Below, in pieces: positions 1 to 64,000 of a stretch of DNA of 64,000 nt; within the stretch, counting starts at the first letter, position 1, and each line of letters opens with the position of its first letter. Below the pieces are notes generated by a model, which did not search any database, was not told where the DNA came from, and worked only from the letters and a program-made list of their open reading frames with translations. Origin of the DNA: Shinella pollutisoli (GTDB lineage Bacteria; Pseudomonadota; Alphaproteobacteria; Rhizobiales; Rhizobiaceae); NCBI RefSeq assembly GCF_024609765.1, contig NZ_JANFDG010000023.1:1-64000 (forward strand), given 5' to 3'. A program made the position numbers and the translations under genes.

Positions 1-1
1 C

Positions 2-49
2 ATCCTCGGCCATAAACACAGTGCCCGAAAGGCAGATGTCGAAACGCAT
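2..49 (-). CDS. possible 5' end of a gene leaving the window
   Basis: A reverse-strand reading frame opens with ATG at 49 and runs off the left edge after 16 codons (starting MRFDICLSGTVFMAED). The short amphipathic beta-strand-like start resembles the first strand of PfkB-type sugar kinases, but so few residues cannot establish a family. No strong ribosome binding site is visible ahead of the ATG. Treat it as a marker that a gene may continue to the left. Confidence 0.25.
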   Translation of the reverse strand, partial: MRFDICLSGTVFMAED

Positions 50-140
50 TTCATTGGTAGGGCGGCGTGAGGCATGTTTCGCTTGCCTCTCTGTCCTGCC
101 GGGGCAGTCATATGTGGAATGAGGAGAGCGCCTTTTGCTC

Positions 141-256
141 CTTCTCCCCGGCGGGGAGAGGTCGCGGCAGCGGGATGAGAGGGCGCCGAAGGCGGATTGC
201 AGTGCGTTCCCCCCTCATCCGGCCCTTCGGGCCACCTTCTCTCCGAGGGGAGAAGG
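141..256. repeat. RIME-like intergenic palindromic repeat, copy 1
   Basis: A block of about 115 bp made of two imperfect palindromes. It opens with CTTCTCCCCGGCGGGGAGAG and closes with CTTCTCTCCGAGGGGAGAAG, and holds the inner hairpin CGGCCCTTCGGGCCA and the CTCATCC/GGATGAG pair. The same architecture recurs at 17194-17313 and, inverted, at 21018-21140. It matches the known style of rhizobial RIME intergenic mosaic elements. It lies just downstream of the FrnE-like gene at 273-944. Confidence 0.8.
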
Positions 257-272
257 GGAAGCCGACCGCGCC

Positions 273-944
273 CTATTCCGTACTCGCCCGCTCCTTCGCC
301 TTCATCGCGGCGATCTCGCGCAACGCATTGGCGAGCACGTCCGCCGACTGCGCGCCCATGACGGCATATTTGTTGTCGATGATGAAGCAGGGCACGCCGG
401 TGACGCCCATGTCGCGGGCCATGCCGATCTCCTCCCGGACCGAATCGACGTCGGCGTTTGCGGAGAAGAGCGCGCAGACGACCGCCCGGTCCATGCCGCA
501 GCTCTCGGCGACGTCGAGCAGCACCGCGCGGTCGCCGACGTTGCGGCCCTCCTCGAAATAGGCCCTGAAGAGGGCGAGCGCCACGCGGCGCTGCACCTCG
601 GGCCCCTCGATCATCGCCCAGCGCATCAGCCGGTGGGCGTCGAGCGTGTTGGGGCTCACCTTGACGGCCGGGAAGTCGAAGGCGATGCCGTCGGCGCGGC
701 CGAGGCCGGAAAGCCGCTCGTGCGCCGCCTCGACGGCGGCGGCGCCACCGAGTTTTTCCGCAAGGTGCTTCTTGTGGTCGACGCCTTCCGCCGGCAGGTC
801 GGGGTTGAGCTGGTAGGGACGGAACGTGACGGCGACGGCGACCTCGCCGCGCACCGCCTCGACGGCCTTCTCCAGCCGCCGTTCGCCGAGGTAGCACCAG
901 GGACAGACCACGTCGGAGACGACATCGATCGTGAGCGCTTCCAT
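273..944 (-). CDS. DsbA-family oxidoreductase, FrnE-like
   Basis: Thioredoxin-fold protein of 223 residues in the DsbA/FrnE family, which acts as a cytosolic thiol-disulfide oxidoreductase or isomerase. The redox motif CPWC sits near residues 14-17 (VVCPWCYLGE), right after the first beta strand, as in FrnE. The C-terminal part contains the cis-Pro loop GVTGVPCFIIDNKY typical of DsbA folds and a motif reading GAQSADVL, which also recurs in FrnE proteins. No signal peptide is seen, so a cytoplasmic site is expected. It is followed downstream by a RIME-like repeat. The family call is firm; the physiological substrate cannot be read from sequence. Confidence 0.88.
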   Translation of the reverse strand: MEALTIDVVSDVVCPWCYLGERRLEKAVEAVRGEVAVAVTFRPYQLNPDLPAEGVDHKKHLAEKLGGAAAVEAAHERLSGLGRADGIAFDFPAVKVSPNTLDAHRLMRWAMIEGPEVQRRVALALFRAYFEEGRNVGDRAVLLDVAESCGMDRAVVCALFSANADVDSVREEIGMARDMGVTGVPCFIIDNKYAVMGAQSADVLANALREIAAMKAKERASTE

Positions 945-1056
945 CGGATTTCCTTTCGATTGCCGGAAAATTCCGGACAGGCCGCCGAGATAGGCTTCCC
1001 GGCAGGCGCATTCAACCGGTTACTTCCATGTTACCGGAGAATTCGGGACCGGCCGC

Positions 1057-2868
1057 CTATTGCGCCCGCTCGTCCCACCAGACGGGAAGCTGGTAGCCGT
1101 AGAGCGGCGTGACCTCGGGCCTGCCGATGTGCTTCGCCCGCGCGATCCACTGCTCGCCGAGATGGTAGAGCGGCACGACATAGGCGCCCGACAGCAGCAT
1201 CCGGTCGTGCAGCCTGACGGCCGAGCGGAAGTCCCCGGGCGCCCGCGCCGTCAGGATCGCCTCGATGACGCGGTCGACGTCCGGGTCGGCGAGACCGGCG
1301 AAGTTCGAGCTTCCCGGGCGGTCGCGCGAGGCCGAGCCCCAGTAGCTGATCTGTTCGATGCCGGGCGAGAGCGAGGAGGCGTAGGCCTTGATGATCACGT
1401 CGTAGTCGAAGGTCTGGCTGCGGCTTTGGTACTGCGAATCGTCGACGGTGCGCACCGAGACCCGGACGCCGAGGGCGGCGAGGAAGCGCTGGTAGGCGAG
1501 CGCCAGCTTCTCCTGGTCGGCGTTCTGCGTCATGATCTCGAAGGCGAGCGGCCTGCCCTCGGCGTCGACCATCCGCCCGTCGCGGATCGCATAGCCGGCC
1601 TTCTTGAAATGGTCCATCGCCTGGCGCAGCACCGTCCGGTCGCGCCCGGAGCCGTCCGTCACCGGCATCCGGTGAGTTCCGGCCAGCACGTCCGGATCGA
1701 TGCGCGAAAGCGCGGGGCCGGCGATTTCCCGTTCGCGCGCGTCCGCCGCGACGCCGAGCGAGGAGAGGTCGGAGTTCTGCCAGTAGCTTTCCGTGCGCCT
1801 GTAGGCGTTCTCGAACAGGCTGCGGTTCACCCATTCGAAGTCGAAGGCGAGCGTCAGCGCCTTGCGCACCTCGGCGTCGGCGAACATGGCGCGGCGCGTG
1901 TTGAAGACGAAGCCGAGCATGCCGGACGGCATCTTCGGCCGGAACGTCTCCTTCACGACGGCGCCGGACTGCACGGCGGGAAAGTCGTAGCCGCGCGCCC
2001 ACTTCGTCGGGTTGCCCTCCTGGAAGATGTCGATCTCGCCCTTCTTGAAGGCCTCGAACAGCGAATTCTCCTGCAGGAAGTATTCGACGGAAATCTCGTC
2101 GTAATTGTCGAAGCCGACCTTGGAGGGCAGGTCCTTGCCCCAGTAGTCCGGGTCGCGCGCGAAGACGATCTTCTCGCCGGGCTTGACCTCCTTCACCCGG
2201 TAGGGGCCGGAGCCGAGCGGGAAGGCAAGCGAGGTGCGGTCGAAGGTCTCCGCGTCGACGGCGTGCTTCGGCAATACCGGCGAGAGCGCGATCAGCAGCG
2301 GCGTCTCGCGGTCGGCCTTGTCGTTGAAGGTGAAGCGCACGCTGTTGTCGCCGACCTTCTCCAGCCGATCGACGCCGTCGAGCCGCCGGCTGAAGGGCGC
2401 GCGGCCCTTGTCGCGCAGCAGTTCGAAGGTGAATATCACGTCTTCCGGCGTGACCGGTTTCCCATCCGCCCATCTCGCCTTCGGGTTCAGGTTGAACTGG
2501 ATGAAGGTGCGGTCCTCGTCCCATTCCACCGTCTCGGCAAGAAGGCCGTACATGGTGAAGGCCTCGTCGCGCGAGCGGTGCATCAGCGATTCGTAGACGA
2601 GGTTGCCGAATTCCGGATCCCACATGCCGCGCGCGGTGGTGCGCATGCTCTTCAGGATGAACGGATTGAGGTTGTCGAAGGTGCCGACGACGCCGTAGGC
2701 GATTCGCCCGCCCTTCTTCACCTGCGGGTTGACGTAGGGGAAATGGGCGAAGTCCGCCGGCAGCGCCGCCTCGCCGTGCATGGCGATGCCGTGCAGGGGC
2801 TCCGCAGAGGCGGCCGGCGCGGCAAGGCCGATCATGCCGGCCAGGACGGCCGTGAATATCCGGTGCAA
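1057..2868 (-). CDS. peptide ABC transporter substrate-binding protein (SBP family 5)
   Basis: Periplasmic solute-binding protein of about 603 residues, family 5 (OppA/DppA/YejA type), which captures peptides for an ABC importer. A signal peptide follows the start (HRIFTAVLAGMIGLAAPAASA). The signature of the family is present: GVVGTFDNLNPF early on, WADGKPVTPEDVIFTFELL, and the C-terminal QLPVWW stretch. I chose a TTG start at 2868 because GAGGAG lies about six bases upstream and the signal peptide begins right there; a longer open frame reaching 3045 has no such site. The length and the RIAYGVVGTFDNLNPF region point to the YejA-like branch. No permease genes are adjacent, so it may be an orphan receptor or serve a transporter encoded elsewhere. 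Confidence 0.88.
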   Translation of the reverse strand: MHRIFTAVLAGMIGLAAPAASAEPLHGIAMHGEAALPADFAHFPYVNPQVKKGGRIAYGVVGTFDNLNPFILKSMRTTARGMWDPEFGNLVYESLMHRSRDEAFTMYGLLAETVEWDEDRTFIQFNLNPKARWADGKPVTPEDVIFTFELLRDKGRAPFSRRLDGVDRLEKVGDNSVRFTFNDKADRETPLLIALSPVLPKHAVDAETFDRTSLAFPLGSGPYRVKEVKPGEKIVFARDPDYWGKDLPSKVGFDNYDEISVEYFLQENSLFEAFKKGEIDIFQEGNPTKWARGYDFPAVQSGAVVKETFRPKMPSGMLGFVFNTRRAMFADAEVRKALTLAFDFEWVNRSLFENAYRRTESYWQNSDLSSLGVAADAREREIAGPALSRIDPDVLAGTHRMPVTDGSGRDRTVLRQAMDHFKKAGYAIRDGRMVDAEGRPLAFEIMTQNADQEKLALAYQRFLAALGVRVSVRTVDDSQYQSRSQTFDYDVIIKAYASSLSPGIEQISYWGSASRDRPGSSNFAGLADPDVDRVIEAILTARAPGDFRSAVRLHDRMLLSGAYVVPLYHLGEQWIARAKHIGRPEVTPLYGYQLPVWWDERAQ

Positions 2869-3113
2869 GGGCGTCTCCTCGTGAACTGCCGATGATTCCC
2901 CCTTCATTATATCGCTCCGCGCGCAAAGGCGGCACGGTCCGGCGAAATTCGCAAGAAAGGCTGGATATCCGACGCGGCGCATTGTAACAGGAGTACCCGG
3001 AACCGGGCCATGCAAATGCCTCATTTCGCCGACAGGAGAGCGCACGGCCGATCAAACGCTGAGGAGCGGAGCCCGTCGCTCCGGCACCGGACTTTCAGGA
3101 GACCGACAGAATT

Positions 3114-3737
3114 ATGATCTTCACTTCAAACATCATCCGGAAGACGGCGCTTTCCGCGTTCGCTTTCTCCGTCGCCGCGGCGGCGCTGCCCTCCGCCTCC
3201 TTCGCCCAGCAGGCCGGTGCGCCGAAGGGCTGGTTCAAGGTCTGCACCAAGCAGGAGGACAACGACGTCTGCATCGTGCAGAACCTGCTCACCGCCAACA
3301 GCGGCCAGCTGATCACGGCCGTCGGCCTCATCACCGTCACCGGCAAGACCAACCGCAAGCTGATGCAGGTCTCCGTGCCGAGCGCGCGTCTCGTGCCCCC
3401 GGGCGTGCAGATGCAGATCGACGGCGGCAAGGCGCAGAAGCTCGACTATGCCATCTGCATGCCCGACAAGTGCGTGGCCGAGATCCCGCTGACCGATCAG
3501 GTCATCGCCAGCCTCAAGAAGGGCGGCGAGGTGGTCTTCACCTCGGTCAACTTCCAGCGCGCGCCGAACCCGATCAAGATCTCGCTCGAGGGCTTCACCG
3601 GCGCCTTCGACGGCGAGCCGATCGAGCAGTCGCAGCTCGAGGAGCGCCAGCGCCTGCTGCAGGAAGAGATGCAGAAGAAGGCCGAGGAGGCCCGCAAGAA
3701 GCTCGAGGACGCGCAGAAGGCCGCCAAGAGCCAGTAA
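3114..3737 (+). CDS. invasion associated locus B (IalB) family protein
   Basis: Secreted protein of 207 residues of the IalB family, common in Rhizobiales and first described in Bartonella, where it supports host-cell entry; in free-living relatives the role is unclear. It has a signal peptide ending near SFAQQ, then the family core: GWFKVCTKQ, a Cys pair around DNDVCIVQN, and YAICMPDKCVAEIPL with two more Cys that probably form disulfides. The last 35 residues are a charged Gln/Glu/Lys-rich helix that looks like a coiled coil. A strong intrinsic terminator follows, so the gene is probably monocistronic. Confidence 0.88.
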   Translation: MIFTSNIIRKTALSAFAFSVAAAALPSASFAQQAGAPKGWFKVCTKQEDNDVCIVQNLLTANSGQLITAVGLITVTGKTNRKLMQVSVPSARLVPPGVQMQIDGGKAQKLDYAICMPDKCVAEIPLTDQVIASLKKGGEVVFTSVNFQRAPNPIKISLEGFTGAFDGEPIEQSQLEERQRLLQEEMQKKAEEARKKLEDAQKAAKSQ

Positions 3738-3760
3738 TTCCGTCCGCGGACGGGTTCTCG

Positions 3761-3795
3761 AAGGCCGGCCGGGCGAGCGCCCCGCCGGCCTTTTT
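3761..3795 (+). terminator. intrinsic terminator after the IalB-family gene
   Basis: Perfect 9-bp stem AAGGCCGGC / GCCGGCCTT with a GC-rich loop, ending in a T5 run. It lies 23 bases after the stop at 3737 and separates this gene from the convergent gene at 3804-4799. Confidence 0.8.
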
Positions 3796-3803
3796 GCATG
3801 GCA

Positions 3804-4799
3804 TCAGTCGAACACGGCCTCGTCGGTCGCCTTCTGGCCGCCGCCGTTCTCGTCGAGCAGCACCTCGACGTCGGTGTTGACGCCGGCCTTCACCGTGAAA
3901 TCGCGCTGGTAGATCTTTTCCTTGTTGCGGGCGACGGCGATGTAGCTGCCCTCGGCGAGCACCAGCGTCGGGAAGGCGCCGACGCTCTCGCTCACCGTGT
4001 CGCCGGAGGAGGTGAGGATCGACCAGGCCGTGTCGGCGATCGCCTCGCCGCCGGGCTCGGAGACGAGCTTCAGCGTCAGCTTGGCGGCGCGGTGCTGGAT
4101 GATCGCCTTGGTGAGCTTGCCGGCCTCGACCTGGATGTCGGCACGGATCACCGCGTTGACCGCGCCGTAGTCGGAGACGACGTGATAGGTGCCGGCATTG
4201 AGGCGCACGACGGTGTTCGGCTTGACGTCGGCGAGCACCAGGTTGCGCTCGCCGTCCTCGCGCACCTCGGCGGCGTAGATGGAGAAGCTCAGTTCCTTCG
4301 GCGGAATGCGCACGTCGGCGCCGGAGACGGCGTTCAGCATGATGCCGCCGGCGTCGAGCACCATCACCTGCTTCTCGACCGCGCCGCTCTGCGGCACGAC
4401 GAGCTTCTTCGTGGCGCCCGCCCGGCCGAAGGCGACGTTGACGAAATATTCGCCCGGCACGAGCTGGAAGGCCGCCGAGCCGCCCTCGGAGGTGGCGAGC
4501 AGCGGCAGCTTGCCGTCGACGCCGGGGATCGGCGAGAAGACGCGCCAGGTGAGCCCGTGCTGCATCGCCTGGCCGTCCTTCGTCAGCACCGCCTCGCAGG
4601 TGACGTCGCGCAGGTTCGCCGGCGTGGCCTCGCCGGTCACCAGCGGATTGAAGGAGGTGACGAGCTTGGCGCCCTTCAGCGGCGTGGTGATTTCGGAGAA
4701 GCTGTCGAGCGTGTCCTGCGCGCGCACCGGCGCCGACAGCGAGGCGAGCGTGGCCGCGACGACGCTGAAGGCAACGGCGGGATTGTTCGGCATGCGCAT
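3804..4799 (-). CDS. secreted hypothetical protein, beta-rich repeats
   Basis: Protein of about 331 residues that I cannot assign to a characterised family. It begins with a signal peptide (AVAFSVVAATLASLSAPVRAQ) and then runs as tandem beta-rich stretches with phrases such as LVPGEYFVNVAFGRAG, LNAGTYHVVSDYG and LAEGSYIAVARNKE. These G-x-Y motifs are typical of carboxypeptidase regulatory-like or Ig-like folds that handle polysaccharide or surface contacts. The start at ATG 4799 is chosen because the signal peptide follows at once and AGGAAG lies 12 bases upstream; an open frame continues to 4877. A periplasmic or surface location is expected. It is convergent with the IalB-family gene. Confidence 0.65.
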   Translation of the reverse strand: MRMPNNPAVAFSVVAATLASLSAPVRAQDTLDSFSEITTPLKGAKLVTSFNPLVTGEATPANLRDVTCEAVLTKDGQAMQHGLTWRVFSPIPGVDGKLPLLATSEGGSAAFQLVPGEYFVNVAFGRAGATKKLVVPQSGAVEKQVMVLDAGGIMLNAVSGADVRIPPKELSFSIYAAEVREDGERNLVLADVKPNTVVRLNAGTYHVVSDYGAVNAVIRADIQVEAGKLTKAIIQHRAAKLTLKLVSEPGGEAIADTAWSILTSSGDTVSESVGAFPTLVLAEGSYIAVARNKEKIYQRDFTVKAGVNTDVEVLLDENGGGQKATDEAVFD

Positions 4800-4897
4800 G
4801 GTGAAGGTTGACTTCCTGACTTTATGGCTCCACTTGAAGACCCGGCTAATGGCATTTTCATGGCCGCGCCGCGGCACGTTATTGGAACTCCTCCCCG

Positions 4898-5482
4898 ATG
4901 AAAACCGAAATCAAGCTGATCGATTATCTTTCGACCCGCCGGTCGATCCCCGCCTTCCAGCTCGGCGAGCCGGGCCCCTCCCGCACCGAGGTCGAGGACA
5001 TGCTGAAGCTCGCCTCGCGCGTGCCGGACCACGGCAAGCTCGCGCCCTGGCGCTTCGTCGTCTACCGCGGCGAGGGGCGCAGGCGCATCAGCGAGGCGAT
5101 GGCGAAGATCGCGCTTGCCGACCGGCCGGACCTGTCGGAGGAGATGGTCAGGGTGGAGAACACGCGGCTGACGCGCGCGCCCGTCGTCGTCGCGGTGGTG
5201 AGCCGCGCCGCGCCGCACGTCAAGGTGCCGGAATGGGAGCAGGTGCTGTCGGCCGGCGCCGTCTGCCTCAACCTCATCATGGCGGCGAACGCCCACGGCT
5301 ATGCCGCCAACTGGATCACCGAGTGGTACGCCTTCGACCCGCGCGCCCACGCCCTGCTCGGCGTCGAGCCTCACGAGAAGGTCGCGGGCTTCATCCATAT
5401 CGGCACGCCGACCGTGCCGCCGACCGAGCGGCCGCGGCCGGAGCTTTCCGAGATCGTCACCTGGGTCGGGGACGATGGCTGA
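4898..5482 (+). CDS. nitroreductase family protein
   Basis: FMN-dependent nitroreductase-fold protein of 194 residues, of the small single-domain type similar to YdjA. It shows the FMN-binding start STRRSI near residue 12, the stretch [17 protein letters not shown] (residues about 39-55), and [10 protein letters not shown] in the C-terminal half. Such enzymes reduce nitro groups or quinones with NAD(P)H. The stop codon overlaps the start of the flavin reductase-like gene by 8 bases, so the two are very likely translated together. The physiological substrate is not evident. Confidence 0.87.
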
Positions 5483-6089
5483 GGCCTGCTTCTACGAGAC
5501 GGCGACGAACGACCACGGCCTGGCGCACGATCCCTTCAAGGCGATCGTGGCGCCGCGGCCGATCGGCTGGATCGGCACCAGGGCGGCGGACGGCACGCGC
5601 AACCTCGCGCCCTATTCCTTCTTCAATGCGGTGAGCGATCGGCCGAAGCTCGTCGTCTTCTCGTCGAGCGGGCACAAGCACAGCGTCGCCAATATCGAGG
5701 CGACCGGCGTCTTCACCTGCTCGCTTGCGAGCTGCAACCTCGCCGAGGCGATGAACGCCAGCTCCGTCGCCGTGCCGCGCGATGCGGACGAGTTCTCCCT
5801 TGCCGGCCTGACGCCGGTGACCGGCCGGCTCGTCGACGCGCCCTATGTCGGCGAGGCCTATGCGGCGCTCGAATGCCGCATGACGCAGATCCTCCGTCCC
5901 CTCGATCTCGACGGCAACGAGACGGACAACTGGGTGGTGTTCGGCCAGGTGGTCGGCATCCATATCAGTTCGCGGATCGTGCGCGACGGCCGGCTCGACA
6001 TGGCCGTCGCCCGCCCGCTCGGCCGCATGGGCTACATGGACTATTGCGAGGCCTCCGACGTCTTCGAGATGCTGCGGCCGAAGGCCTAG
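5475..6089 (+). CDS. flavin reductase family protein
   Basis: Protein of 204 residues of the flavin reductase-like, FMN-binding split-barrel family. The N-terminal half holds the typical [21 protein letters not shown] block and [18 protein letters not shown], which line the FMN site in this family. The start ATG at 5475 lies inside the last codons of the nitroreductase gene (overlap 8 bases), so translational coupling is likely. The pair may supply or use reduced flavin together, although each family also works alone. No signal peptide or membrane segment is visible. Confidence 0.88.
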
Positions 6090-6138
6090 GGATTTCCGGA
6101 GGTGGAGCGTCTCCGCGATCCGGAGACGAGCGGAAGCG

Positions 6139-6732
6139 CTAGCGGCCGCCGTAGATCGATTCGATGACCGGGATCTGCTCCGGGACCTGCGCCAGCCGGC
6201 CGAAGAAGCCGTCCGCGCGCGAGCGGCGGCAATCCTCCACGAAGTTCTCGCCGGCGAGCGGACAGGCCGAATCGTAGGCGCGAAGGTCCGCCGCCCGTGC
6301 GGAGAGCAGCACGGCCGCCCGGGCCGCGGCAAAGGGCGCGGTCCAGGCCCCGTCCGCCGCCCGGCAGTCCTCGGCGCCCAGCGTGCGGGCAAGCGCGGCA
6401 TGGTCCCAGACGAGGCCGGCGAGCCGCGCCGAACTGCCGGCGAATCCCTCGGCGCCGGCGGGGGCCGGCAGGATGCCGTCCGTGACGGCGAGAATCGGGC
6501 AGGATCCCTCCGGCCGGTCCTCCTCCGCCTCGGCGACGGACAGGAGGACGGCGAGCCGCTGCACGTCGGCACCGCGGCGGCAGCCGGCGAGCGCCACGCC
6601 CGTGAGGCCTCCGGCGAGCGCCCGGCGCAGGGCCGAAGCGTCCTCCGCGCCGGCCTGCTGCACGAGGAAGGCGCCGAGCGGCGTCGTCAGCGTGTCCGAA
6701 GCGCGGAAGAGGGCGTGCGGCAGGGCGTTCAT
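6139..6732 (-). CDS. degenerate HpcH/CitE aldolase-like protein
   Basis: Protein of about 197 residues with weak but ordered similarity to the HpcH/HpaI aldolase and citrate lyase beta family. The order of segments fits: a GVALAG strand, RLAGLVWDHAALARTLG in place of the usual GAEDL region, APFAAARAAVLLSARAA, and FFGRLAQVPEQIPVIES, which parallels the KxAIHPxQI end of CitE proteins. The metal-binding Glu and Asp residues expected in active enzymes are not obvious, so it may be non-catalytic. The start at 6732 is preferred because GAGGAAGG precedes it; an in-frame ATG at 6789 has no such site. Confidence 0.5.
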   Translation of the reverse strand: MNALPHALFRASDTLTTPLGAFLVQQAGAEDASALRRALAGGLTGVALAGCRRGADVQRLAVLLSVAEAEEDRPEGSCPILAVTDGILPAPAGAEGFAGSSARLAGLVWDHAALARTLGAEDCRAADGAWTAPFAAARAAVLLSARAADLRAYDSACPLAGENFVEDCRRSRADGFFGRLAQVPEQIPVIESIYGGR

Positions 6733-6842
6733 GCCTTCCTCATAGGGCCGGGCGGGCCTGCCGGCAATGGGCGAGGGGTTAACGGACATGGTGAACCAAT
6801 CTTAAACGTTTTGCCGATAGCGTGCCCTCATCAGCAGATGTC

Positions 6843-7991
6843 ATGCAGGTGTCGGGGCGTTCCGTGGTCATTCATGCTTTTCTCCGTTGGGTCGAAACCG
6901 CAAGGGCCGGCGACAGGGCGAGGGCCGCGGGCGTGCTTGCCCGCGCCTATGTTCGCTCGCGCATCGCGCCGGACGACCGGCGCGCCGCCGAGATGGCGAT
7001 GATCTTCCTCCTCGACGATCCGGCGCCGTCGGTGCGGCTGGCGCTCGCCGAGGAACTCGCCGACTGCGGGACGGCGCCGCGCGCCGTCATCCTGCCGCTC
7101 GCCGAGGACCAGCCGGAGATCGCCGCCCACATCATCCTTCGTTCGCCGTTGCTTACCGATGCGGACCTGGTGGACCTTGCCGCCAAGGGCGGCGACGTCG
7201 CGCGCATGCTGATCGCCCATCGTCCCTTCGTCTCCCGCCCGGTCTCGGCGGCGCTGGCGGAGATCGGCGAGGTGCCGGACGTGCTGGCGCTCCTCGACAA
7301 CGAGGGCGCGGTCCTCTCGCGCGTGAGCCTTGCCCGCATCGCCGCCCGCCTCGGCGACGACGCGGAGATCCGCGACCGCCTGCTCGACCGTGGGGACCTC
7401 CCGAGCGACGCGCGCCAGGCGCTGGTCGAGAAGGTCGGCGCCGCGCTTGCGGGCTTCGGCCTGATTCGCGCCGCCGTCGGCGACGGCCGCGTCGAGCGCA
7501 TCACCCGCGAGGCCTGCGACCTCGCCACGATCGGCATGGCGGGCGAGGTCACGCCCGCGGAGATGCCGGCGCTGGTCGAGCACCTGCGCGTCGCCGGACG
7601 GCTGACGCCGGTCTTCCTGATGCATGCGCTCTGCACCGGCCGCGTCGAGTTCTTCGCCGCCGCGATCGTCAACCTGTCCGGCCAGGCGGAGCGGCGCGTG
7701 CGCTCGATCCTCTCGGACGGGCGCGAGGCGGCCGTGCGCGCGCTCTACGAGGCCGCCGGCCTCGGCCGCGACGTCAGCGCGCTCTTCGCCGAGGCAACGC
7801 TCATCTGGCGCCGCGAGGCGAAGGGCGGGGAAGGGGAGCTTTCCGTCTCCGAGCGGCTGCTCTCGCAGGTCCGCCGCGCGGACGATGCCGCCTGCCGGGC
7901 GATGCTCGACCTGGTCGAGCGGCTGGCGATCGCCGAGCAGCGCCAGACCGCCCGCAGCTATGCGCTGATCGCCGCGCGCGAGGCGGCCTGA
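6843..7991 (+). CDS. DUF2336 domain protein
   Basis: Helical protein of about 382 residues with the DUF2336 domain, widespread in Alphaproteobacteria and of unknown role. Its repeats resemble HEAT units: runs such as APSVRLALAEELAD, APRAVILPLAEDQPEIAAHIILRSPLLTDADLVDL and RVSLARIAARLGDDAEIRDRLL. This architecture suggests a protein-interaction scaffold. The start is uncertain: the frame also opens with a GTG at 6822, and neither site has a strong ribosome binding site. There is no signal peptide or membrane span. It ends 7 bases from a convergent small gene. Confidence 0.8.
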   Translation: MQVSGRSVVIHAFLRWVETARAGDRARAAGVLARAYVRSRIAPDDRRAAEMAMIFLLDDPAPSVRLALAEELADCGTAPRAVILPLAEDQPEIAAHIILRSPLLTDADLVDLAAKGGDVARMLIAHRPFVSRPVSAALAEIGEVPDVLALLDNEGAVLSRVSLARIAARLGDDAEIRDRLLDRGDLPSDARQALVEKVGAALAGFGLIRAAVGDGRVERITREACDLATIGMAGEVTPAEMPALVEHLRVAGRLTPVFLMHALCTGRVEFFAAAIVNLSGQAERRVRSILSDGREAAVRALYEAAGLGRDVSALFAEATLIWRREAKGGEGELSVSERLLSQVRRADDAACRAMLDLVERLAIAEQRQTARSYALIAAREAA

Positions 7992-7997
7992 CCGGCC

Positions 7998-8399
7998 TCA
8001 GTCGGTGAAGCGCTTCACCACCCAGACATAGCCGTCCTCGATCGAATGGACGGGCTTGCTGACGGCGGCCTTCAGCTTCGCCGTGTCGGGCAGGGCGTTC
8101 TTCAGGAAATCGAGCGTGCGCGCGGCGAGGCCCTCGGGCTTCGCGGCCGGCTCGTCGGCCTGCACCGTCGCCGGCGGGGCGGCCTTCTCCAGGCCGGCGG
8201 TCACGCGGTCGCCGGAGCTTTCGCAGACGGCGACGATCACCGGATAGTTGCTGTTCTGGCGGCGGTTGATCTCGGTCTCGGCCTGCGCGTCGCAGAGCGC
8301 CACCGTCTGCCAGCTCCTGTCGACGGTGTCGATGTAGTGACACTGCGTCGCGCTGTCGTCGCAGCCGAGTATGGTCATCACGATCAGCGCCGCCTTCAT
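7998..8399 (-). CDS. small conserved-looking hypothetical protein
   Basis: Protein of 133 residues without a family I recognise. A short hydrophobic start (ALIVMTILGCDD) is followed by two Cys (QCHYID and ALCDAQ) and VAVCESS. A linker rich in Ala and Pro precedes a C-terminal segment HSIEDGYVWVVKRFTD. The pattern suggests a small exported or periplasmic protein with a disulfide, or a lipoprotein-like start, but no clean lipobox is visible. AAGGAC lies upstream of the ATG. It sits between the convergent DUF2336 gene and parE, which runs in the same direction. Confidence 0.6.
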   Translation of the reverse strand: MKAALIVMTILGCDDSATQCHYIDTVDRSWQTVALCDAQAETEINRRQNSNYPVIVAVCESSGDRVTAGLEKAAPPATVQADEPAAKPEGLAARTLDFLKNALPDTAKLKAAVSKPVHSIEDGYVWVVKRFTD

Positions 8400-8474
8400 G
8401 GCCCGTCCTTTCCTGCCGCCCGCAAAGCGCCCTTGGAGACCGGCATTGCCGCGAAAATAAGGCGCCGGACTGCC

Positions 8475-10514
8475 CTAGATGTCGAGGTTCTCCGCAAAGG
8501 CGGCCCGCTCCTGGATGAAGCGGAAGCGCGCCTCCGGCTTCGTGCCCATCAGGCTGTCGACCGCGTCGCGCGTGCCCTCGAAGTCGACGTCGTCGATCTC
8601 GACCTTGAGCAGCGTGCGCTTGGCCGGATCCATCGTCGTCTCCTTGAGCTGGGCCGGCAGCATCTCGCCGAGGCCCTTGAAGCGGCCGATCTCCACCTTG
8701 CCGCGGCCGTTGAAGGCGGTACGCATCAGCTCCTCGCGGTGCTCGTCGTCGCGCGCGTAGAGCGTCTTGCCGCCCTGGCTGAGGCGGTAGAGCGGGGGGA
8801 CTGCGAGATAGAGGTGGCCGCCGCGGATGAGGTCCGGCATCTCCTGATAGAAGAAGGTGATGAGCAGCGAGGCGATGTGCGCGCCGTCGACGTCGGCGTC
8901 GGTCATGATGATCACGCGCTCGTAGCGCAGGTCGTCCTCGCGGTATTTCGCGCGCGTGCCGCAGCCGAGCGCCTGGACGAGGTCGGCGATCTGCTGGTTG
9001 GCGCCGAGCTTCTCGCGCCCTGCGCTGGCGACGTTGAGGATCTTGCCGCGCAGCGGCAGGATCGCCTGATTGGCGCGGTTCCGCGCCTGCTTGGCCGAGC
9101 CGCCGGCCGAATCGCCCTCGACGATGAAGATCTCCGCGCCCTCCGCCGAATTCTGCGCGCAGTCGGCGAGCTTGCCGGGCAGGCGCAGCTTGCGCACCGC
9201 CGTCTTGCGGCTCACCTCCTTCTCCTTGCGGCGCCGGAGCCGCTCCTCGGCGCGCTCGATCACCCAGTCGAGCAGCTTCGCCGCCTCGCCCGGATTGTCG
9301 GCGAGGTAGTGGTCGAACGGGTCGCGCAGCGCGTTCTCGACGATGCGCTGCGCCTCCACGGTCGCGAGCTTGTCCTTCGTCTGGCCGACGAATTCCGGCT
9401 CGCGGATGAAGACGGAGAGCATGCCGACGGCCGAGATCATCACGTCGTCGGTGGTGATCGCCGCCGCGCGCTTGTTCTGCGTCAGCTCGGCGTAGTTCTT
9501 GAGGCCCTTGGTAAGCGCGATCCTGAGCCCGGCCTCGTGCGTGCCGCCGTCGGCGGTCGGGATCGTGTTGCAGTAGGAATGGATCATCGAATCGCCGCCG
9601 TACCAGGTGACGGCCCATTCGAGCGACCCGTGCCCGCCCGACTTCTCGCTCTTGCCGGAAAAGATCTCGCGGGTGACGGTGTGCTCCTTGCCGAGCGTCG
9701 CCTGGAGGTAGTCCTTCAGCCCGCCGGGGAAGTGGAAGACCGCCTTTTCCGGCGTCTCGGAGCCCTCCGGGAGCAGCGACGGGTCGCAGCTCCAGCGGAT
9801 CTCGACGCCGCCGAACAGGTAGGCCTTGGAGCGCGCCATGCGGAAGACGCGGCCCGGATCGAAGCGCGCATGCGGCCCGAAAATCTGCGGGTCGGGATGG
9901 AAGCGCACCTTCGTGCCGCGCCGGTTGTGCACCTCGCCCAGTTCCTCGATCGGCCCCTGCGCGACGCCGCGCGAAAAGCGCTGGCGGTAGAGGCGGCGGT
10001 TGCGCGCGACCTCGACCTCGAGATGGTCGGAGAGCGCGTTCACCACCGAGACGCCGACGCCGTGCAGGCCGCCCGAGGTCTCGTAGGCCTTGCCGTCGAA
10101 CTTGCCGCCGGCGTGCAGCACGGTGAGGATGACCTCCAGCGTCGACTTGCCGGGCATCTGCGGATGGTTCTCGACCGGGATGCCGCGGCCGTTGTCCGTC
10201 ACGGTCAGGAAACCGTCCGCGTCAAGGCTTACCTCGATGAAATTGGCGTGGCCGGCCACCGCCTCGTCCATCGAATTGTCGATCACCTCGGCGAAGAGAT
10301 GGTGCAGCGCCTTCTCGTCGGTGCCGCCGATATACATGCCGGGGCGCATGCGCACCGGCTCCAGTCCCTCCAGCACGCGGATCGCCGAGGCGTCGTAGCC
10401 GCCGCTGCCTTCGGCGGCGGGTGCCGGCCGCGCCGCGGGCCTTTCCGCGGGCGGCGCGGGCTGCCGGTCGGGTTCTGGGGGAAGGCTGGCGAAAAGATCG
10501 TTGTTGTCTTGCAT
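8475..10514 (-). CDS. parE: DNA topoisomerase IV subunit B
   Basis: ATP-dependent type II topoisomerase subunit of 679 residues that pairs with ParC to unlink daughter chromosomes. The GHKL ATPase domain is clear: EVIDNSMDEA (catalytic Glu and Mg-binding Asn), DNGRGIPVE, GGLHGVGVSVVNALS and the switch-lysine region LTQNKRAA. The TOPRIM domain follows with IVEGDSAGGSAKQARNR and the acidic TDADVDGAHI. The start ATG at 10514 gives the usual short Pro/Ala-rich N-terminal extension (QPAPPAERPAARPAP). ParE rather than GyrB is chosen because the C-terminal part is short and ends soon after the RFRFIQERA motif. Confidence 0.95.
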   Translation of the reverse strand: MQDNNDLFASLPPEPDRQPAPPAERPAARPAPAAEGSGGYDASAIRVLEGLEPVRMRPGMYIGGTDEKALHHLFAEVIDNSMDEAVAGHANFIEVSLDADGFLTVTDNGRGIPVENHPQMPGKSTLEVILTVLHAGGKFDGKAYETSGGLHGVGVSVVNALSDHLEVEVARNRRLYRQRFSRGVAQGPIEELGEVHNRRGTKVRFHPDPQIFGPHARFDPGRVFRMARSKAYLFGGVEIRWSCDPSLLPEGSETPEKAVFHFPGGLKDYLQATLGKEHTVTREIFSGKSEKSGGHGSLEWAVTWYGGDSMIHSYCNTIPTADGGTHEAGLRIALTKGLKNYAELTQNKRAAAITTDDVMISAVGMLSVFIREPEFVGQTKDKLATVEAQRIVENALRDPFDHYLADNPGEAAKLLDWVIERAEERLRRRKEKEVSRKTAVRKLRLPGKLADCAQNSAEGAEIFIVEGDSAGGSAKQARNRANQAILPLRGKILNVASAGREKLGANQQIADLVQALGCGTRAKYREDDLRYERVIIMTDADVDGAHIASLLITFFYQEMPDLIRGGHLYLAVPPLYRLSQGGKTLYARDDEHREELMRTAFNGRGKVEIGRFKGLGEMLPAQLKETTMDPAKRTLLKVEIDDVDFEGTRDAVDSLMGTKPEARFRFIQERAAFAENLDI

Positions 10515-10723
10515 GGGCCGTTCAGATTTTGTTCCGTGCGCCCTTTCCGCCGGCGGTCCGTGCGGGACCGGCAGGCGGCGTGCGGCGCTCCTGGGCGAAT
10601 CGCCCGCGACTCTGCCAGATTTCTCGGGCTTTCGCGATGCCGGACGGCATCGTCTTCGCTCACGAGGATTGCGTCGCGGGCACGCCGATGGCAAGACTGG
10701 CCGCCCCGCAGGAGGGTTGGTTC

Positions 10724-11602
10724 ATGCCGCAGTCCACAGTTCATTGCCTCGCCTGGCTGGTTCTCGCCGCCTTCCTTGCCGCTTTGACGGCGGAAAGCGC
10801 TGCCGCGCTGACGCTCAAGCCGTGGAAGGACGAGCTCTTCTCCTACGGCGAGATCGTCGAGACGGCGGACGGCGGGGCGCTGCGGGTTGTCGACTACCAG
10901 GAGCTGCGCGACATCAACGCCCGCGACCAGGTGCCGGAGCGGCGCGTGAAGGCGGCCTATGTCTCGACGGCGGTGAAGACGCTGCAGCGGACCGTCGACA
11001 CGCCGGCCGGGCCGATCGACGTGGCGGTGACCGGGAAAGGCGAGGGGGCGGCCTTCACCGTCATCTTCATCCACGGCCGCGGCGGCGACCGGCGGCTCGG
11101 CGCCAACGACTGGTCGTTCGGCGGCAATTTCAACCGGCTGAAGAACCTCGCCCTGCACAACGGCGGCGTCTACTACGCGCCGAGCGTGCCCTCCTTCGAC
11201 GCCAGGGGCGCGGCACTCGTCTCCGGCCTCGTGCGCCGGGCGAAGGCGGCCTCGCCGAACGGTCCGGTGATCCTCGCCTGCGCCTCGATGGGCAGCTTCG
11301 TCTGCGCGGGCGTCGCACGCGACCCGGCCGCGGTGCGGGACCTCTCCGGCATGGTGCTGATGGGCGGGGCGGCGGACGGCGCCTATACGCAGACGCCCGC
11401 CTTCAAGGCGCGCCTGCCGATCGTCTTCACCCACGGCGACATCGACAGCGTCTATCAGGCGAACGACCAGATCGCCGTCTTCCGCAGGCTGCGGAAGGCC
11501 GGCGTGCCGGCGCGCTTCGTGCTGTTCCAGACCGGCGGCCACGGCACGCCCGTGCGCATGACCGACTGGCGCGAGACGCTCAACTGGCTGTTTGCGCAGT
11601 AA
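10724..11602 (+). CDS. secreted alpha/beta hydrolase
   Basis: Protein of 292 residues with a signal peptide (CLAWLVLAAFLAALTAESAAA) and an alpha/beta-hydrolase fold. FIHGRGGD is the oxyanion-loop region, and CASMGSF is the nucleophile elbow in G/A-x-S-x-G-like form. THGDIDSVY carries the likely catalytic Asp, and TGGHGTP the likely catalytic His. A strong AGGAGGG site lies about 8 bases ahead of ATG 10724. It is expected in the periplasm. The substrate is unknown; esterase or dienelactone hydrolase-like activities are possible. It is divergent from parE with a 209-base gap. Confidence 0.75.
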   Translation: MPQSTVHCLAWLVLAAFLAALTAESAAALTLKPWKDELFSYGEIVETADGGALRVVDYQELRDINARDQVPERRVKAAYVSTAVKTLQRTVDTPAGPIDVAVTGKGEGAAFTVIFIHGRGGDRRLGANDWSFGGNFNRLKNLALHNGGVYYAPSVPSFDARGAALVSGLVRRAKAASPNGPVILACASMGSFVCAGVARDPAAVRDLSGMVLMGGAADGAYTQTPAFKARLPIVFTHGDIDSVYQANDQIAVFRRLRKAGVPARFVLFQTGGHGTPVRMTDWRETLNWLFAQ

Positions 11603-11611
11603 GGCGGGGGA

Positions 11612-12229
11612 TCAGGCCGAGCGCAGCAGGACCTTCGTCGAGCCGACGGCCGCGGCGATCTGCTGGTAGTGGCTGGAGCGCTTCTGCGAATTCTCGGCCG
11701 AGCGCAGGAGCAGCGTTTCCGCCTCCTCGATGACGGCGGCGGCCTGCTGCATCGCCTGGCGCAGGTTCTGCCGCTTGACGGCGGTGAGCGTCCGCTGCCG
11801 CTTGAAGCGGGCATTGCCGCGGGTGCGCACGCGCGGCTGCGAGGCATCGGCATTGTTCGCCTGGATGCCGCCGAGCTTGGAGGCGGCCTGGGCGATGATG
11901 CGCTTGGCCTGCCGGTAGTCGCCGACGCCCGGGATCCGGTCCGCGACGTCCTTCAGGCCTCGGCGGAGACAGTCGATGCGATAGACCGGATCGTAGCTCG
12001 CGCATTCGGCGCGCACGGCCTGGATGTTGCGCACGATCGAGGCCGTGGTGGCGGGGCTTGCGACCGCGGAGATGCGGGGATCGCCGGGCGTGTGGCTGTG
12101 GTGTCCGCCGCCTTCCCCGCTCGTCTCCTGGCCGAGGCCGTTCGTCACAGGCATCGCCGAGAGGGCGAGGGCGAGAACGGCGGTGGTCAGTCGCTGGAAC
12201 AGCAGGCGGTTTCTTTTCCTGGCTGGCAT
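11612..12229 (-). CDS. secreted hypothetical protein
   Basis: Protein of 205 residues without a recognised family. The signal peptide is LTTAVLALALSAMPVTNGLGQ. The mature part begins with a Gly/His stretch (GEGGGHHSHTPGD), then carries a Cys pair (AECASYDPVYRIDCLRRG), and ends in basic helices rich in Gln and Ala (RQNLRQAMQQAAAVIEEAETLLLRS). A ribosome binding site GGGGAGAG precedes ATG 12229. It lies 29 bases downstream of the caspase-like gene in the same direction, so the two are probably co-transcribed. Confidence 0.65.
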   Translation of the reverse strand: MPARKRNRLLFQRLTTAVLALALSAMPVTNGLGQETSGEGGGHHSHTPGDPRISAVASPATTASIVRNIQAVRAECASYDPVYRIDCLRRGLKDVADRIPGVGDYRQAKRIIAQAASKLGGIQANNADASQPRVRTRGNARFKRQRTLTAVKRQNLRQAMQQAAAVIEEAETLLLRSAENSQKRSSHYQQIAAAVGSTKVLLRSA

Positions 12230-12258
12230 CGAAGTCTCTCCCCTCTGAAACTCGTGTG

Positions 12259-13869
12259 TCACTCCGTCTGTCCGAATGCGATGCGCATGCTCCTCTGCGT
12301 GCCGGCGCCGATCTGCCCGTCGATGGCGCCGGCGTAGAAATTGTTGCGCTGGAGCGCCGCCTGCAGCGCGCGGCGCGTCTCCGGCTTGAACATGGTCGGG
12401 CGGGTGGTCAGCTGCTCCAGCACGTCCTCGACGCCGGAGCGCAGCGCCGCGTAGAGATAGTCCGCGGCGTCCTGCGGCGTCTTGCCGGGCACCAGGCCGT
12501 CGTCGATCAGCGCGGCCACGTTGAACATCGCCTGGGGATGGCGCAGGTCCGCCGCCCGGACGAAGAGCTCGATCGCCTTCCTCGGATCGCGCGCCAGCCC
12601 CTCGGCGCCCTGATAGTGGAGGAAGCCGAGATCGTTGATGGCGTCGGCAAAGCCGAGGTCGGCCGCCTTGCGGTAGAGCTCCAGCGCCTCGGCGACGTCC
12701 TGGCCCGTGCCGATCCCCTTCTCGTAGAGCTTGCCGAGCTCGAACATCGCCTCGGCATCGCCCGCCTCGGCCGCCTTGCGGAAGAACTCGAACGCCTTGT
12801 CGGGCTGGAACCTCGTCGAATCGGGCGAAAGCGCCATGTAGCCGAGGCCGATCATCGCGCGCGTGTTGCCCTCGTCGGCGAGCGCCGTAAGCTGCACCGC
12901 CTGCTCGGGCTTGAGGGCCTGCCATTGCCCGGCCTTGTCGGCGATGCCGGCGATCGCCTCGTCCTCGCCGGCGAGGAAGAAGGGCGCGCCGGAGAGCGAG
13001 CCATAGAAATGCGGCTGCTGGCGGTTGGCCGTCAGCGCCATCACCCGGTCGCGCACCTGGCGGAAGACGAGGCCGATCTCCACGTTCGGCGTCGGCAGGG
13101 TCTCCAGCAGCGCCGTGGCGAAGGGGCTGTTGTCGCCGTCGCCGTCGAGCGCCACCTTGCCGCCCTCGGCCGCGTAGATCACCAGCATGCCCTGCGCCGG
13201 ATCGGGCGGCGAGAGCCCGTCGCCGCCGAGCGTTACAGCCGGCGCGATGCCGCCGCTTGCCGCCGCAAGCCCCCTGGAGGCGGGAAACGGGTTGTTGCGG
13301 CAGGAATCGAGGATGACGATGCGCAGCTTGCGCGCATGCTCGACGCTGGCGAGCACCGTGGCGAGGCTCACGGCCTGCTCGGGGATCTTCGCCGGATCGT
13401 CGACCTTGATGTCGATCGGGATCAGGTAGTTCTCTCCGGCCGCCTCGACGCCGTGGCCGGCATAGTAGACCAGCGCGATGTCCGCCGTCTCCGACCGGCG
13501 CGAGAAGGCGGCGATGGTCTCCTTCAGCTGTGCGAAAGGCACGTCGATGGCGAGGTCGACGGCGAAATCCAGCCTTTCCAGCATGGCGCCGACCGCGCGC
13601 GCATCGGCCGCGGTGTTGCGCAGCGGCGAGATCGACGCGTAGGAGGCCATGCCGACGACGAGCGCCATGCGTCGCGCCGAGACGACGGGAGAGACCAGCG
13701 CCTCGCCGGCCGTCACCCCGTTGACCGCGGTCTTGATGCCCGCGAGCCCCCGCGTCCCGTCGCCCCCCGCGGCGGGATCGCCCGTCTCCTGCGCGATGGC
13801 CGCGCCGGCAACGAGGAATGCCGCCGTCGCGGCGGCGATGCAGCGTCTTGAGGGAAGCATGCGCCCCAT
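12259..13869 (-). CDS. caspase-like (metacaspase-type) protease with Sel1 repeats
   Basis: Secreted multidomain protein of 536 residues. After a signal peptide ([16 protein letters not shown]) comes a peptidase C14 domain (about 65-320), with the catalytic dyad His139 in YYAGHGVE and Cys190 in LDSCRNNPF; both residues are present, so activity is plausible. Next are Sel1-like repeats (about 340-470; [39 protein letters not shown]). The end (about 495-536) resembles a peptidoglycan-binding domain 1 ([19 protein letters not shown]). The combination suggests periplasmic proteolysis tied to the cell wall. GGAAGG precedes ATG 13869. The following small secreted gene is likely in the same operon. 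Confidence 0.88.
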
Positions 13870-14022
13870 CCATCCTTCCTCGGGCGCGCGCCCCGCGCCG
13901 TTTTCCCACGACGTATCAGCGAGCCGGAATATTCGGGCGTGCCGCGGCGAATCGCATCTTTTCTCGCGCGCGCCGATTTGCTACGCCGCAAGCCGACCGA
14001 GATGGAAGGAAAGGGAGCCCCC

Positions 14023-14793
14023 ATGACGCCGGACGTGACCCCGCTTGTTGCCGGGAACTGGAAGATGAACGGCACGCGCGCATCGCTCGACCAGATCAAG
14101 GCGATGGCCGAAGGCGTGAAGGGCGCGCTGGCGCAGAGGGTGGAGACGCTGATCTGCCCGCCGGCGACGCTGCTCTACGTCGCCACCGCCCTCTCAGACG
14201 ACAGCCCGCTGAAGATCGGCGCGCAGGATTGCCACGAGAAGGCCTCCGGCGCCCATACCGGCGACATCTCCGCCGAGATGATCGCCGACTGCTTCGGCAC
14301 CCATGTCATCGTCGGCCATTCCGAGCGACGCACCGACCACGGCGAGAGCGACGCGCTGGTGCGCGCCAAGGCCCGGATCGCCCACGAGAACGAGCTCGTC
14401 GCCATCGTCTGCATCGGCGAGACGGGCGAGGAGCGTAAGGCGGGCAGGACGCTCGACGTGCTGAAGGCGCAGCTCGCCGGCTCCGTCCCGGACGGGGCGA
14501 CCGCCGCCAACACCGTGATCGCCTACGAGCCGGTCTGGGCGATCGGCACGGGGCTCACGCCGACCGCCGCCGACGTCGAGGAGGCGCATGCCTTCATGCG
14601 CGCCGAGCTTGCCGCACGCTTTGCGGAAGAGGGCGCGAGGATGCGCATCCTCTACGGCGGCTCGGTGAAGCCCGCCAACGCGAAGGAGCTGATGGGCGTA
14701 GCCAATGTCGACGGCGCGCTGATCGGCGGGGCGAGCTTGAAAGCGGCCGACTTCCTCGCCATCTACCGGGCATACGAAGAGCTCACGGCCTGA
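14023..14793 (+). CDS. tpiA: triosephosphate isomerase
   Basis: Glycolytic enzyme of 256 residues that interconverts dihydroxyacetone phosphate and glyceraldehyde 3-phosphate in the cytosol. All key residues are visible: Lys in AGNWKMNG, His in VGHSERR, Glu in [11 protein letters not shown], and the phosphate loops [11 protein letters not shown] and [10 protein letters not shown]. Start ATG 14023 has GGGAG upstream and directly gives the conserved N-terminus. It opens a tpiA-secG-pyrG run in the order common in Rhizobiales. Confidence 0.97.
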
Positions 14794-14896
14794 CGGGCGC
14801 GCCGCCCGAATGGCGGCGAGGGCTTGGAATGACGGGCGGCTTGGTATAAGGAGCCGCTAACTCCCATTTGGGCCGCGCGCCCCGGATATCGAAAAC

Positions 14897-15322
14897 ATGC
14901 AGACCATCTTGCTCGTCATCTATCTCATGGTCGTCGTCGCGCTCATCGGCGTGGTGCTGATCCAGCGCTCGGAAGGCGGCGGCCTCGGCATCGGCGGCGG
15001 GTCCGGCTTCATGTCGGCGCGCGGCACGGCCAACGCGCTGACCCGCGCGACGGCGATCCTGGCGGCGCTCTTCTTCGTGCTGGCGCTCGCCATGGGCATC
15101 CTCGCCCGCTACGAGACGCAGCCGACCGACATCCTCGACCGCATTCCGGGCACGACCGGCACGGGCGGCGTCCTCGATGCGCTCGGCGGCGGCGAAGGCG
15201 AGCAGGGCCAGGCGCCCGCATCCGGCACGAGCGAGCAGGCGCCGGCGACCTCCGACACCGTTCCGGCGGACGGCGCGGGCACGGCCGGCCAGAGCAATTC
15301 CGACGTGCCGAGCGGCCAGTAA
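14897..15322 (+). CDS. secG: preprotein translocase subunit SecG
   Basis: Inner-membrane accessory subunit of the SecYEG protein export channel, 141 residues. The first membrane segment is TILLVIYLMVVVALIGVVLIQ, followed by RSEGGGLGIGGGSGFMSARG, a typical SecG loop, and a second segment ATAILAALFFVLALAMGILA. The C-terminal 70 residues are a low-complexity Ala/Gly/Glu/Thr tail, as usual in alphaproteobacterial SecG. A clear intrinsic terminator follows at 15346. Confidence 0.95.
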   Translation: MQTILLVIYLMVVVALIGVVLIQRSEGGGLGIGGGSGFMSARGTANALTRATAILAALFFVLALAMGILARYETQPTDILDRIPGTTGTGGVLDALGGGEGEQGQAPASGTSEQAPATSDTVPADGAGTAGQSNSDVPSGQ

Positions 15323-15345
15323 GCCGCAGGGGACCGAAACGAACC

Positions 15346-15379
15346 GGCCGGTTGGCGAAACCCAACCGGCCTTCTTCTT
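15346..15379 (+). terminator. intrinsic terminator after secG
   Basis: Perfect 10-bp stem GGCCGGTTGG / CCAACCGGCC with a CGAAAC loop, followed by a T-rich tract (TTCTTCTTGT). It lies 23 bases after the secG stop and ends the tpiA-secG unit, so pyrG probably has its own promoter in the 90 bases that follow. Confidence 0.85.
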
Positions 15380-15385
15380 GTGTAA

Positions 15386-17098
<1,713 letters not shown>

Positions 17099-17125
17099 CG
17101 GGCACCGCCGTCGCTTCCGACAAAA

Positions 17126-17150
17126 AGCCCGGCCTTGCGCCGGGTTTTTT
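17126..17150 (+). terminator. intrinsic terminator after pyrG
   Basis: Stem CCCGGC / GCCGGG with a 5-base loop, followed directly by T6. It is preceded by A5, so it may also work from the opposite strand. It lies 29 bases after the pyrG stop. Confidence 0.8.
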
Positions 17151-17193
17151 CGTTTCGGGAGGGCTGCTTTGGAATGATGGCAGTGCCTCTTGT

Positions 17194-17313
17194 CCCTTCT
17201 CCCCCGCGGGGAGAAGGTCGCGGCAGCGGGATGAGGGGACGCCGCAGGCGTGATCGCTATGCGTTTCCCCCTCATCCGGCCCTTGGGGCCACCTTCTCCC
17301 CGCCGGGGAGAAA
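17194..17313. repeat. RIME-like intergenic palindromic repeat, copy 2
   Basis: Same architecture as copy 1: CCCTTCTCCCCCGCGGGGAG at one end, CTTCTCCCCGCCGGGGAGAA at the other, with the CCTCATCC/GGATGAGG pair and a GGCCC-N-GGGCC inner hairpin. It fills the space between the convergent pyrG and glnA genes. Both copies 1 and 2 have the same orientation. Confidence 0.82.
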
Positions 17314-17323
17314 GGAAGACCGG

Positions 17324-18733
17324 TCAGGCGGAATAGTACATGTCGAACTCGACCGGATGCGGCGTCATCTCGAAGCGCATGACTTCTGCCATCTTCAGCT
17401 CGATATAGGCGTCGATCTGGTCGTCGTCGAACACGCCGCCGGCCGTCAGGAACTTGCGGTCCTTGTCGAGGCTCTCCAGCGCTTCGCGCAGCGAACCGCA
17501 GACGGTCGGGATCTTCTTCAGTTCCTTCGGCGGCAGGTCGTAGAGGTCCTTGTCCATGGCCTTGCCGGGATGGATCTTGTTCTTGATGCCGTCGACGCCG
17601 GCCATCAGCATGGCGGCGAAGGCGAGGTAGGGGTTCGCCAGCGGGTCGGGGAAGCGGACCTCGACGCGCTTGGACTTCGGACCCGTGCCGAACGGGATGC
17701 GGCACGAGGCCGAGCGATTGCGGGCCGAATAGGCGAGCAGCACCGGCGCCTCGTAGCCCGGGACGAGACGCTTGTAGGAGTTCGTCGTCGGGTTGGAGAA
17801 GGCGTTGATTGCCTTGGCATGCTTGATGATGCCGCCGATGTAGTAGAGGCAGGTTTCCGACAGGCCCGCATATTCGTCGCCGGCGAAGGTCGGCTTGCCG
17901 TCCTTCCAGATCGACTGGTGCACGTGCATGCCCGAGCCGTTGTCGCCGAAGATCGGCTTCGGCATGAAGGTGGCCGTCTTGCCGTAGGCGTTGGCGACCT
18001 GGTGGACGACGTACTTGTAGATCTGGATCTTGTCGGCGTTGCGCACCAGCGTGTCGAACTTGACGCCGAGCTCGTGCTGGGCGGCGGCGACCTCGTGGTG
18101 CTGCTTCTCGACGACGACGCCCATCTCGGCGAGCACCGTCAGCATCTCCGAGCGCATGTCCTGGCACGAGTCGATCGGCGGAACCGGGAAGTAGCCGCCC
18201 TTGACGCGCGGGCGATGGCCGAGGTTGCCGGTCTCGTAGTCGGTGTCGTCGTTCGACGGCAGCTCGGACGAGTCGAGCTTGAAGCCGGTATTGTAGGGGT
18301 CGGCCTTGTACTTGACGTCGTCGAAGACGAAGAATTCCGGCTCCGGGCCGACATAGACGGTGTCGCCGATGCCGGACGCCTTGAGATAGGCCTCGGCCTT
18401 CTTGGCGGTGCCGCGCGGGTCGCGGTTGTAGGCCTCGCCGGAGACCGGGTCGAGGATGTCGCACATGACGACCAGGGTGGACTGCGCGAAGAACGGGTCC
18501 ATGTGGACGGTCGCCGGGTCGGGCATCAGCACCATGTCGGATTCGTTGATGGCCTTCCAGCCGCCGATCGAGGAACCGTCGAACATGACGCCGTCGGCGA
18601 ACATGTCTTCGTCGACGCAGGAGACGTCCATCGTCAGGTGATGCAGCTTGCCCTTGGGGTCGGTGAAGCGCAGGTCGACGAACTTGACGTCGTTTTCCTT
18701 GATTTGCTTGAGGATATCGTTGGCAGTCGTCAT
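17324..18733 (-). CDS. glnA: glutamine synthetase, type I
   Basis: Central ammonium-assimilation enzyme (glutamate + NH3 + ATP to glutamine), 469 residues, the usual GS-I length. Landmarks are FDGSSIGGW near residue 51, EPEFFVFD (metal-binding Glu), [10 protein letters not shown], the Arg-rich [23 protein letters not shown] and [13 protein letters not shown]. The regulatory Tyr398 lies in DLYDLPPKE, so control by GlnE adenylylation is expected. glnB is immediately upstream with a 60-base gap. Together they form the classic rhizobial glnB-glnA pair, read from a sigma-54 promoter ahead of glnB, perhaps with a further promoter in the gap. Confidence 0.97.
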
Positions 18734-18793
18734 ATTTTATGGTCCCTGTGTGAATGACGAGGTGGAAAGCCTCGGCCGGACGGCCGGGCGGGA

Positions 18794-19282
<489 letters not shown>

Positions 19283-19499
19283 TCATGCGGCTTTCCGGAG
19301 AAAAGAACCAGAGGGGATTTGCCTAAAAATTGTCACCCTGCGCGTCCCCGGGCGGCTGCATGCCGCGCGAATGACCGGATCGATGCCGCAAAGCCCCCTA
19401 TTTGAGCATTCCAATTATGCAGATGCATAAAAAATGGCCTTTTGCCGCAACGTGGCGGGCGGCCCTGTTCGCGGCCCGCATTTCCTGACATGGTGAGGC

Positions 19500-20987
19500 A
19501 TGCACAGCGAACGCGATACCCTCGTCATCCCGCCCGCGGACATGGCCGCCGTCGACCGGGACGCCGCGGATTCCGGCATTTCCAGTCTCGGCCTGATGGA
19601 GCGGGCAGGGCAGGCGGTGGCCGCCGCGGCACTCCGGCGCTTTCCCGGCGCTTTACGCTTCGTCGTCCTCTGCGGGCCCGGCAATAACGGCGGCGACGGC
19701 TACGTGGCGGCGCGCGCGCTCAGCGCGGCGGGTGCCGATGTCGCGGTCTTCGCGCTCGGCGATCCGGCGCGGCTTGCGGGCGACGCGGCGGCGATGTCTT
19801 CCGCCTGGGCCGGCGCCGCGGCCCCGCTGCAGGATTTCCGCCCAGAGACGGGCGACGTCGTCATCGACGCGCTGTTCGGCGCGGGGCTGGCGCGCGACCT
19901 GCCGGAGGCCGCGCTGCGGGCGGTGGAGGCGGTCGGCACGCTGGCGCTGCCGGTCGTCGCCGTCGACCTGCCCTCGGGCGTCGACGGGCGCACCGGCGCG
20001 GTGCTGGGCGCCGCCTTCAAGGCGGCGATGACCGTCACCTTCGTCTGCCGCAAGCCGGGGCACCTGCTGATGCCCGGCCGGTCGCTCTGCGGCACGGTCG
20101 AGGTGTTCGACATCGGCATACCGGCGCGCATCCTGATGCGCCATTCCCGGCATATCCGCCTCAATTCGCCGGCGATCTGGGGCGGCGCGCTGCCGGCCGC
20201 AGGCCAGGCCGCGCACAAGTATACCCGCGGCCATCTCGCCGTCTTCTCCGGCCCGGCGACGGCGACGGGCGCCGCCCGGCTCTCCGCCGCCGCGGGGCTG
20301 TGCGCCGGCGCCGGGCTGGTGACGCTGCTGTCGCCGGAGCCGGCCCTTGCCGCCAATGCCGCGCAGCTGACGGCGGTGATGCTCAAGGAGGTCGACGGCG
20401 AGGAGGATCTCTCCCGCCTGCTCGAAGACCGCCGGCTCGCCGCCTTCGTCCTCGGCCCCGGCTTCGGCGACATGGAAAGGGCGCGGGCCTACGTCCGCCG
20501 GATCGCCGAAGCGGGGCGCCGGCTGGTGCTCGACGCCGACGGCATCACCGCCTTCCGCGACGCGCCGGAAGCGCTGTTCCCGCTCTTTGCCGAGGGCGCG
20601 CCGCGGCTCGTGCTGACGCCGCACGACGGCGAGTTCGCCCGTCTTTTCCCCGATCTCGCCGAGGACGGCACGCTGTCGAAGATCGACCGCGCGCAGCAGG
20701 CGGCCGCCCGCAGCCATGCCGTGGTGGTGCTGAAGGGGGCGGACACGGTGATCGCGAGCCCCGACGGCCGTGCGCTCGTCAACGACAACGCCCCGCCCTG
20801 GCTCGCCACGGCCGGTTCCGGCGACGTGCTCGCCGGCATCGTCGGCGCGCATCTGGCGCAGGGCATGCCTGCCTTCGAGGCGGCGGCAAGTGCCGTCTGG
20901 CGCCATGGCGAGGCGGGACGTATCGCAGGCGAGGGGCTGACGGCGGAAGACCTGCCCGCCGCCATCCCGCCCTGGCCGCGCCCGTAA
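19500..20987 (+). CDS. nnr: bifunctional NAD(P)H-hydrate repair enzyme
   Basis: Protein of 495 residues joining the two activities that repair hydrated NADH and NADPH. The N-terminal YjeF-type epimerase domain (about 1-215) shows LMERAGQAVA, CGPGNNGGDGYVAAR and VVAVDLPSGVDGRTG. The C-terminal ribokinase-like ADP-dependent dehydratase (about 225-490) shows KYTRGHLAVFSG, ADGITAF, LTPHDGEFARLFPD, VVLKGADTVIA and TAGSGDVLAGIVG. The length matches full E. coli-type Nnr. It is divergent from glnB across a 367-base gap, in the arrangement seen in many rhizobia. Confidence 0.95.
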   Translation: MHSERDTLVIPPADMAAVDRDAADSGISSLGLMERAGQAVAAAALRRFPGALRFVVLCGPGNNGGDGYVAARALSAAGADVAVFALGDPARLAGDAAAMSSAWAGAAAPLQDFRPETGDVVIDALFGAGLARDLPEAALRAVEAVGTLALPVVAVDLPSGVDGRTGAVLGAAFKAAMTVTFVCRKPGHLLMPGRSLCGTVEVFDIGIPARILMRHSRHIRLNSPAIWGGALPAAGQAAHKYTRGHLAVFSGPATATGAARLSAAAGLCAGAGLVTLLSPEPALAANAAQLTAVMLKEVDGEEDLSRLLEDRRLAAFVLGPGFGDMERARAYVRRIAEAGRRLVLDADGITAFRDAPEALFPLFAEGAPRLVLTPHDGEFARLFPDLAEDGTLSKIDRAQQAAARSHAVVVLKGADTVIASPDGRALVNDNAPPWLATAGSGDVLAGIVGAHLAQGMPAFEAAASAVWRHGEAGRIAGEGLTAEDLPAAIPPWPRP

Positions 20988-21017
20988 GCGATGCCCATGG
21001 AAAGCGGCGCTGCCGTT

Positions 21018-21140
21018 CCCCTTCTCCCCGCCGGGGAGAGGGTGGCCCGAAGGGCCGGATGAGGGGGTGGAACGCACCGCAAGGTCGCCTGCGGCGTCCC
21101 CCTCATCCCGCTGCCGCGACCTCTCCCGGGGGGAGAAGGA
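21018..21140. repeat. RIME-like intergenic palindromic repeat, copy 3 (inverted)
   Basis: Same element as copies 1 and 2 but in the opposite orientation: it opens with CTTCTCCCCGCCGGGGAGAG, then GGCCCGAAGGGCC and GGATGAGG, and closes with CCTCATCCCGCTGCCGCGAC and CTCTCCCGGGGGGAGAAG. It lies between the convergent nnr and DUF72 genes. Confidence 0.82.
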
Positions 21141-21178
21141 AGCAGGAGGAGCCTCGTCATTCCACAAGCGACCAGGCC

Positions 21179-21982
21179 TCAGCCGGTCCGTTTCTTGAGT
21201 TCGCGCGCGCCGTTCGGCGCGTTCACCTTGCCGGAGGTGATGAAGAAGGCGAAGACGTCGCGGGCTGTCTTCGCAGGCTTCACATCCGGGTCGACCTTCG
21301 ACAGGTCGCCCGGCTCGCCGCCGCCGGCCCACGCCTTGAGCCGTCCCGCCCATTCGTCCAGCGCCTTTTCCGGATAGCAGGTCGGAATGTCGTCGGAGCC
21401 CTTCTGCAGGCGGGCATAGACGAAATCCGCCGTCACGTCGGCGATCTCCGGATAATCCTCGTGCTGCGCGTAGACGATCGCCATTTTGTACTTGCGGGCG
21501 AGGGCCGCGAATTCCGGCACCTTGAACGTCTCGTGGCGGACTTCCAGCGCATGTTTCAGCGAAAGCCCGTCGAGCTTCTCCGGCAGGAGCTTCAGGAAGG
21601 CCTCGAAATCCTCCGGCTCGAACTTCTTCGTCGGCGGGAACTGCCAGAGGATCGGGCCGAGATGGTCGCCGAGCTCGGTCAGCCCCTGCGTCAGGAACCG
21701 CTCGACGGATTCGCCGCCGTCGGCCAGGACCTTGCGGTTGGTGGTGAAGCGGCTCGCCTTGAGCGAGAAGATGAAGCCGTCCGGCACCTCGCTCGCCCAC
21801 TTGGCGAAGGTCTCCGGCTTCTGCGAGCCGTAATAGGTGCCGTTCACCTCGATGGCCGAGAGCTCGCGGCTCGCATATTCGAGCTGGCGCTTCTTCGGCA
21901 GCTTGTCCGGATAGAAGGTGCCTTCCCACGGATCGAAGGTCCAGCCGCCGATGCCGGTGCGGATGATGCCGGATGTGCTCAT
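21179..21982 (-). CDS. DUF72 domain protein
   Basis: TIM-barrel-like protein of 267 residues of the DUF72 (YecE) family, whose biochemical role is unproven. It shows the family start RTGIGGWTFDPWEGTFYP, then LSAIEVNGTYYGSQKPETFAKWASEVPDGF, FSLKASRFTTN, GPILWQFPP and ALEVRHETF. The start ATG 21982 has GGAG upstream. A decayed copy of the first 60 bases of this gene lies about 750 bases further upstream (22697-22755). Confidence 0.9.
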   Translation of the reverse strand: MSTSGIIRTGIGGWTFDPWEGTFYPDKLPKKRQLEYASRELSAIEVNGTYYGSQKPETFAKWASEVPDGFIFSLKASRFTTNRKVLADGGESVERFLTQGLTELGDHLGPILWQFPPTKKFEPEDFEAFLKLLPEKLDGLSLKHALEVRHETFKVPEFAALARKYKMAIVYAQHEDYPEIADVTADFVYARLQKGSDDIPTCYPEKALDEWAGRLKAWAGGGEPGDLSKVDPDVKPAKTARDVFAFFITSGKVNAPNGARELKKRTG

Positions 21983-22012
21983 GTCGGTTCTCCTCGACGG
22001 ACAGGACGGGTC

Positions 22013-22639
22013 TCAGGCCGGTGCGGCGAAAGGCTGGAAAATCTCCCGGAACACCGGCAGCGCTTCCAGCCGCGCGCAATGCGCGGCGAGCGCGGGATAG
22101 GCGGCGGCATCGATCAGCCCCGGATGCGCCTCGCCCACATGGCGCCAGGCGCAGGCGACGGCGATATCGGCGTGCCCGATCGCAGTGCCGAACCAGTGGT
22201 CGCCCGTCCGGTTTGCGCGGTCGGCCTCGAGCGCGCCGAGCGTGGCGAGGATCTGCGAGCGGCATCGCTCGACCCAGCCGGCCGAAGGCGTCTCGTGCAG
22301 GTGCAGCTCGTAGAACAGGCTGACGCCCTTGTCCGCGAGGCCCGTTGCGAAGGCCATGACCTTGAGCGCATGGCGGCGCGCCGGCCCCGCCTGCGGCACC
22401 AGCCGGCGGTCGGCGGGCACCAGCCCGTCGAGATGGTCGAGGATCGACGCGCTGTCGGCGACGATGTCGCCGTCGTCGAGCACGAGCGTCGGCACGCGCA
22501 TCAGCGGATTGACCGCCTGCAGCTTCCCGGCGTCGCCGAACACCGACCACGGGCGATGCTCGAAGGCGAGGCCGTAGAGCCGCATGGCGATCGCCACGCG
22601 CCGCACATAGGAGGAATCGTACTGGCCGATCAGGATCAT
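22013..22639 (-). CDS. glutathione S-transferase family protein
   Basis: Protein of 208 residues with the two-domain GST fold. The N-terminal thioredoxin-like domain begins ILIGQYDSSYVRRVAIAM, with the Ser of DSSYVRR as the probable glutathione-activating residue, and contains the cis-Pro/glutathione motifs VNPLMRVPTLVLDDGDIVADSASIL. The helical C-terminal domain contains GTAIGHADIAVACAW, the N-capping box. The frame stays open upstream to 22897, and the well-formed start ATG at 22744 comes from a decayed DUF72 5' end. I prefer 22639 because it starts at the conserved fold. Confidence 0.85.
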   Translation of the reverse strand: MILIGQYDSSYVRRVAIAMRLYGLAFEHRPWSVFGDAGKLQAVNPLMRVPTLVLDDGDIVADSASILDHLDGLVPADRRLVPQAGPARRHALKVMAFATGLADKGVSLFYELHLHETPSAGWVERCRSQILATLGALEADRANRTGDHWFGTAIGHADIAVACAWRHVGEAHPGLIDAAAYPALAAHCARLEALPVFREIFQPFAAPA

Positions 22640-22696
22640 GCGCGCTGCTCCGCCGCCGTCTTCTTCATTGGCCACCGTTCGCGGCGCTCCTCGCGA

Positions 22697-22755
22697 GGAT
22701 CGACCATCCAGCCGCCGATGCCGATGATGCCGGATTGGGATCATGGTCTCCTCCG
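22697..22755 (-). pseudogene. relic of a DUF72 gene 5' end
   Basis: The reverse strand here matches the start of the gene at 21179-21982: a GGAGGAGACC ribosome site, ATG, then ATCCGGCATCAT, CGGCATCGGCGGCTGGA and GTCGATCC. It lacks six bases and has one extra, so the DUF72 frame is lost. The relic implies a former tandem duplication with the GST-like gene caught between, or the loss of a second DUF72 gene. Confidence 0.6.
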
Positions 22756-22763
22756 TCGAAACA

Positions 22764-23146
22764 TCAGCCCGCCGGCTCGGAACCGTGGAACAGCTGCCAC
22801 CTCCACGTCCCGTCGCGAAAGCGCAGGACGCCCGAGAGCCGGTAGGGAAAGGCGCGCTCCCCGTCGTCCTGGCCGAGGAGGGCGTTTCCTTCTGCAAAAA
22901 TCCAGGCGAGGTCGCCGGCGACCGAGACGTCGAGGCTGTCCCAGGCCCAGCGGACCGTCCGCGGCTTCTCCATCAGGCCGGCGAAGAGCTTCGCGACGGC
23001 GTCACGGCCATCGGCCCGCTCGCCCGTCTCCGATCCGGCGAGCACGGCGTCGGGCGCGAACTCTTCGGCGATCGCCGCGTCCTTGGCGAAGAGCAGCACA
23101 CCCAGCCGCTCGACCGCCTGCCGGACGGCCGTTTCCCGGTCGGCCG

Positions 23147-23150
<4 letters not shown>
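22764..23150 (-). CDS. SnoaL-like / NTF2-fold protein
   Basis: Small protein of 128 residues with the NTF2-like cone fold of the SnoaL/DUF4440 type. Typical elements are the helical start [32 protein letters not shown], the central [14 protein letters not shown], and the beta sheet end [21 protein letters not shown]. Such proteins can be small-molecule isomerases, hydrolases or binding proteins. Its ATG overlaps the uvrA stop (ATGA), so it is probably translated by coupling after uvrA. No substrate can be proposed. Confidence 0.78.
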
Positions 23151-26065
<2,915 letters not shown>

Positions 26066-26163
26066 GGTGTCCAGCGTCTGAGGTCGTTGTGCCCCCTATG
26101 TAGGGACGGGCGGGCGCCTGTCCATGCGCCTTTCCCGGAAATCCGTGCCCCTTTCCGATTCGG

Positions 26164-26192
26164 TTGACAAGATAGTAGGGAATTATTAGAAC
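26164..26192 (+). promoter_or_regulatory. candidate ssb promoter
   Basis: A consensus -35 TTGACA at 26164-26169 is followed after 17 bases by TAGAAC at 26187-26192. The -10 match is weak, but it overlaps the SOS box, which fits LexA blocking RNA polymerase. It lies about 140 bases ahead of the ssb ATG. Confidence 0.45.
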
Positions 26193-26203
26193 AAAAAAAG
26201 AAC
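26189..26203. promoter_or_regulatory. LexA SOS box between uvrA and ssb
   Basis: GAAC-N7-GAAC with the spacer made of seven A residues; on the other strand this is an exact GTTC-N7-GTTC, the LexA operator of Alphaproteobacteria. It lies 124 bases from the uvrA start and 130 from the ssb start, so it can serve both genes. Confidence 0.85.
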
Positions 26204-26332
26204 GAATTTGGCAATGATCTGTGGATTACGGTGAGGCCGGGGCGGCGCGGGGCGGCGCCAGCCGGTAAGATGGACCATCGTATCGACATGATGCCGGCCC
26301 ATGGTCCGGCACGACAACGGAAAGTGACGGGC

Positions 26333-26860
26333 ATGGCTGGTAGCGTCAACAAGGTGATCTTGATCGGCAACGTCGGGGCGGACCCGGAAATCCGGCGCAC
26401 GCAGGACGGTCGGCCGATCGCCAACCTGCGCATCGCCACCTCGGAGAGCTGGCGCGACCGCAACAGCGGCGAGCGCCGCGAGAAGACGGAATGGCACAAC
26501 GTTGTCGTCTTCAACGAGGGCCTGTGCAAGGTCGTCGAGCAATATGTGAAGAAGGGCGCGAAGCTCTATGTCGAGGGCCAGCTGCAGACCCGCAAGTGGC
26601 AGGACCAGAACGGCAACGACCGCTACACGACGGAAGTCGTGCTGCAGGGCTTCAACTCGACGCTGACGATGCTCGACGGGCGCGGCGAGGGCGGCGGCGA
26701 GCGCCGCGGCGGCGGCGATTTCGGCGGCGGCTACGGCGGCGGCGCGCCGAGCTACGACGATTACGGTTCGCGCCCCTCCGGCGGCAGCGGAAGCGGCGGT
26801 GCCAGCCGCTCGGGCGGCTCGCCGATGTCGCGCGACATGGACGATGACATTCCGTTCTGA
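26333..26860 (+). CDS. ssb: single-stranded DNA-binding protein
   Basis: Tetrameric ssDNA-binding protein of 175 residues used in replication, repair and recombination. The OB fold occupies residues 1-115 (SVNKVILIGNVGADPEIRRTQDGRPIANLRIATSESW, KTEWHNVVVFNEGLCKVVEQYVKKG, LYVEGQLQTRKWQDQNG). A Gly/Ser-rich disordered linker follows, and the acidic tip MDDDIPF is intact for partner binding. ATG 26333 opens at the conserved start. An SOS box precedes it, shared with uvrA. Confidence 0.96.
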   Translation: MAGSVNKVILIGNVGADPEIRRTQDGRPIANLRIATSESWRDRNSGERREKTEWHNVVVFNEGLCKVVEQYVKKGAKLYVEGQLQTRKWQDQNGNDRYTTEVVLQGFNSTLTMLDGRGEGGGERRGGGDFGGGYGGGAPSYDDYGSRPSGGSGSGGASRSGGSPMSRDMDDDIPF

Positions 26861-26904
26861 GCGATCCTGGCGTCGAGCCCGGCAGAGGGGCGATTTCCCG
26901 GTTC

Positions 26905-26932
26905 GGGGCAGGGCGAAGGTCCTGCCCCTTGC
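26905..26932 (+). terminator. probable terminator after ssb
   Basis: Perfect 8-bp stem GGGGCAGG / CCTGCCCC with an 8-base loop, 45 bases after the ssb stop. The T tract is broken (TTGCCGTTT), so termination may be partial. It also separates ssb from the convergent gene at 26956. Confidence 0.55.
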
Positions 26933-26955
26933 CGTTTCCTCCGGGCTCGGCGGCC

Positions 26956-27675
26956 TTACTGTCCGATCCAGACCTCGAGGGTGCCGGGCGTGATGATGTC
27001 CATGCGCACCGTTTTCACCGTCTTGACCTTGCTGGCGCTTATGGCGGCCGCCAGCGCCTCCGCCGCCCGCTCGTCGCCGGTGTGATAACGCACCTCGGCC
27101 TTGCCGGCCGCGCTTGCGATCCGTTCACCGCCCTGGCCGGCGCCCTGCACGTTCCATCCGCCGGTCTCGAGCAGCCTGGCGAGCTCGACGATGGTGCTGC
27201 GGCTGTATCCGGCGAACTGGATGAAGACCCGGTATTGCCCGACCTGGACCGCCGGCGTCGTCGTGACGGCCGGAGGCGCGCATTCCAGAAGGCCGGCGCT
27301 GTCTCCCGACGCCGTGTCGGCCTGCCTGTCCGCCGTGATGCGGCACGGCTGCCAGAAATAGACGACGCAGGCGCCGCGTTCGTTCTCCGGGTTGAGCTTG
27401 TGCCAGATGAAGGCAAGAACCCAGAGCACGACGAGGGCGCCGAAGAACCAGGAAAGCGCCCGCACGGCGAACGGCTCGTCGAGGAAACGCTCGATGATGA
27501 GCAGGAGGAAGCCGATCAGCAGGATCCACACGATGCTCGGGATCGTCGATTCGAGCTGCAGCCCGAATCCCTCGATGACGGCGACGGCCGCAAACAGGGC
27601 GATGGCGCCGGAGATCAGCGCCGCGCCGCGCCGGTTCTGTCTTATCCATTCCTGCAGATATTCCATTGCCGTCAT
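26956..27675 (-). CDS. membrane protein with C-terminal soluble domain
   Basis: Protein of about 239 residues. Three membrane segments lie near residues 17-40 (GAALISGAIALFAAVAVIEGF), 45-63 (TIPSIVWILLIGFLLLII) and 75-92 (LSWFFGALVVLWVLAFIW). The remaining ~145 residues are extracytoplasmic or cytoplasmic, with two Cys and a segment YRVFIQFAGYSRSTIVELARLLETGGW that resembles SPOR or LytR C-terminal domains, which bind cell-wall material. I cannot name the family. ATG 27675 is chosen because GGGGGAC precedes it. Confidence 0.6.
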   Translation of the reverse strand: MTAMEYLQEWIRQNRRGAALISGAIALFAAVAVIEGFGLQLESTIPSIVWILLIGFLLLIIERFLDEPFAVRALSWFFGALVVLWVLAFIWHKLNPENERGACVVYFWQPCRITADRQADTASGDSAGLLECAPPAVTTTPAVQVGQYRVFIQFAGYSRSTIVELARLLETGGWNVQGAGQGGERIASAAGKAEVRYHTGDERAAEALAAAISASKVKTVKTVRMDIITPGTLEVWIGQ

Positions 27676-27864
27676 CGTCTTGTCCCCCAAAGCCGTCAGG
27701 AAGGCGTGCGATTTTCAGGATAGCTGCGTTAAACCTTAGATCAATATTGATACAAAATACCACCAAAAGTTAGAGCGAGCCCGCACGTGACCCGCTCGGC
27801 CGGAAGCATGCCGACGGCCGTGAAGAGGCGATGGCCATCGCAAGTCGGTATGGATGGGGTTGGT

Positions 27865-27940
27865 TGGTGAGCGCGCAGGGATTCGAACCCTGGACCTACT
27901 GATTAAAAGTCAGTTGCTCTACCGGCTGAGCTACGCGCTC
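27865..27940 (-). tRNA. tRNA-Lys (anticodon TTT)
   Basis: The reverse strand folds as a 76-nt tRNA: acceptor GAGCGCG / CGCGCTC, D-arm GCTCAGCCGGTAGAGC, anticodon arm ACTGA-CTTTTAA-TCAGT with TTT at the centre, T-arm with GGTTCGAATCC, discriminator A and an encoded CCA. TTT reads Lys codons AAA/AAG. Confidence 0.96.
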
Positions 27941-28145
27941 CCCGGCGGGGATTTTCGGCCCCCGCGGAAGTGCGCGGAACATAGGCAGGAGGCCATGGCG
28001 GGTCAACCCGGAAAATGCGGCGCGAAACAGCTTTTGCTGCATTTCGCCGCGTTCGCCGAAAGGTGATTGGCAGCAGGGCCCCGGGGCGGATATTGAGGGG
28101 CCGAACCCCGGCCGTGTCCCGGCCATTCCGTTGCGGAGCAGCCTC

Positions 28146-28895
28146 GTGTCGATCGCGGATATTTCCCTCCTGAGCGCGCTACTCGCCGGCGCCCTGTCCT
28201 TCCTTTCGCCCTGCGTGCTGCCGCTGGTGCCGCCCTATCTCTGCTACATGGCCGGCGTCTCGGTGGAGCAGTTCCGCGGAGACGGCGCGGTGGCGGTGCG
28301 GCGCGATACGCGCGGCGCCGTGCTTCTTGCCGCCTTCTGCTTCACGCTCGGCTTCGCCACCGTCTTCGTCGCGCTCGGCGCGGGCGCCTCGACGATCGGC
28401 ATGGTGCTGCGCCGCCACATCGACATCCTCGCGCAGGTGGGCGGCGTCGTCATCATCCTGATGGGGCTGCATTTCCTCGGGTTCCTGCGCATCGGCCTCT
28501 TTTCCCGCGAAGCGCGCTTCCAGGGCGGCGGCAAGCCGGCGACCGCCTCGGGCGCCTACATCATGGGCCTCGCCTTCGCCTTCGGCTGGACGCCCTGCAT
28601 CGGCCCGGTGCTCGGCGCGATCCTCGGGGTCGCGGCCGCGCGCGAGACGGTCGGCGACGGCGCGGCGCTGCTTGCCGTCTATTCGCTCGGACTTGCCGTG
28701 CCCTTCTGGATCGCCGCCGGCTTCTCCGGCGCCTTCATGCGCTTTCTCGTCCGCTTCCGCCGCCATCTCGGCACGGTGGAGAAGGTGATGGGCGCGCTGC
28801 TCGTGCTGACGGGGCTCGCCTTCATCTTCGGCTATATCAGCGCCGTCGCCATCTGGTTCCAGCAAACGTTTCCCATTCTCTCGCAAATCGGCTAG
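28146..28895 (+). CDS. ccdA: cytochrome c biogenesis protein CcdA
   Basis: Inner-membrane thiol transporter of about 249 residues of the DsbD/CcdA family, which carries reducing equivalents across the membrane for cytochrome c maturation. Six hydrophobic segments are seen. Hallmarks are ALSFLSPCVLPLVPPYLCY with the first redox Cys in the SPCVLP motif, and AFGWTPCIGPVLGAIL with the second in TPCIGP. The GTG at 28146 is chosen over a TTG at 28131 because GGAG lies 7 bases ahead. It stands alone beside an AEC transporter gene 41 bases downstream. Confidence 0.93.
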   Translation: MSIADISLLSALLAGALSFLSPCVLPLVPPYLCYMAGVSVEQFRGDGAVAVRRDTRGAVLLAAFCFTLGFATVFVALGAGASTIGMVLRRHIDILAQVGGVVIILMGLHFLGFLRIGLFSREARFQGGGKPATASGAYIMGLAFAFGWTPCIGPVLGAILGVAAARETVGDGAALLAVYSLGLAVPFWIAAGFSGAFMRFLVRFRRHLGTVEKVMGALLVLTGLAFIFGYISAVAIWFQQTFPILSQIG

Positions 28896-28936
28896 TCCCG
28901 GGGGCTGCGGCGGAAAAGGGGAGCGGCGTTCGGTCC

Positions 28937-29899
28937 ATGGCAGACATCGTCGGGCTCGTGCTGCCGTTCTTCGGCATGATCCTCCTCGGCTACGCGGCGG
29001 CGAAGGTCAGCCGCCAGCCGGCCGAGGCGCTCGGCTGGCTCAACACCTTCATCATCTACATCGCGCTGCCGGCGCTGTTCTTCAAGCTGGTCGCCCGCAC
29101 GCCGGTCGAGGAACTGACGCGCATCGACTTCATCCTCGCCGACGTCGGCGCCACCTATCTCGTCTTCGGCCTGATCTTCGCCGCCGGCCTCCTCCTGCGG
29201 CGCGCGACGGTGGGCGAGGCGACGATCCAGGGGCTCGCCGCCGCCTACGGCAACATCGGCTACATGGGTCCGGGCCTGGCGCTGCTCGCCTTCGGCGAGC
29301 CGGCGGCCGTGCCGGTGGCGCTGATCTTCTGCTTCGAGAACATGCTGCATTTCACCGTCGCGCCGGCGCTGATGGCGGTCGCGGGCGGGGAGAAGCGGCC
29401 GGCGCTGGAGATCGCCGCCGGGGTCGCCTACCGCATCGTCACGCATCCCTTCATCCTCGCCACCGCGGCCGGATTCGCCGCCGCCTTCGCCGGTTTCGAG
29501 CCGCCGTTGCCGCTGCAGCGGCTGATCGATTATCTCGCGCAGGCCGCCGCGCCCTGTGCGCTCTTCGCCATGGGCGTCACGCTGGCGCTGAGGCCGCTCA
29601 GGCGCGTGCCGGTGGAGATCGGCTACATCGTGCCGGCGAAGCTGCTTCTGCTGCCGGTGACGATGTATCTCGTGCTCGGCCTCGCCGGGCATTTCGATCC
29701 GGTCTGGGTCTATACGGCGGTGCTGCTCGCCGCGCTGCCGACGGCGACGAACGTCTTCGTCATCGCCCAGCAATACGGCGTATGGCAGGAGCGCGCCTCG
29801 GCGACGATCCTGATCACGACGGTGCTCTCCGTCGCGTCGGTGACGCTGCTGCTCTATCTCGTCAAGTCAGGCCTGCTGCCGGCCGATCCGTTCCCGTAA
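28937..29899 (+). CDS. AEC family transporter
   Basis: Membrane transporter of 320 residues of the auxin efflux carrier (AEC) family. About ten hydrophobic segments are arranged as two halves: ADIVGLVLPFFGMILLGYAAAK at the start, GNIGYMGPGLALLAFG in the first half (the family's N-x-G-Y/F-x-G crossover motif), and AAALPTATNVFVIAQQYG-like residues in the second half. Members move carboxylates or other small organic anions; the substrate here is unknown. The 3' end overlaps the convergent UbiH-type gene by 33 bases. Confidence 0.9.
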   Translation: MADIVGLVLPFFGMILLGYAAAKVSRQPAEALGWLNTFIIYIALPALFFKLVARTPVEELTRIDFILADVGATYLVFGLIFAAGLLLRRATVGEATIQGLAAAYGNIGYMGPGLALLAFGEPAAVPVALIFCFENMLHFTVAPALMAVAGGEKRPALEIAAGVAYRIVTHPFILATAAGFAAAFAGFEPPLPLQRLIDYLAQAAAPCALFAMGVTLALRPLRRVPVEIGYIVPAKLLLLPVTMYLVLGLAGHFDPVWVYTAVLLAALPTATNVFVIAQQYGVWQERASATILITTVLSVASVTLLLYLVKSGLLPADPFP

Positions 29900-31069
29900 G
29901 CCGTCGCGCAGCGCCCTGAGCGAGCCGCCGGGCTCGATGCCCTCGCGCATGACGACGCTGCGCAGCGGGCCGAGCACGGAGAGGAGGTGCAAGCCCGCCG
30001 AGCGCAGCACCTGCACCGGCAGGAAATCGGACAGCAGCGAGCGGTTGAGGAGGTCGACGCTTGCGGTGCGCGAGCGGACGTCCGCCTGGCGGCGGCGGTT
30101 GAAGCGGTCGCCGATCGCCTCCGGCGCATCGCCGCGGCGCACGAGCTCGACGAGCGCCATGATGTCGCGCAGGCTGAGGTTCAGCCCCTGCGCGCCGATC
30201 GGCGGGAAGGCGTGCGCCGCCTCGCCGACGAGCGCGATCCGCCCCTTGCCGAAGCGGTCGGCGGTCATGCCGGAGAGCGGGAAGGCCTGCACGGCGCCCT
30301 CCACCGTCACCTTGCCGAGCATGGACTGCATGCGCGTCTCGACGGCGCGGCCGAGGGTTTCCGCGTCGAGCCGGCGCAGACGCTCGGCCTCGGCCGGCGG
30401 CAGCACCCAGACGAGGCTGGAGCGGCGGCCGGGCAGCGGCACCTGCGTGAAGGGGCCGCTCTCGGTGTGGAATTCCGTCGAGACGTTGCCGTGCGGGCGC
30501 TCGTGCGCGAAATTGAGGACGAGCGCGCTCTGCGGATAGGACCAGGCGCTGACGCCGATGCCGGCGCTCTCGCGGATCCTCGACCTGCGGCCGTCCGCAC
30601 CGACGACGAGGCGGGCGGCCGCCCGTCCGCCGTCGTCCAGCGTCAGCTCGACATGGCCGTCGAAGGCGGTCGCGGCTGTGACGCCGGCGGAGACGCGGGC
30701 GATGCCCGTGTGCGCGGCGATCCTCTCTTCGAGGATGCCGATGAAGGGCGCGTTGGGGATGTTGTAGCCGAAGGCGGCGAGCCCTACCTCACTGGCGCGG
30801 AAGGCGACGGGCGGCGCGCGCAGGAGCCGCGCCGTGCCGTCGAGGATCTGCATGGTTTCGAGCGGTGCGGCGTGCCGCTCGACCTCGCCCCACAGGCCGA
30901 GCGTCTTCAGGAAGGCGATGGACTGGTCCATCAGCGCGGTCGTGCGCCCGTCATGGGCGCGGGCGGGCGGCGCGACGAGCGCGACGCGCCGTCCCGAATC
31001 GGCCAGCGCCAGCGCGGCGAGGCTGCCGGCCAGGCCGGCGCCCGCGACGGCGATATCGAACTCGTTCAT
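29867..31069 (-). CDS. UbiH/UbiF-family FAD monooxygenase
   Basis: Flavin-dependent aromatic hydroxylase of 400 residues, of the ubiquinone-biosynthesis UbiH/UbiF/COQ6 group. It shows the FAD dinucleotide fold IAVAGAGLAGSLAALALA at the start, the DG motif VVGADGRRSRIRE, and the second FAD motif IALVGEAAHAFPPIGAQGLNLSLRD. ATG 31069 begins right at the dinucleotide fold, with GGGAG upstream. The C-terminal part ends LLSVLGPLRSVVMREG, which is typical of the group. Which ring position it hydroxylates cannot be settled from sequence alone. Confidence 0.88.
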   Translation of the reverse strand: MNEFDIAVAGAGLAGSLAALALADSGRRVALVAPPARAHDGRTTALMDQSIAFLKTLGLWGEVERHAAPLETMQILDGTARLLRAPPVAFRASEVGLAAFGYNIPNAPFIGILEERIAAHTGIARVSAGVTAATAFDGHVELTLDDGGRAAARLVVGADGRRSRIRESAGIGVSAWSYPQSALVLNFAHERPHGNVSTEFHTESGPFTQVPLPGRRSSLVWVLPPAEAERLRRLDAETLGRAVETRMQSMLGKVTVEGAVQAFPLSGMTADRFGKGRIALVGEAAHAFPPIGAQGLNLSLRDIMALVELVRRGDAPEAIGDRFNRRRQADVRSRTASVDLLNRSLLSDFLPVQVLRSAGLHLLSVLGPLRSVVMREGIEPGGSLRALRDGLRERIGRQQA

Positions 31070-31277
31070 CCCGGTCTCCCTTCGGCGGACGCATTTGCCC
31101 ACAGGTTTGCGGGCCTTCTAGCGCCTGAGGGTAGGGCCGCAAAGGGGCTTTTTCCATGGGATGAAACGGCGCAGGCGAAAGGACGGCGCGCGGGACGCAC
31201 GGTTTTTCACTGGCGGCGCCGGGCAATCAATGCATATTTACCGGCACGAGCCCTGCAGGAATGGACAGCAACAGGCA

Positions 31278-32006
31278 ATGAAGTTCTTCAACTACAAGCG
31301 CGTGCCCTATGCGGAAATGCGCGCCTTCTCGGTCCATATCCTGACGGCCTCCGGCTCGTTCCTCGCCTTCCTCGGCGTGGTGGCGGCGGCCGAGCACCGC
31401 TTCGTCGACATGTTCTGGTGGCTCGGGCTGGCGCTCTTGGTCGACGGCATCGACGGGCCGATCGCCCGCAAGGTCCGCGTCAAGGAGGTGCTGCCGAACT
31501 GGTCCGGCGACACGCTCGACAACATCATCGACTACGTGACCTACGTGCTGCTGCCGGCCTTCGCGCTCTACCAGAACGGCATGATCGGCGAGCCCTGGTC
31601 CTTCGTCGCCGCCGGCGCCATCGTCGTCTCCAGCGCCATCTACTATGCGGACATGGGCATGAAGACGGAGGAATATTTCTTCTCCGGCTTCCCGGTCGTG
31701 TGGAACATGGTGGTCTTCACGCTCTTCGTCATCCAGGCGAGCGAGCTCACCGCCTCCATCGTCGTCTTCGTCTCGGTGTTCCTCACCTTCATGCCGATCA
31801 ACTTCCTGCATCCCGTGCGGGTGGCGCGGCTCAGATCGCTCAATCTCGCGGTCTTCCTCGTCTGGTCGCTGCTCGGCATCTACGCGCTGCTCCTGCATTT
31901 CGAGACGCCCGCCTGGGTGGTCTGGGGCATGGTCGCCACGGGCATCTATCTCTATGGCATCGGCGCCGTGCTGCAGGCCTTCCCGAACCTCGGCCGGCGC
32001 TCCTAA
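31278..32006 (+). CDS. pcs: phosphatidylcholine synthase
   Basis: Membrane enzyme of 242 residues that condenses choline directly with CDP-diacylglycerol, a route found mainly in host-associated Alphaproteobacteria. It carries the CDP-alcohol phosphotransferase motif DG-x2-AR-x8-G-x3-D-x3-D, seen as LVDGIDGPIARKV and WSGDTLDNIIDYVTYV. Eight or so hydrophobic segments are visible. The length equals that of rhizobial Pcs. ATG 31278 opens the conserved N-terminus (KFFNYKRVPYAEMRAFSVH). The gene is divergent from the UbiH-type gene, with a quinone reductase gene 19 bases downstream. Confidence 0.95.
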   Translation: MKFFNYKRVPYAEMRAFSVHILTASGSFLAFLGVVAAAEHRFVDMFWWLGLALLVDGIDGPIARKVRVKEVLPNWSGDTLDNIIDYVTYVLLPAFALYQNGMIGEPWSFVAAGAIVVSSAIYYADMGMKTEEYFFSGFPVVWNMVVFTLFVIQASELTASIVVFVSVFLTFMPINFLHPVRVARLRSLNLAVFLVWSLLGIYALLLHFETPAWVVWGMVATGIYLYGIGAVLQAFPNLGRRS

Positions 32007-32024
32007 CATCGAACGGAGGACATC

Positions 32025-32996
32025 ATGACCAAGGCAATCGTCGTGCGCAGCCTCGGCGGACCGGAGGTGCTCCAGCTGGAGGACATGCCGCTTTCCGCCC
32101 CCGGTCCCGGCGAGGTGCAGATCCGCCAGGCGGCGATCGGCCTCAACTTCATCGACGTCTATTTCCGCACCGGCCTCTACAAGGCCGAGCTTCCCTTCGT
32201 GCCCGGCAAGGAGGGCGCGGGGACGGTGACGGCGGTGGGCGAGGGCGTGAGCGACTTTTCCGTCGGCGACCGCGTCGCCTATGCCTCCGCCGACGGCGCC
32301 TATGCGGCCGAGCGCAACGTCGCGACGCGCCATCTCGTCAGGGTGCCGGAGGGGATCTCGCTGGAAACGGCCGCCTCGATGATGCTGAAGGGCATGACGG
32401 CGCAGTATCTGCTCAACCAGACCTATGCCGTGAAGCCCGGCACGGTGCTCCTGTTCCATGCCGCCGCCGGCGGGGTGGGGCTGATCGCCGGCCAGTGGGC
32501 GAAGGCGCTGGGCGCGACCGTGATCGGCACGGCGGGCTCGCCGGAGAAGGTCAGGCTCGCGCTCGACAACGGCTACGACCACGTCATCGACTATTCGAAG
32601 GAGGATTTCGTCGCGCGCGTGCGCGAGATCACCGGCGGGGCGGGCGTCGACGTCGTCTACGATTCGGTCGGCCGCGACACCTTCCCGACGTCGCTCGACT
32701 GCCTCAAGCCGCGCGGCCTGTTCGTCAGCTTCGGCAATTCCTCCGGCCCGGTCGACGCCTTCAACCTCGGGCTCCTCTCCCAGAAGGGATCGCTCTTCGC
32801 CACCCGTCCGTCGCTCTTCCATTACATCGCCACGCGCGAGGCGCTGGATGCATGTGCAAACTCGCTCTTTGCTGTTGTGCAAGGCAACAAAGTGCATAAC
32901 ATTATTCATCAGACTTATCCGCTCGCCGAGGCCGGCAGGGCGCATGCGGATCTGGAAGCAAGAAGAACGAGTGGAACGACGCTGCTCATTCCGTGA
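32025..32996 (+). CDS. NADPH:quinone oxidoreductase, zinc-free MDR family
   Basis: Enzyme of 323 residues of the quinone oxidoreductase branch of medium-chain dehydrogenases. It shows the family pattern GLNFIDVYFRTGLY, the segment PFVPGKEGAGTVTAVGEGV, and the NADPH fold LLFHAAAGGVGLIAGQWAKALGATVIGTAGS. The zinc ligands of alcohol dehydrogenases are missing, as in QOR. The C-terminal QTYPLAEAGRAHADLEARRTSGTTLLIP is nearly identical in kind to E. coli QorA. GGAGG precedes the ATG. It follows pcs closely and may share its transcript. Confidence 0.93.
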   Translation: MTKAIVVRSLGGPEVLQLEDMPLSAPGPGEVQIRQAAIGLNFIDVYFRTGLYKAELPFVPGKEGAGTVTAVGEGVSDFSVGDRVAYASADGAYAAERNVATRHLVRVPEGISLETAASMMLKGMTAQYLLNQTYAVKPGTVLLFHAAAGGVGLIAGQWAKALGATVIGTAGSPEKVRLALDNGYDHVIDYSKEDFVARVREITGGAGVDVVYDSVGRDTFPTSLDCLKPRGLFVSFGNSSGPVDAFNLGLLSQKGSLFATRPSLFHYIATREALDACANSLFAVVQGNKVHNIIHQTYPLAEAGRAHADLEARRTSGTTLLIP

Positions 32997-33044
32997 ACGG
33001 CCCCGACGGGCGGAACGAAGCGGGCGGCAGGAAAGAGGGGAACA

Positions 33045-34628
33045 GTGTCAGACGTGGAAGCGTCCGGGGACGGCCCGCTGCTGGCCGTCCGCAGCCTGAC
33101 GAAGCTTTTCGGCTCGTTTACCGCCTGCAACGCCATCGACCTCGACATCCGGCCGGGCGAGATCCACGCCCTGCTCGGCGAGAACGGCGCCGGCAAGTCG
33201 ACGCTGGTGAAGATGCTGTTCGGCGTGCTCGCCCCGACGAGCGGCGAGATCCTCTGGAAGGGCGAGCCGGTGCGCATAGCGAGCCCTGCCGCGGCGCGGC
33301 GGATCGGCATCGGCATGGTGTTCCAGCATTTCTCGCTGTTCGAGGCGCTGACGGTCGCCGAGAACATTGCGCTTTCGCTTCCCCCCGGCATCTCGCTCTC
33401 GAAGGTGGCGGAGGAGGCCTCACGCCTGTCGCGCCTCTACGGCCTGCCGCTCGACCCGAACGCCCATGTCGCCGACCTCTCGGTCGGCGAGCGCCAGCGC
33501 ATCGAGATCGTCCGCGCGCTGCTGCAGAACCCGGAGCTGATCATCCTCGACGAGCCGACCTCGGTGCTGACCCCGCAGGAGGCCGACCGGCTGTTCGAGA
33601 CGCTCGCCAAGTTGAAGGCGGAAGGCCGCTCGGTGCTCTACATCAGCCACCGGCTGGAGGAGGTACAGCGCATCTGCGACCGCGCCACGGTGCTGCGCCA
33701 CGGCAAGGTGACGGGTGCCTGCGACCCGCGCAAGGAGACGCCGGCCTCGCTCGCCCGCATGATGGTCGGCAGCGACGTCGCCGCCGTCAGCGCCGCCGGC
33801 ACCGGCGCCAGGGGCGACGTGCTGCTGGAGGCGCGGCACCTCACCGTTCCCGCCCGCAGCCCCTTCGCCGTGGCGCTCAAGGACGTCTGTCTGAAGGTCC
33901 GCGCCGGCGAGGTGCTGGCGATCGCCGGCGTGGCCGGCAACGGCCAGAGCGAGCTCTTCGACGCGCTCTCGGGCGAATATCCGGTCTCCGACCCGGCGAT
34001 GGTGTCGATCCGCGGCCGGCCGGCCGGCAATCTCGGCATTTCCGCGCGCCGCCTGATCGGCGCCGGCTTCGTGCCGGAGGAGCGTCACGGCCATGCCGCC
34101 GTGCCGGCCCTGCCGCTCTCGGACAATCTCGTGCTCGCCCGCAATCAGTCCGACCGGAAGACTTTTTTGGGCGGCGGCGCGCTCGGCATCATCCGCCAGG
34201 CGGTCGTGCGGCTCGCCTCCAAGCGCATCGCCGAGACGATGGACGTGCGCAAGAGCGGCGACAACCCGGCCGCAGGCTCCTTGTCCGGCGGCAACCTGCA
34301 GAAGTTCATCGTCGGGCGCGAGCTCGACCGGCAGCCGTCCGTGCTCGTCGTCAACCAGCCGACCTGGGGCGTCGACGCGGGGGCCGCGAGCCGCATCCGC
34401 CAGGCGCTGGTCGATCTGGCGCGCTCGGGCTCGGCCGTCCTCGTCATCAGCCAGGACCTCGACGAGATCTTCGAGGTGGCGACCGAGATCGCGGTGATCA
34501 GCGAGGGGCGGCTTTCCGACACCTATCCCGCACAGTCGCTGACGCGGGAGAAGATCGGCCTGCTGATGGGCGGCATGCACGGCGAGACGGACGAAAGCGC
34601 GGAGGTGGCCCATGCGCATCGAGCTTGA
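33045..34628 (+). CDS. nucleoside-type ABC transporter ATP-binding protein
   Basis: Tandem ABC ATPase of 527 residues of the sugar/nucleoside importer class. The first module has Walker A GENGAGKST, signature LSVGERQRIEIVRALL and Walker B LIILDEPTSVLTP. The second has the degenerate Walker A GVAGNGQSE, signature LSGGNLQKFIVGREL and VLVVNQPTWGVD. This asymmetry is normal for the class. A GTG start at 33045 follows AGGGG. The 3' end overlaps the first permease by 17 bases. With the BmpA-type receptor at 36668, the substrate is probably a purine nucleoside or related compound. Confidence 0.92.
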   Translation: MSDVEASGDGPLLAVRSLTKLFGSFTACNAIDLDIRPGEIHALLGENGAGKSTLVKMLFGVLAPTSGEILWKGEPVRIASPAAARRIGIGMVFQHFSLFEALTVAENIALSLPPGISLSKVAEEASRLSRLYGLPLDPNAHVADLSVGERQRIEIVRALLQNPELIILDEPTSVLTPQEADRLFETLAKLKAEGRSVLYISHRLEEVQRICDRATVLRHGKVTGACDPRKETPASLARMMVGSDVAAVSAAGTGARGDVLLEARHLTVPARSPFAVALKDVCLKVRAGEVLAIAGVAGNGQSELFDALSGEYPVSDPAMVSIRGRPAGNLGISARRLIGAGFVPEERHGHAAVPALPLSDNLVLARNQSDRKTFLGGGALGIIRQAVVRLASKRIAETMDVRKSGDNPAAGSLSGGNLQKFIVGRELDRQPSVLVVNQPTWGVDAGAASRIRQALVDLARSGSAVLVISQDLDEIFEVATEIAVISEGRLSDTYPAQSLTREKIGLLMGGMHGETDESAEVAHAHRA

Positions 34629-35706
34629 GAAGCGGCCGCGCCCCTCGACGCTGCTCTCCGTCCTCTCGCCCTTCCTGGCACTCGCCCTCACCGTGGTCGC
34701 CGGCGGCATCATGTTTGCGCTGATCGGCAAGAATCCCGTGGCGGCGCTCTACAGCTTCTTCGTCGAGCCGCTCACCGACGTCTGGTCGCTGCACGAGATC
34801 GCCGTCAAGGCGGCACCCCTCATCCTCATCGGCGCGGGGCTCTCGGTCTGCTACCGCTCGAACAACTGGAACATCGGCGCCGAGGGGCAGTTCATCATGG
34901 GCGCCATCGCCGGCGCCATCGTGCCCGTCGTCTTCCACGATTGGCACTCGCCGCTCGTGCTGCCGCTGATGCTGGTCTTCGGCATGATCGGCGGCGCGCT
35001 CTATGCCGCGATCCCCGCCTTCCTCAAGGCGCACATGAACACCAACGAGATCCTGACGAGCCTGATGCTGGTCTATATCGCCCAGCTCTTCCTCGACTGG
35101 CTGGTGCGCGGGCCGTGGCGCAGCCCGGACGCCTACAATTTCCCGGTGACGCGCGATTTCACGCCCGAGGCCATCCTGCCGGAGATGATCGCGTCGGGCC
35201 GCACCAACTACGGCTTCGCCTTCGCCATCCTCGCGGCGGTCGGCCTCTGGTTCATGATGCGCTACACGCTGAAGGGCTTCGAGATCTCCGTGCTCGGCCA
35301 GTCGGAGCGGGCAGGGCGCTTCGCCGGCTTCTCCTCGCGGCGGATGATCTGGTTCTCGATGCTGCTCTCCGGCGCGCTCGCGGGGCTCGCCGGCATCTCA
35401 GAGGTGAGCGGCGTCATCGGCAAGCTCCAGCCGATCATCTCGCCCGGCTACGGCTTCACGGCGATCATCGTCGCCTTCCTCGGCCGCCTCAACCCGCTCG
35501 GCATCATCGCCGCCGGCCTGTTCCTGGCGCTGACCTATGTCGGCGGCGAGGCGGTGCAGCTGACGCTCAACGTCTCCGACAAGGTCACGCGCGTCTTCCA
35601 GGGATTGCTGCTGTTCTTCGTGCTTTCCTGCGACACGCTCATCCAATACCGCGTCCGGCTGGTCCTTTCCGGCCTCGGACGCTCCGGCCAGGGGGAGGCG
35701 CACTGA
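34612..35706 (+). CDS. ABC transporter permease 1 (nucleoside type)
   Basis: Integral membrane permease of 364 residues of the BPD_transp_2 group found with BmpA receptors. Multiple hydrophobic segments, with the characteristic YRSNNWNIGAEGQFIMGAIAG after the second one and MNTNEILTSLMLVYIAQLF in the centre. The cytoplasmic coupling region FEISVLGQSERAGRFAGFSS is present. The start overlaps the ATPase gene, and its stop shares bases with the next start (TGATG). It should form a heterodimer with the next protein. Confidence 0.9.
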   Translation: MRIELEKRPRPSTLLSVLSPFLALALTVVAGGIMFALIGKNPVAALYSFFVEPLTDVWSLHEIAVKAAPLILIGAGLSVCYRSNNWNIGAEGQFIMGAIAGAIVPVVFHDWHSPLVLPLMLVFGMIGGALYAAIPAFLKAHMNTNEILTSLMLVYIAQLFLDWLVRGPWRSPDAYNFPVTRDFTPEAILPEMIASGRTNYGFAFAILAAVGLWFMMRYTLKGFEISVLGQSERAGRFAGFSSRRMIWFSMLLSGALAGLAGISEVSGVIGKLQPIISPGYGFTAIIVAFLGRLNPLGIIAAGLFLALTYVGGEAVQLTLNVSDKVTRVFQGLLLFFVLSCDTLIQYRVRLVLSGLGRSGQGEAH

Positions 35707-36626
35707 TGGGCATGATCGAAGCCATCCTGCTGACCGTCATCACCGCCGCCACGCCGCTGGTCATCGCCTCGCTCGGCGAGCTGGTGACGGAGCGGGCAGG
35801 GGTGCTGAACCTCGGTGTCGAGGGCATGATGATCATGGGCGCGGCGATCGCCTTCGCCGCCACGCAGATGACCGGCTCGCCCTATGTCGGCGTCGTCGCC
35901 GGGATTGCCGGCGGGGCGCTGTTCTCGCTGCTCTTCGGCTTCCTGACGCTGACGCTCGTCGCCAACCAGGTGGCGACGGGGCTTGCGCTCACCATCCTCG
36001 GCCTCGGCGTCTCCGGCCAGATCGGCGAGCCCTATGCCGGCATGTCCGGCGTCAAGCTGCAGCCGATCGCCATCCCGCTTCTCGCCGACATCCCCTTCCT
36101 CGGGCCGCTCCTTTTCCGCCAGGACCTCATCTTCTACCTGTCGATTATGCTGGTGATCGGCATCAACTGGTTCCTGTTCTCGAGCCGTGCGGGCCTGAAG
36201 CTCCGGGCGATCGGCGACAACCACGCCTCGGCGCACGCGCTCGGCATCCACGTCATCCGCACGCGCTACCTCGCCGTCATGTTCGGCGGCGCCTGCGCGG
36301 GTCTCGCGGGCGCCCAGCTCTCGCTGGTCTACACGCCGCAATGGGTGGAGACCATGTCGGCCGGCCGCGGCTGGATCGCGCTGGCGCTGGTCGTCTTCGC
36401 CTCCTGGCGGCCGTGGCGGGTCTTGGCCGGCGGCTATCTCTTCGGCGCGGTATCGATCAGCCAGCTCCACGCCCAGGCCTTCGGCATCGGCATCCCCCCG
36501 CAGTTCCTGTCGTCGCTGCCCTATGTCGCGACCGTTGTCGTCCTGATCCTGATATCCCACAATCGGCGCGTGACGCTGATCAACACGCCTGCATCGCTCG
36601 GCAAGCCCTTCGTGCCCGACCGGTGA
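35706..36626 (+). CDS. ABC transporter permease 2 (nucleoside type)
   Basis: Second membrane subunit, 306 residues, BPD_transp_2 family. It shows LGELVTERAGVLNLGVEGMMIMGAA near the start, LTLVANQVATGLALTILGLG, and the cytoplasmic LRAIGDNHASAHALGIHVIRTRYLAV that contacts the ATPase. It begins on the last base of the first permease stop, so translation is coupled. The receptor gene follows after 41 bases. Confidence 0.9.
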   Translation: MGMIEAILLTVITAATPLVIASLGELVTERAGVLNLGVEGMMIMGAAIAFAATQMTGSPYVGVVAGIAGGALFSLLFGFLTLTLVANQVATGLALTILGLGVSGQIGEPYAGMSGVKLQPIAIPLLADIPFLGPLLFRQDLIFYLSIMLVIGINWFLFSSRAGLKLRAIGDNHASAHALGIHVIRTRYLAVMFGGACAGLAGAQLSLVYTPQWVETMSAGRGWIALALVVFASWRPWRVLAGGYLFGAVSISQLHAQAFGIGIPPQFLSSLPYVATVVVLILISHNRRVTLINTPASLGKPFVPDR

Positions 36627-36667
36627 GACGAACAAGAACCAAGAACCACCAACCCACAGAGGATGCC

Positions 36668-37738
36668 ATGAAGAAACTGCTTCTCGCCCTTGCCACCTCC
36701 GCCGCCCTCCTCGGCTTTTCCGCCGCCGCCGGCGCCCAGGACAAGACCAAGGTCTGCTTCATCTATGTCGGCTCGAAGACCGACGGCGGCTATTCGGAAG
36801 GCCACGACCGCGGCCGCCAGGAACTGGAACAGGCCCTCGGCGACAAGGTCGAGACGGCCTTCCTCGAGAACGTGCCGGAAGGCCCCGACGCCGAACGCGC
36901 CATCGAGCGCATGGCACGCTCCGGCTGCGCACTGGTCTTCACCACCTCCTTCGGCTTCATGGACGCCACGATCAAGGTGGCGCAGAAGTTCCCCGACGTG
37001 AAGTTCGAGCATGCGACCGGCTTCAAAAGCTCGGAGAACGTCGGCACCTACAACGCCCGCTTCTACGAGGGCCGCTACATCCAGGGCGTGATCGCCGCCA
37101 AGGTCTCCAAGGCCGGCGTGGCGGGCTACATCGCCTCCTTCCCGATCCCGGAGGTGGTGATGGGCATCAATGCCTTCATGCTGGGGGCGCATTCGGTCAA
37201 TCCGGACTTCAAGGTCAAGATCGTCTGGGCCAACACCTGGGCCGATCCCGGCAAGGAAGCCGACGCCGCCAAGGCGCTCGCCGACCAGGGCGTCGACATC
37301 CTGACGCAGCATACCGACTCGACCGCGCCGATGCAGGTCGCCGCCGAGCGCGGCATCAAGGCCTTCGGCCAGGCCTCCGACATGATCGCCGCCGGCCCCG
37401 AGACGCAGCTCACCGCCATCGTCGACACCTGGGGCGCCTACTACATCAAGCGCACGCAGGCGGTGATCGACGGCACCTGGAAGCCGGAGAACATCTGGGA
37501 CGGCCTCAAGGACGGCATCCTCACCATGGCGCCCTACACCAACATGCCGGACGACGTGAAGAAGGCCGCCGAGGAGGTGGAGGCCAAGATCCGCTCCGGC
37601 GAGCTGCACCCCTTCACCGGCCCGGTCAAGAAGCAGGACGGCTCGGACTGGCTCGCCGAAGGCGAGGTCTCCGACGACGGCACGCTGCTCGGCATGAACT
37701 TCTACATCGCCGGCATCGACGACAAGCTGCCGCAGTAG
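36668..37738 (+). CDS. BmpA/Med-type ABC substrate-binding protein
   Basis: Periplasmic receptor of 356 residues of the BMP (basic membrane protein) family, members of which bind purine nucleosides. The signal peptide is KKLLLALATSAALLGFSAAAGAQ. The mature protein opens with KVCFIYVGSKTDGGYSEGHDRG, the family's first strand and ligand loop, and contains FTTSFGFMDATIKVA, FYEGRYIQGVIA and ILTQHTDSTAPMQVA. The gene closes the four-gene importer operon and has a terminator behind it. The ligand is inferred from the family, not from visible contact residues. Confidence 0.93.
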   Translation: MKKLLLALATSAALLGFSAAAGAQDKTKVCFIYVGSKTDGGYSEGHDRGRQELEQALGDKVETAFLENVPEGPDAERAIERMARSGCALVFTTSFGFMDATIKVAQKFPDVKFEHATGFKSSENVGTYNARFYEGRYIQGVIAAKVSKAGVAGYIASFPIPEVVMGINAFMLGAHSVNPDFKVKIVWANTWADPGKEADAAKALADQGVDILTQHTDSTAPMQVAAERGIKAFGQASDMIAAGPETQLTAIVDTWGAYYIKRTQAVIDGTWKPENIWDGLKDGILTMAPYTNMPDDVKKAAEEVEAKIRSGELHPFTGPVKKQDGSDWLAEGEVSDDGTLLGMNFYIAGIDDKLPQ

Positions 37739-37762
37739 GTCCGGCGGACGTGCAGATGCGGG

Positions 37763-37790
37763 AAGGCGCTCCGGAAGGGGCGCCTTTTTC
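37763..37790 (+). terminator. intrinsic terminator after the BMP importer operon
   Basis: Stem AAGGCGC / GCGCCTT with a 10-base loop, running into T5. It lies 25 bases after the receptor stop at 37738. Confidence 0.8.
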
Positions 37791-37894
37791 GTTCATCAGC
37801 ATTCAACGATGCTTTGCGGAATCGCCGGGGCGCTCTATACCTTCGGGATGGTTCCGGAACGCACGGGAGATCCGGGACGGGAGAGGGGACGGCT

Positions 37895-38638
37895 TTGCGC
37901 AAGGGTCTGCTTGAGACGGTCATCGGCGGCGTCAGCACGCGTACCAGCCATGCCCAGGTGGTCAACGAACTTGGCAAGGCCATCGTCGCGGGCGACTATC
38001 CGGTGGGCGCCACGCTGCCGGGCGACGCCGAGCTCGCCCAGCGCTTCAAGGTGTCGCGCACCGTGCTGCGCGAGGCGATGAAGACGCTCGCCGCGAAAGG
38101 CCTGATCGTGCCGCGCGCGCGCATCGGCACCCGCGTGACGCCCAACACCCAGTGGAACCTGTTCGACAGCGACATCCTGACCTGGTATTTCGCCGTCGGC
38201 GTCAACGAGGACTTCCTGATCCACCTGAGCGAGGTGCGGCTGGCCTTCGAGCCGCACGCCGCCGCCCTTGCCGCCCGCCACGCCTCCGAGGCGGACATCA
38301 GCCAGATGATGCGGCTCGCCGTCGCCATGGGCAATCCGGCGCACACGGCCGAGACGCTCGCCATGGCCGACCTGAAATTCCACCTGAGCGTGCTGGAGGC
38401 GTCGCGCAACCCGTTCCTGCGCACCGTCGGCAGCCTGATCGAGGCGGCGCTGGTCGGCGCCTTCAAGCTGAGCTCGCCCGCCGCCGACCGCGGCAAGATC
38501 GGCGACGTGGCGGCAAGCCATATCCGCATCGTCGAGGAGATCGACCGCCGCGACGAGGAGGGCGCGCGCCAGGCGATGGAGAACGTCATCAAGGTCGGCC
38601 GCGACCGCGTCGTCCAGGCCCTGCGCGAGCGCGGCTGA
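37895..38638 (+). CDS. GntR-family (FadR/FCD) transcriptional regulator
   Basis: DNA-binding regulator of about 247 residues. The N-terminal winged helix-turn-helix is HAQVVNELGKAIVAGDYPVGATLPGDAELAQRFKVSRTVLREAMKTLAAKGLIVPRARIGTRV, cited here only as its span (residues about 19-80). The FCD effector domain follows, with DSDILTWYF, FEPHAAALAARHA, DLKFHLSVLEASRNPFL and SHIRIVEEIDRRD, which hold the metal- and ligand-binding His residues of the fold. A TTG start at 37895 follows GAGAGGGGAC. It stands just after the importer operon, so it may control it, but FCD regulators often act on sugar-acid genes elsewhere. Confidence 0.88.
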   Translation: MRKGLLETVIGGVSTRTSHAQVVNELGKAIVAGDYPVGATLPGDAELAQRFKVSRTVLREAMKTLAAKGLIVPRARIGTRVTPNTQWNLFDSDILTWYFAVGVNEDFLIHLSEVRLAFEPHAAALAARHASEADISQMMRLAVAMGNPAHTAETLAMADLKFHLSVLEASRNPFLRTVGSLIEAALVGAFKLSSPAADRGKIGDVAASHIRIVEEIDRRDEEGARQAMENVIKVGRDRVVQALRERG

Positions 38639-38648
38639 GGCGGCCGCG

Positions 38649-38996
38649 TCAGTCGTCGTTGCTGGCGTTGAGCTCCTCCGGCCGGAGGCCCTCTTCGGGT
38701 TCGTGGGCGGCGATCTGCACGGCGCCCAGCGTCTGGTAGAGATTGAACAGCGCCTCGCTCGCCCGCGCGGCGAGCCTGAAACAGTCCGGATTGCCGGCGA
38801 TGGCGGGATGCTGGAGCAGCCGCTCGTCGACGAGGTCGAGGATCAGCGAGGCGGTGCTCGCCGCCTCGTGGAAGCCGAAGGTGCCGGGCGCGTAGTGGCC
38901 GAGCAGCTCCGCCGGCGTCATCTCGCGCTCGCCGGCGAGCAGGTCCAGCTGCTTCAGGCGCTCGTCCTCGAGTTCGGCATCGCTGCTCTCCAGCAT
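38649..38996 (-). CDS. small hypothetical protein
   Basis: Acidic helical protein of 115 residues with no family I recognise. It contains LDLLAGEREMTPAELLGHYAPGTFGFHEAASTASLILDLVDERLLQHPAIAGNPDCF, spanning about residues 17-73, then a helix RASEALFNLYQTLGAVQIAAHE. No signal peptide or membrane span is visible. GGGGAG precedes ATG 38996. The gene is convergent with the regulator, 10 bases apart. Confidence 0.65.
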   Translation of the reverse strand: MLESSDAELEDERLKQLDLLAGEREMTPAELLGHYAPGTFGFHEAASTASLILDLVDERLLQHPAIAGNPDCFRLAARASEALFNLYQTLGAVQIAAHEPEEGLRPEELNASNDD

Positions 38997-39069
38997 GGCA
39001 TCTCCCCGTCGCTGATCCGTCGTCCCCCCGCACACTAGCGGAGAACGCAACCGCCGTCGATGCGGCCCG

Positions 39070-39582
39070 TCAGCCCTGCGGCGACAGGGTGACGGAGGTG
39101 CCGGTCGCGGCGAGGTTGAGGCCGAGCTGGCCGCTGACGCTCACCGTCTGCAGGTGGATCGACCCGGACGTGCCGCCGACCAGCACATTGGCGCCGACGC
39201 CGGCGAGAACCGTCGCCTCGGCCGTGGCCCCCTGGTAGAGGCCGCCGAGCGAGCCCCGGTGGTAGCCGGCCGTCGGCGCGAAGACGGCCCAGACGATGCG
39301 GCCGCGGGTGGTGAAGCCGAGGTCGACGCCCATCTTGCGGATCACGCCGGAATAGCCGTCCTCCTGGCCCCGGATCGAGCGGAAGACGCAGTCGGCGGAC
39401 TTTGCCGAGCCGAGCACGTAGCCGACGCCGCCGCCGACGTCGCAGGTGAGCATGCCGATCTTGACGCCGTCCTGGGAGTCCGGTTCGACATAGACCGGCG
39501 CCGCCTCGCGCACCGTCATGTCCGCAGCACTCGCGGCCGTGGCGAGCGCGAGGGTGAGGGCAGTTGCAAGCAATTTCGTCAT
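39070..39582 (-). CDS. DUF992 domain protein, secreted
   Basis: Secreted protein of 170 residues of the DUF992 family, found mostly in Rhizobiales and without known function. The signal peptide is TKLLATALTLALATAASA. The mature domain shows VKIGMLTCDVGGGVGYVLGSAKSADCVFRS with two Cys, YSGVIRKMGVDLGFTTRGRIVWAVFAPT and a Gly-rich C-terminal end (LAGVGANVLVGGTSGSIHLQTVSVSGQLGLNLA in outline). GGAGTG lies upstream. It is likely a periplasmic or envelope protein. Confidence 0.85.
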   Translation of the reverse strand: MTKLLATALTLALATAASAADMTVREAAPVYVEPDSQDGVKIGMLTCDVGGGVGYVLGSAKSADCVFRSIRGQEDGYSGVIRKMGVDLGFTTRGRIVWAVFAPTAGYHRGSLGGLYQGATAEATVLAGVGANVLVGGTSGSIHLQTVSVSGQLGLNLAATGTSVTLSPQG

Positions 39583-40032
39583 GGGAGCACTCCTTCGATC
39601 TTCTCAGGAACGGCCGCGGCAAAAGATTCGTTCCCGCCGCGACGCGATCGCGAAACGCTCGGCGACGATCATGGCGGAGTGTGGGCGGTGCCTGGCGGGC
39701 CGAAGCCGACGAAACGGAAAACTGCGTCTACGCTATGGCTCTCTAAGTTGAAGTAAGAGCGAAAGGTCGCAGTGGGGTGGAAAGCCGAATGGCGGCTCTC
39801 GGGCTGAGAGGAGCGCGTTAGCGGTCAGGCAGCTTTCGGACTTACGGAGTGGGGAAGCAGTCTTCCAGTGACGCAAAAATCTGTCGCCCGGTCGGGTTTG
39901 TGCATCTGACTTTTGCGACGGAAATCCCCTTGAAGAATCAGGTGCGGTGATTTTGTCGCAAGACTTAAGGAGGTCTGCGCTACTGCGCATTATAGAACCG
40001 CACGACTTACGGGGAATCCGGGCGCGTCTCGT
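39583..40032. other. 450-base stretch without a convincing gene
   Basis: Between the DUF992 gene and the VanZ-like gene. Short frames exist on both strands but lack gene-like composition or start signals. The stretch is less GC-rich than its left neighbours and ends next to the integrated element, so it may be a scar of earlier integration. No tRNA, repeat or terminator is evident. Confidence 0.5.
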
Positions 40033-40443
40033 TCAATGGGAGTTCGCAGAGCGCGAACGGGCCGAGCGCCAGAGGAAAACCGACACGGATACGACGATCC
40101 AGGCAAGCGCGATGCCGACAAGGTTGGGAAAGATGTCGACGACACGCGGATTGTGGCCGATTACGGTGGTCTGAACGAGTTCCCAGCTCACGCCCACAAG
40201 AAAAGTCAGCACGGCAGCAAGCCGGATGCGCGAGTAGCCGGTTGCGAGTACGGCGAGGACAAACAGCATAGCCATGGAGGCAATGTGCGGCATCTTGGTC
40301 AGGGCATTGACGATTGCCTCGGGCGTAACGGTGAAGTCCATCTGCGGAGGACGGCGACCATCGGGAGCCCGATTGGCAGCCCAGATACTGGCCAAAGCGA
40401 GGGCCGTAAACGGTAGCGTGCGAAGAACCCTTAATACTTTCAT
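40033..40443 (-). CDS. VanZ-like membrane protein
   Basis: Small membrane protein of 136 residues. Hydrophobic segments are LRTLPFTALALASIWAA, MASMAMLFVLAVLATGY-like and AAVLTFLVGVSWELVQ. The segment SWELVQ...RVVDIFPNLVGIALAW matches the conserved E-x2-Q...D-x3-N-x2-G pattern of VanZ-like domains, whose role in most bacteria is unknown. ATG 40443 has GGAG 10 bases ahead. It is the last chromosomal gene before the left junction of the element, 118 bases away. Confidence 0.7.
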   Translation of the reverse strand: MKVLRVLRTLPFTALALASIWAANRAPDGRRPPQMDFTVTPEAIVNALTKMPHIASMAMLFVLAVLATGYSRIRLAAVLTFLVGVSWELVQTTVIGHNPRVVDIFPNLVGIALAWIVVSVSVFLWRSARSRSANSH

Positions 40444-40560
40444 TGGGTCAGGACTCCGATGTGATGTGAATGACAGGGTTTGGGTGCCGCGCTCAAGTGA
40501 GGTCGGAAGCTGCCGTTGCGGCCTCGGGATATACTGAACTGCAGCGTAAAACCGGCAATA

Positions 40561-40574
40561 TGGCGGATGGGGTG
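40561..40574 (+). repeat. attL core (copy of tRNA-Ser 3' end)
   Basis: TGGCGGATGGGGTG, identical over 14 bases to 51897-51910. Read on the reverse strand it is CACCCCATCCGCCA, the last 14 bases of tRNA-Ser including CCA. No tRNA body is attached here, so this is the copy made by integration. Confidence 0.85.
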
Positions 40575-40587
40575 TCTTTAGAAATTC

Positions 40588-40606
40588 CGTTTTTCCGTGA
40601 AAAACG
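40588..40606. repeat. palindrome next to attL
   Basis: Perfect 8-bp arms CGTTTTTC / GAAAAACG around CGT, 14 bases inside the attL core. Its inner 17 bases share the GTTTT-N7-AAAAC frame with a second palindrome at 44681-44697. It may be an operator or a site for integrase or excisionase. Confidence 0.55.
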
Positions 40607-40687
40607 TTGTCAAAGGATGTAAACGCATCCCGTTGAAATATCTTGCGGATTTCCAATTTCCATTGAAAATAGATACTTGCTAGCGGC

Positions 40688-40729
40688 GACCGGAAATAGG
40701 ACCGGAAATAGGACCGGAGCCGCTGGTCC
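40688..40729 (+). repeat. AAATAGGACCGG repeats, left arm sites
   Basis: Two exact tandem copies of AAATAGGACCGG at 40694-40705 and 40706-40717, preceded by a partial copy (GACCGG) and followed by an inverted GGTCC at 40725-40729. The same motif recurs beside the right junction (51790-51840). Position between attL and the integrase start suggests arm-type integrase or excisionase binding sites. Confidence 0.6.
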
Positions 40730-40761
40730 CTTTTGAACGGAATGGATTGAAGGAACGAAAC

Positions 40762-42003
40762 GTGGCCCCCCGATTGCTGAACAAACTCACCCCGCTTGCA
40801 GTCAAGAACGCGCCTGTCGGTCGCCATGGCGACGGTGGCGGCCTCTATTTGCTCGTTCGGCCTGACGGCCGGCGATCCTGGCTGCTACGCTTCGTTCTCA
40901 ACGGCCGTCAGCGCGACATGGGGCTTGGCACGGCCGCTGGCCCGGATGCCGTCAGCCTCAAGGACGCGCGCTCGGCCGCAGCCGAAGCGCGCAAGCTGCT
41001 CGACGCCGGCATCGACCCGATAGTCATGCGCGGCAAGAAGCTCGAAGAGGCGAAGGCTGACCTCGAAAAGCCGACCTTCGAGGCGTTCGCGAAGGACTTC
41101 ATCGATACGAAAGCAACCGCATTGCGGAATGAAAAGCACATCGATCAATGGCGCATGACGGTCGGCCCTGCATATTGCAAAGGCATCCAGAAAAAACGGC
41201 TTGACGAGATCGACACGGAAGACGCGCTTGCGATCCTTTCACCTATCTGGACGGTGAAGTCTGAAACCGCCGCCCGCATTCGCGGCCGGCTCGAAGCGAT
41301 CCTTGACGCCGCCAAGGCAAAGGGCCTGCGAAGCGGAGAGAACCCCTTCCGCCTGCGTGGGCATATCGAGTTTCTTCTGCCGAAGCGAAATAGGCTTCAG
41401 CGGGGCCACCATGCAGCGATGGATTACAAGGCCGTTCCGGCCTTCTGGCCGAAGCTCGACGCGCTCGATAGCCTCAGCGCGCAGGCGCTCAAATTTACGA
41501 TCCTGACCGCCGCACGCAGCGGCGAGACGCGCGGAGCGACATGGGGCGAGATCGACCTTGACGAGAAGCTATGGACCGTGCCCAAGGAACGGATGAAGGC
41601 CGGCCGTGAACATCAAGTGCCGCTCTCGGATGAAGCGGTAGCGATCTTGCGCAAGGTGCTGCCGCTCGCGCCGCAAGGCGCGGAGCGCGGCAAGGCACTG
41701 GTCTTCCCATCGCGAAAGCGAACGCCCCTTTCTGATATGAGCTTGGCAATGTGCTTGCGTGGTCGCGTCGAAGGCATCACGGTTCATGGCTTTCGTTCCA
41801 CGTTCCGGGATTGGTGCGGCGACATGACCACCTATCCGCGTGAAGTCGCGGAAGCGGCGCTTGCGCATACTTTGCGCGGCGTCGAGGGAGCTTACAGGCG
41901 CGGCGCGGCGCTTGAGAAGCGTCGCGCACTGATGAGCGATTGGGCTGCATACGTGACGGGCACGCAAGCACGCAACGTTCTTCAATTTCAAAGGTCTGCG
42001 TAG
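40762..42003 (+). CDS. int: P4-type tyrosine integrase
   Basis: Site-specific recombinase of about 413 residues. The N-terminal DUF4102 arm-binding domain begins LNKLTPLAVKNAPVGRHGDGGGLYLLV, as in prophage P4-type integrases. The catalytic domain shows Arg252 in TAARSGETRG, His342 and Arg345 in HGFRSTFRDW, His369 in AHTLRG and the nucleophile Tyr378 in GAYRRG, so it looks intact. A GTG start at 40762 follows AAGGA; a TTG at 40747 is the alternative. It lies 187 bases from attL and reads into the element. P4-type enzymes commonly use tRNA 3' ends, matching the tRNA-Ser target found here. Confidence 0.94.
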   Translation: MAPRLLNKLTPLAVKNAPVGRHGDGGGLYLLVRPDGRRSWLLRFVLNGRQRDMGLGTAAGPDAVSLKDARSAAAEARKLLDAGIDPIVMRGKKLEEAKADLEKPTFEAFAKDFIDTKATALRNEKHIDQWRMTVGPAYCKGIQKKRLDEIDTEDALAILSPIWTVKSETAARIRGRLEAILDAAKAKGLRSGENPFRLRGHIEFLLPKRNRLQRGHHAAMDYKAVPAFWPKLDALDSLSAQALKFTILTAARSGETRGATWGEIDLDEKLWTVPKERMKAGREHQVPLSDEAVAILRKVLPLAPQGAERGKALVFPSRKRTPLSDMSLAMCLRGRVEGITVHGFRSTFRDWCGDMTTYPREVAEAALAHTLRGVEGAYRRGAALEKRRALMSDWAAYVTGTQARNVLQFQRSA

Positions 42004-42040
42004 TGAAAATATAGAATTCCAACGCAACGAATTCTGAATG

Positions 42041-42067
42041 AGCGGCGCCAAATTGCGCCGCTTTTCA
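42041..42067 (+). terminator. intrinsic terminator after the integrase
   Basis: Perfect 8-bp stem AGCGGCGC / GCGCCGCT with a 6-base loop, followed by TTTTCATTTTTT. It lies 38 bases after the integrase stop and isolates int from the genes downstream. Confidence 0.85.
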
Positions 42068-42153
42068 TTTTTTGACTTGCATTTTCGCGATTTTCGCTAA
42101 TACGATTTGGACACTTCGGCACCATAGCCGTCGTTTTGATGGAGAAAATTAAA

Positions 42154-42237
42154 ATGAAACCCGTCACGCGACGCGCAGGTGTAATATGGACCCCGAGGAA
42201 ATTATCGCTCACGAGAAGGATGGCACCCTTCTCCTGA
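42154..42237 (+). CDS. possible 27-codon leader overlapping the excisionase gene
   Basis: ATG at 42154 has a good GGAG site 6 bases upstream and opens a basic 27-residue frame (MKPVTRRAGVIWTPRKLSLT...) that overlaps the start of the excisionase-like gene in another frame. The excisionase start itself has only a weak CAGGT site. It may be a leader that couples translation, or chance. Confidence 0.3.
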   Translation: MKPVTRRAGVIWTPRKLSLTRRMAPFS

Positions 42238-42395
42238 CCGTCGCGGAGGCTGCACGGCAGCTCCGCGTCTCCCGCCCCACTCTTTATAAAATGTTCAGGC
42301 AGGGCCTCCTGCCGAAACGCCGCTTGCTCGGCCGGACGCTCGTTGCGAGGGCTGACCTTGAGCGCTTGATCGCCTCGATCGCGGAGGCCGCCTAG
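42186..42395 (+). CDS. excisionase-like helix-turn-helix protein
   Basis: Small DNA-binding protein of 69 residues with the MerR-like winged helix of excisionases and AlpA-type regulators. TVAEAARQLRVSRPTLYKMFRQGLLPKRRLLGRTLVARADLERLI spans the whole fold (about residues 18-62): helix, turn, recognition helix (VSRPTLYKMF), then wing. In satellites such a protein directs excision and often turns on early genes. It sits right after the integrase terminator as the first gene of the next unit. Confidence 0.85.
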   Translation: MDPEEIIAHEKDGTLLLTVAEAARQLRVSRPTLYKMFRQGLLPKRRLLGRTLVARADLERLIASIAEAA

Positions 42396-42536
42396 ATGTC
42401 GGCCTCGGCTCTCTCTCATCTCGATCGCCTTGCCATGCTCGCCGCCGCCTTCAAGCGGCGGCGCGCGCTTTTGGAGACCCTCGCGCCCACCGCCATCGCA
42501 AAGGCATTGCGCCTGGCCGTAGCAGGGAGGCGCTGA
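42396..42536 (+). CDS. 46-residue basic small protein
   Basis: Short frame beginning immediately after the excisionase stop and ending in TGATG, shared with the next gene. The product, starting MSASALSHLDRLAMLAAAFK, is a single basic amphipathic helix rich in Ala, Leu and Arg. The exact back-to-back and overlapping junctions argue that it is translated within this operon. No family is recognised. Confidence 0.5.
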   Translation: MSASALSHLDRLAMLAAAFKRRRALLETLAPTAIAKALRLAVAGRR

Positions 42537-43492
42537 TGGGTATCGTCCAGAAACCTCGACCGGCAGCGGTCTTTGAGGAAAGCGATCCGCGCGCGGAACA
42601 AGCCTTGCGCGCGGTGCCGAAAGCCGCGCGCTTTCGGCGCGTAGGTTCATGCATTCTCGGTTACGATCACGATCCGCAGTCATATTGTCGCGGCTGGACG
42701 CAAGACCGCCAGCGGGTCGCTGAGATCGAGCGCCTGATCCGTCGTCGGCACGGCGGCCCGGTCGACACTGACGATGGCCTGATTTACCTCGAATTGATTT
42801 ACCCGCATCTGCCCGCCGGATCGGCTCGCGCTTGGGCGACCGCAATGGCGCCGCTGCTGACCGATAGCGAATTCCTGTCTGTCGCCGCGAGCGAGCCGAA
42901 GCGGTTCAACGCGACCGAAGCCGGCAAGGCCTTGGCCCTGACGCGTCAAGAGCGGAATGAGTTGAAGATCACGACCATTCGCGCAGTCGGGCAGACCGAC
43001 GAAAGCATGAAGAAGGAGCGGCGCGAGCGTGATGCCGCTGCGGCCCGCGCCAAGCGGGCCGCGCTGCCGAAGAAGGAAAAGCTCAAGGACACCCGTCCGT
43101 GGGAGGCCCAAGGCATAAGCTACAGGACGTGGCGGCGTCGCCGTCAGAACGATGGCCAAAAAAACGTCGGCAGCAAGTATGAGGATCATATTGCTGCCGA
43201 CGAAAAAATGGCCACACCGAATAGCGCGCGGCCCGCAGGCCGCGCGGCGAAAATGATCAGGCTGTCGCCAGAAACGACCGCAAAGCTGCACGAGATCGGC
43301 CGGATCGCGACCAACGCGAGCAAGCGTGCCAGCGGAGCGGCCGTAGCGCTCGTACGCGTCTTGCAGCCCAACACGAACGAGCAGACGCCTTATAGCGCTC
43401 GCTTGCGTCCTATCGGCGCGGCGGTGCAGAGCCAGCCGTCCATTCCGGTCAAGACCAAAATCGATAAGGGCAACAGGAGGGCAGTCGCATGA
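42536..43492 (+). CDS. unknown element protein, possible replication gene
   Basis: Protein of 318 residues, family not recognised. The N-terminal half is mixed helix with PRAEQALRAVPKAARFRRVGSCILGYDHDP and IYLELIYPHLPAGSARAWATAMAPLL. The middle is strongly charged (KKERRERDAAAARAKRAALPKKEKLKD). Then comes RPWEAQGISYRTWRRRRQ, which resembles a small helix-turn-helix seen near the C-termini of mobile-element replication proteins. It sits in the early position of the element, where satellites often carry replication genes, but no primase or helicase motif is visible. A 38-nt palindrome is embedded at 43165-43202. Confidence 0.6.
   Translation: MGIVQKPRPAAVFEESDPRAEQALRAVPKAARFRRVGSCILGYDHDPQSYCRGWTQDRQRVAEIERLIRRRHGGPVDTDDGLIYLELIYPHLPAGSARAWATAMAPLLTDSEFLSVAASEPKRFNATEAGKALALTRQERNELKITTIRAVGQTDESMKKERRERDAAAARAKRAALPKKEKLKDTRPWEAQGISYRTWRRRRQNDGQKNVGSKYEDHIAADEKMATPNSARPAGRAAKMIRLSPETTAKLHEIGRIATNASKRASGAAVALVRVLQPNTNEQTPYSARLRPIGAAVQSQPSIPVKTKIDKGNRRAVA
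43165..43202. repeat. 38-nt near-perfect palindrome inside a gene
   Basis: Arms CGTCGGCAGCAA (43165-43176) and TTGCTGCCGACG (43191-43202) pair over 12 bp; inside them TATGA and TCATA pair over 5 bp around a GGA loop, with one bulged G. It is flanked by A7 (43158-43164) and A6 (43203-43208). On the reverse strand this reads as a hairpin followed by T7, a good intrinsic terminator against antisense transcription. Alternatively it is a structured origin or packaging site. Confidence 0.75.
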
Positions 43493-43935
43493 GCACTCCC
43501 AGGATTTCTTGGGGACTTTGGGCCGGCCGCCGCGCAGCGGCGGCGTGCGGCATCAATGGCGACGACGCAGAACATTTTGCTCGTGCGCTCGCGCCGAGGA
43601 TTGCCGACATCGCGCGCGAGATCATGCGCACTGAACAGCGGCGCGGGCCTCGCGAGATCGCGCTTTTTATGCTTCGCAATTGCACTGGCCGTCACCAGCG
43701 CGAAGTCATCATCGCAATTACGAACGATGACATTGAGACCGCCGCGCGCAAGATGCTCAAATGGGCGACGGAAGGCTTGGCGCTTGCAGTCAACAATCCT
43801 CGCCCGTTCTTCACCCCCCGGCCTGCAATGTTCGTGACCGTGTTCCATTCCAATGGCGCGCGCACACGTTGGCAGCAAATCCCGAATGATCCCACCGATA
43901 GCGACGGCCATGGTCGCAAGGGAGGCGCGGTATGA
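43489..43935 (+). CDS. unknown element protein
   Basis: Protein of 148 residues, family not recognised. It begins with RISWGLWAGRRAAAACGINGDD, continues with helical stretches (EHFARALAPRIADIAREIMRTE, REVIIAITNDDIETAARKMLKW) and ends in a basic, disordered tail. It overlaps the preceding gene by 4 bases, so the two are probably made together. No membrane span or export signal is present. Confidence 0.6.
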   Translation: MSTPRISWGLWAGRRAAAACGINGDDAEHFARALAPRIADIAREIMRTEQRRGPREIALFMLRNCTGRHQREVIIAITNDDIETAARKMLKWATEGLALAVNNPRPFFTPRPAMFVTVFHSNGARTRWQQIPNDPTDSDGHGRKGGAV

Positions 43936-44117
43936 GCCGCGCCGCCTTCCTGCCTGCGTCTCCTCCCTGCGCGCCCCCATGCGCGCCGTCAGCCCCCCGG
44001 CATCAAAGGATTTCTTGCTATCCCCGCCCCTCTGCGGGCAGCGCTGCCCCGGTGGGCGAGTGTTTTTCCACATTCCGTTTTCCCGTTTCGTTATCGCAGG
44101 AGCATCCCAATGACTAA
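43932..44117 (+). CDS. doubtful 61-codon frame
   Basis: A frame starting in a GTATGAG overlap with the upstream stop and running into the start of the Nu1-like gene. The product is rich in Pro, Ser, Cys and Arg (SRAAFLPASPPCAPPCAPSA) and does not look like a folded protein. It is listed because of the coupled junctions at both ends; it may simply be untranslated spacer. Confidence 0.25.
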   Translation: MSRAAFLPASPPCAPPCAPSAPRHQRISCYPRPSAGSAAPVGECFSTFRFPVSLSQEHPND

Positions 44118-44586
44118 TCCAAACACCCCCGCCGGCAGCGTTTCAGCACAGCAGCTTGCCGCCCTTCTCATGATCTCCACCGGCCGGGTCCGGCAGCTTG
44201 CGCAGGCCGGCATCATCCCGAAGGCCGGCCGCGATGCTTACCCGATGGTCGCCGGCATCAGGGGCTATCTGCGGTGGCTCCAAGACGAGGGACGCCGCGC
44301 CGCGCAGGCGGCGTCGGCGGCGAAGGTCGCCTCTGCGCGCGCGACCGAGATTGAGCAGCGCATCGCACAGAAGATGCGGGAACTGATCCCGCTCGAAGAT
44401 CACAGGCAAGTCATGGGAAGCCTCGTGCGTGTCGTGCGTCGCGAGGTCGAGAAAGTCCCCGCCGCGCTGCCGAGCTACATCCGCAATGAAGTTCGGGCCG
44501 AGATTGATCAGATGATGGGACGGATCGAAAAGGCCGCTGCCGATGCGCAGAAGAGCGCCGAGCTTGGCGAGGATTTCTATAAGTAG
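44110..44586 (+). CDS. Nu1-like small terminase / packaging DNA-binding protein
   Basis: Protein of 158 residues. The N-terminal winged helix-turn-helix (residues about 10-55: VSAQQLAALLMISTGRVRQLAQAGIIP...) is followed by GIRGYLRWLQDEGRRAAQ and a long helix, as in lambda Nu1-type small terminases, which choose the packaging site on phage DNA. The C-terminal half is a coiled-coil-like segment with EVEKVPAALPSYIRNEVRAEID. No large terminase gene follows, so if functional it would have to work with a helper phage's motor. The GGAG ribosome site is clear. Confidence 0.72.
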   Translation: MTNPNTPAGSVSAQQLAALLMISTGRVRQLAQAGIIPKAGRDAYPMVAGIRGYLRWLQDEGRRAAQAASAAKVASARATEIEQRIAQKMRELIPLEDHRQVMGSLVRVVRREVEKVPAALPSYIRNEVRAEIDQMMGRIEKAAADAQKSAELGEDFYK

Positions 44587-44680
44587 AAAACCAACGCACC
44601 ACCATCGATATCGGCGTTGGAAAAGTATTGACGCGATATTCAGCGCCGAGTGAGACAAAAAAATACGTCAGCGCGTCCGT

Positions 44681-44697
44681 GTTTTCTTGACGAAAAC
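44681..44697. repeat. 17-bp palindrome, operator-like
   Basis: GTTTTCTTGACGAAAAC: 6-bp arms around TTGAC, in the 245-base gap between the Nu1-like gene and the gene at 44832. It matches the GTTTT-N7-AAAAC frame of the palindrome beside attL. The same gap holds a further pair TCAGCG / CGCTGA. The gap probably carries a promoter and operator for the capsid unit; I see no gene in it. Confidence 0.45.
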
Positions 44698-44831
44698 GCC
44701 GTTGACGCTGATCATCTTAATCGCCTGATCGCAAATATGCGTGGGTTTCGGTGCCGAGCCCGTGAAAAACGGTAGGGCCGAACAAGACGACGCCTTCGGC
44801 GCGGTCAGGTCATAAAAGGACACCGACCGTC

Positions 44832-45080
44832 ATGCCGAACTCTCTTCCCCCCATCGAAATCAATTTGAGCACCGTGCTCGCGTGCTGCGATTGCCATACG
44901 CGCGATGCAGTCCTCGCGCTGCTTGAGCGCGGTGGCGATCTCACTCTCGCCGAGATCGCCGAAGTCATCGGCACCGACACGAACGAACTCATCCGCCAGT
45001 TGGTCGGCTACCTGATCGCGGATGAGGCGCTGCGGCTGCTCGAAGCCGAAGCCGATGAAAACCGGGGGCGGGCGAACTGA
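44832..45080 (+). CDS. small helical element protein
   Basis: Protein of 82 residues, family not recognised. The part LERGGDLTLAEIAEVIGTDTNELIRQLVGYLIADEALRLLE spans about residues 33-73 and reads like a winged helix or a short helical bundle. A Cys pair with His (CCDCHT) lies near residue 18, possibly metal-binding. Its stop overlaps the capsid fusion start by one base (TGATG). It may be a small head-associated or regulatory protein. Confidence 0.6.
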   Translation: MPNSLPPIEINLSTVLACCDCHTRDAVLALLERGGDLTLAEIAEVIGTDTNELIRQLVGYLIADEALRLLEAEADENRGRAN

Positions 45081-47029
45081 TGAACGCGCCTCTCACCATC
45101 AGCCTTCCGGCCATGAGGCGCGATGCGCAGCTTCGCGCCGCTTCCTTCGATGAAGCCGCGAACACGATCGAAGTGGTTTGGACGACGGGCGCAAAGGTCC
45201 GGCGCTTTTCGTGGCTCGATGGGGCCTTTGACGAAGAGCTTGTCGTCAGCCCGCAGTCCGTCCGCCTTGACCGGCTCAACGCGGGCGCGCCCTTCCTCAA
45301 TACCCATGCGAGCTACGACCTTGCCGATGTGATCGGCTCGGTCGTGCCCGGCAGCGCAAAGATCGTGAGGGGCCAGGGCGTTGCTCGCATCCTGTTGAGC
45401 GATGCGCCCGGCGATGCCGATACCGTCGCCAAGATCAAGGCCGGCGTCATCCGCAATGTGAGCGTCGGGTATCGCGTGCATCGCGTCGAAAAGATCGAAA
45501 GCGACGGCGATGTCCCGCTTCATCGTGTGGTCGATTTCGAGCCTCTCGAAATCTCGGCCGTGCCGATCCCGGCTGATGCCGGCGCGCAAATCCGCGCCGG
45601 CTCTGAAACCTTTCCCGCAATCATCGAACTGAAAGGGGCAACGAAGATGCCTACGAAGACGAATGCCAACCCTGCCGCCGACGCGGCGACCCTCGAAGCC
45701 GAGCGCAGCCGCGCCGGCACCATCACCGACCTCGCGACCCGCGCCGGCCTGCCGGAAATGATCGCGCCCGCGATCCAGGCAGGCACGACGGTTGATGATT
45801 TCCGCGCAGCGCTGTTCGACCGCATGGTCGAAGACGAACGTCGCGTCCATCCCGGCGGCCCCGGCCAGCAGATCGGCGCGCCGGCTACCGTGGCCGATCA
45901 CAGCTTCGACAATCGTCGCGCTGCCGCGATGGCATCGGCGATCCTGCACCGCGTCGATCCGACCGCCTTCCCGCTGGAAGCCGGTGCCGAGGTCTTCGTC
46001 GCAATGCCTCTGTTGGAAGTCGCCCGCGCGGCTGTCGAAGGCAGGGGCGTCCGCACCGCCGGCATGTCGAAGATGCAGATCGCGGCGGCGGCGCTGGATC
46101 AGCGGTCGCTCGGCGGCCTGCACGGCACGAGCGACTTCCCGGCGGTCCTTGCCGGTGTCACCGGCAAGGTACTGCGGATGGCCTATGAGGCTGCGCCGCA
46201 GACCTTCCGGCCGCTCGTCCGCGTGACGACGGTCCCCGACTTCAAAGAGCAAAGCCGCGTGTCGATCGGCGAGGCGCCCGCCCTTGAACGGGTAAACGAG
46301 CATGGCGAGTTCAAGCGCGGCACGATCGGCGAAGGCAAAGAAACCTTCCGGCTCGCGACCTATGGAAAGGTCATCGGCTTGACCCGGCAGAGCATCGTCA
46401 ACGACGACTTGAGCGCTTTCGACCGCCTGCCGCGCGCCTTCGGCGTCCAGGCGGCGCAGTTGGAGAGCGATGTCGTGTGGGCGCAGATCATCGGCAATCC
46501 GAAGATGGGCGACAACGTGGACCTGTTCCACTCGGATCACAAAAACCTCGGAACCGATCTCGCGATTGGCGAGGCGTCCGTCAGCGAAGCGCGCAAGGGC
46601 ATGGGCCTCCAAACCGGCCTTGACGGTGCCACGGCGCTGAACCTGACGCCCGCATATCTGATCGTCCCGAAGGCGCAGGAGACGGCGGCGTTGAAGTTCC
46701 TGACGACGATCACGCCGGCCAAGACCGACGACGCGGTGCCGCGCGAGCTTCGCAATCTTACGGTCATCGCGGAACCCCGCCTCGACCTCGGCATTCCGCG
46801 CTTCGGCATCGCGGGCAATGATGACGCCTTCTATTTCGCCGCCTCGCCGAGCGTCGTCGACATCGTGGAACTGGCCTATCTCGAAGGCCAGCAGGGCGTC
46901 TTCACCGAAACCCGTATGGGCTTTGACATCGACGGGATCGAGATCAAGGCGCGCCTCGACGTGGCCGCCAAGGTGCTCGACTGGCGCGGCCTCTTCAAGA
47001 CGCCTTACGACGGCCCGTCCGGCGGCTGA
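45080..47029 (+). CDS. prohead protease / major capsid protein fusion
   Basis: Fusion protein of 649 residues. The N-terminal ~185 residues match HK97-type prohead proteases: FLNTHASYDLADVIGSV supplies the catalytic His76 and IRNVSVGYRVH the catalytic Ser128. A short linker and a scaffold-like helical part (about 200-290) lead to a major capsid domain (about 300-645) with LEVARAAVEGRG, RQSIVNDDLSAFDRLPRAFG and a C-terminal VDIVELAYLEGQQGVFTETRMGF block. Fused protease-capsid genes are known in several phages. An internal ATG at 45647 (residue 190) has AAAGGGG upstream, which may yield capsid without protease. Confidence 0.9.
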   Translation: MNAPLTISLPAMRRDAQLRAASFDEAANTIEVVWTTGAKVRRFSWLDGAFDEELVVSPQSVRLDRLNAGAPFLNTHASYDLADVIGSVVPGSAKIVRGQGVARILLSDAPGDADTVAKIKAGVIRNVSVGYRVHRVEKIESDGDVPLHRVVDFEPLEISAVPIPADAGAQIRAGSETFPAIIELKGATKMPTKTNANPAADAATLEAERSRAGTITDLATRAGLPEMIAPAIQAGTTVDDFRAALFDRMVEDERRVHPGGPGQQIGAPATVADHSFDNRRAAAMASAILHRVDPTAFPLEAGAEVFVAMPLLEVARAAVEGRGVRTAGMSKMQIAAAALDQRSLGGLHGTSDFPAVLAGVTGKVLRMAYEAAPQTFRPLVRVTTVPDFKEQSRVSIGEAPALERVNEHGEFKRGTIGEGKETFRLATYGKVIGLTRQSIVNDDLSAFDRLPRAFGVQAAQLESDVVWAQIIGNPKMGDNVDLFHSDHKNLGTDLAIGEASVSEARKGMGLQTGLDGATALNLTPAYLIVPKAQETAALKFLTTITPAKTDDAVPRELRNLTVIAEPRLDLGIPRFGIAGNDDAFYFAASPSVVDIVELAYLEGQQGVFTETRMGFDIDGIEIKARLDVAAKVLDWRGLFKTPYDGPSGG

Positions 47030-47155
47030 CAAACTCTTCGGCGGCGGCCTAGTCCTCCGCCGCCCTCGGCGGTCCGCCACCTGCGAGGCGGGCCGCCACC
47101 AGCGCCCGGCCGTCGTGCGCCGGTCGGGCGCTTCCTCCCTTCATGAGGTGGCACG

Positions 47156-49708
47156 GTGGCAAACCACGTTTCTCAACTATTAGTGCGCCTGATTGATGGC
47201 GTGTCCGGTCCCGCCCGCAAAGCTGCCGGCGCGCTGCTCGGCATCGGGCAGGCCGCCAACAAGATCGGCGGAATGCAGGGCCGCTTGCAGGCCGCGATGG
47301 CGAAGAACGAACGTGCGCTTGATGCCGCGCGGGGTCGAATGGTCGATGCCGTGGCGGCCGGTTACGCGCTGCAACGAGCGCTCGCTGCCCCGATCCGTGC
47401 AGCGTCCGAATTTGAAAGCGCGATGGCCGATGTCCGCAAGGTCGTGGACTTCGACACCCCGCAGGCGTTCAAAGATTTCCAGACTTCGGTTCTCCAAATG
47501 TCGAAGCGCCTGCCCCTCGCGGCGCAGGACTTGACGAAAATCGTGGCTGCTGCCGGTCAGGCCGGCATCGCGCGGGAAGAGCTTCTTCGGTTCACCGATA
47601 TGGCGGCCAAGGTCGGTGTCGCCTTCGACATCACCGCCGAGCAGACGGGCGAAGCGCTGGCGAAGGTGATGACCGGGCTTGATCTTTCCGTCGATCAGGT
47701 CGGGCGGCTTGCCGACGCGATGAACCATTTGAGCAACGCGCAGGCATCGAGCGCCGCCGACATTCTCGACGTGGTACGCCGCGTCGGCGCGACCTCCAAG
47801 CAGTATGGCTATAGCGCCGTCGAAGTCTCTGCCTTCGCCTCGGCCATGCTGTCGGCCGGCATGGAAAGCGAAGTGGTCGCGACCTCCTTCCGCAACATGG
47901 GCCTTGCGCTGACGCGGGGCGCGTCAGCGACCAAGCGCCAGCGGCAAGCTTTCCGGGCGCTCGGTCTCGATGCCACGAAGGTGTCGAAGGCGATGCAGCG
48001 CGACGCCGTAGGCACCACGCTCGAAGTCCTTGAGGCGATTGGCAAGCTGCCGAAAGATTTGCAGGCGTCCTTGTCGTCCGATCTCTTCGGCAATGAGGCT
48101 CGCGCCCTTGGCCCGCTCCTGACGAACCTCAATCTGCTTAAAAAGTCGCTCGGGCTGGTCGCGAACGAGACCGACTATGCCGGCTCGGCGACCCGCGAAT
48201 ACGAGGCCCGCGCGGCGACCTTCGCCAATAATCTCCAACTCTTCCGCAACCGCCTCAATGCGGTCGCGGTGACGATCGGCAACGTTCTGCTTCCGCCACT
48301 CACGGCGATGATGGATAAGCTCGGGCCGATTGTGGATGCGGTCCAGCGCTTCGCCGAAGCCCATCCGACCCTCACGGCGAACGTCATCGCAGCAACATCG
48401 GCGCTGATCGGTTTCAGGATCGCGCTCGCCGGCCTGCGGTTCGCCGGGCTGTTCGTGAAGGGCGGCGCGCTGTCGCTGCTGGCGGCGACCTTCGGCCGGA
48501 TCGCCGCCGCAGGGAGCAAGATGGGCGGCGCGGTACGCGCGACGTGGGCCTTGCAAGCCGCCCTGGCGGGCGGCGCAAGCTACGGTGGGCTGGCGAAGGC
48601 GGCAGACGCTCTCAAGGCCATCGCACGCATTACGCCCGGCCTGCGGCTGGTCGGTCCTGCCATCGGCGCGATCGTCGCCGCGCTCGGCTCTCTGACCGTT
48701 CCCATCGTCGCCGGCATTGCCGCCGTCGCGGCAGTCGGCTTCACGATCTGGAAATATTGGGATCGGCTGTCCTCGATCTTCCGTGGCGTGGCGCTGGCGA
48801 TCGGCGATCAGCTTGCGCCGGCATTCGAGGCAGCGCGTCCCGTGCTTGAATGGCTCGCGCCGGTCGGCGACGCGATAGCCTGGGCCTGGGAAAAGGCCGC
48901 GAGCGCTCTTAGCGCCGTGGGCGACTGGTTCGGCTCGATTTTCTCCCGCGAACTTCTCTCCGAAGATCAGAAGGCGGCGCTTGAGGGTGACGCGCGGGAC
49001 ATCACGAACCGCATCATCAACGGCCTCAAGGTAGGGCATGGGCTTCTCCTTGATGCCGGCGTGCAGATGATCCAGTCCCTTCTAGGAGGGATGGCCTCCA
49101 AGATCGGGGAGGCCGTCACCTGGGCGGCCACGATCCCGCAGCGGATCAGGGCGGCATTCGGGAAGATCGACTTCAAGGACGCCGTTTCGATCGAGGCGCT
49201 GGTTGCGGCATTCAAGTCTGCGAATGCGCAAATCTTTGCCGCTGGCGCCGACATGATCCAGTCCCTTTGGGATGGGATGGTGAGCAAGGTCGAGCAGCTT
49301 ATCGCGTGGGTGAAGACGATCCCGGCGCGGATCAAGGCGGCGATCACGACCGACCTTTCCGGCGCCATTCGCGGGCTTATCCCTTCGTGGGCGGGCGGCG
49401 GCGGTGGCGGCGGTGGCGATAGCCAGCCGGCCGTAGACGGCAAGCGCGCGAGCGGCGGCCCGGTCTATCCCGGCCGGAGCTACCTTGTCGGCGAGCAGGG
49501 GCCGGAAATCATCACGCCGTCGCGCAGCGGCTACGTCCATCCGAACGGCTCGGGCGGCGGTGGGAGCTTCAACCAAACAGTCAACATCAACATTACCGGC
49601 GCGCAGGACGATGAAGCGATCATCGACAAGGTGAAACGAGCAATCTCCGACGCAACCCGAGAGGCGCTGCGCGGCGTCCAGGCCGACTATGGGTTCAAAT
49701 ACACATGA
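47156..49708 (+). CDS. phage tail tape measure protein
   Basis: Protein of 850 residues of the TP901-type tape measure family, which sets tail length and reaches the host membrane during DNA injection. The TMP core (about 75-300) shows FESAMADVRKVVDF, AAAGQAGIAREELLRF, AMNHLSNAQASSAADILDVVRR and SAFASAMLSAGMESEVVATSFRN. Hydrophobic stretches lie at about 390-435 and 495-525. A Gly/Ser-rich part (GGGGGGGDSQ) leads to a C-terminal NINITGAQDDEAIIDKV. GTG 47156 follows GAGG. It is notable that no other tail gene is present beside it. Confidence 0.93.
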   Translation: MANHVSQLLVRLIDGVSGPARKAAGALLGIGQAANKIGGMQGRLQAAMAKNERALDAARGRMVDAVAAGYALQRALAAPIRAASEFESAMADVRKVVDFDTPQAFKDFQTSVLQMSKRLPLAAQDLTKIVAAAGQAGIAREELLRFTDMAAKVGVAFDITAEQTGEALAKVMTGLDLSVDQVGRLADAMNHLSNAQASSAADILDVVRRVGATSKQYGYSAVEVSAFASAMLSAGMESEVVATSFRNMGLALTRGASATKRQRQAFRALGLDATKVSKAMQRDAVGTTLEVLEAIGKLPKDLQASLSSDLFGNEARALGPLLTNLNLLKKSLGLVANETDYAGSATREYEARAATFANNLQLFRNRLNAVAVTIGNVLLPPLTAMMDKLGPIVDAVQRFAEAHPTLTANVIAATSALIGFRIALAGLRFAGLFVKGGALSLLAATFGRIAAAGSKMGGAVRATWALQAALAGGASYGGLAKAADALKAIARITPGLRLVGPAIGAIVAALGSLTVPIVAGIAAVAAVGFTIWKYWDRLSSIFRGVALAIGDQLAPAFEAARPVLEWLAPVGDAIAWAWEKAASALSAVGDWFGSIFSRELLSEDQKAALEGDARDITNRIINGLKVGHGLLLDAGVQMIQSLLGGMASKIGEAVTWAATIPQRIRAAFGKIDFKDAVSIEALVAAFKSANAQIFAAGADMIQSLWDGMVSKVEQLIAWVKTIPARIKAAITTDLSGAIRGLIPSWAGGGGGGGGDSQPAVDGKRASGGPVYPGRSYLVGEQGPEIITPSRSGYVHPNGSGGGGSFNQTVNINITGAQDDEAIIDKVKRAISDATREALRGVQADYGFKYT

Positions 49709-50211
49709 CAATCGCCGCCGATGATCTCGAAGAACTCGCCCCGCTGATGATGGCGCACATCGAGCGGCAGATCGCCGAGCGCCGTATTACCGGCGATGCC
49801 GTAACCGGCCTTTCCTTCACGCGGGCCGCCATGATGCGGGCCGCGCTCTATTTCCGTCGCTTCGTATCGAGCGACGATGAGCACGCGGAAGGCGCAGGCC
49901 AAGCGTTCGGCTTGACGTGGATGCTCGCCGAACGCGAGACCATGCAGCGCGTCATGACAGCGATCTCATCGCCGGCCGCCAAGGGACGTGAGGCCGATGT
50001 CATCGCCACGCTGATGAAGGGCGCGAGCATTGAAGAAGCCCTTGCGATGACGAATAGCGCGCCTGCCGCTCTGGTCACGCAGGAGGGCCGTGTAGTCGCA
50101 TTTCCGGCACGGCGCGTCACAGACAGCGCCGACGATGAAACGCGCGCCAGCGCGGCTGTCTCGCGGCTCGGTTCTAGGACTGAACAAGAGGACGGGCGAA
50201 ATGATTGCTGA
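49705..50211 (+). CDS. unknown element protein
   Basis: Mostly helical acidic protein of 168 residues without a recognised family, starting in an ATGA overlap with the tape measure stop. Features are LEELAPLMMAHIERQIAERRI, LTWMLAERETMQRVMTAISSPAAKG and a C-terminal disordered tail. The position suggests a small virion-related or tape-measure-associated protein, but this is only from context. A GC hairpin follows 14 bases after the stop. Confidence 0.6.
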   Translation: MTIAADDLEELAPLMMAHIERQIAERRITGDAVTGLSFTRAAMMRAALYFRRFVSSDDEHAEGAGQAFGLTWMLAERETMQRVMTAISSPAAKGREADVIATLMKGASIEEALAMTNSAPAALVTQEGRVVAFPARRVTDSADDETRASAAVSRLGSRTEQEDGRNDC

Positions 50212-50224
50212 CCAAAGCGATCCG

Positions 50225-50254
50225 GCATTGGCCGTGCTTGAGCACGGCCAATGC
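50225..50254 (+). repeat. perfect 13-bp hairpin with TTGA loop
   Basis: GCATTGGCCGTGC and GCACGGCCAATGC pair perfectly around TTGA. There is no T tract after it, so it is not a standard intrinsic terminator. It stands between the tape-measure unit and the AbiTii-type gene in a 267-base gap. It could end or stabilise the upstream mRNA, or be a protein-binding site. I see no convincing gene in the gap. Confidence 0.7.
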
Positions 50255-50478
50255 ATTGAGCCAGCTCGCACAAATACCGCGCCACTTCCGGGCGGGGGCT
50301 AGCTGCCTCGCTGCGAAAGGTGTCCTCCCGGTGGGCGCGGTTATTCTAATTCCGGGTCAAGGGCACCACCGGCTAGAACAGGCGGGCGGCTTTATAGCCG
50401 CCCGCTGCTTTCCCGCTCGGGACTTGCGCGTGGCACCGGCAACCGAAATATTGAAGCTTTCGATGATCGGGGGCACAA

Positions 50479-51390
50479 TTGAGTATTCTTCGCGACATAC
50501 AGGCAGCTATCCTCCAAGAGAACCCAGACCTCGGCACGATCCTGCTCAAGCTGCGTCTTCTCGCGTCGCGGCTTGGTAGTGAGCCGCTTGAGGATTGGGT
50601 GAAGTATGAAGCGGAAGGGTATCCCCGCGATATAGAAGTCCCGACCTACCGGATCGTCAGCGTTTCATACACCGGCAGTTGGTCCGGTCCTTTTGGTGGC
50701 GGCATAAGCAACGCTCCGATCCCACCGTATCTGATAGAGAAGCACGCAGGGGAACATTGGACCCGACATCGGGTTCGCGAGAGCATTGCCGGCGTTCAAG
50801 AGATGGCGAGTAAGGATCACGACCTAGGTCTCAATTCCTCGAACCTAATTCTCATGCTGCAAGGCAAAGTCTATGAGGATTATGCTTGCAATGCCGTCTC
50901 AGGAAATATTTCCATCTTCGCCGTCCGCGAAATCGTCCAAGCTGTCCGTGCTCGCATCCTTGAGCTGACGATTGAGCTTGAGAAGCGGCTGCCGCAGGCG
51001 GTTGAAGTCACGTTGCAAAGCGTGATCGAGAAGACCCCTGAAAGCGCTGCAACGGTCACGCAGATTTTCAATCAGACGATCCACGGAAATGTCACTCATG
51101 TGACGGCGACCGACAACGCGCACGTCTCGCTCGCGATCACGGCAGGCGACAATGCGTCGATGGTCAGTGAACTGATTAAGGCGGGATTGTCCGAACCGGC
51201 CGCCAAGGAAATCACGGAGATCGTCGCCTCCGAGAAGCCGGACAATGCCGACCAACCCCTCGGGCGCAAGGCTCTCGACTGGATCAAGAAGAACACGCCC
51301 AAGGCGGCTGGCAGCGCTTGGAAGATCGGATCAGCCGTAGCGACTGATTTGCTTAAAGAGGCAGCTTTGAAATACTACGGATTGAAGTGA
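50479..51390 (+). CDS. AbiTii-domain abortive infection protein
   Basis: Protein of 303 residues. The N-terminal ~190 residues fit the AbiTii domain, named after a lactococcal abortive-infection factor: the start SILRDIQAAILQENPDLGTILLKLRLLASRLGSEPLEDWVKYEAEGYP (in outline residues 2-49) and VPTYRIVSVSYTGSW agree with the family's LAARLGS...W-x2-E-x2-GYP pattern. A linker follows, then a C-terminal region with a coupled helix (GRKALDWIKKNTPKAAGSAWKIGSAVATDLLKEAA) that may touch the membrane. The start is TTG 50479 after a G-rich site. It is the likely defence cargo of the element, set apart from the virion genes. Confidence 0.78.
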   Translation: MSILRDIQAAILQENPDLGTILLKLRLLASRLGSEPLEDWVKYEAEGYPRDIEVPTYRIVSVSYTGSWSGPFGGGISNAPIPPYLIEKHAGEHWTRHRVRESIAGVQEMASKDHDLGLNSSNLILMLQGKVYEDYACNAVSGNISIFAVREIVQAVRARILELTIELEKRLPQAVEVTLQSVIEKTPESAATVTQIFNQTIHGNVTHVTATDNAHVSLAITAGDNASMVSELIKAGLSEPAAKEITEIVASEKPDNADQPLGRKALDWIKKNTPKAAGSAWKIGSAVATDLLKEAALKYYGLK

Positions 51391-51502
51391 GAACCGGGGA
51401 AGCGCGACGACAGCGCGCTATGGCCCCTCGCCGCCCTTGTGATAGCGGAGAAAGTCAGACGCGCGCCCACGGGCGCGTGTGGCTTGAAGAAGGGGCATTA
51501 CC

Positions 51503-51775
51503 TTGACTGACGATCTTATGCCAATCGGCTCTCCTGCCTGGGCAGAGGCCATGGCGGCGAGTATGCGCGTCGCCGCGCGCATCGCCGAAATGAGCGATGA
51601 CGAGCTTGCCGCCTTCCGCGAGCGACTGCGGGCCGATCCCGAGACGCGCGAGACCATCGCCAGCGATCTCGCCGACGCGCATCGAAATCTTGCCGACATG
51701 CTCGCCGTCATCGAAATCGCCGAGCGCCGCCTTGAAGTCGTCAAGCAGGACGAGCGCTGCCGCTGCGACTGCTGA
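51503..51775 (+). CDS. small acidic helical protein
   Basis: Protein of 90 residues with a TTG start after AAGGGG. The sequence is nearly all helix: AWAEAMAASMRVAARIAEMSDDELAAFRERLRADPETRETIA and LADMLAVIEIAERRLEVVKQ, ending with a Cys cluster (CRCDC). No family is recognised. It is the last gene before the right junction. The Cys cluster could bind metal, but too little is visible to say more. Confidence 0.55.
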   Translation: MTDDLMPIGSPAWAEAMAASMRVAARIAEMSDDELAAFRERLRADPETRETIASDLADAHRNLADMLAVIEIAERRLEVVKQDERCRCDC

Positions 51776-51789
51776 TCAAAAAAAATCTT

Positions 51790-51840
51790 GGTCCTATTGG
51801 CCGATAGCAAAACGGAAAAATAGGACCGCCGCTAGGACCA
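51790..51840. repeat. TAGGACC repeats, right arm sites
   Basis: AAATAGGACCG at 51818-51828 and TAGGACCA at 51833-51840 in direct orientation, with inverted GGTCCTATT at 51790-51798. The same motif stands beside attL at 40694-40717. Their placement within 110 bases of both junctions is what arm-type recombination sites would show. Confidence 0.6.
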
Positions 51841-51896
51841 AGGATCGGCAACAACAAGAAACCGCAAGCAAAATCAATTTGTTATGGCAAATCGGT

Positions 51897-51910
51897 TGGC
51901 GGATGGGGTG
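51897..51910 (+). repeat. attR core (tRNA-Ser 3' end)
   Basis: TGGCGGATGGGGTG, identical to 40561-40574. On the reverse strand it is the last 14 bases of tRNA-Ser, from the acceptor stem to CCA. Because the element brings the same bases, the tRNA stays intact after integration. Confidence 0.85.
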
Positions 51911-51986
51911 GGATTCGAACCCACGGTAGGCTTTCGCCTACGCCGGTTTTCAAGACCGGTGCCTTAAACCGCTCGGCCACCCATCC
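51897..51986 (-). tRNA. tRNA-Ser (anticodon TGA)
   Basis: 90-nt class II tRNA on the reverse strand: acceptor GGATGGG / CCCATCC, D-arm GCCGAGCGGTTTAAGGC, anticodon arm ACCGGT-CTTGAAA-ACCGGC region with TGA, a long variable arm (GTAGGCGAAAGCCTAC), T-arm GGTTCGAATCC, discriminator G and encoded CCA. Its 3' end is the integration target of the element to the left. Confidence 0.96.
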
Positions 51987-52120
51987 GCACCCCGCGATCG
52001 CGGGTTCGGTCGCCTTTACAGGCAGGGACGGGGTGGCGTCAACATCGCCCGCGGCACCCGCCGGGCTTGAACGCTTGCCGCCGAGGGGGTAAACGGGGGC
52101 AACAGGGATTGGAATGCGAA

Positions 52121-52441
52121 ATGAGTGAAGACAGCCGCCGCGAGCAACCCCGGACATGGCAGACGTTGCGGGACCTGAAGCTCGCCGTGAGGAAGGTCGC
52201 GGATGTCTATGTCCGCGTCCATATTCTCGCCGGGCACTACATGCGGGTTTCCTCCGAGGATTTCCTCGAGGCGGTGAGCGACATGCAGGCCGCCGGCGCG
52301 ACCCATCCCTATCCCCGCCGGTTCCAGTTCACCATCGAGAACGGCATCGTCTGGGTCCATGCCGGCCATCTGCCGAGGGCCGCCCGTGCCCGGGCGCGCG
52401 CGGGACATGCCGGGAAGGCGGATCCGGACGAGGACGAATAG
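52121..52441 (+). CDS. hypothetical protein
   Basis: Protein of about 106 residues without a recognised family. Core: TWQTLRDLKLAVRKVADVYVRVHILAGHYMRVSSEDFLEAVSDMQAAGA (about residues 11-59), then FQFTIENGIVWVHAGHLP, and a basic-acidic tail. It looks like a small alpha/beta cytosolic protein. The start at 52121 is chosen because the frame upstream is Arg/Gly-rich and overlaps the tRNA flank; no strong ribosome site is visible. Confidence 0.5.
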   Translation: MSEDSRREQPRTWQTLRDLKLAVRKVADVYVRVHILAGHYMRVSSEDFLEAVSDMQAAGATHPYPRRFQFTIENGIVWVHAGHLPRAARARARAGHAGKADPDEDE

Positions 52442-52473
52442 CCGCCGGCGCGCGGGACGGCCGCGCAAACAAA

Positions 52474-52503
52474 AAGGCCGGGTACTTGCGTCCCGACCTT
52501 TCG
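52474..52503 (+). terminator. possible terminator
   Basis: AAGGCCGGG / CCCGACCTT pair over nine positions with one mismatch, 9-base loop, followed by TCGCTTC. It lies 33 bases after the stop at 52441. The T tract is poor. Confidence 0.4.
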
Positions 52504-52706
52504 CTTCGCCTCGACGTCCTGCCAGTACATCCGTGGTCAGGGCGGAAGCGAAATCCTGACCCATAGATGGTGCCGCCGGTCCGCGTTTCAAGGGGGCAGG
52601 GCGGGCGCGGCAAGATTTCTCGACTTGCTGGCGCCTTAATGCTTCGTTACCCTGTCGGCCATCCTCAGCAGGGTATTCTGCCGGACGTGGTCAAAAGGAG
52701 GCCTCC

Positions 52707-52919
52707 ATGGACGTGCTTCGCGACCAGACTCATATCGGCATGTTCGAGCCGCAGGACGTGGCGCTCCTGCAATCGGTTTTCGCCCGCCTCAACGCGGCCG
52801 ACCTTGCGGTGCGGGACGAGGCGAAGGCCCGTTCGCTCGCCCGCTCGATCATCAAGCTCTACCGCCACGGCGTGCGCGATCCGCAGCAGCTTTTCGAGAC
52901 GCTGCGGCCCGATCGCTGA
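52707..52919 (+). CDS. small conserved-looking protein
   Basis: Protein of 70 residues: DVLRDQTHIGMFEPQDVALLQSVFARLNAADLAVRDEAKARSLARSIIKLYRHGVRDPQQLFETLRP covers the whole chain (residues 2-68) as two helices. AAGGAGG lies 5 bases before the ATG, a near-perfect ribosome site, which supports it as a real gene. Small proteins of this make-up are common in rhizobia, but I know no function. Confidence 0.7.
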   Translation: MDVLRDQTHIGMFEPQDVALLQSVFARLNAADLAVRDEAKARSLARSIIKLYRHGVRDPQQLFETLRPDR

Positions 52920-53037
52920 AGGCCGCGGTTTACCTGCCGTAAACCATGATCGCGCGTTCTTTCCCCGCGCCGCGCGCGCCGCTCGCAATTTTGCCACGTT
53001 ATTGGCATGATTAACGGACTGTTATGTTGAGAGTGGC

Positions 53038-54117
53038 ATGGACGGCCGGCTTGCGAGGGGCAAGCGAGTTGGTCGGCACACCGTCGGGGACAATAGCGGC
53101 GTGGGAAAATACGATATCAAGACCGGAAACGGCCGGATCGGCAGGGGGCTGCGCTTCATTGCCGTTCCCTTCATCTGCGCCGGGCTCGCAGCCTGCGCCA
53201 CCACGGCGCCGGCGCCGAAGAAGAAGGTCCGCAGCAAGGAATTCTTCTCCGAATCCGAATATGGCGTGAAGGCGAGCCCGCGCGTCGTGGAGGAGGGCAA
53301 GGCCGTGCCGAAGGGCGGCGGCCGCTATCAGGTCGGCAAGCCCTACCAGGTGCGCGGCCGCTGGTACAAGCCGGAAGAGAATCCGAACTACAACAAGACC
53401 GGGCTCGCCTCCTGGTACGGCTCGGCCTTCCACGGCCGCCGGACGGCGAACGGCGAGGTCTACGACAAGTATCACCTGTCGGCCGCCCATCCGACCTTCC
53501 CGCTCCCGAGCTATGCGCGCGTCACCAATCTCGAGAACGGCTCGTCCGTGCTCGTCCGCGTGAACGACCGCGGGCCGTTCCACGAGAACCGCATCATCGA
53601 CGTCTCCTCGAAGACGGCCGAGCTTCTCGACATGAAGCGCACGGGCACCGCCAAGGTCCGCGTCGAATATGTCGGCAAGGCGAGCATGGACGGCAACGAC
53701 ATGCCCTATCTGATGGCCTCCTACATCCCCAAGGGCTCGCGCGTTCCCGCCGTCGATCCGGGCGGCCAGATCGCGACCGGCGTGATGGTCGCCTCCGCGA
53801 GCGCCGGCGCATTGCCGGGCGCGGGCGATGAGAACGTGCTACGGCTGCCCGACGGCGGCGGCGCGATGACGGCGCTCGCCGAGACGCCGGCCGCATCGCA
53901 GGCCTTCCAGGCGCTCGAGCAGTTCGTGATGCTGCCGGAGACCGGCCCGCTGCCGCTCGAGCGGCCGAGCTACGTGCCCGACATGCAGCCGGATGCGAGC
54001 TACGCCGCCGCCTATGCGGACGAGCGGGTGCGCGACGCCGCCGGCGCGTTCGACGCGATCCTGCATGTCGACGGCACGCTGACGCCGCTCTCGAAACTCG
54101 CCGAAGACGCCGGCTGA
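53038..54117 (+). CDS. rlpA: RlpA-family septal ring lytic transglycosylase
   Basis: Outer-membrane lipoprotein of about 359 residues. A lipobox LAAC with the lipid-bearing Cys near residue 53 follows a hydrophobic stretch (LRFIAVPFICAGLAAC). The double-psi beta-barrel RlpA domain (about 120-215) shows GLASWYGSAFHGRRTANGEVYD, the catalytic-region SAAHPTFPLPSYARVTNLENG and RVNDRGPFHENRIIDVSSKTAELL. RlpA enzymes cut glycan strands lacking stem peptides. No C-terminal SPOR domain is evident. The start is uncertain: GTG at 53101 is an in-frame alternative. Confidence 0.9.
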   Translation: MDGRLARGKRVGRHTVGDNSGVGKYDIKTGNGRIGRGLRFIAVPFICAGLAACATTAPAPKKKVRSKEFFSESEYGVKASPRVVEEGKAVPKGGGRYQVGKPYQVRGRWYKPEENPNYNKTGLASWYGSAFHGRRTANGEVYDKYHLSAAHPTFPLPSYARVTNLENGSSVLVRVNDRGPFHENRIIDVSSKTAELLDMKRTGTAKVRVEYVGKASMDGNDMPYLMASYIPKGSRVPAVDPGGQIATGVMVASASAGALPGAGDENVLRLPDGGGAMTALAETPAASQAFQALEQFVMLPETGPLPLERPSYVPDMQPDASYAAAYADERVRDAAGAFDAILHVDGTLTPLSKLAEDAG

Positions 54118-54171
54118 GCCGTTTGCGCAATGCGCGCTTGTGTGGGAGTGTGACGGCAGTCCGGAGTCGCC

Positions 54172-55335
54172 ATGCATCGCCGTATCCTCGCCTGCCTCGC
54201 CGTCCTTGCGCTTTTGCTTCACCCCGCCTTCGGCCAGCAGCCGGCCTCCCAGGCCGGCTTCGACGTCAAGGCGGGCCAGGTCTATCTGATCGAGGCCGGG
54301 ACGGGCACGGTGCTCTTCGCCCGCAACGAAGACCAGGTCGTGCCGGCCGCCTCGCTCGCCAAGCTGATGACGATGGCCGTCGTCTTCAAGGCGCTGGCGA
54401 CGGGCGAGACCGGTCTCGACACGGAATATCCGGTGACGGAGCACGCCTGGCGCACAGGCGGCGCGCCGTCGCGCACCGCCACCATGTTCGCGGCGCTGAA
54501 GTCCAGCGTCCGCGTCGAGGACCTGATCCGCGGCGTGACGGTGCAGTTCGCCAACGACGCCTGCATCATCCTCGCCGAGGGCCTGGCGGGCTCGGAGACG
54601 GCGTTCGCCGCGCGCATGACCGAGGAGGCACGGGCGCTCGGCCTGGCAAAATCGACCTTCGCCAATGCCACCGGCCTGCCCGACCCGCAAAACCGCGTGA
54701 CCATGCGCGAGATGGTGCAGCTCGCCCGCCATCTGCAGCAGGCCTATCCGCAGCGCATGGGCTACTACACCGAGGCCGAGTTCGAGTGGAACCGCATCAA
54801 GCAGCGCAACCGCAACCCGCTGCTGGCGCTCAACATCGGCGTCGACGGCTTCGTCACCGGTTTCTCGGAGGAGGGCGGCTATTCGATCGTCGCCTCGATC
54901 CGCCGTGACGGCAAGCACCTGCTGCTCGCCATGGGCGGGCTCGAATCCGACAAGCAGCGCGTGGAGGAGACGCGGCGCATCCTGGAATGGGGCCTCTCCT
55001 CCTTCGAGCGGCGCACGCTGTTCAAGGAGGGCGAGGCGATCGCCGAGGCGAGCGTCTACGGCGGCGACGCCGGCAAGGTTCCGCTCGTCGCCGGCGACCG
55101 GGTCGACGTCTTCCTGCCGGTCGACAATTCGCAGCGCCTGACGGCGCGCGTCGTCTATACGTGGCCGATCCGCGCCCCCGTCGAGCCGGGGATGGAGGTG
55201 GGCACGCTCAGGATCTCCAACGAGAAGCAGGTCTTGCGCGAGGTCCCGGTGAGGACGGCCGGCAGCGTCGGCGTCGGAACGCTGCGCGCCCGCGCGCTCG
55301 ATGCGCTCCTCGAACTCCTGTTCTTCTGGATTTGA
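54172..55335 (+). CDS. D-alanyl-D-alanine carboxypeptidase-like protein (PBP5 family)
   Basis: Periplasmic penicillin-binding protein of 387 residues similar to DacA/DacC. The signal peptide is RRILACLAVLALLLHPAFG. The peptidase S11 domain follows with the catalytic SxxK as Ser61-Leu-Ala-Lys64. The second motif, usually Ser-Gly-Asn, is Phe126-Ala-Asn128, and the third, usually Lys-Thr-Gly, is Val228-Thr-Gly. A PBP5-type C-terminal beta domain (about 285-380) precedes a final hydrophobic helix ALDALLELLFFWI. The fold call is firm; normal catalytic activity is less certain. It lies 36 bases upstream of none of the next genes' starts directly, but reads in the same direction as tmk. Confidence 0.86.
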   Translation: MHRRILACLAVLALLLHPAFGQQPASQAGFDVKAGQVYLIEAGTGTVLFARNEDQVVPAASLAKLMTMAVVFKALATGETGLDTEYPVTEHAWRTGGAPSRTATMFAALKSSVRVEDLIRGVTVQFANDACIILAEGLAGSETAFAARMTEEARALGLAKSTFANATGLPDPQNRVTMREMVQLARHLQQAYPQRMGYYTEAEFEWNRIKQRNRNPLLALNIGVDGFVTGFSEEGGYSIVASIRRDGKHLLLAMGGLESDKQRVEETRRILEWGLSSFERRTLFKEGEAIAEASVYGGDAGKVPLVAGDRVDVFLPVDNSQRLTARVVYTWPIRAPVEPGMEVGTLRISNEKQVLREVPVRTAGSVGVGTLRARALDALLELLFFWI

Positions 55336-55433
55336 CGGGGCGCGGCGGCAAAGGCGTTTCGCCCGCGGGAAACATGGGCTAGTAGTGGTCCGAATCGTTG
55401 CCGCTCCTGCGGCCATTGGAACGGGAACGGGAT

Positions 55434-56120
55434 TTGTCTGCCGCACCGGGTTTGTTTGTCACGTTCGAGGGCGGGGAGGGCGCCGGCAAGTCGACGCAGA
55501 TCCGCCTGCTCGCCGACGCGCTGCGCGCGCGGGGGCTGACGGTGCTGGTGACGCGCGAGCCGGGCGGCTCGAAGGGGGCGGAGGCCGTGCGGCACGTGCT
55601 GCTCTCGGGCGCGGCGGAACCCTTCGGCACGCGCATGGAGGCGATCCTGTTTTCCGCCGCGCGCAGCGACCACGTGGAAGAGGTGATCCGCCCGGCGCTC
55701 GCCGCCGGCACCGTCGTGCTGTGCGACCGCTTCATGGATTCCTCGCGCGTCTACCAGGGCATCACCGGCAATCTCGAGCCGGCCTTGGTCGCGGCGCTGG
55801 AGCGCGTCGCGATCAACGGTGTCACGCCGGACTGCACGATCGTCTTCGACCTTCCCGCGTCCGTCGGGCTGGAGCGCGCGCGCCGGCGCGGCGAGGGGCC
55901 GGGCGAGGGCGGGCCGGACCGTTTCGAGAAGGAGGAGCTGGAGACGCACGAGAAGCGCCGCGAGGCCTTCCTCGACATCGCCGAGCGCGAGCCGCTGCGT
56001 TGCCGGGTGGTCGACGCCCTGCAGCCGCCGGAGGCCGTGGCGGCCGCCGTGCTCGCCATCGTCGAGCCGCTGCTGCCGATCCGCGCGCGCGGCAGGACCG
56101 ATCCGGAGCGCGTGTCGTGA
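55434..56120 (+). CDS. tmk: thymidylate kinase
   Basis: Kinase of about 228 residues that makes dTDP from dTMP. The P-loop is [10 protein letters not shown], followed by the substrate segment [14 protein letters not shown], the DR motif [13 protein letters not shown], and the lid region around [21 protein letters not shown] at 55434 is preferred because it places the usual [13 protein letters not shown] at the N-terminus and a G-rich site precedes it; another TTG lies 36 bases upstream. The stop overlaps the holB start (GTGA), as often seen for tmk-holB. Confidence 0.94.
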
Positions 56121-57148
56121 GCGACATTCGTGCCGACGTGCTCGACGGCGCGCGCCACCCCGCCGAACAGCCGAAACTCTTCGGCCATGCCGCGGCGGAG
56201 GCCTTCCTCGCCCGCTCCTACCGCTCCGGCAAGGGCCATCACGCCATCCTGATCGAGGGACCGGAGGGGATCGGCAAGGCGACGCTCGCCTTCCGCTTCG
56301 CCAACCACGTGCTCTCCCATCCGGAGCCGGCGCAGGCGCCGGAGACGCTTGCCGACCCGTCGCCGGACTCGTCGGTGACGCGGCAGCTCGCCGCCGGCGC
56401 CTCCCACAATCTCCTGCATCTCACCCGGCCCGTCGACGAGAAGACCGGCAAGGCGAAGTCGGCCATCACCGTCGACGAGGTGCGCAAGGCGGGAAAGTTC
56501 CTGGCCCAGACCTCGGGCACCGGCAACTGGCGCATCGTCGTCATCGACCCGGCCGACGACCTCAACCGCAATGCCGCCAACGCCATCCTGAAGATCCTCG
56601 AGGAGCCGCCGAAGCGCGCACTCTTCCTGGTGCTGACGCACGCACCGGGCAAGCTCCTGCCGACCATCCGCTCGCGCTGCCTGCCGCTCGGCCTCTCGCC
56701 GCTGTCGCCGGACGATCTCGCCGCCGCCATGGCGAGCCTCGGCGTGCTGCCGTCCGGCCCGCGGGCGGGCGAGGTGATCGCTGCCGCGCACGGCAGCGTC
56801 TCGCAGGCGCTGAAGCTGGTGAACTACGGCGGCTTCGACATCGTCGAGGCGTTCCGCGCCATCGTCGGCGGGGCGGGCGAGCCGCCGCGCCGCGACGTGC
56901 ACCGGCTGGCGGACGTGCTGTCGGCGAAGGACAGCGAGATCGTCTTCGGCTTCTTCTGCCAGCAGGCGTCGGACTTCGTGACGGAGGCGGCGCGCGCGGC
57001 GGCCCTTGCGGGCGATATCGGCCGGGCCGACCGGCTGGCGGGGCTCTCCTCGCGGCTCGCCGAGAAGCTCACGGTCGCGCAGGCCTACAATCTCGACCGC
57101 AAGCAGACGGTGATCGGCCTCCTCGACGACATCCGCGCCTCGCTCTGA
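56117..57148 (+). CDS. holB: DNA polymerase III delta' subunit
   Basis: Clamp-loader subunit of 343 residues. It has the AAA+ fold: [20 protein letters not shown] at the P-loop, [25 protein letters not shown] with the sensor/SRC region, and [15 protein letters not shown], the conserved S-R-C motif. The C-terminal half is the usual variable clamp-loader collar helices. GTG 56117 overlaps the tmk stop. The setting tmk-holB-metG-tatD is the standard alphaproteobacterial order, which supports the call. Confidence 0.94.
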
Positions 57149-57231
57149 GCGAAAAGGCCAACTTGCTGTTTCCCTTGGCGTCCGCATGGGATAATAGCTT
57201 GCGGCATCGCACCATAGAAGACAGACGCGCC

Positions 57232-58782
57232 ATGACCGAAAAGTCCCCCTTCTACATCACGACCGCCATTTCCTATCCGAACGGCAAGCCGCATATCGGC
57301 CATGCCTACGAGCTGATCGCGACGGATGCCATGGCGCGTTACGAGCGGCTGGACGGGCGCGACGTGTTCTTCCTGACCGGCACGGACGAGCACGGCCAGA
57401 AGATGCAGCAGACCGCGCGCAAGGAAGGCGTCACGCCGCGTGAACTCGCCGACAGGAATTCGCAGGAATTCAAGGATATGGCGGTTCTTCTTAATGCATC
57501 GAACGATGATTTCATCCGCACCACCGAGGAGCGCCACCACGAGGCCTGCCGGGAGATCTGGCGGCGCATGGCGGCGAACGGCGACATCTACAAGGGCGGC
57601 TATGCCGGCTGGTACTCCGTGCGCGACGAGGCCTACTACCAGGAGGGCGAGACGGAGTTGCGCGACGACGGCGTGCGCTACGGCCCGCAGGGCACGCCCG
57701 TCGAATGGGTGGAGGAGGAGAGCTATTTCTTCCGCCTCTCCGCCTATCAGGACAGGCTGCTCAGGCACTACGAGGAGAACCCGGATTTCATCGGCCCGGC
57801 CGAGCGCCGCAACGAGGTGATTTCCTTCGTCAAGTCCGGCCTCAAGGACCTCTCGGTCTCGCGCACCACCTTCGACTGGGGCATCCAGGTGCCGGACGAT
57901 CCGGCGCATGTCATGTATGTCTGGGTCGACGCGCTCACCAACTACGTGACCGCGACCGGCTATCTGACCGACCCCGACGGCCCGCGGGCGAAATACTGGC
58001 CGGCGAACATCCACGTCATCGGCAAGGACATCATCCGCTTCCACGCCGTCTACTGGCCGGCCTTCCTGATGTCGGCCGGCGTGCCGCTGCCCGGCCGCGT
58101 CTTCGCCCACGGCTTCCTGCTCAACAAGGGCGAGAAGATGTCGAAGTCGCTCGGCAACGTGGTCGACCCGGTGAACCTGGTCAACCATTTCGGCCTCGAC
58201 CCGATCCGCTACTTCTTCCTGCGCGAGGTCTCCTTCGGCCAGGACGGCTCCTACAGCGAGGAGGGGATCGCCACCCGCATCAATTCCGACCTCGCCAACG
58301 GCATCGGCAATCTTGCCAGCCGCTCGCTGTCGATGATCGTCAAGAACTGCGACGGCAAGGTCCCCGAATGCGGCGACCTCGCGGAGGCCGACCGCGCCAT
58401 GCTGGCCTCGGTCGACGCGCTGCACGGCATCACCCGCGAGGAGATGGACCGCCAGCAGATCCACCGGGCGCTTTCGGCGATCATCGCCGTCGTCTCGGAG
58501 GCCGACCGCTATTTCGCCGGCGAGGCGCCCTGGGCGCTGAAGAAGACCGATCCGGCGCGCATGGGCACCGTGCTCTACGTCACGGCGGAAGTGGTGCGGC
58601 AGATCGCGATCCTGCTGCAGCCGTTCATGCCGCAATCGGGCGCAAGGCTCCTCGACCTCGTCGCCGCGCCGGCCGACAGGCGCGACTTCGCGGCGCTCGG
58701 ACCGGCGGGCCGCCTCGTCAGCGGCACGGCGCTCGAGGCGCCGACGCCGGTCTTCCCGCGCTACGTGGCGCCGGAGGCGTAA
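57232..58782 (+). CDS. metG: methionyl-tRNA synthetase
   Basis: Class I aminoacyl-tRNA synthetase of 516 residues that charges tRNA-Met. HIGH appears as [11 protein letters not shown] near residue 20 and KMSKS as [28 protein letters not shown] and [12 protein letters not shown], binding-pocket segments, are present. The anticodon-binding helices include [14 protein letters not shown] and [15 protein letters not shown]. It is the compact type lacking the C-terminal dimerisation domain. Confidence 0.96.
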
Positions 58783-58789
58783 CGCGCCG

Positions 58790-59569
58790 ATGCTGATCGA
58801 CACCCACTGCCATCTGGATTTCCCGGATTTCGAGGCCGAGCGCGACGCCATCGTCGCGCGCGCGCACGCGGCCGGCGTCCGGCAGATGATCACCATCTCG
58901 ACGCGCGTGCGCCGCTTCCCGGCGATCCTCGCGATCGCCGAAAAATACCCGTCGGTCTTCTGCTCGGTCGGCACCCATCCGCACAATGCCGACGAGGAGC
59001 TGGACATCCCGGTCTCCGAGCTCGTCGCGCTGTCGAGGCATCCGCGCGTCGTCGCCATCGGCGAGGCGGGGCTCGACTACTATTACGACAACGCCCCGCG
59101 CGACGCCCAGGCCGCGGGCCTGCGCAACCATATCGCCGCCGCGCGCGAGACCGGCCTGCCGCTCGTCATCCACAGCCGCTCGGCCGACGAGGACATGGCG
59201 GCGATCCTGACCGAGGAGACGGGGAAGGGGGCCTTTCCCTTCCTGCTCCACTGCTTCTCCTCCGGGCCGGAGCTCGCCCGCACCGGCGTCGCGCTCGGCG
59301 GCTACGTCTCATTTTCCGGCATCCTGACCTTCCCGAAGTCGGAGGAGCTGCGCGAAATCGCGAAAACCGTGCCGCTCGAGCGCCTGCTGGTCGAGACCGA
59401 CGCGCCCTACCTCGCGCCGAAGCCGTTCCGGGGCAAGCGCAACGAGCCGGCCTACGTGGCGCATACGGCGGCGGTGCTCGCCGACACGCTCGGCCTGAGC
59501 GCGGAAGAGATCGCCCGCATCACCACCGAAAACGCCTTCCGCATCTTCTCGAAGATGCCGAGGGTGTAG
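58790..59569 (+). CDS. TatD-family metal-dependent hydrolase
   Basis: Metal-dependent nuclease-like hydrolase of 259 residues with a TIM-barrel fold. Metal ligands are seen as LIDTHCHLDF at the start, AIGEAGLDYYYD, LVIHSRSADEDM, FLLHCFSSG and VETDAPYLAPKPFRGKRNEP, the last being the TatD signature. It starts 8 bases after metG and ends 3 bases before the next gene, in one compact unit. Homologues act as 3'-5' DNases in repair or apoptosis-like contexts. Confidence 0.94.
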   Translation: MLIDTHCHLDFPDFEAERDAIVARAHAAGVRQMITISTRVRRFPAILAIAEKYPSVFCSVGTHPHNADEELDIPVSELVALSRHPRVVAIGEAGLDYYYDNAPRDAQAAGLRNHIAAARETGLPLVIHSRSADEDMAAILTEETGKGAFPFLLHCFSSGPELARTGVALGGYVSFSGILTFPKSEELREIAKTVPLERLLVETDAPYLAPKPFRGKRNEPAYVAHTAAVLADTLGLSAEEIARITTENAFRIFSKMPRV

Positions 59570-59571
59570 CC

Positions 59572-60396
59572 TTGGCGGTGCGGCGGCGCTTCACCATCCT
59601 CGGCTGCGGCTCGTCGCCCGGCGTGCCGCGGATCACCGGCGACTGGGGCGCCTGCGACCCGTCCAACCCGAAGAACCGCCGCACCCGCGCCGCCTTCCTG
59701 GTCGAGCAGATCGGCCCGGAGGGCCGCACCACCGTCGTCGTCGACACGGGACCGGACTTCCGCGACCAGATGATCGCGAACGGCGTCCAGTCGATCGACG
59801 CGGTCATCTACACCCACGGCCATGCCGACCATATCCACGGCATCGACGACATCCGCGGCTTCGTGCTGCAGAACCACCGGCAGGTGCCGATCTGGGCGGA
59901 CGAATTCACGATGGAGCGCATCCGCGAGGGGTTCAGCTACTGCCTGAAGACGCCGCCCGGCAGCATGTATCCGCCGATCGTCACAGAGAACCTGATCGAT
60001 CCCACGGACGGGCCGATCATCATCGAAGGGGCAGGGGGCGCCATCCCCTTCCAGCCGCTCGTCCAGGTGCACGGCTCGATCCATTCGCTGGGCTTCCGCG
60101 TCGGCGACGTCGCCTATTGCAGCGACGTCAGCGACTTTCCCGACGATACGCTGCCGCTGATGCGGGACCTCGACATGCTCGTCATCGACGCCCTGCAGTA
60201 CCGCTACCATTCGAGCCATCTGTCGATCAGCCAGGCGCTCGACTGGATCGCGCGGCTGAAGCCGCGCCGCGCGATCCTGACCCACATGCACGTGCCGCTC
60301 GACTACGAGACCGTGGCGCGGGAGACGCCGGACAACGTCGAGCCCGCCTATGACGGGCTGAGCTTCGAGATCGAGCTGCCCGGTCAGGAGAAATAG
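59572..60396 (+). CDS. metallo-beta-lactamase-fold hydrolase, PhnP-like
   Basis: Protein of 274 residues with the metallo-beta-lactamase fold of the PhnP/cyclic phosphodiesterase branch. The metal site is [18 protein letters not shown] (HxHxDH), with later ligands in [11 protein letters not shown] and [12 protein letters not shown]. The N-terminus [24 protein letters not shown] is the typical start of this branch. TTG at 59572 is taken as start; GTG at 59578 is an alternative. It follows the TatD-type gene by 3 bases and overlaps the convergent purC by 13. The substrate is unknown; this gene pair is conserved in rhizobia. Confidence 0.9.
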
Positions 60397-61337
60397 GGTT
60401 TCAGGTTCGTCCGGATCCGCTCCAGCACCGTGGCGCCGGACAGGTCCGGCACGAAGGTCCGGCCGGTGATCCGCTCGTAGGCCTCGATATAGACCTTCGA
60501 GGTCTGTTCCACGAGCGCGCGCGGGATCTCGGGAATGGGATCGCGATAGGGATCGCAGCGCTCCGTCACCCAGGCGCGGACGAAATCCTTGTCGAAGCTC
60601 GCCGGGCGGCGGCCTTCGGCAAAGCTCTTCGCGTAGCTGTCGGCGATCCAGTAGCGGCTCGAATCCGGCGTGTGGATCTCGTCGGCAAGGACGATGCGGC
60701 CGTCCTTGTCCGTGCCGAACTCGTATTTCGTGTCGACCAGGATCAGCCCGCGCGCGGCGGCAAGTTTCTGGCCGCGGGCGAAGAGCGCCAGCGCATAGCG
60801 CGAGACGGTGTCCCATTGCGCGGCCGTCAGCAGGCCCTGGGAGAGGATCTCCGCGCCGGACAGCGGCGCGTCGTGGCCGCCGTCGAAGGCCTTGCTGGTC
60901 GGCGTGATGATCGGCTCGGGCAGCTTCTCGTTGTCGCGCAGCCCGTCGGGCAGACGGATGCCGTACATCTCGCGCTCGCCCTTACGGTATTTTGTCAGGA
61001 TCGAGGTGCTGGTGGTGCCGGCGAGATAGCCGCGCACGACGACCTCGACCGGCAGGATGTCGAGCCGCGTGCCGACGACGACGTTGGGGTCGGGATAGTC
61101 GAGGACGTGGTTCGGGCAGATGTCGGCCGTTTCCTCGAACCAGTAGCGCGCCGTCTGGGTCAGGACCTGGCCCTTGAACGGGATCGACGTCAGGATGACG
61201 TCGAAGGCGCTGAGGCGATCCGTGGCGATGATGATGCGCCGGCCGTCGGGAAGATCGTAGTTCTCGCGGACCTTGCCCTTGTAGCGGTTCGGCAGTTCCG
61301 GGATATGGGCGTCGGAGAGAATGCGCAGATCGCTCAT
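60384..61337 (-). CDS. purC: SAICAR synthase
   Basis: Purine biosynthesis ligase of about 317 residues that joins aspartate to CAIR. Hallmarks are [42 protein letters not shown], and [31 protein letters not shown]. It is the longer SAICAR synthase form, in which the C-terminal part ends [17 protein letters not shown] 61337 is chosen, placing [11 protein letters not shown] at the N-terminus; ATG codons 6 and 15 bases upstream are alternatives. Confidence 0.95.
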
Positions 61338-61519
61338 CGGCATGGCCTTCAAGATCGGTTGTCCCGCGTTCCGCTTACGGCTCGAGGCCGCGCCGGGTCA
61401 AGGCGGAAACGGCGCGGGGACCGCCAAGGCACGGATATTCCGGGGTTTCGGCATATCGGCTGGTTCCATAATCTATCTTATGCGATCTTCGTATCGGCAG
61501 GGATACATTCTATTTCCAG

Positions 61520-62583
61520 GTGCGACATGCCAATGATTTCAATGGCTTCGCTTTGGAGATCCTGGCATGCCCCGATGCTATTCGCAGCTCACCCTCACCG
61601 ACCGTCGACGCCTGCATCGTCTCGTGGCGGCAAAAGTTCCAGTCAACGAGATGGCGCGCCAACTTGGTCATCATCGCTCGACCATTTATCGCGAGATCAA
61701 GCGCAATACGTTTCATGATCGCGAACTGCCTGACTACGACGGCTACTACAGCACAGTTGCCGACGATATCGCAAGGAACGTCGACGGCGCCTGAGGAAGC
61801 TGCGACGCCATTCGCAGTTGCGTGCCTTGGTGATCGAAAGATTGAAGGCCTATGGGTCGCCGGAGCAGATCGCAGGTCGCCTCCTGGCGGACGGCGTCAG
61901 CCTGGTCCGGATCTGCGCCGGGACGATCTATCGCTTCATCTATGGCAAGGAAGATTACGGGCTCGGCCTTTATCGCTATCTACCCGAGGCACGCCGCAAA
62001 CACCGTCCGCGTGGATCGAGGAAGCCGCGCAACAGCGTGTTTCCAGCCAGCCACAGGATAGATTTTATTGGTGATCGATCCCAGTTCGGTCATTGGGAAG
62101 GCGATCTCCTGATCTTCGAACGAGAACTCGGCCATGCCAATGTCACCACCCTCGTTGAACGCAAGAGCCGCTCACGGTGATGATCAAGAACCCAAGCAGG
62201 CACTCGCGGCCGATCATGGACAAGATCGTCGACACATTCTCGCCCCTGCCATCCCTGGCACGTCAGAGCTTCACCTTTGATCGCGGCACGGAGTTTGCCG
62301 GCTTCCGGGCTCTGGAAGATGGTATCGATGCGCGCAGTTGGTTCTGCGACCCCAGCGCACCGTGGCAAAAGGCGCCGTGGAAAATGCCAACAAGCGCATT
62401 CGCCGTTTCATGCCCAGCGATACCGGCCTGGCAACCGTATCACAACGCGATCTCACCCAGCTCGCCCGCGAGCGCAACGATCAGCCGCGAAGGCACCTCG
62501 GTTACAGGATACCGGCCGAGGTATTCATGGCACATTCGCAGGAAGCGGGGTAATCCCCTACCCTCAACAATGGCATGATGCAC
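61520..62583 (+). mobile_element. decayed IS30-family insertion sequence
   Basis: A 1,064-bp block whose ends form imperfect inverted repeats: GTGCGACATGCCAATGAT at 61520-61537 and, on the other strand, GTGCATCATGCCATTGTT at 62566-62583 (14 of 18 matched). Size, repeat style and the transposase remnants inside fit the IS30 family. No clear target duplication is visible next to the ends. Confidence 0.7.
61567..62553 (+). pseudogene. IS30-family transposase, frameshifted
   Basis: The transposase is broken into at least three frames. The first part (61567-61794) holds the IS30 helix-turn-helix: LTLTDRRRLHRLVAAKVPVNEMARQLGHHRSTIYREIKRN in outline. The second (about 61795-62180) holds YGSPEQIAGRLLADG and GHWEGDLLIF with the first catalytic Asp. 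The third and fourth (62177-62553) hold FDRGTEFAGF with the second Asp, KGAVENANKRIRRFMP with the Glu, and ARERNDQPRRHLGYRIPAEVF. All DDE residues survive, so the breaks are fairly recent; the enzyme cannot be made as one chain. Confidence 0.85.
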
Positions 62584-62655
62584 TTGGGTTGGGTTCTCCC
62601 AGCGCCGGGCGGCACCCTCCCGCCCGGAACGGCGCCTTCCCGGCTGCCGTGCGGC

Positions 62656-63048
62656 CTATTCCTCGAAGCGGCTCGTGGCGTCGCGATCGTGCTCGTATCG
62701 CCGTGCGAGCGGAAACGGCGGCAGCCAGGATTCGCGGCGGACGGTCCAGCTCTCGTAGGTCGGCGTCAGCCGGTCCGGCGCGTCCAGCGAGCCGAGGTTC
62801 ACCTCGACCTCGTCCGCGGTGCGCGCAAAGACGGACGAGCCGCAGCGCGGACAGAAAAACCGCCCGGCATAGTCCCGCGTCTCGCCCTCGACCGTCACCG
62901 CATCCTCGGAAAATATCGCGGAGGCGTGAAAGAGCGCCCCGTGATGCTTGCGGCAGTCGAGGCAATGGCAAAGGCCGACGCGATACGGCCGGCCCGTCGC
63001 CACGATCCGCACATTGCCGCACAGGCAGCCGCCCGTGAACCGATCCAT
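62656..63048 (-). CDS. GFA-family zinc-binding protein
   Basis: Protein of 130 residues of the glutathione-dependent formaldehyde-activating (GFA) family. Zinc ligands are seen in FTGGCLCGNVR, GLCHCLDCRKHHG and FFCPRCGSSVF, the full set for the family. The C-terminal segment VNLGSLDAPDRLTPTYESW is also typical. Only a few members are proven to act on formaldehyde; most are uncharacterised. AGGAGG precedes ATG 63048. It lies just right of the broken IS30 element. Confidence 0.88.
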   Translation of the reverse strand: MDRFTGGCLCGNVRIVATGRPYRVGLCHCLDCRKHHGALFHASAIFSEDAVTVEGETRDYAGRFFCPRCGSSVFARTADEVEVNLGSLDAPDRLTPTYESWTVRRESWLPPFPLARRYEHDRDATSRFEE

Positions 63049-63298
63049 GCTGCGCCTCCTCCATTTTCGAACGGCTGGCTGGTCTGCAATCATCCTGCCG
63101 GCGTCCAAGACAGCCTGACGTTTAGGTCAGCCGTCTCCCGGGTCAAGATGTCCTCACCGGCTTGTGATCGCCGTCCGGTGAACACTGCGGACACGATTCA
63201 GGGCCTTATTGCGCGGCCGGCGGCTTCCCATCTTCCAGCTATCGAGGCGATGACATACCGCCTCGGTCATGAGCAGAAATCAATCCAAGGTGATTATC

Positions 63299-63541
63299 AT
63301 GAAGAAGATCGTTCTTTCCGCCGCATTCGCTCTCTTCGCCGGCTCCGCACTCGCGGCCATGCCGGTCAGCGGCATCGTTCAGTCGTATGATGCGCATACC
63401 CGCGTCATCACGTTCGAAAGCGGCAAGACCGTCGCTCTCCCGCAGGACGTCGCGGTTCCCGCGAACCTCGCGGCCGGAACCCATGCCTCCGTCGTCTTCG
63501 ACGACGACGGCGACCGGGCCAACATCGTCCTGACCCGCTGA
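63299..63541 (+). CDS. DUF1344 domain protein, secreted
   Basis: Protein of 80 residues with a signal peptide (KKIVLSAAFALFAGSALAAM). The small beta domain VSGIVQSYDAHTRVITFESGKTVALPQDVAVPANLAAGTHASVVFDDDGD is described here by its span (about 23-72) and matches the DUF1344 family of Rhizobiales. The function is unknown. AAGG precedes ATG 63299; in-frame residues upstream of that do not belong to a signal peptide. A terminator follows. Confidence 0.82.
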   Translation: MKKIVLSAAFALFAGSALAAMPVSGIVQSYDAHTRVITFESGKTVALPQDVAVPANLAAGTHASVVFDDDGDRANIVLTR

Positions 63542-63574
63542 GCCCGAAAGCCCACGCGACTTTCGCCCTGAACC

Positions 63575-63608
63575 GGCCCGCCACCCGCAAGGATGGCGGG
63601 CCTTTCTC
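63575..63608 (+). terminator. intrinsic terminator after the DUF1344 gene
   Basis: Perfect 9-bp stem GGCCCGCCA / TGGCGGGCC with a 10-base loop, followed by TTTCT. It lies 34 bases after the stop. Confidence 0.75.
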
Positions 63609-63658
63609 GTCCGCGGACGGTTTCTGCGCTAGTATCGCCGGTGCGGAGGATTCGCGCC

Positions 63659-64000
63659 ATGACCGTTCTGCTTGCCCTGTGTTCGTGCGTATCGCTGTCC
63701 GTCGTGCCGGCGGCCTCGCCGGAGGATGCGATCCTGGCGGCGAGGGAGATCATCGGCCAGCAGATCCAGGCCTTCCTCAACGACGATCCCGCCACGGCCT
63801 ATGCCTTCGCGTCGCCCGCGATCCGCGAGAAATTCCCGACCGAGGCGGGCTTCTTCGACATGGTCAGGCGCCAGTACGCGCCGGTCTACCATCCCGGCAA
63901 TTTCGCCTTCGGCCGCGCGAGGCAGGATGGCGGCATGATCCTGCAGGAGGTGCTGATATCCGGCCCCGACGGGAAGGACTGGACGGCGCTTTACCAGCTT
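63659..64000 (+). CDS. DUF4864 domain protein, partial
   Basis: The first 114 codons of a gene cut off by the window end. A short signal-peptide-like start (LLALCSCVSLSVVPAAS) is followed by QQIQAFLNDDPATAYAFASPAIREKFPTEAGFFDMVRRQY and VLISGPDGKDWTALYQL, which match the DUF4864 family of secreted NTF2-like proteins. GGAGGA lies 8 bases before ATG 63659. The function is unknown. Confidence 0.8.
   Translation, partial: MTVLLALCSCVSLSVVPAASPEDAILAAREIIGQQIQAFLNDDPATAYAFASPAIREKFPTEAGFFDMVRRQYAPVYHPGNFAFGRARQDGGMILQEVLISGPDGKDWTALYQL

Follow-up and report, generated by a model that had tools for sequence, protein, structure and literature searches.

The window analysed here, the whole 64-kb stretch of Shinella pollutisoli DNA, contains an element that ends in a tRNA-Ser gene and encodes an integrase, head and tail proteins and a defence protein. 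Its features are listed below with coordinates and strand.

40561–40574, plus strand: distal 14-bp attachment repeat, an exact copy of the tRNA-Ser 3' end
40747–42003, plus strand: tyrosine integrase of the P4 type, 418 aa, listed with a TTG start (Pfam Arm-DNA-bind_3, Phage_int_M and Phage_integrase)
42186–42395, plus strand: HTH_17/excisionase-like protein, 69 aa (Pfam 2e-14; TIGR01764 above cut-off)
42536–43492, plus strand: 318-aa protein, no assigned function (no Pfam, PHROG or NCBIfam match)
43489–43935, plus strand: 148-aa protein, no assigned function (one unknown-function PHROG at 0.0098; no Pfam or NCBIfam match)
44110–44586, plus strand: TerS, a Nu1-like small terminase subunit, 158 aa (phrog_57, 2e-10)
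44832–45080, plus strand: 82-aa protein with a weak HTH (Pfam below cut-off only)
45080–47029, plus strand: prohead protease–scaffold–major capsid (MCP) fusion, 649 aa, with shortened tether/scaffold (NF045541)
45647–45649, plus strand: candidate internal start codon Met190 (in-frame ATG) for a separate scaffold-capsid product
47156–49708, plus strand: tail tape-measure protein (TMP), 850 aa, listed with a GTG start (TIGR01760)
49705–50211, plus strand: 168-aa protein after the TMP, no assigned function (relatives in L147 and L004)
50479–51390, plus strand: AbiTii-type abortive-infection protein, defence cargo (Pfam AbiTii 4e-44; PADLOC AbiTii 3e-36)
51503–51775, plus strand: 90-aa protein, no assigned function (phrog_14134 at 0.005 only)
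51897–51910, plus strand: attachment repeat within the tRNA-Ser 3' end (exact match)
51897–51986, minus strand: tRNA-Ser(TGA), the integration target (ARAGORN)

The 14-mer TGGCGGATGGGGTG occurs in the 64-kb window at 40561 and 51897 only, with about 4e-4 occurrences expected on both strands (second-order Markov estimate), and was found in 0 of 60 simulated windows. The identical 14-bp ends claimed in the initial annotation, the second within the 3' end of tRNA-Ser(TGA), are thus a unique pair in the window. These exact repeats (40561–40574 and 51897–51910) bracket 11,350 bp with a GC content of 62.7%, compared to 67.9% in the left and 66.8% in the right flank. To place the insertion in context, 20 congeners were searched, yielding stretches around tRNA-Ser from 13. 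The left neighbour of the element (39070–39582) lies 0.4–1.9 kb from tRNA-Ser in 10 of the 13 stretches and is absent from the remaining three. The tRNA has the orientation seen in the window, its 3' end toward the neighbour, in four of the ten informative stretches (L181, L182, L188 and L193) and is inverted in the other six; the window's orientation is the one that an empty site should show. The sequence that separates neighbour and tRNA in the congeners is short and could not be aligned to the window. The comparison supports a tRNA-Ser neighbourhood without the insertion at the level of the neighbourhood; the empty site anticipated at the outset was recovered to this extent, with the tRNA oriented as expected in 4 of 13 stretches, but not base-exactly. 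Among the loci seen, none was a close second copy of the element.

The integrase has arm-binding, core and catalytic domains with R and HxxR motifs, and a candidate catalytic Tyr is visible in its translation. Its identities are 47% with the integrase from satellite L149, which sits at tRNA-Arg, 42% with the one from L153, a satellite at tRNA-Ser, 44–45% with those of viral contigs L234 and L235 and 44% with that of phage DMCA. The 318-aa protein, for which a replication or regulatory role is possible, has distant relatives in 14 of 394 genomes of the family (its own included) and on three Methylobacteriaceae plasmids, as well as weak ones in L279, a bounded satellite (5e-8), and in L147 (2e-6); none was detected in viral contigs by peptide-pattern scan. 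The 82-aa ORF, considered as a relative of the HTH protein upstream of the MCP in other satellites, showed no similarity to it. The 168-aa protein has a relative after the TMP in L147 (39%) and, weakly, in L004, both of which are without TerL or portal, and none in viral contigs in the same kind of scan. The AbiTii-type protein may plausibly protect the host.

TerS is 35–36% identical to the TerS proteins of phages L066, L122 and L005; a search for a solved structure for it found none. The capsid fusion scored 693 bits against NF045541 (cut-off 525), contains the conserved residues H76 and S128, and gave HK97-fold matches with its AlphaFold2 model. The Met190 ATG has a weak SD-like AAGG 10 nt upstream, and in-frame ATGs are enriched in this stretch across 98 homologues. 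The TMP (223 bits against TIGR01760, cut-off 28.8) is 46–52% identical to those of L005, L122 and L064, all phages with sheath genes. Each gene named in the initial annotation (P4-type integrase, excisionase-like, Nu1-like, capsid, TMP and AbiTii) was therefore confirmed by profile matches, whereas the exact order int-xis-unknown-Nu1-capsid-TMP-AbiTii was present in none of the loci examined. An origin of MCP and TMP from two unrelated phages was considered and dropped, the TMPs of L005 and L122 (related MCP, sheath gene) being 46% identical; the TMP scores behind that idea were 39 bits for L014, which has a related MCP, and 72 bits for L010. Tail shortening by the TMP was likewise rejected: at 850 aa it exceeds the 736–797 aa of related phages, so that no change in tail length is predicted.

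A profile search that covered every ORF of the element of at least 60 aa gave no match to TerL, portal, tube, gpW or h10; the TerL and portal absences rest on this ORF set, as a simple greedy caller missed the portal in L289. Tube, sheath or baseplate genes were not recognised beside the TMP among the main ORFs with three libraries, nor was a TAC in Pfam, PHROG and NCBIfam scans. The element thus combines what characterises phage satellites in general: it is discrete, with att ends and an integrase, and its virion gene set is incomplete. In the genome, neither a GpA-type TerL nor a lambda-type portal was found, and the search for a helper prophage in it returned none of the matching head family. 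In the MCP tree, the window capsid is sister to that of the full phage L066 (64% identity, SH-aLRT 99), nested among phages and outside the main satellite clade. TerS, MCP and TMP are arranged as in phages, and each is related to a single myovirus lineage that has sheath or baseplate genes, so the element may have begun as a reduced prophage.

The same genome contains a second such element of 11,568 bp at tRNA-Met (C14:74255–85822). Among relatives, 12 further tRNA-bounded, TerL-less, capsid-bearing elements were counted (L004, L022 and L271 left out), 11 of them 10.7–12.1 kb long. When all ORFs of at least 60 aa were considered, no TerL or portal ORF was present in the 13 other tRNA-bounded elements. 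The size of 13 elements, the window's included, averages 11,594 bp (SD 426 bp) when the 9.0-kb L164, the 19.7-kb L004 and L022 are set aside. A TMP is encoded by 11 of 13 bounded relatives; the presence of a capsid gene throughout reflects selection, as relatives were found with a capsid-gene query. Defence matches among the 146 proteins of 13 relatives were single ones to putAbiC, SocA, RelE and AbiP. L265, whose capsid is the closest of those newly found in the sample of the order (54%), has only the MCP in common with the element. A second layout in the order comprises cfPICI-like elements with TerS, TerL, portal and connector proteins, so that tRNA-bounded, capsid-bearing elements, mostly of 11–13 kb, recur in the order in two layouts.

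The segment between protease and shell spans at most 222 residues in 58 of 59 distinct satellite capsids and at least 224 in all 60 phage capsids (near-identical capsids, L276 = L017 and L280 = L018, were treated as duplicates, as were L107 = L108 and L024 = L057). It measures 222 residues in the window and 277 in the sister phage L066; the window value lies at the long edge of the satellites, two residues below the shortest phage. A perfect separation of satellites and phages by length held in the first sample and was abandoned with the second, in which L271 (227) overlaps phages L291 and L292 (227). Median lengths of the F388–D634 shell segment are alike (242 in phages, 239 in TerL-bearing and 240 in TerL-less satellites), which places the shortening within the MCP mainly in one segment. 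The predicted first scaffold helix is also shorter (20 vs 32 residues), and most of the lost residues have low prediction confidence, as disorder would give. In TerL-bearing satellites, the median length of TerL is 595 vs 675.5 and that of the portal 468 vs 520.5 (measured on the output of a simple gene caller, some outliers among them).

The element is probably an integrated, helper-dependent phage satellite lacking virion parts, as originally proposed, and this remains the best-supported reading. It draws on the exact ends and complete integrase, the position of the neighbour near tRNA-Ser in congeners with the expected orientation in 4 of 13, the missing TerL and portal ORFs in this and 13 other tRNA-bounded elements, the second element of the class in the genome, the uniform size, the relation of TerS, MCP and TMP to one myovirus lineage, a shortening that falls between protease and shell and not in the C-terminal shell segment, and published precedents as excerpted from their sources, namely Ccm (PMC8569155) and the TMP of PLE (PMC12987554). 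Several observations weigh against it: the capsid is sister to that of a full phage, the tRNA is inverted in six of ten informative congener stretches, no helper of the matching head family was found in the genome, and 222 residues is only two below the shortest phage. A general compaction, which TerL and portal lengths may reflect and which could account for part of the shortening, points the same way, as do the phage order of TerS, MCP and TMP, which a reduced prophage would show, and the failure to find a close second copy.

Some of these points would equally fit a cryptic remnant, in which an immobile prophage with a lambda-type head and P2-type tail at tRNA-Ser had lost TerL, portal, connectors, tube, sheath and lysis genes: the MCP nests among phages beside L066, three genes of one phage lineage stand in phage order, and the exact element lacks a second copy among the loci seen. 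Such decay is nevertheless unlikely, given that the main genes are uninterrupted and not truncated, the att sequences match exactly at both ends, the size fits the narrow span covered by 12 other tRNA-bounded elements, the capsid is shortened as in other satellites and unlike that of the sister phage, and the gene after the TMP has relatives in the TerL- and portal-less L147 and (weakly) L004 but none in the viral pattern scan. The idea that such loci are mere prophage pieces found no support for the class, which numbers 14 tRNA-bounded elements, and holds in part for the window copy, with its phage-ordered genes of one lineage; that likeness to one lineage is why derivation by deletion, examined through the MCP tree, TMP similarity and capsid length, is retained as an alternative. 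A chromosomal defence island, with AbiTii as the selected function and the phage genes as passengers, would account for AbiTii itself and the single putAbiC, SocA, RelE and AbiP matches in relatives; it is very improbable, because the TMP, which was not the search query, recurs in 11 of 13 bounded relatives and each defence family was matched by one protein only. Hardly credible at all is a capsid-forming PICI in the strict sense, which would assemble a complete head itself and take nothing but tails from a helper: the element has its own MCP and protease, and others of the order add TerS, TerL, portal and connectors, but no TerL or portal ORF was detected here or in 13 other bounded elements, and a tail gene is present, although some cf-PICIs are reported with a putative tmp (PMC12987554, as excerpted).

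For the satellite capsids, it is tentatively proposed, with doubt outweighing confidence, that satellites of the order may repeatedly have captured a helper protease-scaffold-capsid gene, each time cutting the tether and first scaffold helix. The in-frame shortening with its internal start would act as a capsid-size switch and, together with the satellite TMP, yield a particle chimeric in head and tail (satellite shell and tape measure; helper motor, portal and sheath). Tether shortening through general compaction of genes in small genomes, with no change in capsid size, is a possibility of about the same modest standing. It could explain part of the effect, as TerL-bearing satellites have shorter TerL and portal proteins too and most lost residues look disordered, but the shortening within the MCP is mainly confined to one segment (F388–D634 medians 242, 239 and 240), the first scaffold helix shrank too (20 vs 32 residues), and the window TMP is not shorter than its phage relatives.

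Under the satellite reading, likeness of the MCP to that of L066 (58% identity in one comparison) would make a temperate myovirus of Hyphomicrobiales, lambda-type in its head and P2-type in its tail, the most likely helper. Once the helper infects or is induced, the element would excise and replicate, and its TerS would direct the helper TerL to satellite DNA. The capsid protein of the satellite, shortened in its tether and scaffold helix, may then form small heads on helper portals, alone or mixed with the helper capsid protein. These heads would be fitted with tails that contain the satellite TMP in place of the helper TMP and take their tube, sheath, baseplate and fibres from the helper. 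The likely outcome would be small chimeric particles, whose capsid and TMP come from the satellite and whose motor, portal and tail come from the helper. The 11.35-kb genome would be delivered and integrate, and AbiTii would guard carriers against other phages.

Satellites have been called widely distributed across Bacteria (PMC10690885, as excerpted), and a full-text search for literature joining satellites with alphaproteobacteria or rhizobia returned, by title and start of abstract, no paper about such satellites. Similar, little-described elements are present in related bacteria. Each part of the system is published elsewhere; the combination is new. The capsid genes of satellites and sister phages are set apart chiefly by a single stretch of some 55–80 residues, and the elements therefore form a natural series in which to study what determines capsid size. 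The concept of chimeric tails built by satellites, published recently, is also broadened here to elements that bring a capsid gene themselves.

Among known systems, P4 depends on a myovirus helper and is not known to have a capsid or TMP gene. The element resembles it in its P4-type integrase in a tRNA gene and in size (11.6 kb for P4; PMC4936722, as excerpted), but has no P4-type primase match in Pfam, PHROG and NCBIfam. General scans with these three libraries gave no match to Sid or Psu. With cfPICIs it shares its own capsid protein and protease, the integrase and the tRNA site; these encode TerL, portal and connectors (PMC10690885, in part), a plan that other elements in the order fit, whereas the window element has no TerL, portal, gpW or h10 ORF. 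The 224 putative satellites reported from E. coli, with MCP, decoration protein, TMP and baseplate genes, are similar in gene content, having MCP and TMP, mostly tRNA sites, tyrosine integrases and no large terminase. In the excerpted text (PMC10448857) they are without terminase and prohead protease genes and carry RepA_N, whereas the element encodes TerS and a fused protease and has no RepA_N Pfam match. In SaPIbov5, a cos-type SaPI of Staphylococcus, the MCP homologue Ccm redirects capsid size (PMC8569155, in part). The element encodes a capsid protein homologous to that of its presumptive helper, and no TerL or portal ORF was detected in it; host phylum and capsid family differ, the protease is fused to the capsid, a TMP is encoded and no prolate helper is known. 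PLE of Vibrio cholerae, as excerpted, relies on the external scaffold TcaP and helper capsid protein and has no capsid homologue of its own (PMC10945586). Its parallel to the element is a TMP gene on the satellite: PLE builds chimeric tails, transduction falls by 96–99.9% without tmp, and putative tmp genes are reported from other satellites, among them a sampling of cf-PICIs (PMC12987554, in part).

Gene calls were made with a simple script, and the ends of the predicted satellite were located by repeat analysis. Fourteen bases at the 3' side of tRNA-Ser(TGA) are repeated exactly at 40561-40574, with no further copy in the window; a Markov model gives an expectation of 4e-4 copies, and the repeat was present in 0/60 simulated windows. 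The exact 14-bp ends proposed in the initial annotation were thus confirmed, as were its integrase, excisionase-like, Nu1-like, capsid, tape-measure and AbiTii genes, all of which lie within the element. The repeats bracket 11,350 bp with a GC content of 62.7% (vs 67-68% in the flanks), in a host genome of 5.2 Mb (79 contigs, 99.6% complete). All listed element genes are located on one strand.

51897-51986, minus strand, tRNA-Ser(TGA)
Between the 14-bp repeats, P4-type integrase
Between the 14-bp repeats, HTH/excisionase protein
Between the 14-bp repeats, 318-aa protein and 148-aa protein, no family match
Between the 14-bp repeats, Nu1-like small terminase subunit (TerS)
Between the 14-bp repeats, 82-aa protein
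Between the 14-bp repeats, prohead protease-major capsid fusion
Between the 14-bp repeats, tape-measure protein (TMP)
Between the 14-bp repeats, 168-aa protein
Between the 14-bp repeats, AbiTii
Between the 14-bp repeats, 90-aa protein

Distant relatives of the 318-aa protein were found in 14/394 family genomes (host genome counted), and one relative lies at 1764 in L279, an element resembling capsid-forming PICIs (cfPICIs).

The tRNA side of the window served as query against 20 congeners, and stretches were taken from 13. The left neighbour of the element (39070-39582) lies 0.4-1.9 kb from tRNA-Ser in ten of these stretches, leaving no space for the element, and is absent from the other three. 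The tRNA gene is oriented as in the window in only four of the ten (L181, L182, L188 and L193), and in L188 and L193 the tRNA end matches the 14-bp repeat in full; no alignment of the congeners' neighbour-to-tRNA DNA to the window was obtainable. The congeners support the predicted empty tRNA-Ser site as an uninterrupted neighbourhood (in window orientation in 4/10), not as a base-exact empty site. In the remaining six of the ten congeners showing both genes (L181-L193), tRNA-Ser(TGA) is inverted relative to the neighbour, so that its 3' end points away from it, and the site itself has thus been rearranged within the genus. In one congener stretch (L189 6804-16601, G401), about 10 kb separates tRNA-Ser from the window's right-hand neighbour gene, compared with about 0.7 kb in the window. 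A VanZ-like gene, recognised by eye at 40033-40443, adjoins the distal att repeat and was matched in 0/13 congener stretches.

Profiles for the large terminase subunit (TerL), portal, tail tube, gpW and h10, built from a Rhodobacter phage and its relatives, gave no match among element ORFs of 60 aa or more; absences here and below refer to profile searches of all ORFs of at least 60 aa, with profiles from one TerL and one portal lineage. The genome-wide search covered the GpA-type TerL (PF05876) and lambda-type portal (PF05136) families, neither of which matched anywhere in the host genome, each search being positive in 3/14 control genomes. The suggested search for helper prophages in the same genome therefore yielded no resident helper of the matching head family. 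A Mu-like head and contractile-tail block on contig C19 (L197 1360-17278; gpT-type capsid, head protease, TMP and baseplate) is a possible tail source of another head family. A review describes satellites with no usable helper resident in the host genome (PMC11389934).

The capsid protein had a match in 55/394 family genomes. Twenty of the listed places were fetched, mostly picked because their first, short locus had shown no portal, and were complemented by a second copy in the host genome and by loci from 80 viral and 25 genome contigs. A tRNA repeat pair brackets the capsid gene in 20 of the 25 tRNA-bearing loci examined, with no such pair in L019, L132, L146, L158 and L159. Neither a TerL nor a portal ORF occurs in 16 of the 20 bounded elements, among them the window element, L004 (19.7 kb) and L022, whose capsid gene is broken across two frames; four (L160, L162, L163 and L165) have both. 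With L004, L022 and L164 (9.0 kb) left out, the TerL-less elements average 11,594 bp (SD 426, n = 13). The second such element of the host genome (C14:74255-85822, L060 8255 to the end of L060) occupies 11,568 bp at tRNA-Met; its capsid protein is 39% identical to the window's, and its TMP and capsid genes run in opposite directions. Of the 13 bounded TerL-less elements other than the window element, L004 and L022, 11 carry a TMP (none was found in L009 and L149); in 9/11 it is opposite in direction to the capsid gene, so that the pair has been kept through rearrangement.

The gene following the window TMP has relatives after the TMP in L147 (39% identity) and, weakly, L004, both loci without TerL and portal, and no relative in a pattern scan of viral contigs. 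L147 and L146, in which no att ends were found, count only as probable satellites. In L147 and at L194 15426-17135 (G189:C52), capsid, TMP and a gene of the 168-aa type are grouped together; another TMP gene lies about 10 kb off. A large serine recombinase is encoded close by and no tyrosine integrase was found, an arrangement that may represent tandem or recombinase-swapped satellites.

Of 174 other proteins in or within 300 bp of the 13 bounded TerL-less elements other than the window element, L004 and L022, 146 were scanned (28 short ones, nearly all <70 aa, were omitted); 76 PHROG and 36 Pfam families were matched, and the family figures cover the 25 most widely shared. The matches listed include TerS (5), excisionase-like proteins (4), head-tail attachment proteins (2) and one each of phage tail protein, tail chaperone, baseplate hub, holin, putAbiC, SocA and RelE. 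Defence models matched AbiP in one protein and, weakly, mad1 (2 proteins), Csa3, CasR, CARF3 and PDC-S02.

Order-wide, the capsid matched in 69/397 sampled genomes, and 36 loci were fetched from near-full-length rows. Twenty-one lie between tRNA repeats 14-53 bp long and measure 10.7-15.4 kb (median 12.1 kb); two duplicate the first sample (L276 = L017, L280 = L018). TerL and portal are both present in the fetched locus in 18/21, L289 and L300 have the portal only, and L271 has neither but carries a TMP. This second layout comprises TerS, TerL, portal, capsid fusion, a gpW-like protein, a connector and an integrase adjoining the tRNA, and matches the cfPICI plan, a feature of these loci and not of the window element. 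Such elements recur in the order (L269-L300, L160-L165), several of them in tRNA-Ser, tRNA-Phe or tRNA-Arg.

The descent of the capsid was followed in a quick IQ-TREE tree (LG+G4) of 98 capsid proteins (57 phage, 19 TerL-bearing satellite and 22 TerL-less), labelled by gene content prior to spacer measurement. The window capsid is the sister of phage L066 (99% SH-aLRT) within the phage part of the tree, and that of the host genome's second element falls in a satellite-rich clade. The window TerS is 35-36% identical to those of L066, L122 and L005, and the TMP 46-52% identical to those of L005, L122 and L064 and distant from that of L010 (72 bits). By these similarities, the TerS, capsid and TMP of the window resemble one myovirus lineage with lambda-type heads and P2-type tails. 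Baseplate genes lie downstream of the capsid in L066, and a sheath gene adjoins the TMP in L064. The L064 sheath query matched 5/9 records (L010, L005 and L122 at 59-72% identity, L070 and L074 weakly), with no match in L066 and L072 (both fragments), L003 and L014.

In alignment with the window protein, the shortening of satellite precursors is concentrated in a single segment, which separates the protease from the shell. This spacer, measured from conserved D166 to F388, comprises 224-305 residues in phages (57 sequences, 53 from integrase-negative loci carrying TerL or portal) and 170-222 in satellites (41 sequences; 186-222 in the 17 that are att-bounded). For the shell segment (F388-D634), the median length is 242 in phages, 239 in TerL-bearing and 240 in TerL-less satellites. 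Compared with phage relatives, the spacer is 222 residues in the window (at the edge of the satellite range) vs 277 in L066, 201 in L146 vs 274 and 266, and 222 in L019 vs 297 and 302. In the second sample, it spans 186-205 in 20/21 bounded satellites and 227 in one, 227, 227, 243 and 256 in four loci classed as phage-like from their gene content, and 193-224 in 11/36 loci without class label. After pooling and removal of duplicates, 58/59 satellite capsids had ≤222 and 60/60 phage capsids ≥224 residues; clustering at 70% identity gave 50/51 and 40/40, respectively. Full phages nested within the satellite-rich clade (L023, L140 and the identical pair L024 and L057) have long spacers (297-305), so that length tracks lifestyle, not ancestry. 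Five independent phage-satellite pairs on the tree (80-residue cut on sub-segment 177-250) gave four differences in the same direction and one equal (p 0.125), too few for significance. Since TerL and portal of TerL-bearing satellites are likewise reduced in length, general gene compaction is a live rival explanation for the shorter spacer.

In AlphaFold2 models (44-sequence alignments), the protease domain of the window precursor is accompanied by a stretch of low confidence (188-200) and a first helix (202-221); in the L066 precursor, confidence is low at 196-233 and 235-247, and the helix covers 246-277. In these models, the tether of the satellite precursor is thus about 40 residues shorter and its first helix about 12 residues shorter. 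Foldseek grouped part of the window model with HK97-fold capsids. An in-frame ATG with an SD-like motif is enriched in the spacer (87/152 vs 96/1163 elsewhere in the 98 capsid genes) and occurs there in 77/98 genes, with none in L146 and L156; the window candidate is Met190 (45647), between the protease and capsid domains, with a weak SD-like motif. This pattern suggests that the annotated fusion gene probably also yields a separate, shorter scaffold-capsid product, as in lambda C/Nu3.

In the proposed mechanism, the shell would be formed, in whole or part, from the satellite capsid protein and the tape measure from the satellite TMP, the motor, portal, tube, sheath, baseplate and fibres would be supplied by the helper, and the satellite TerS would pick the DNA for packaging. 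Because the window TMP is near in length to those of related phages, no change in tail length is predicted; the protein may act in DNA entry or help to evade tail-directed defence. Putative satellites with a major capsid protein and TMP and without terminase are reported in E. coli (PMC10448857), and putative tmp genes in other satellites, cfPICIs included (PMC12987554). In SaPIbov5, a satellite capsid homologue redirects capsid size, with delta domains suspected to matter (PMC8569155), and in PLE, the satellite TMP is incorporated in chimeric tails, its loss costing 96-99.9% of transduction (PMC12987554). The two odd genes of the window element, capsid and TMP, fit these two published mechanisms, and the element would join a SaPIbov5-like capsid role to a PLE-like TMP role.
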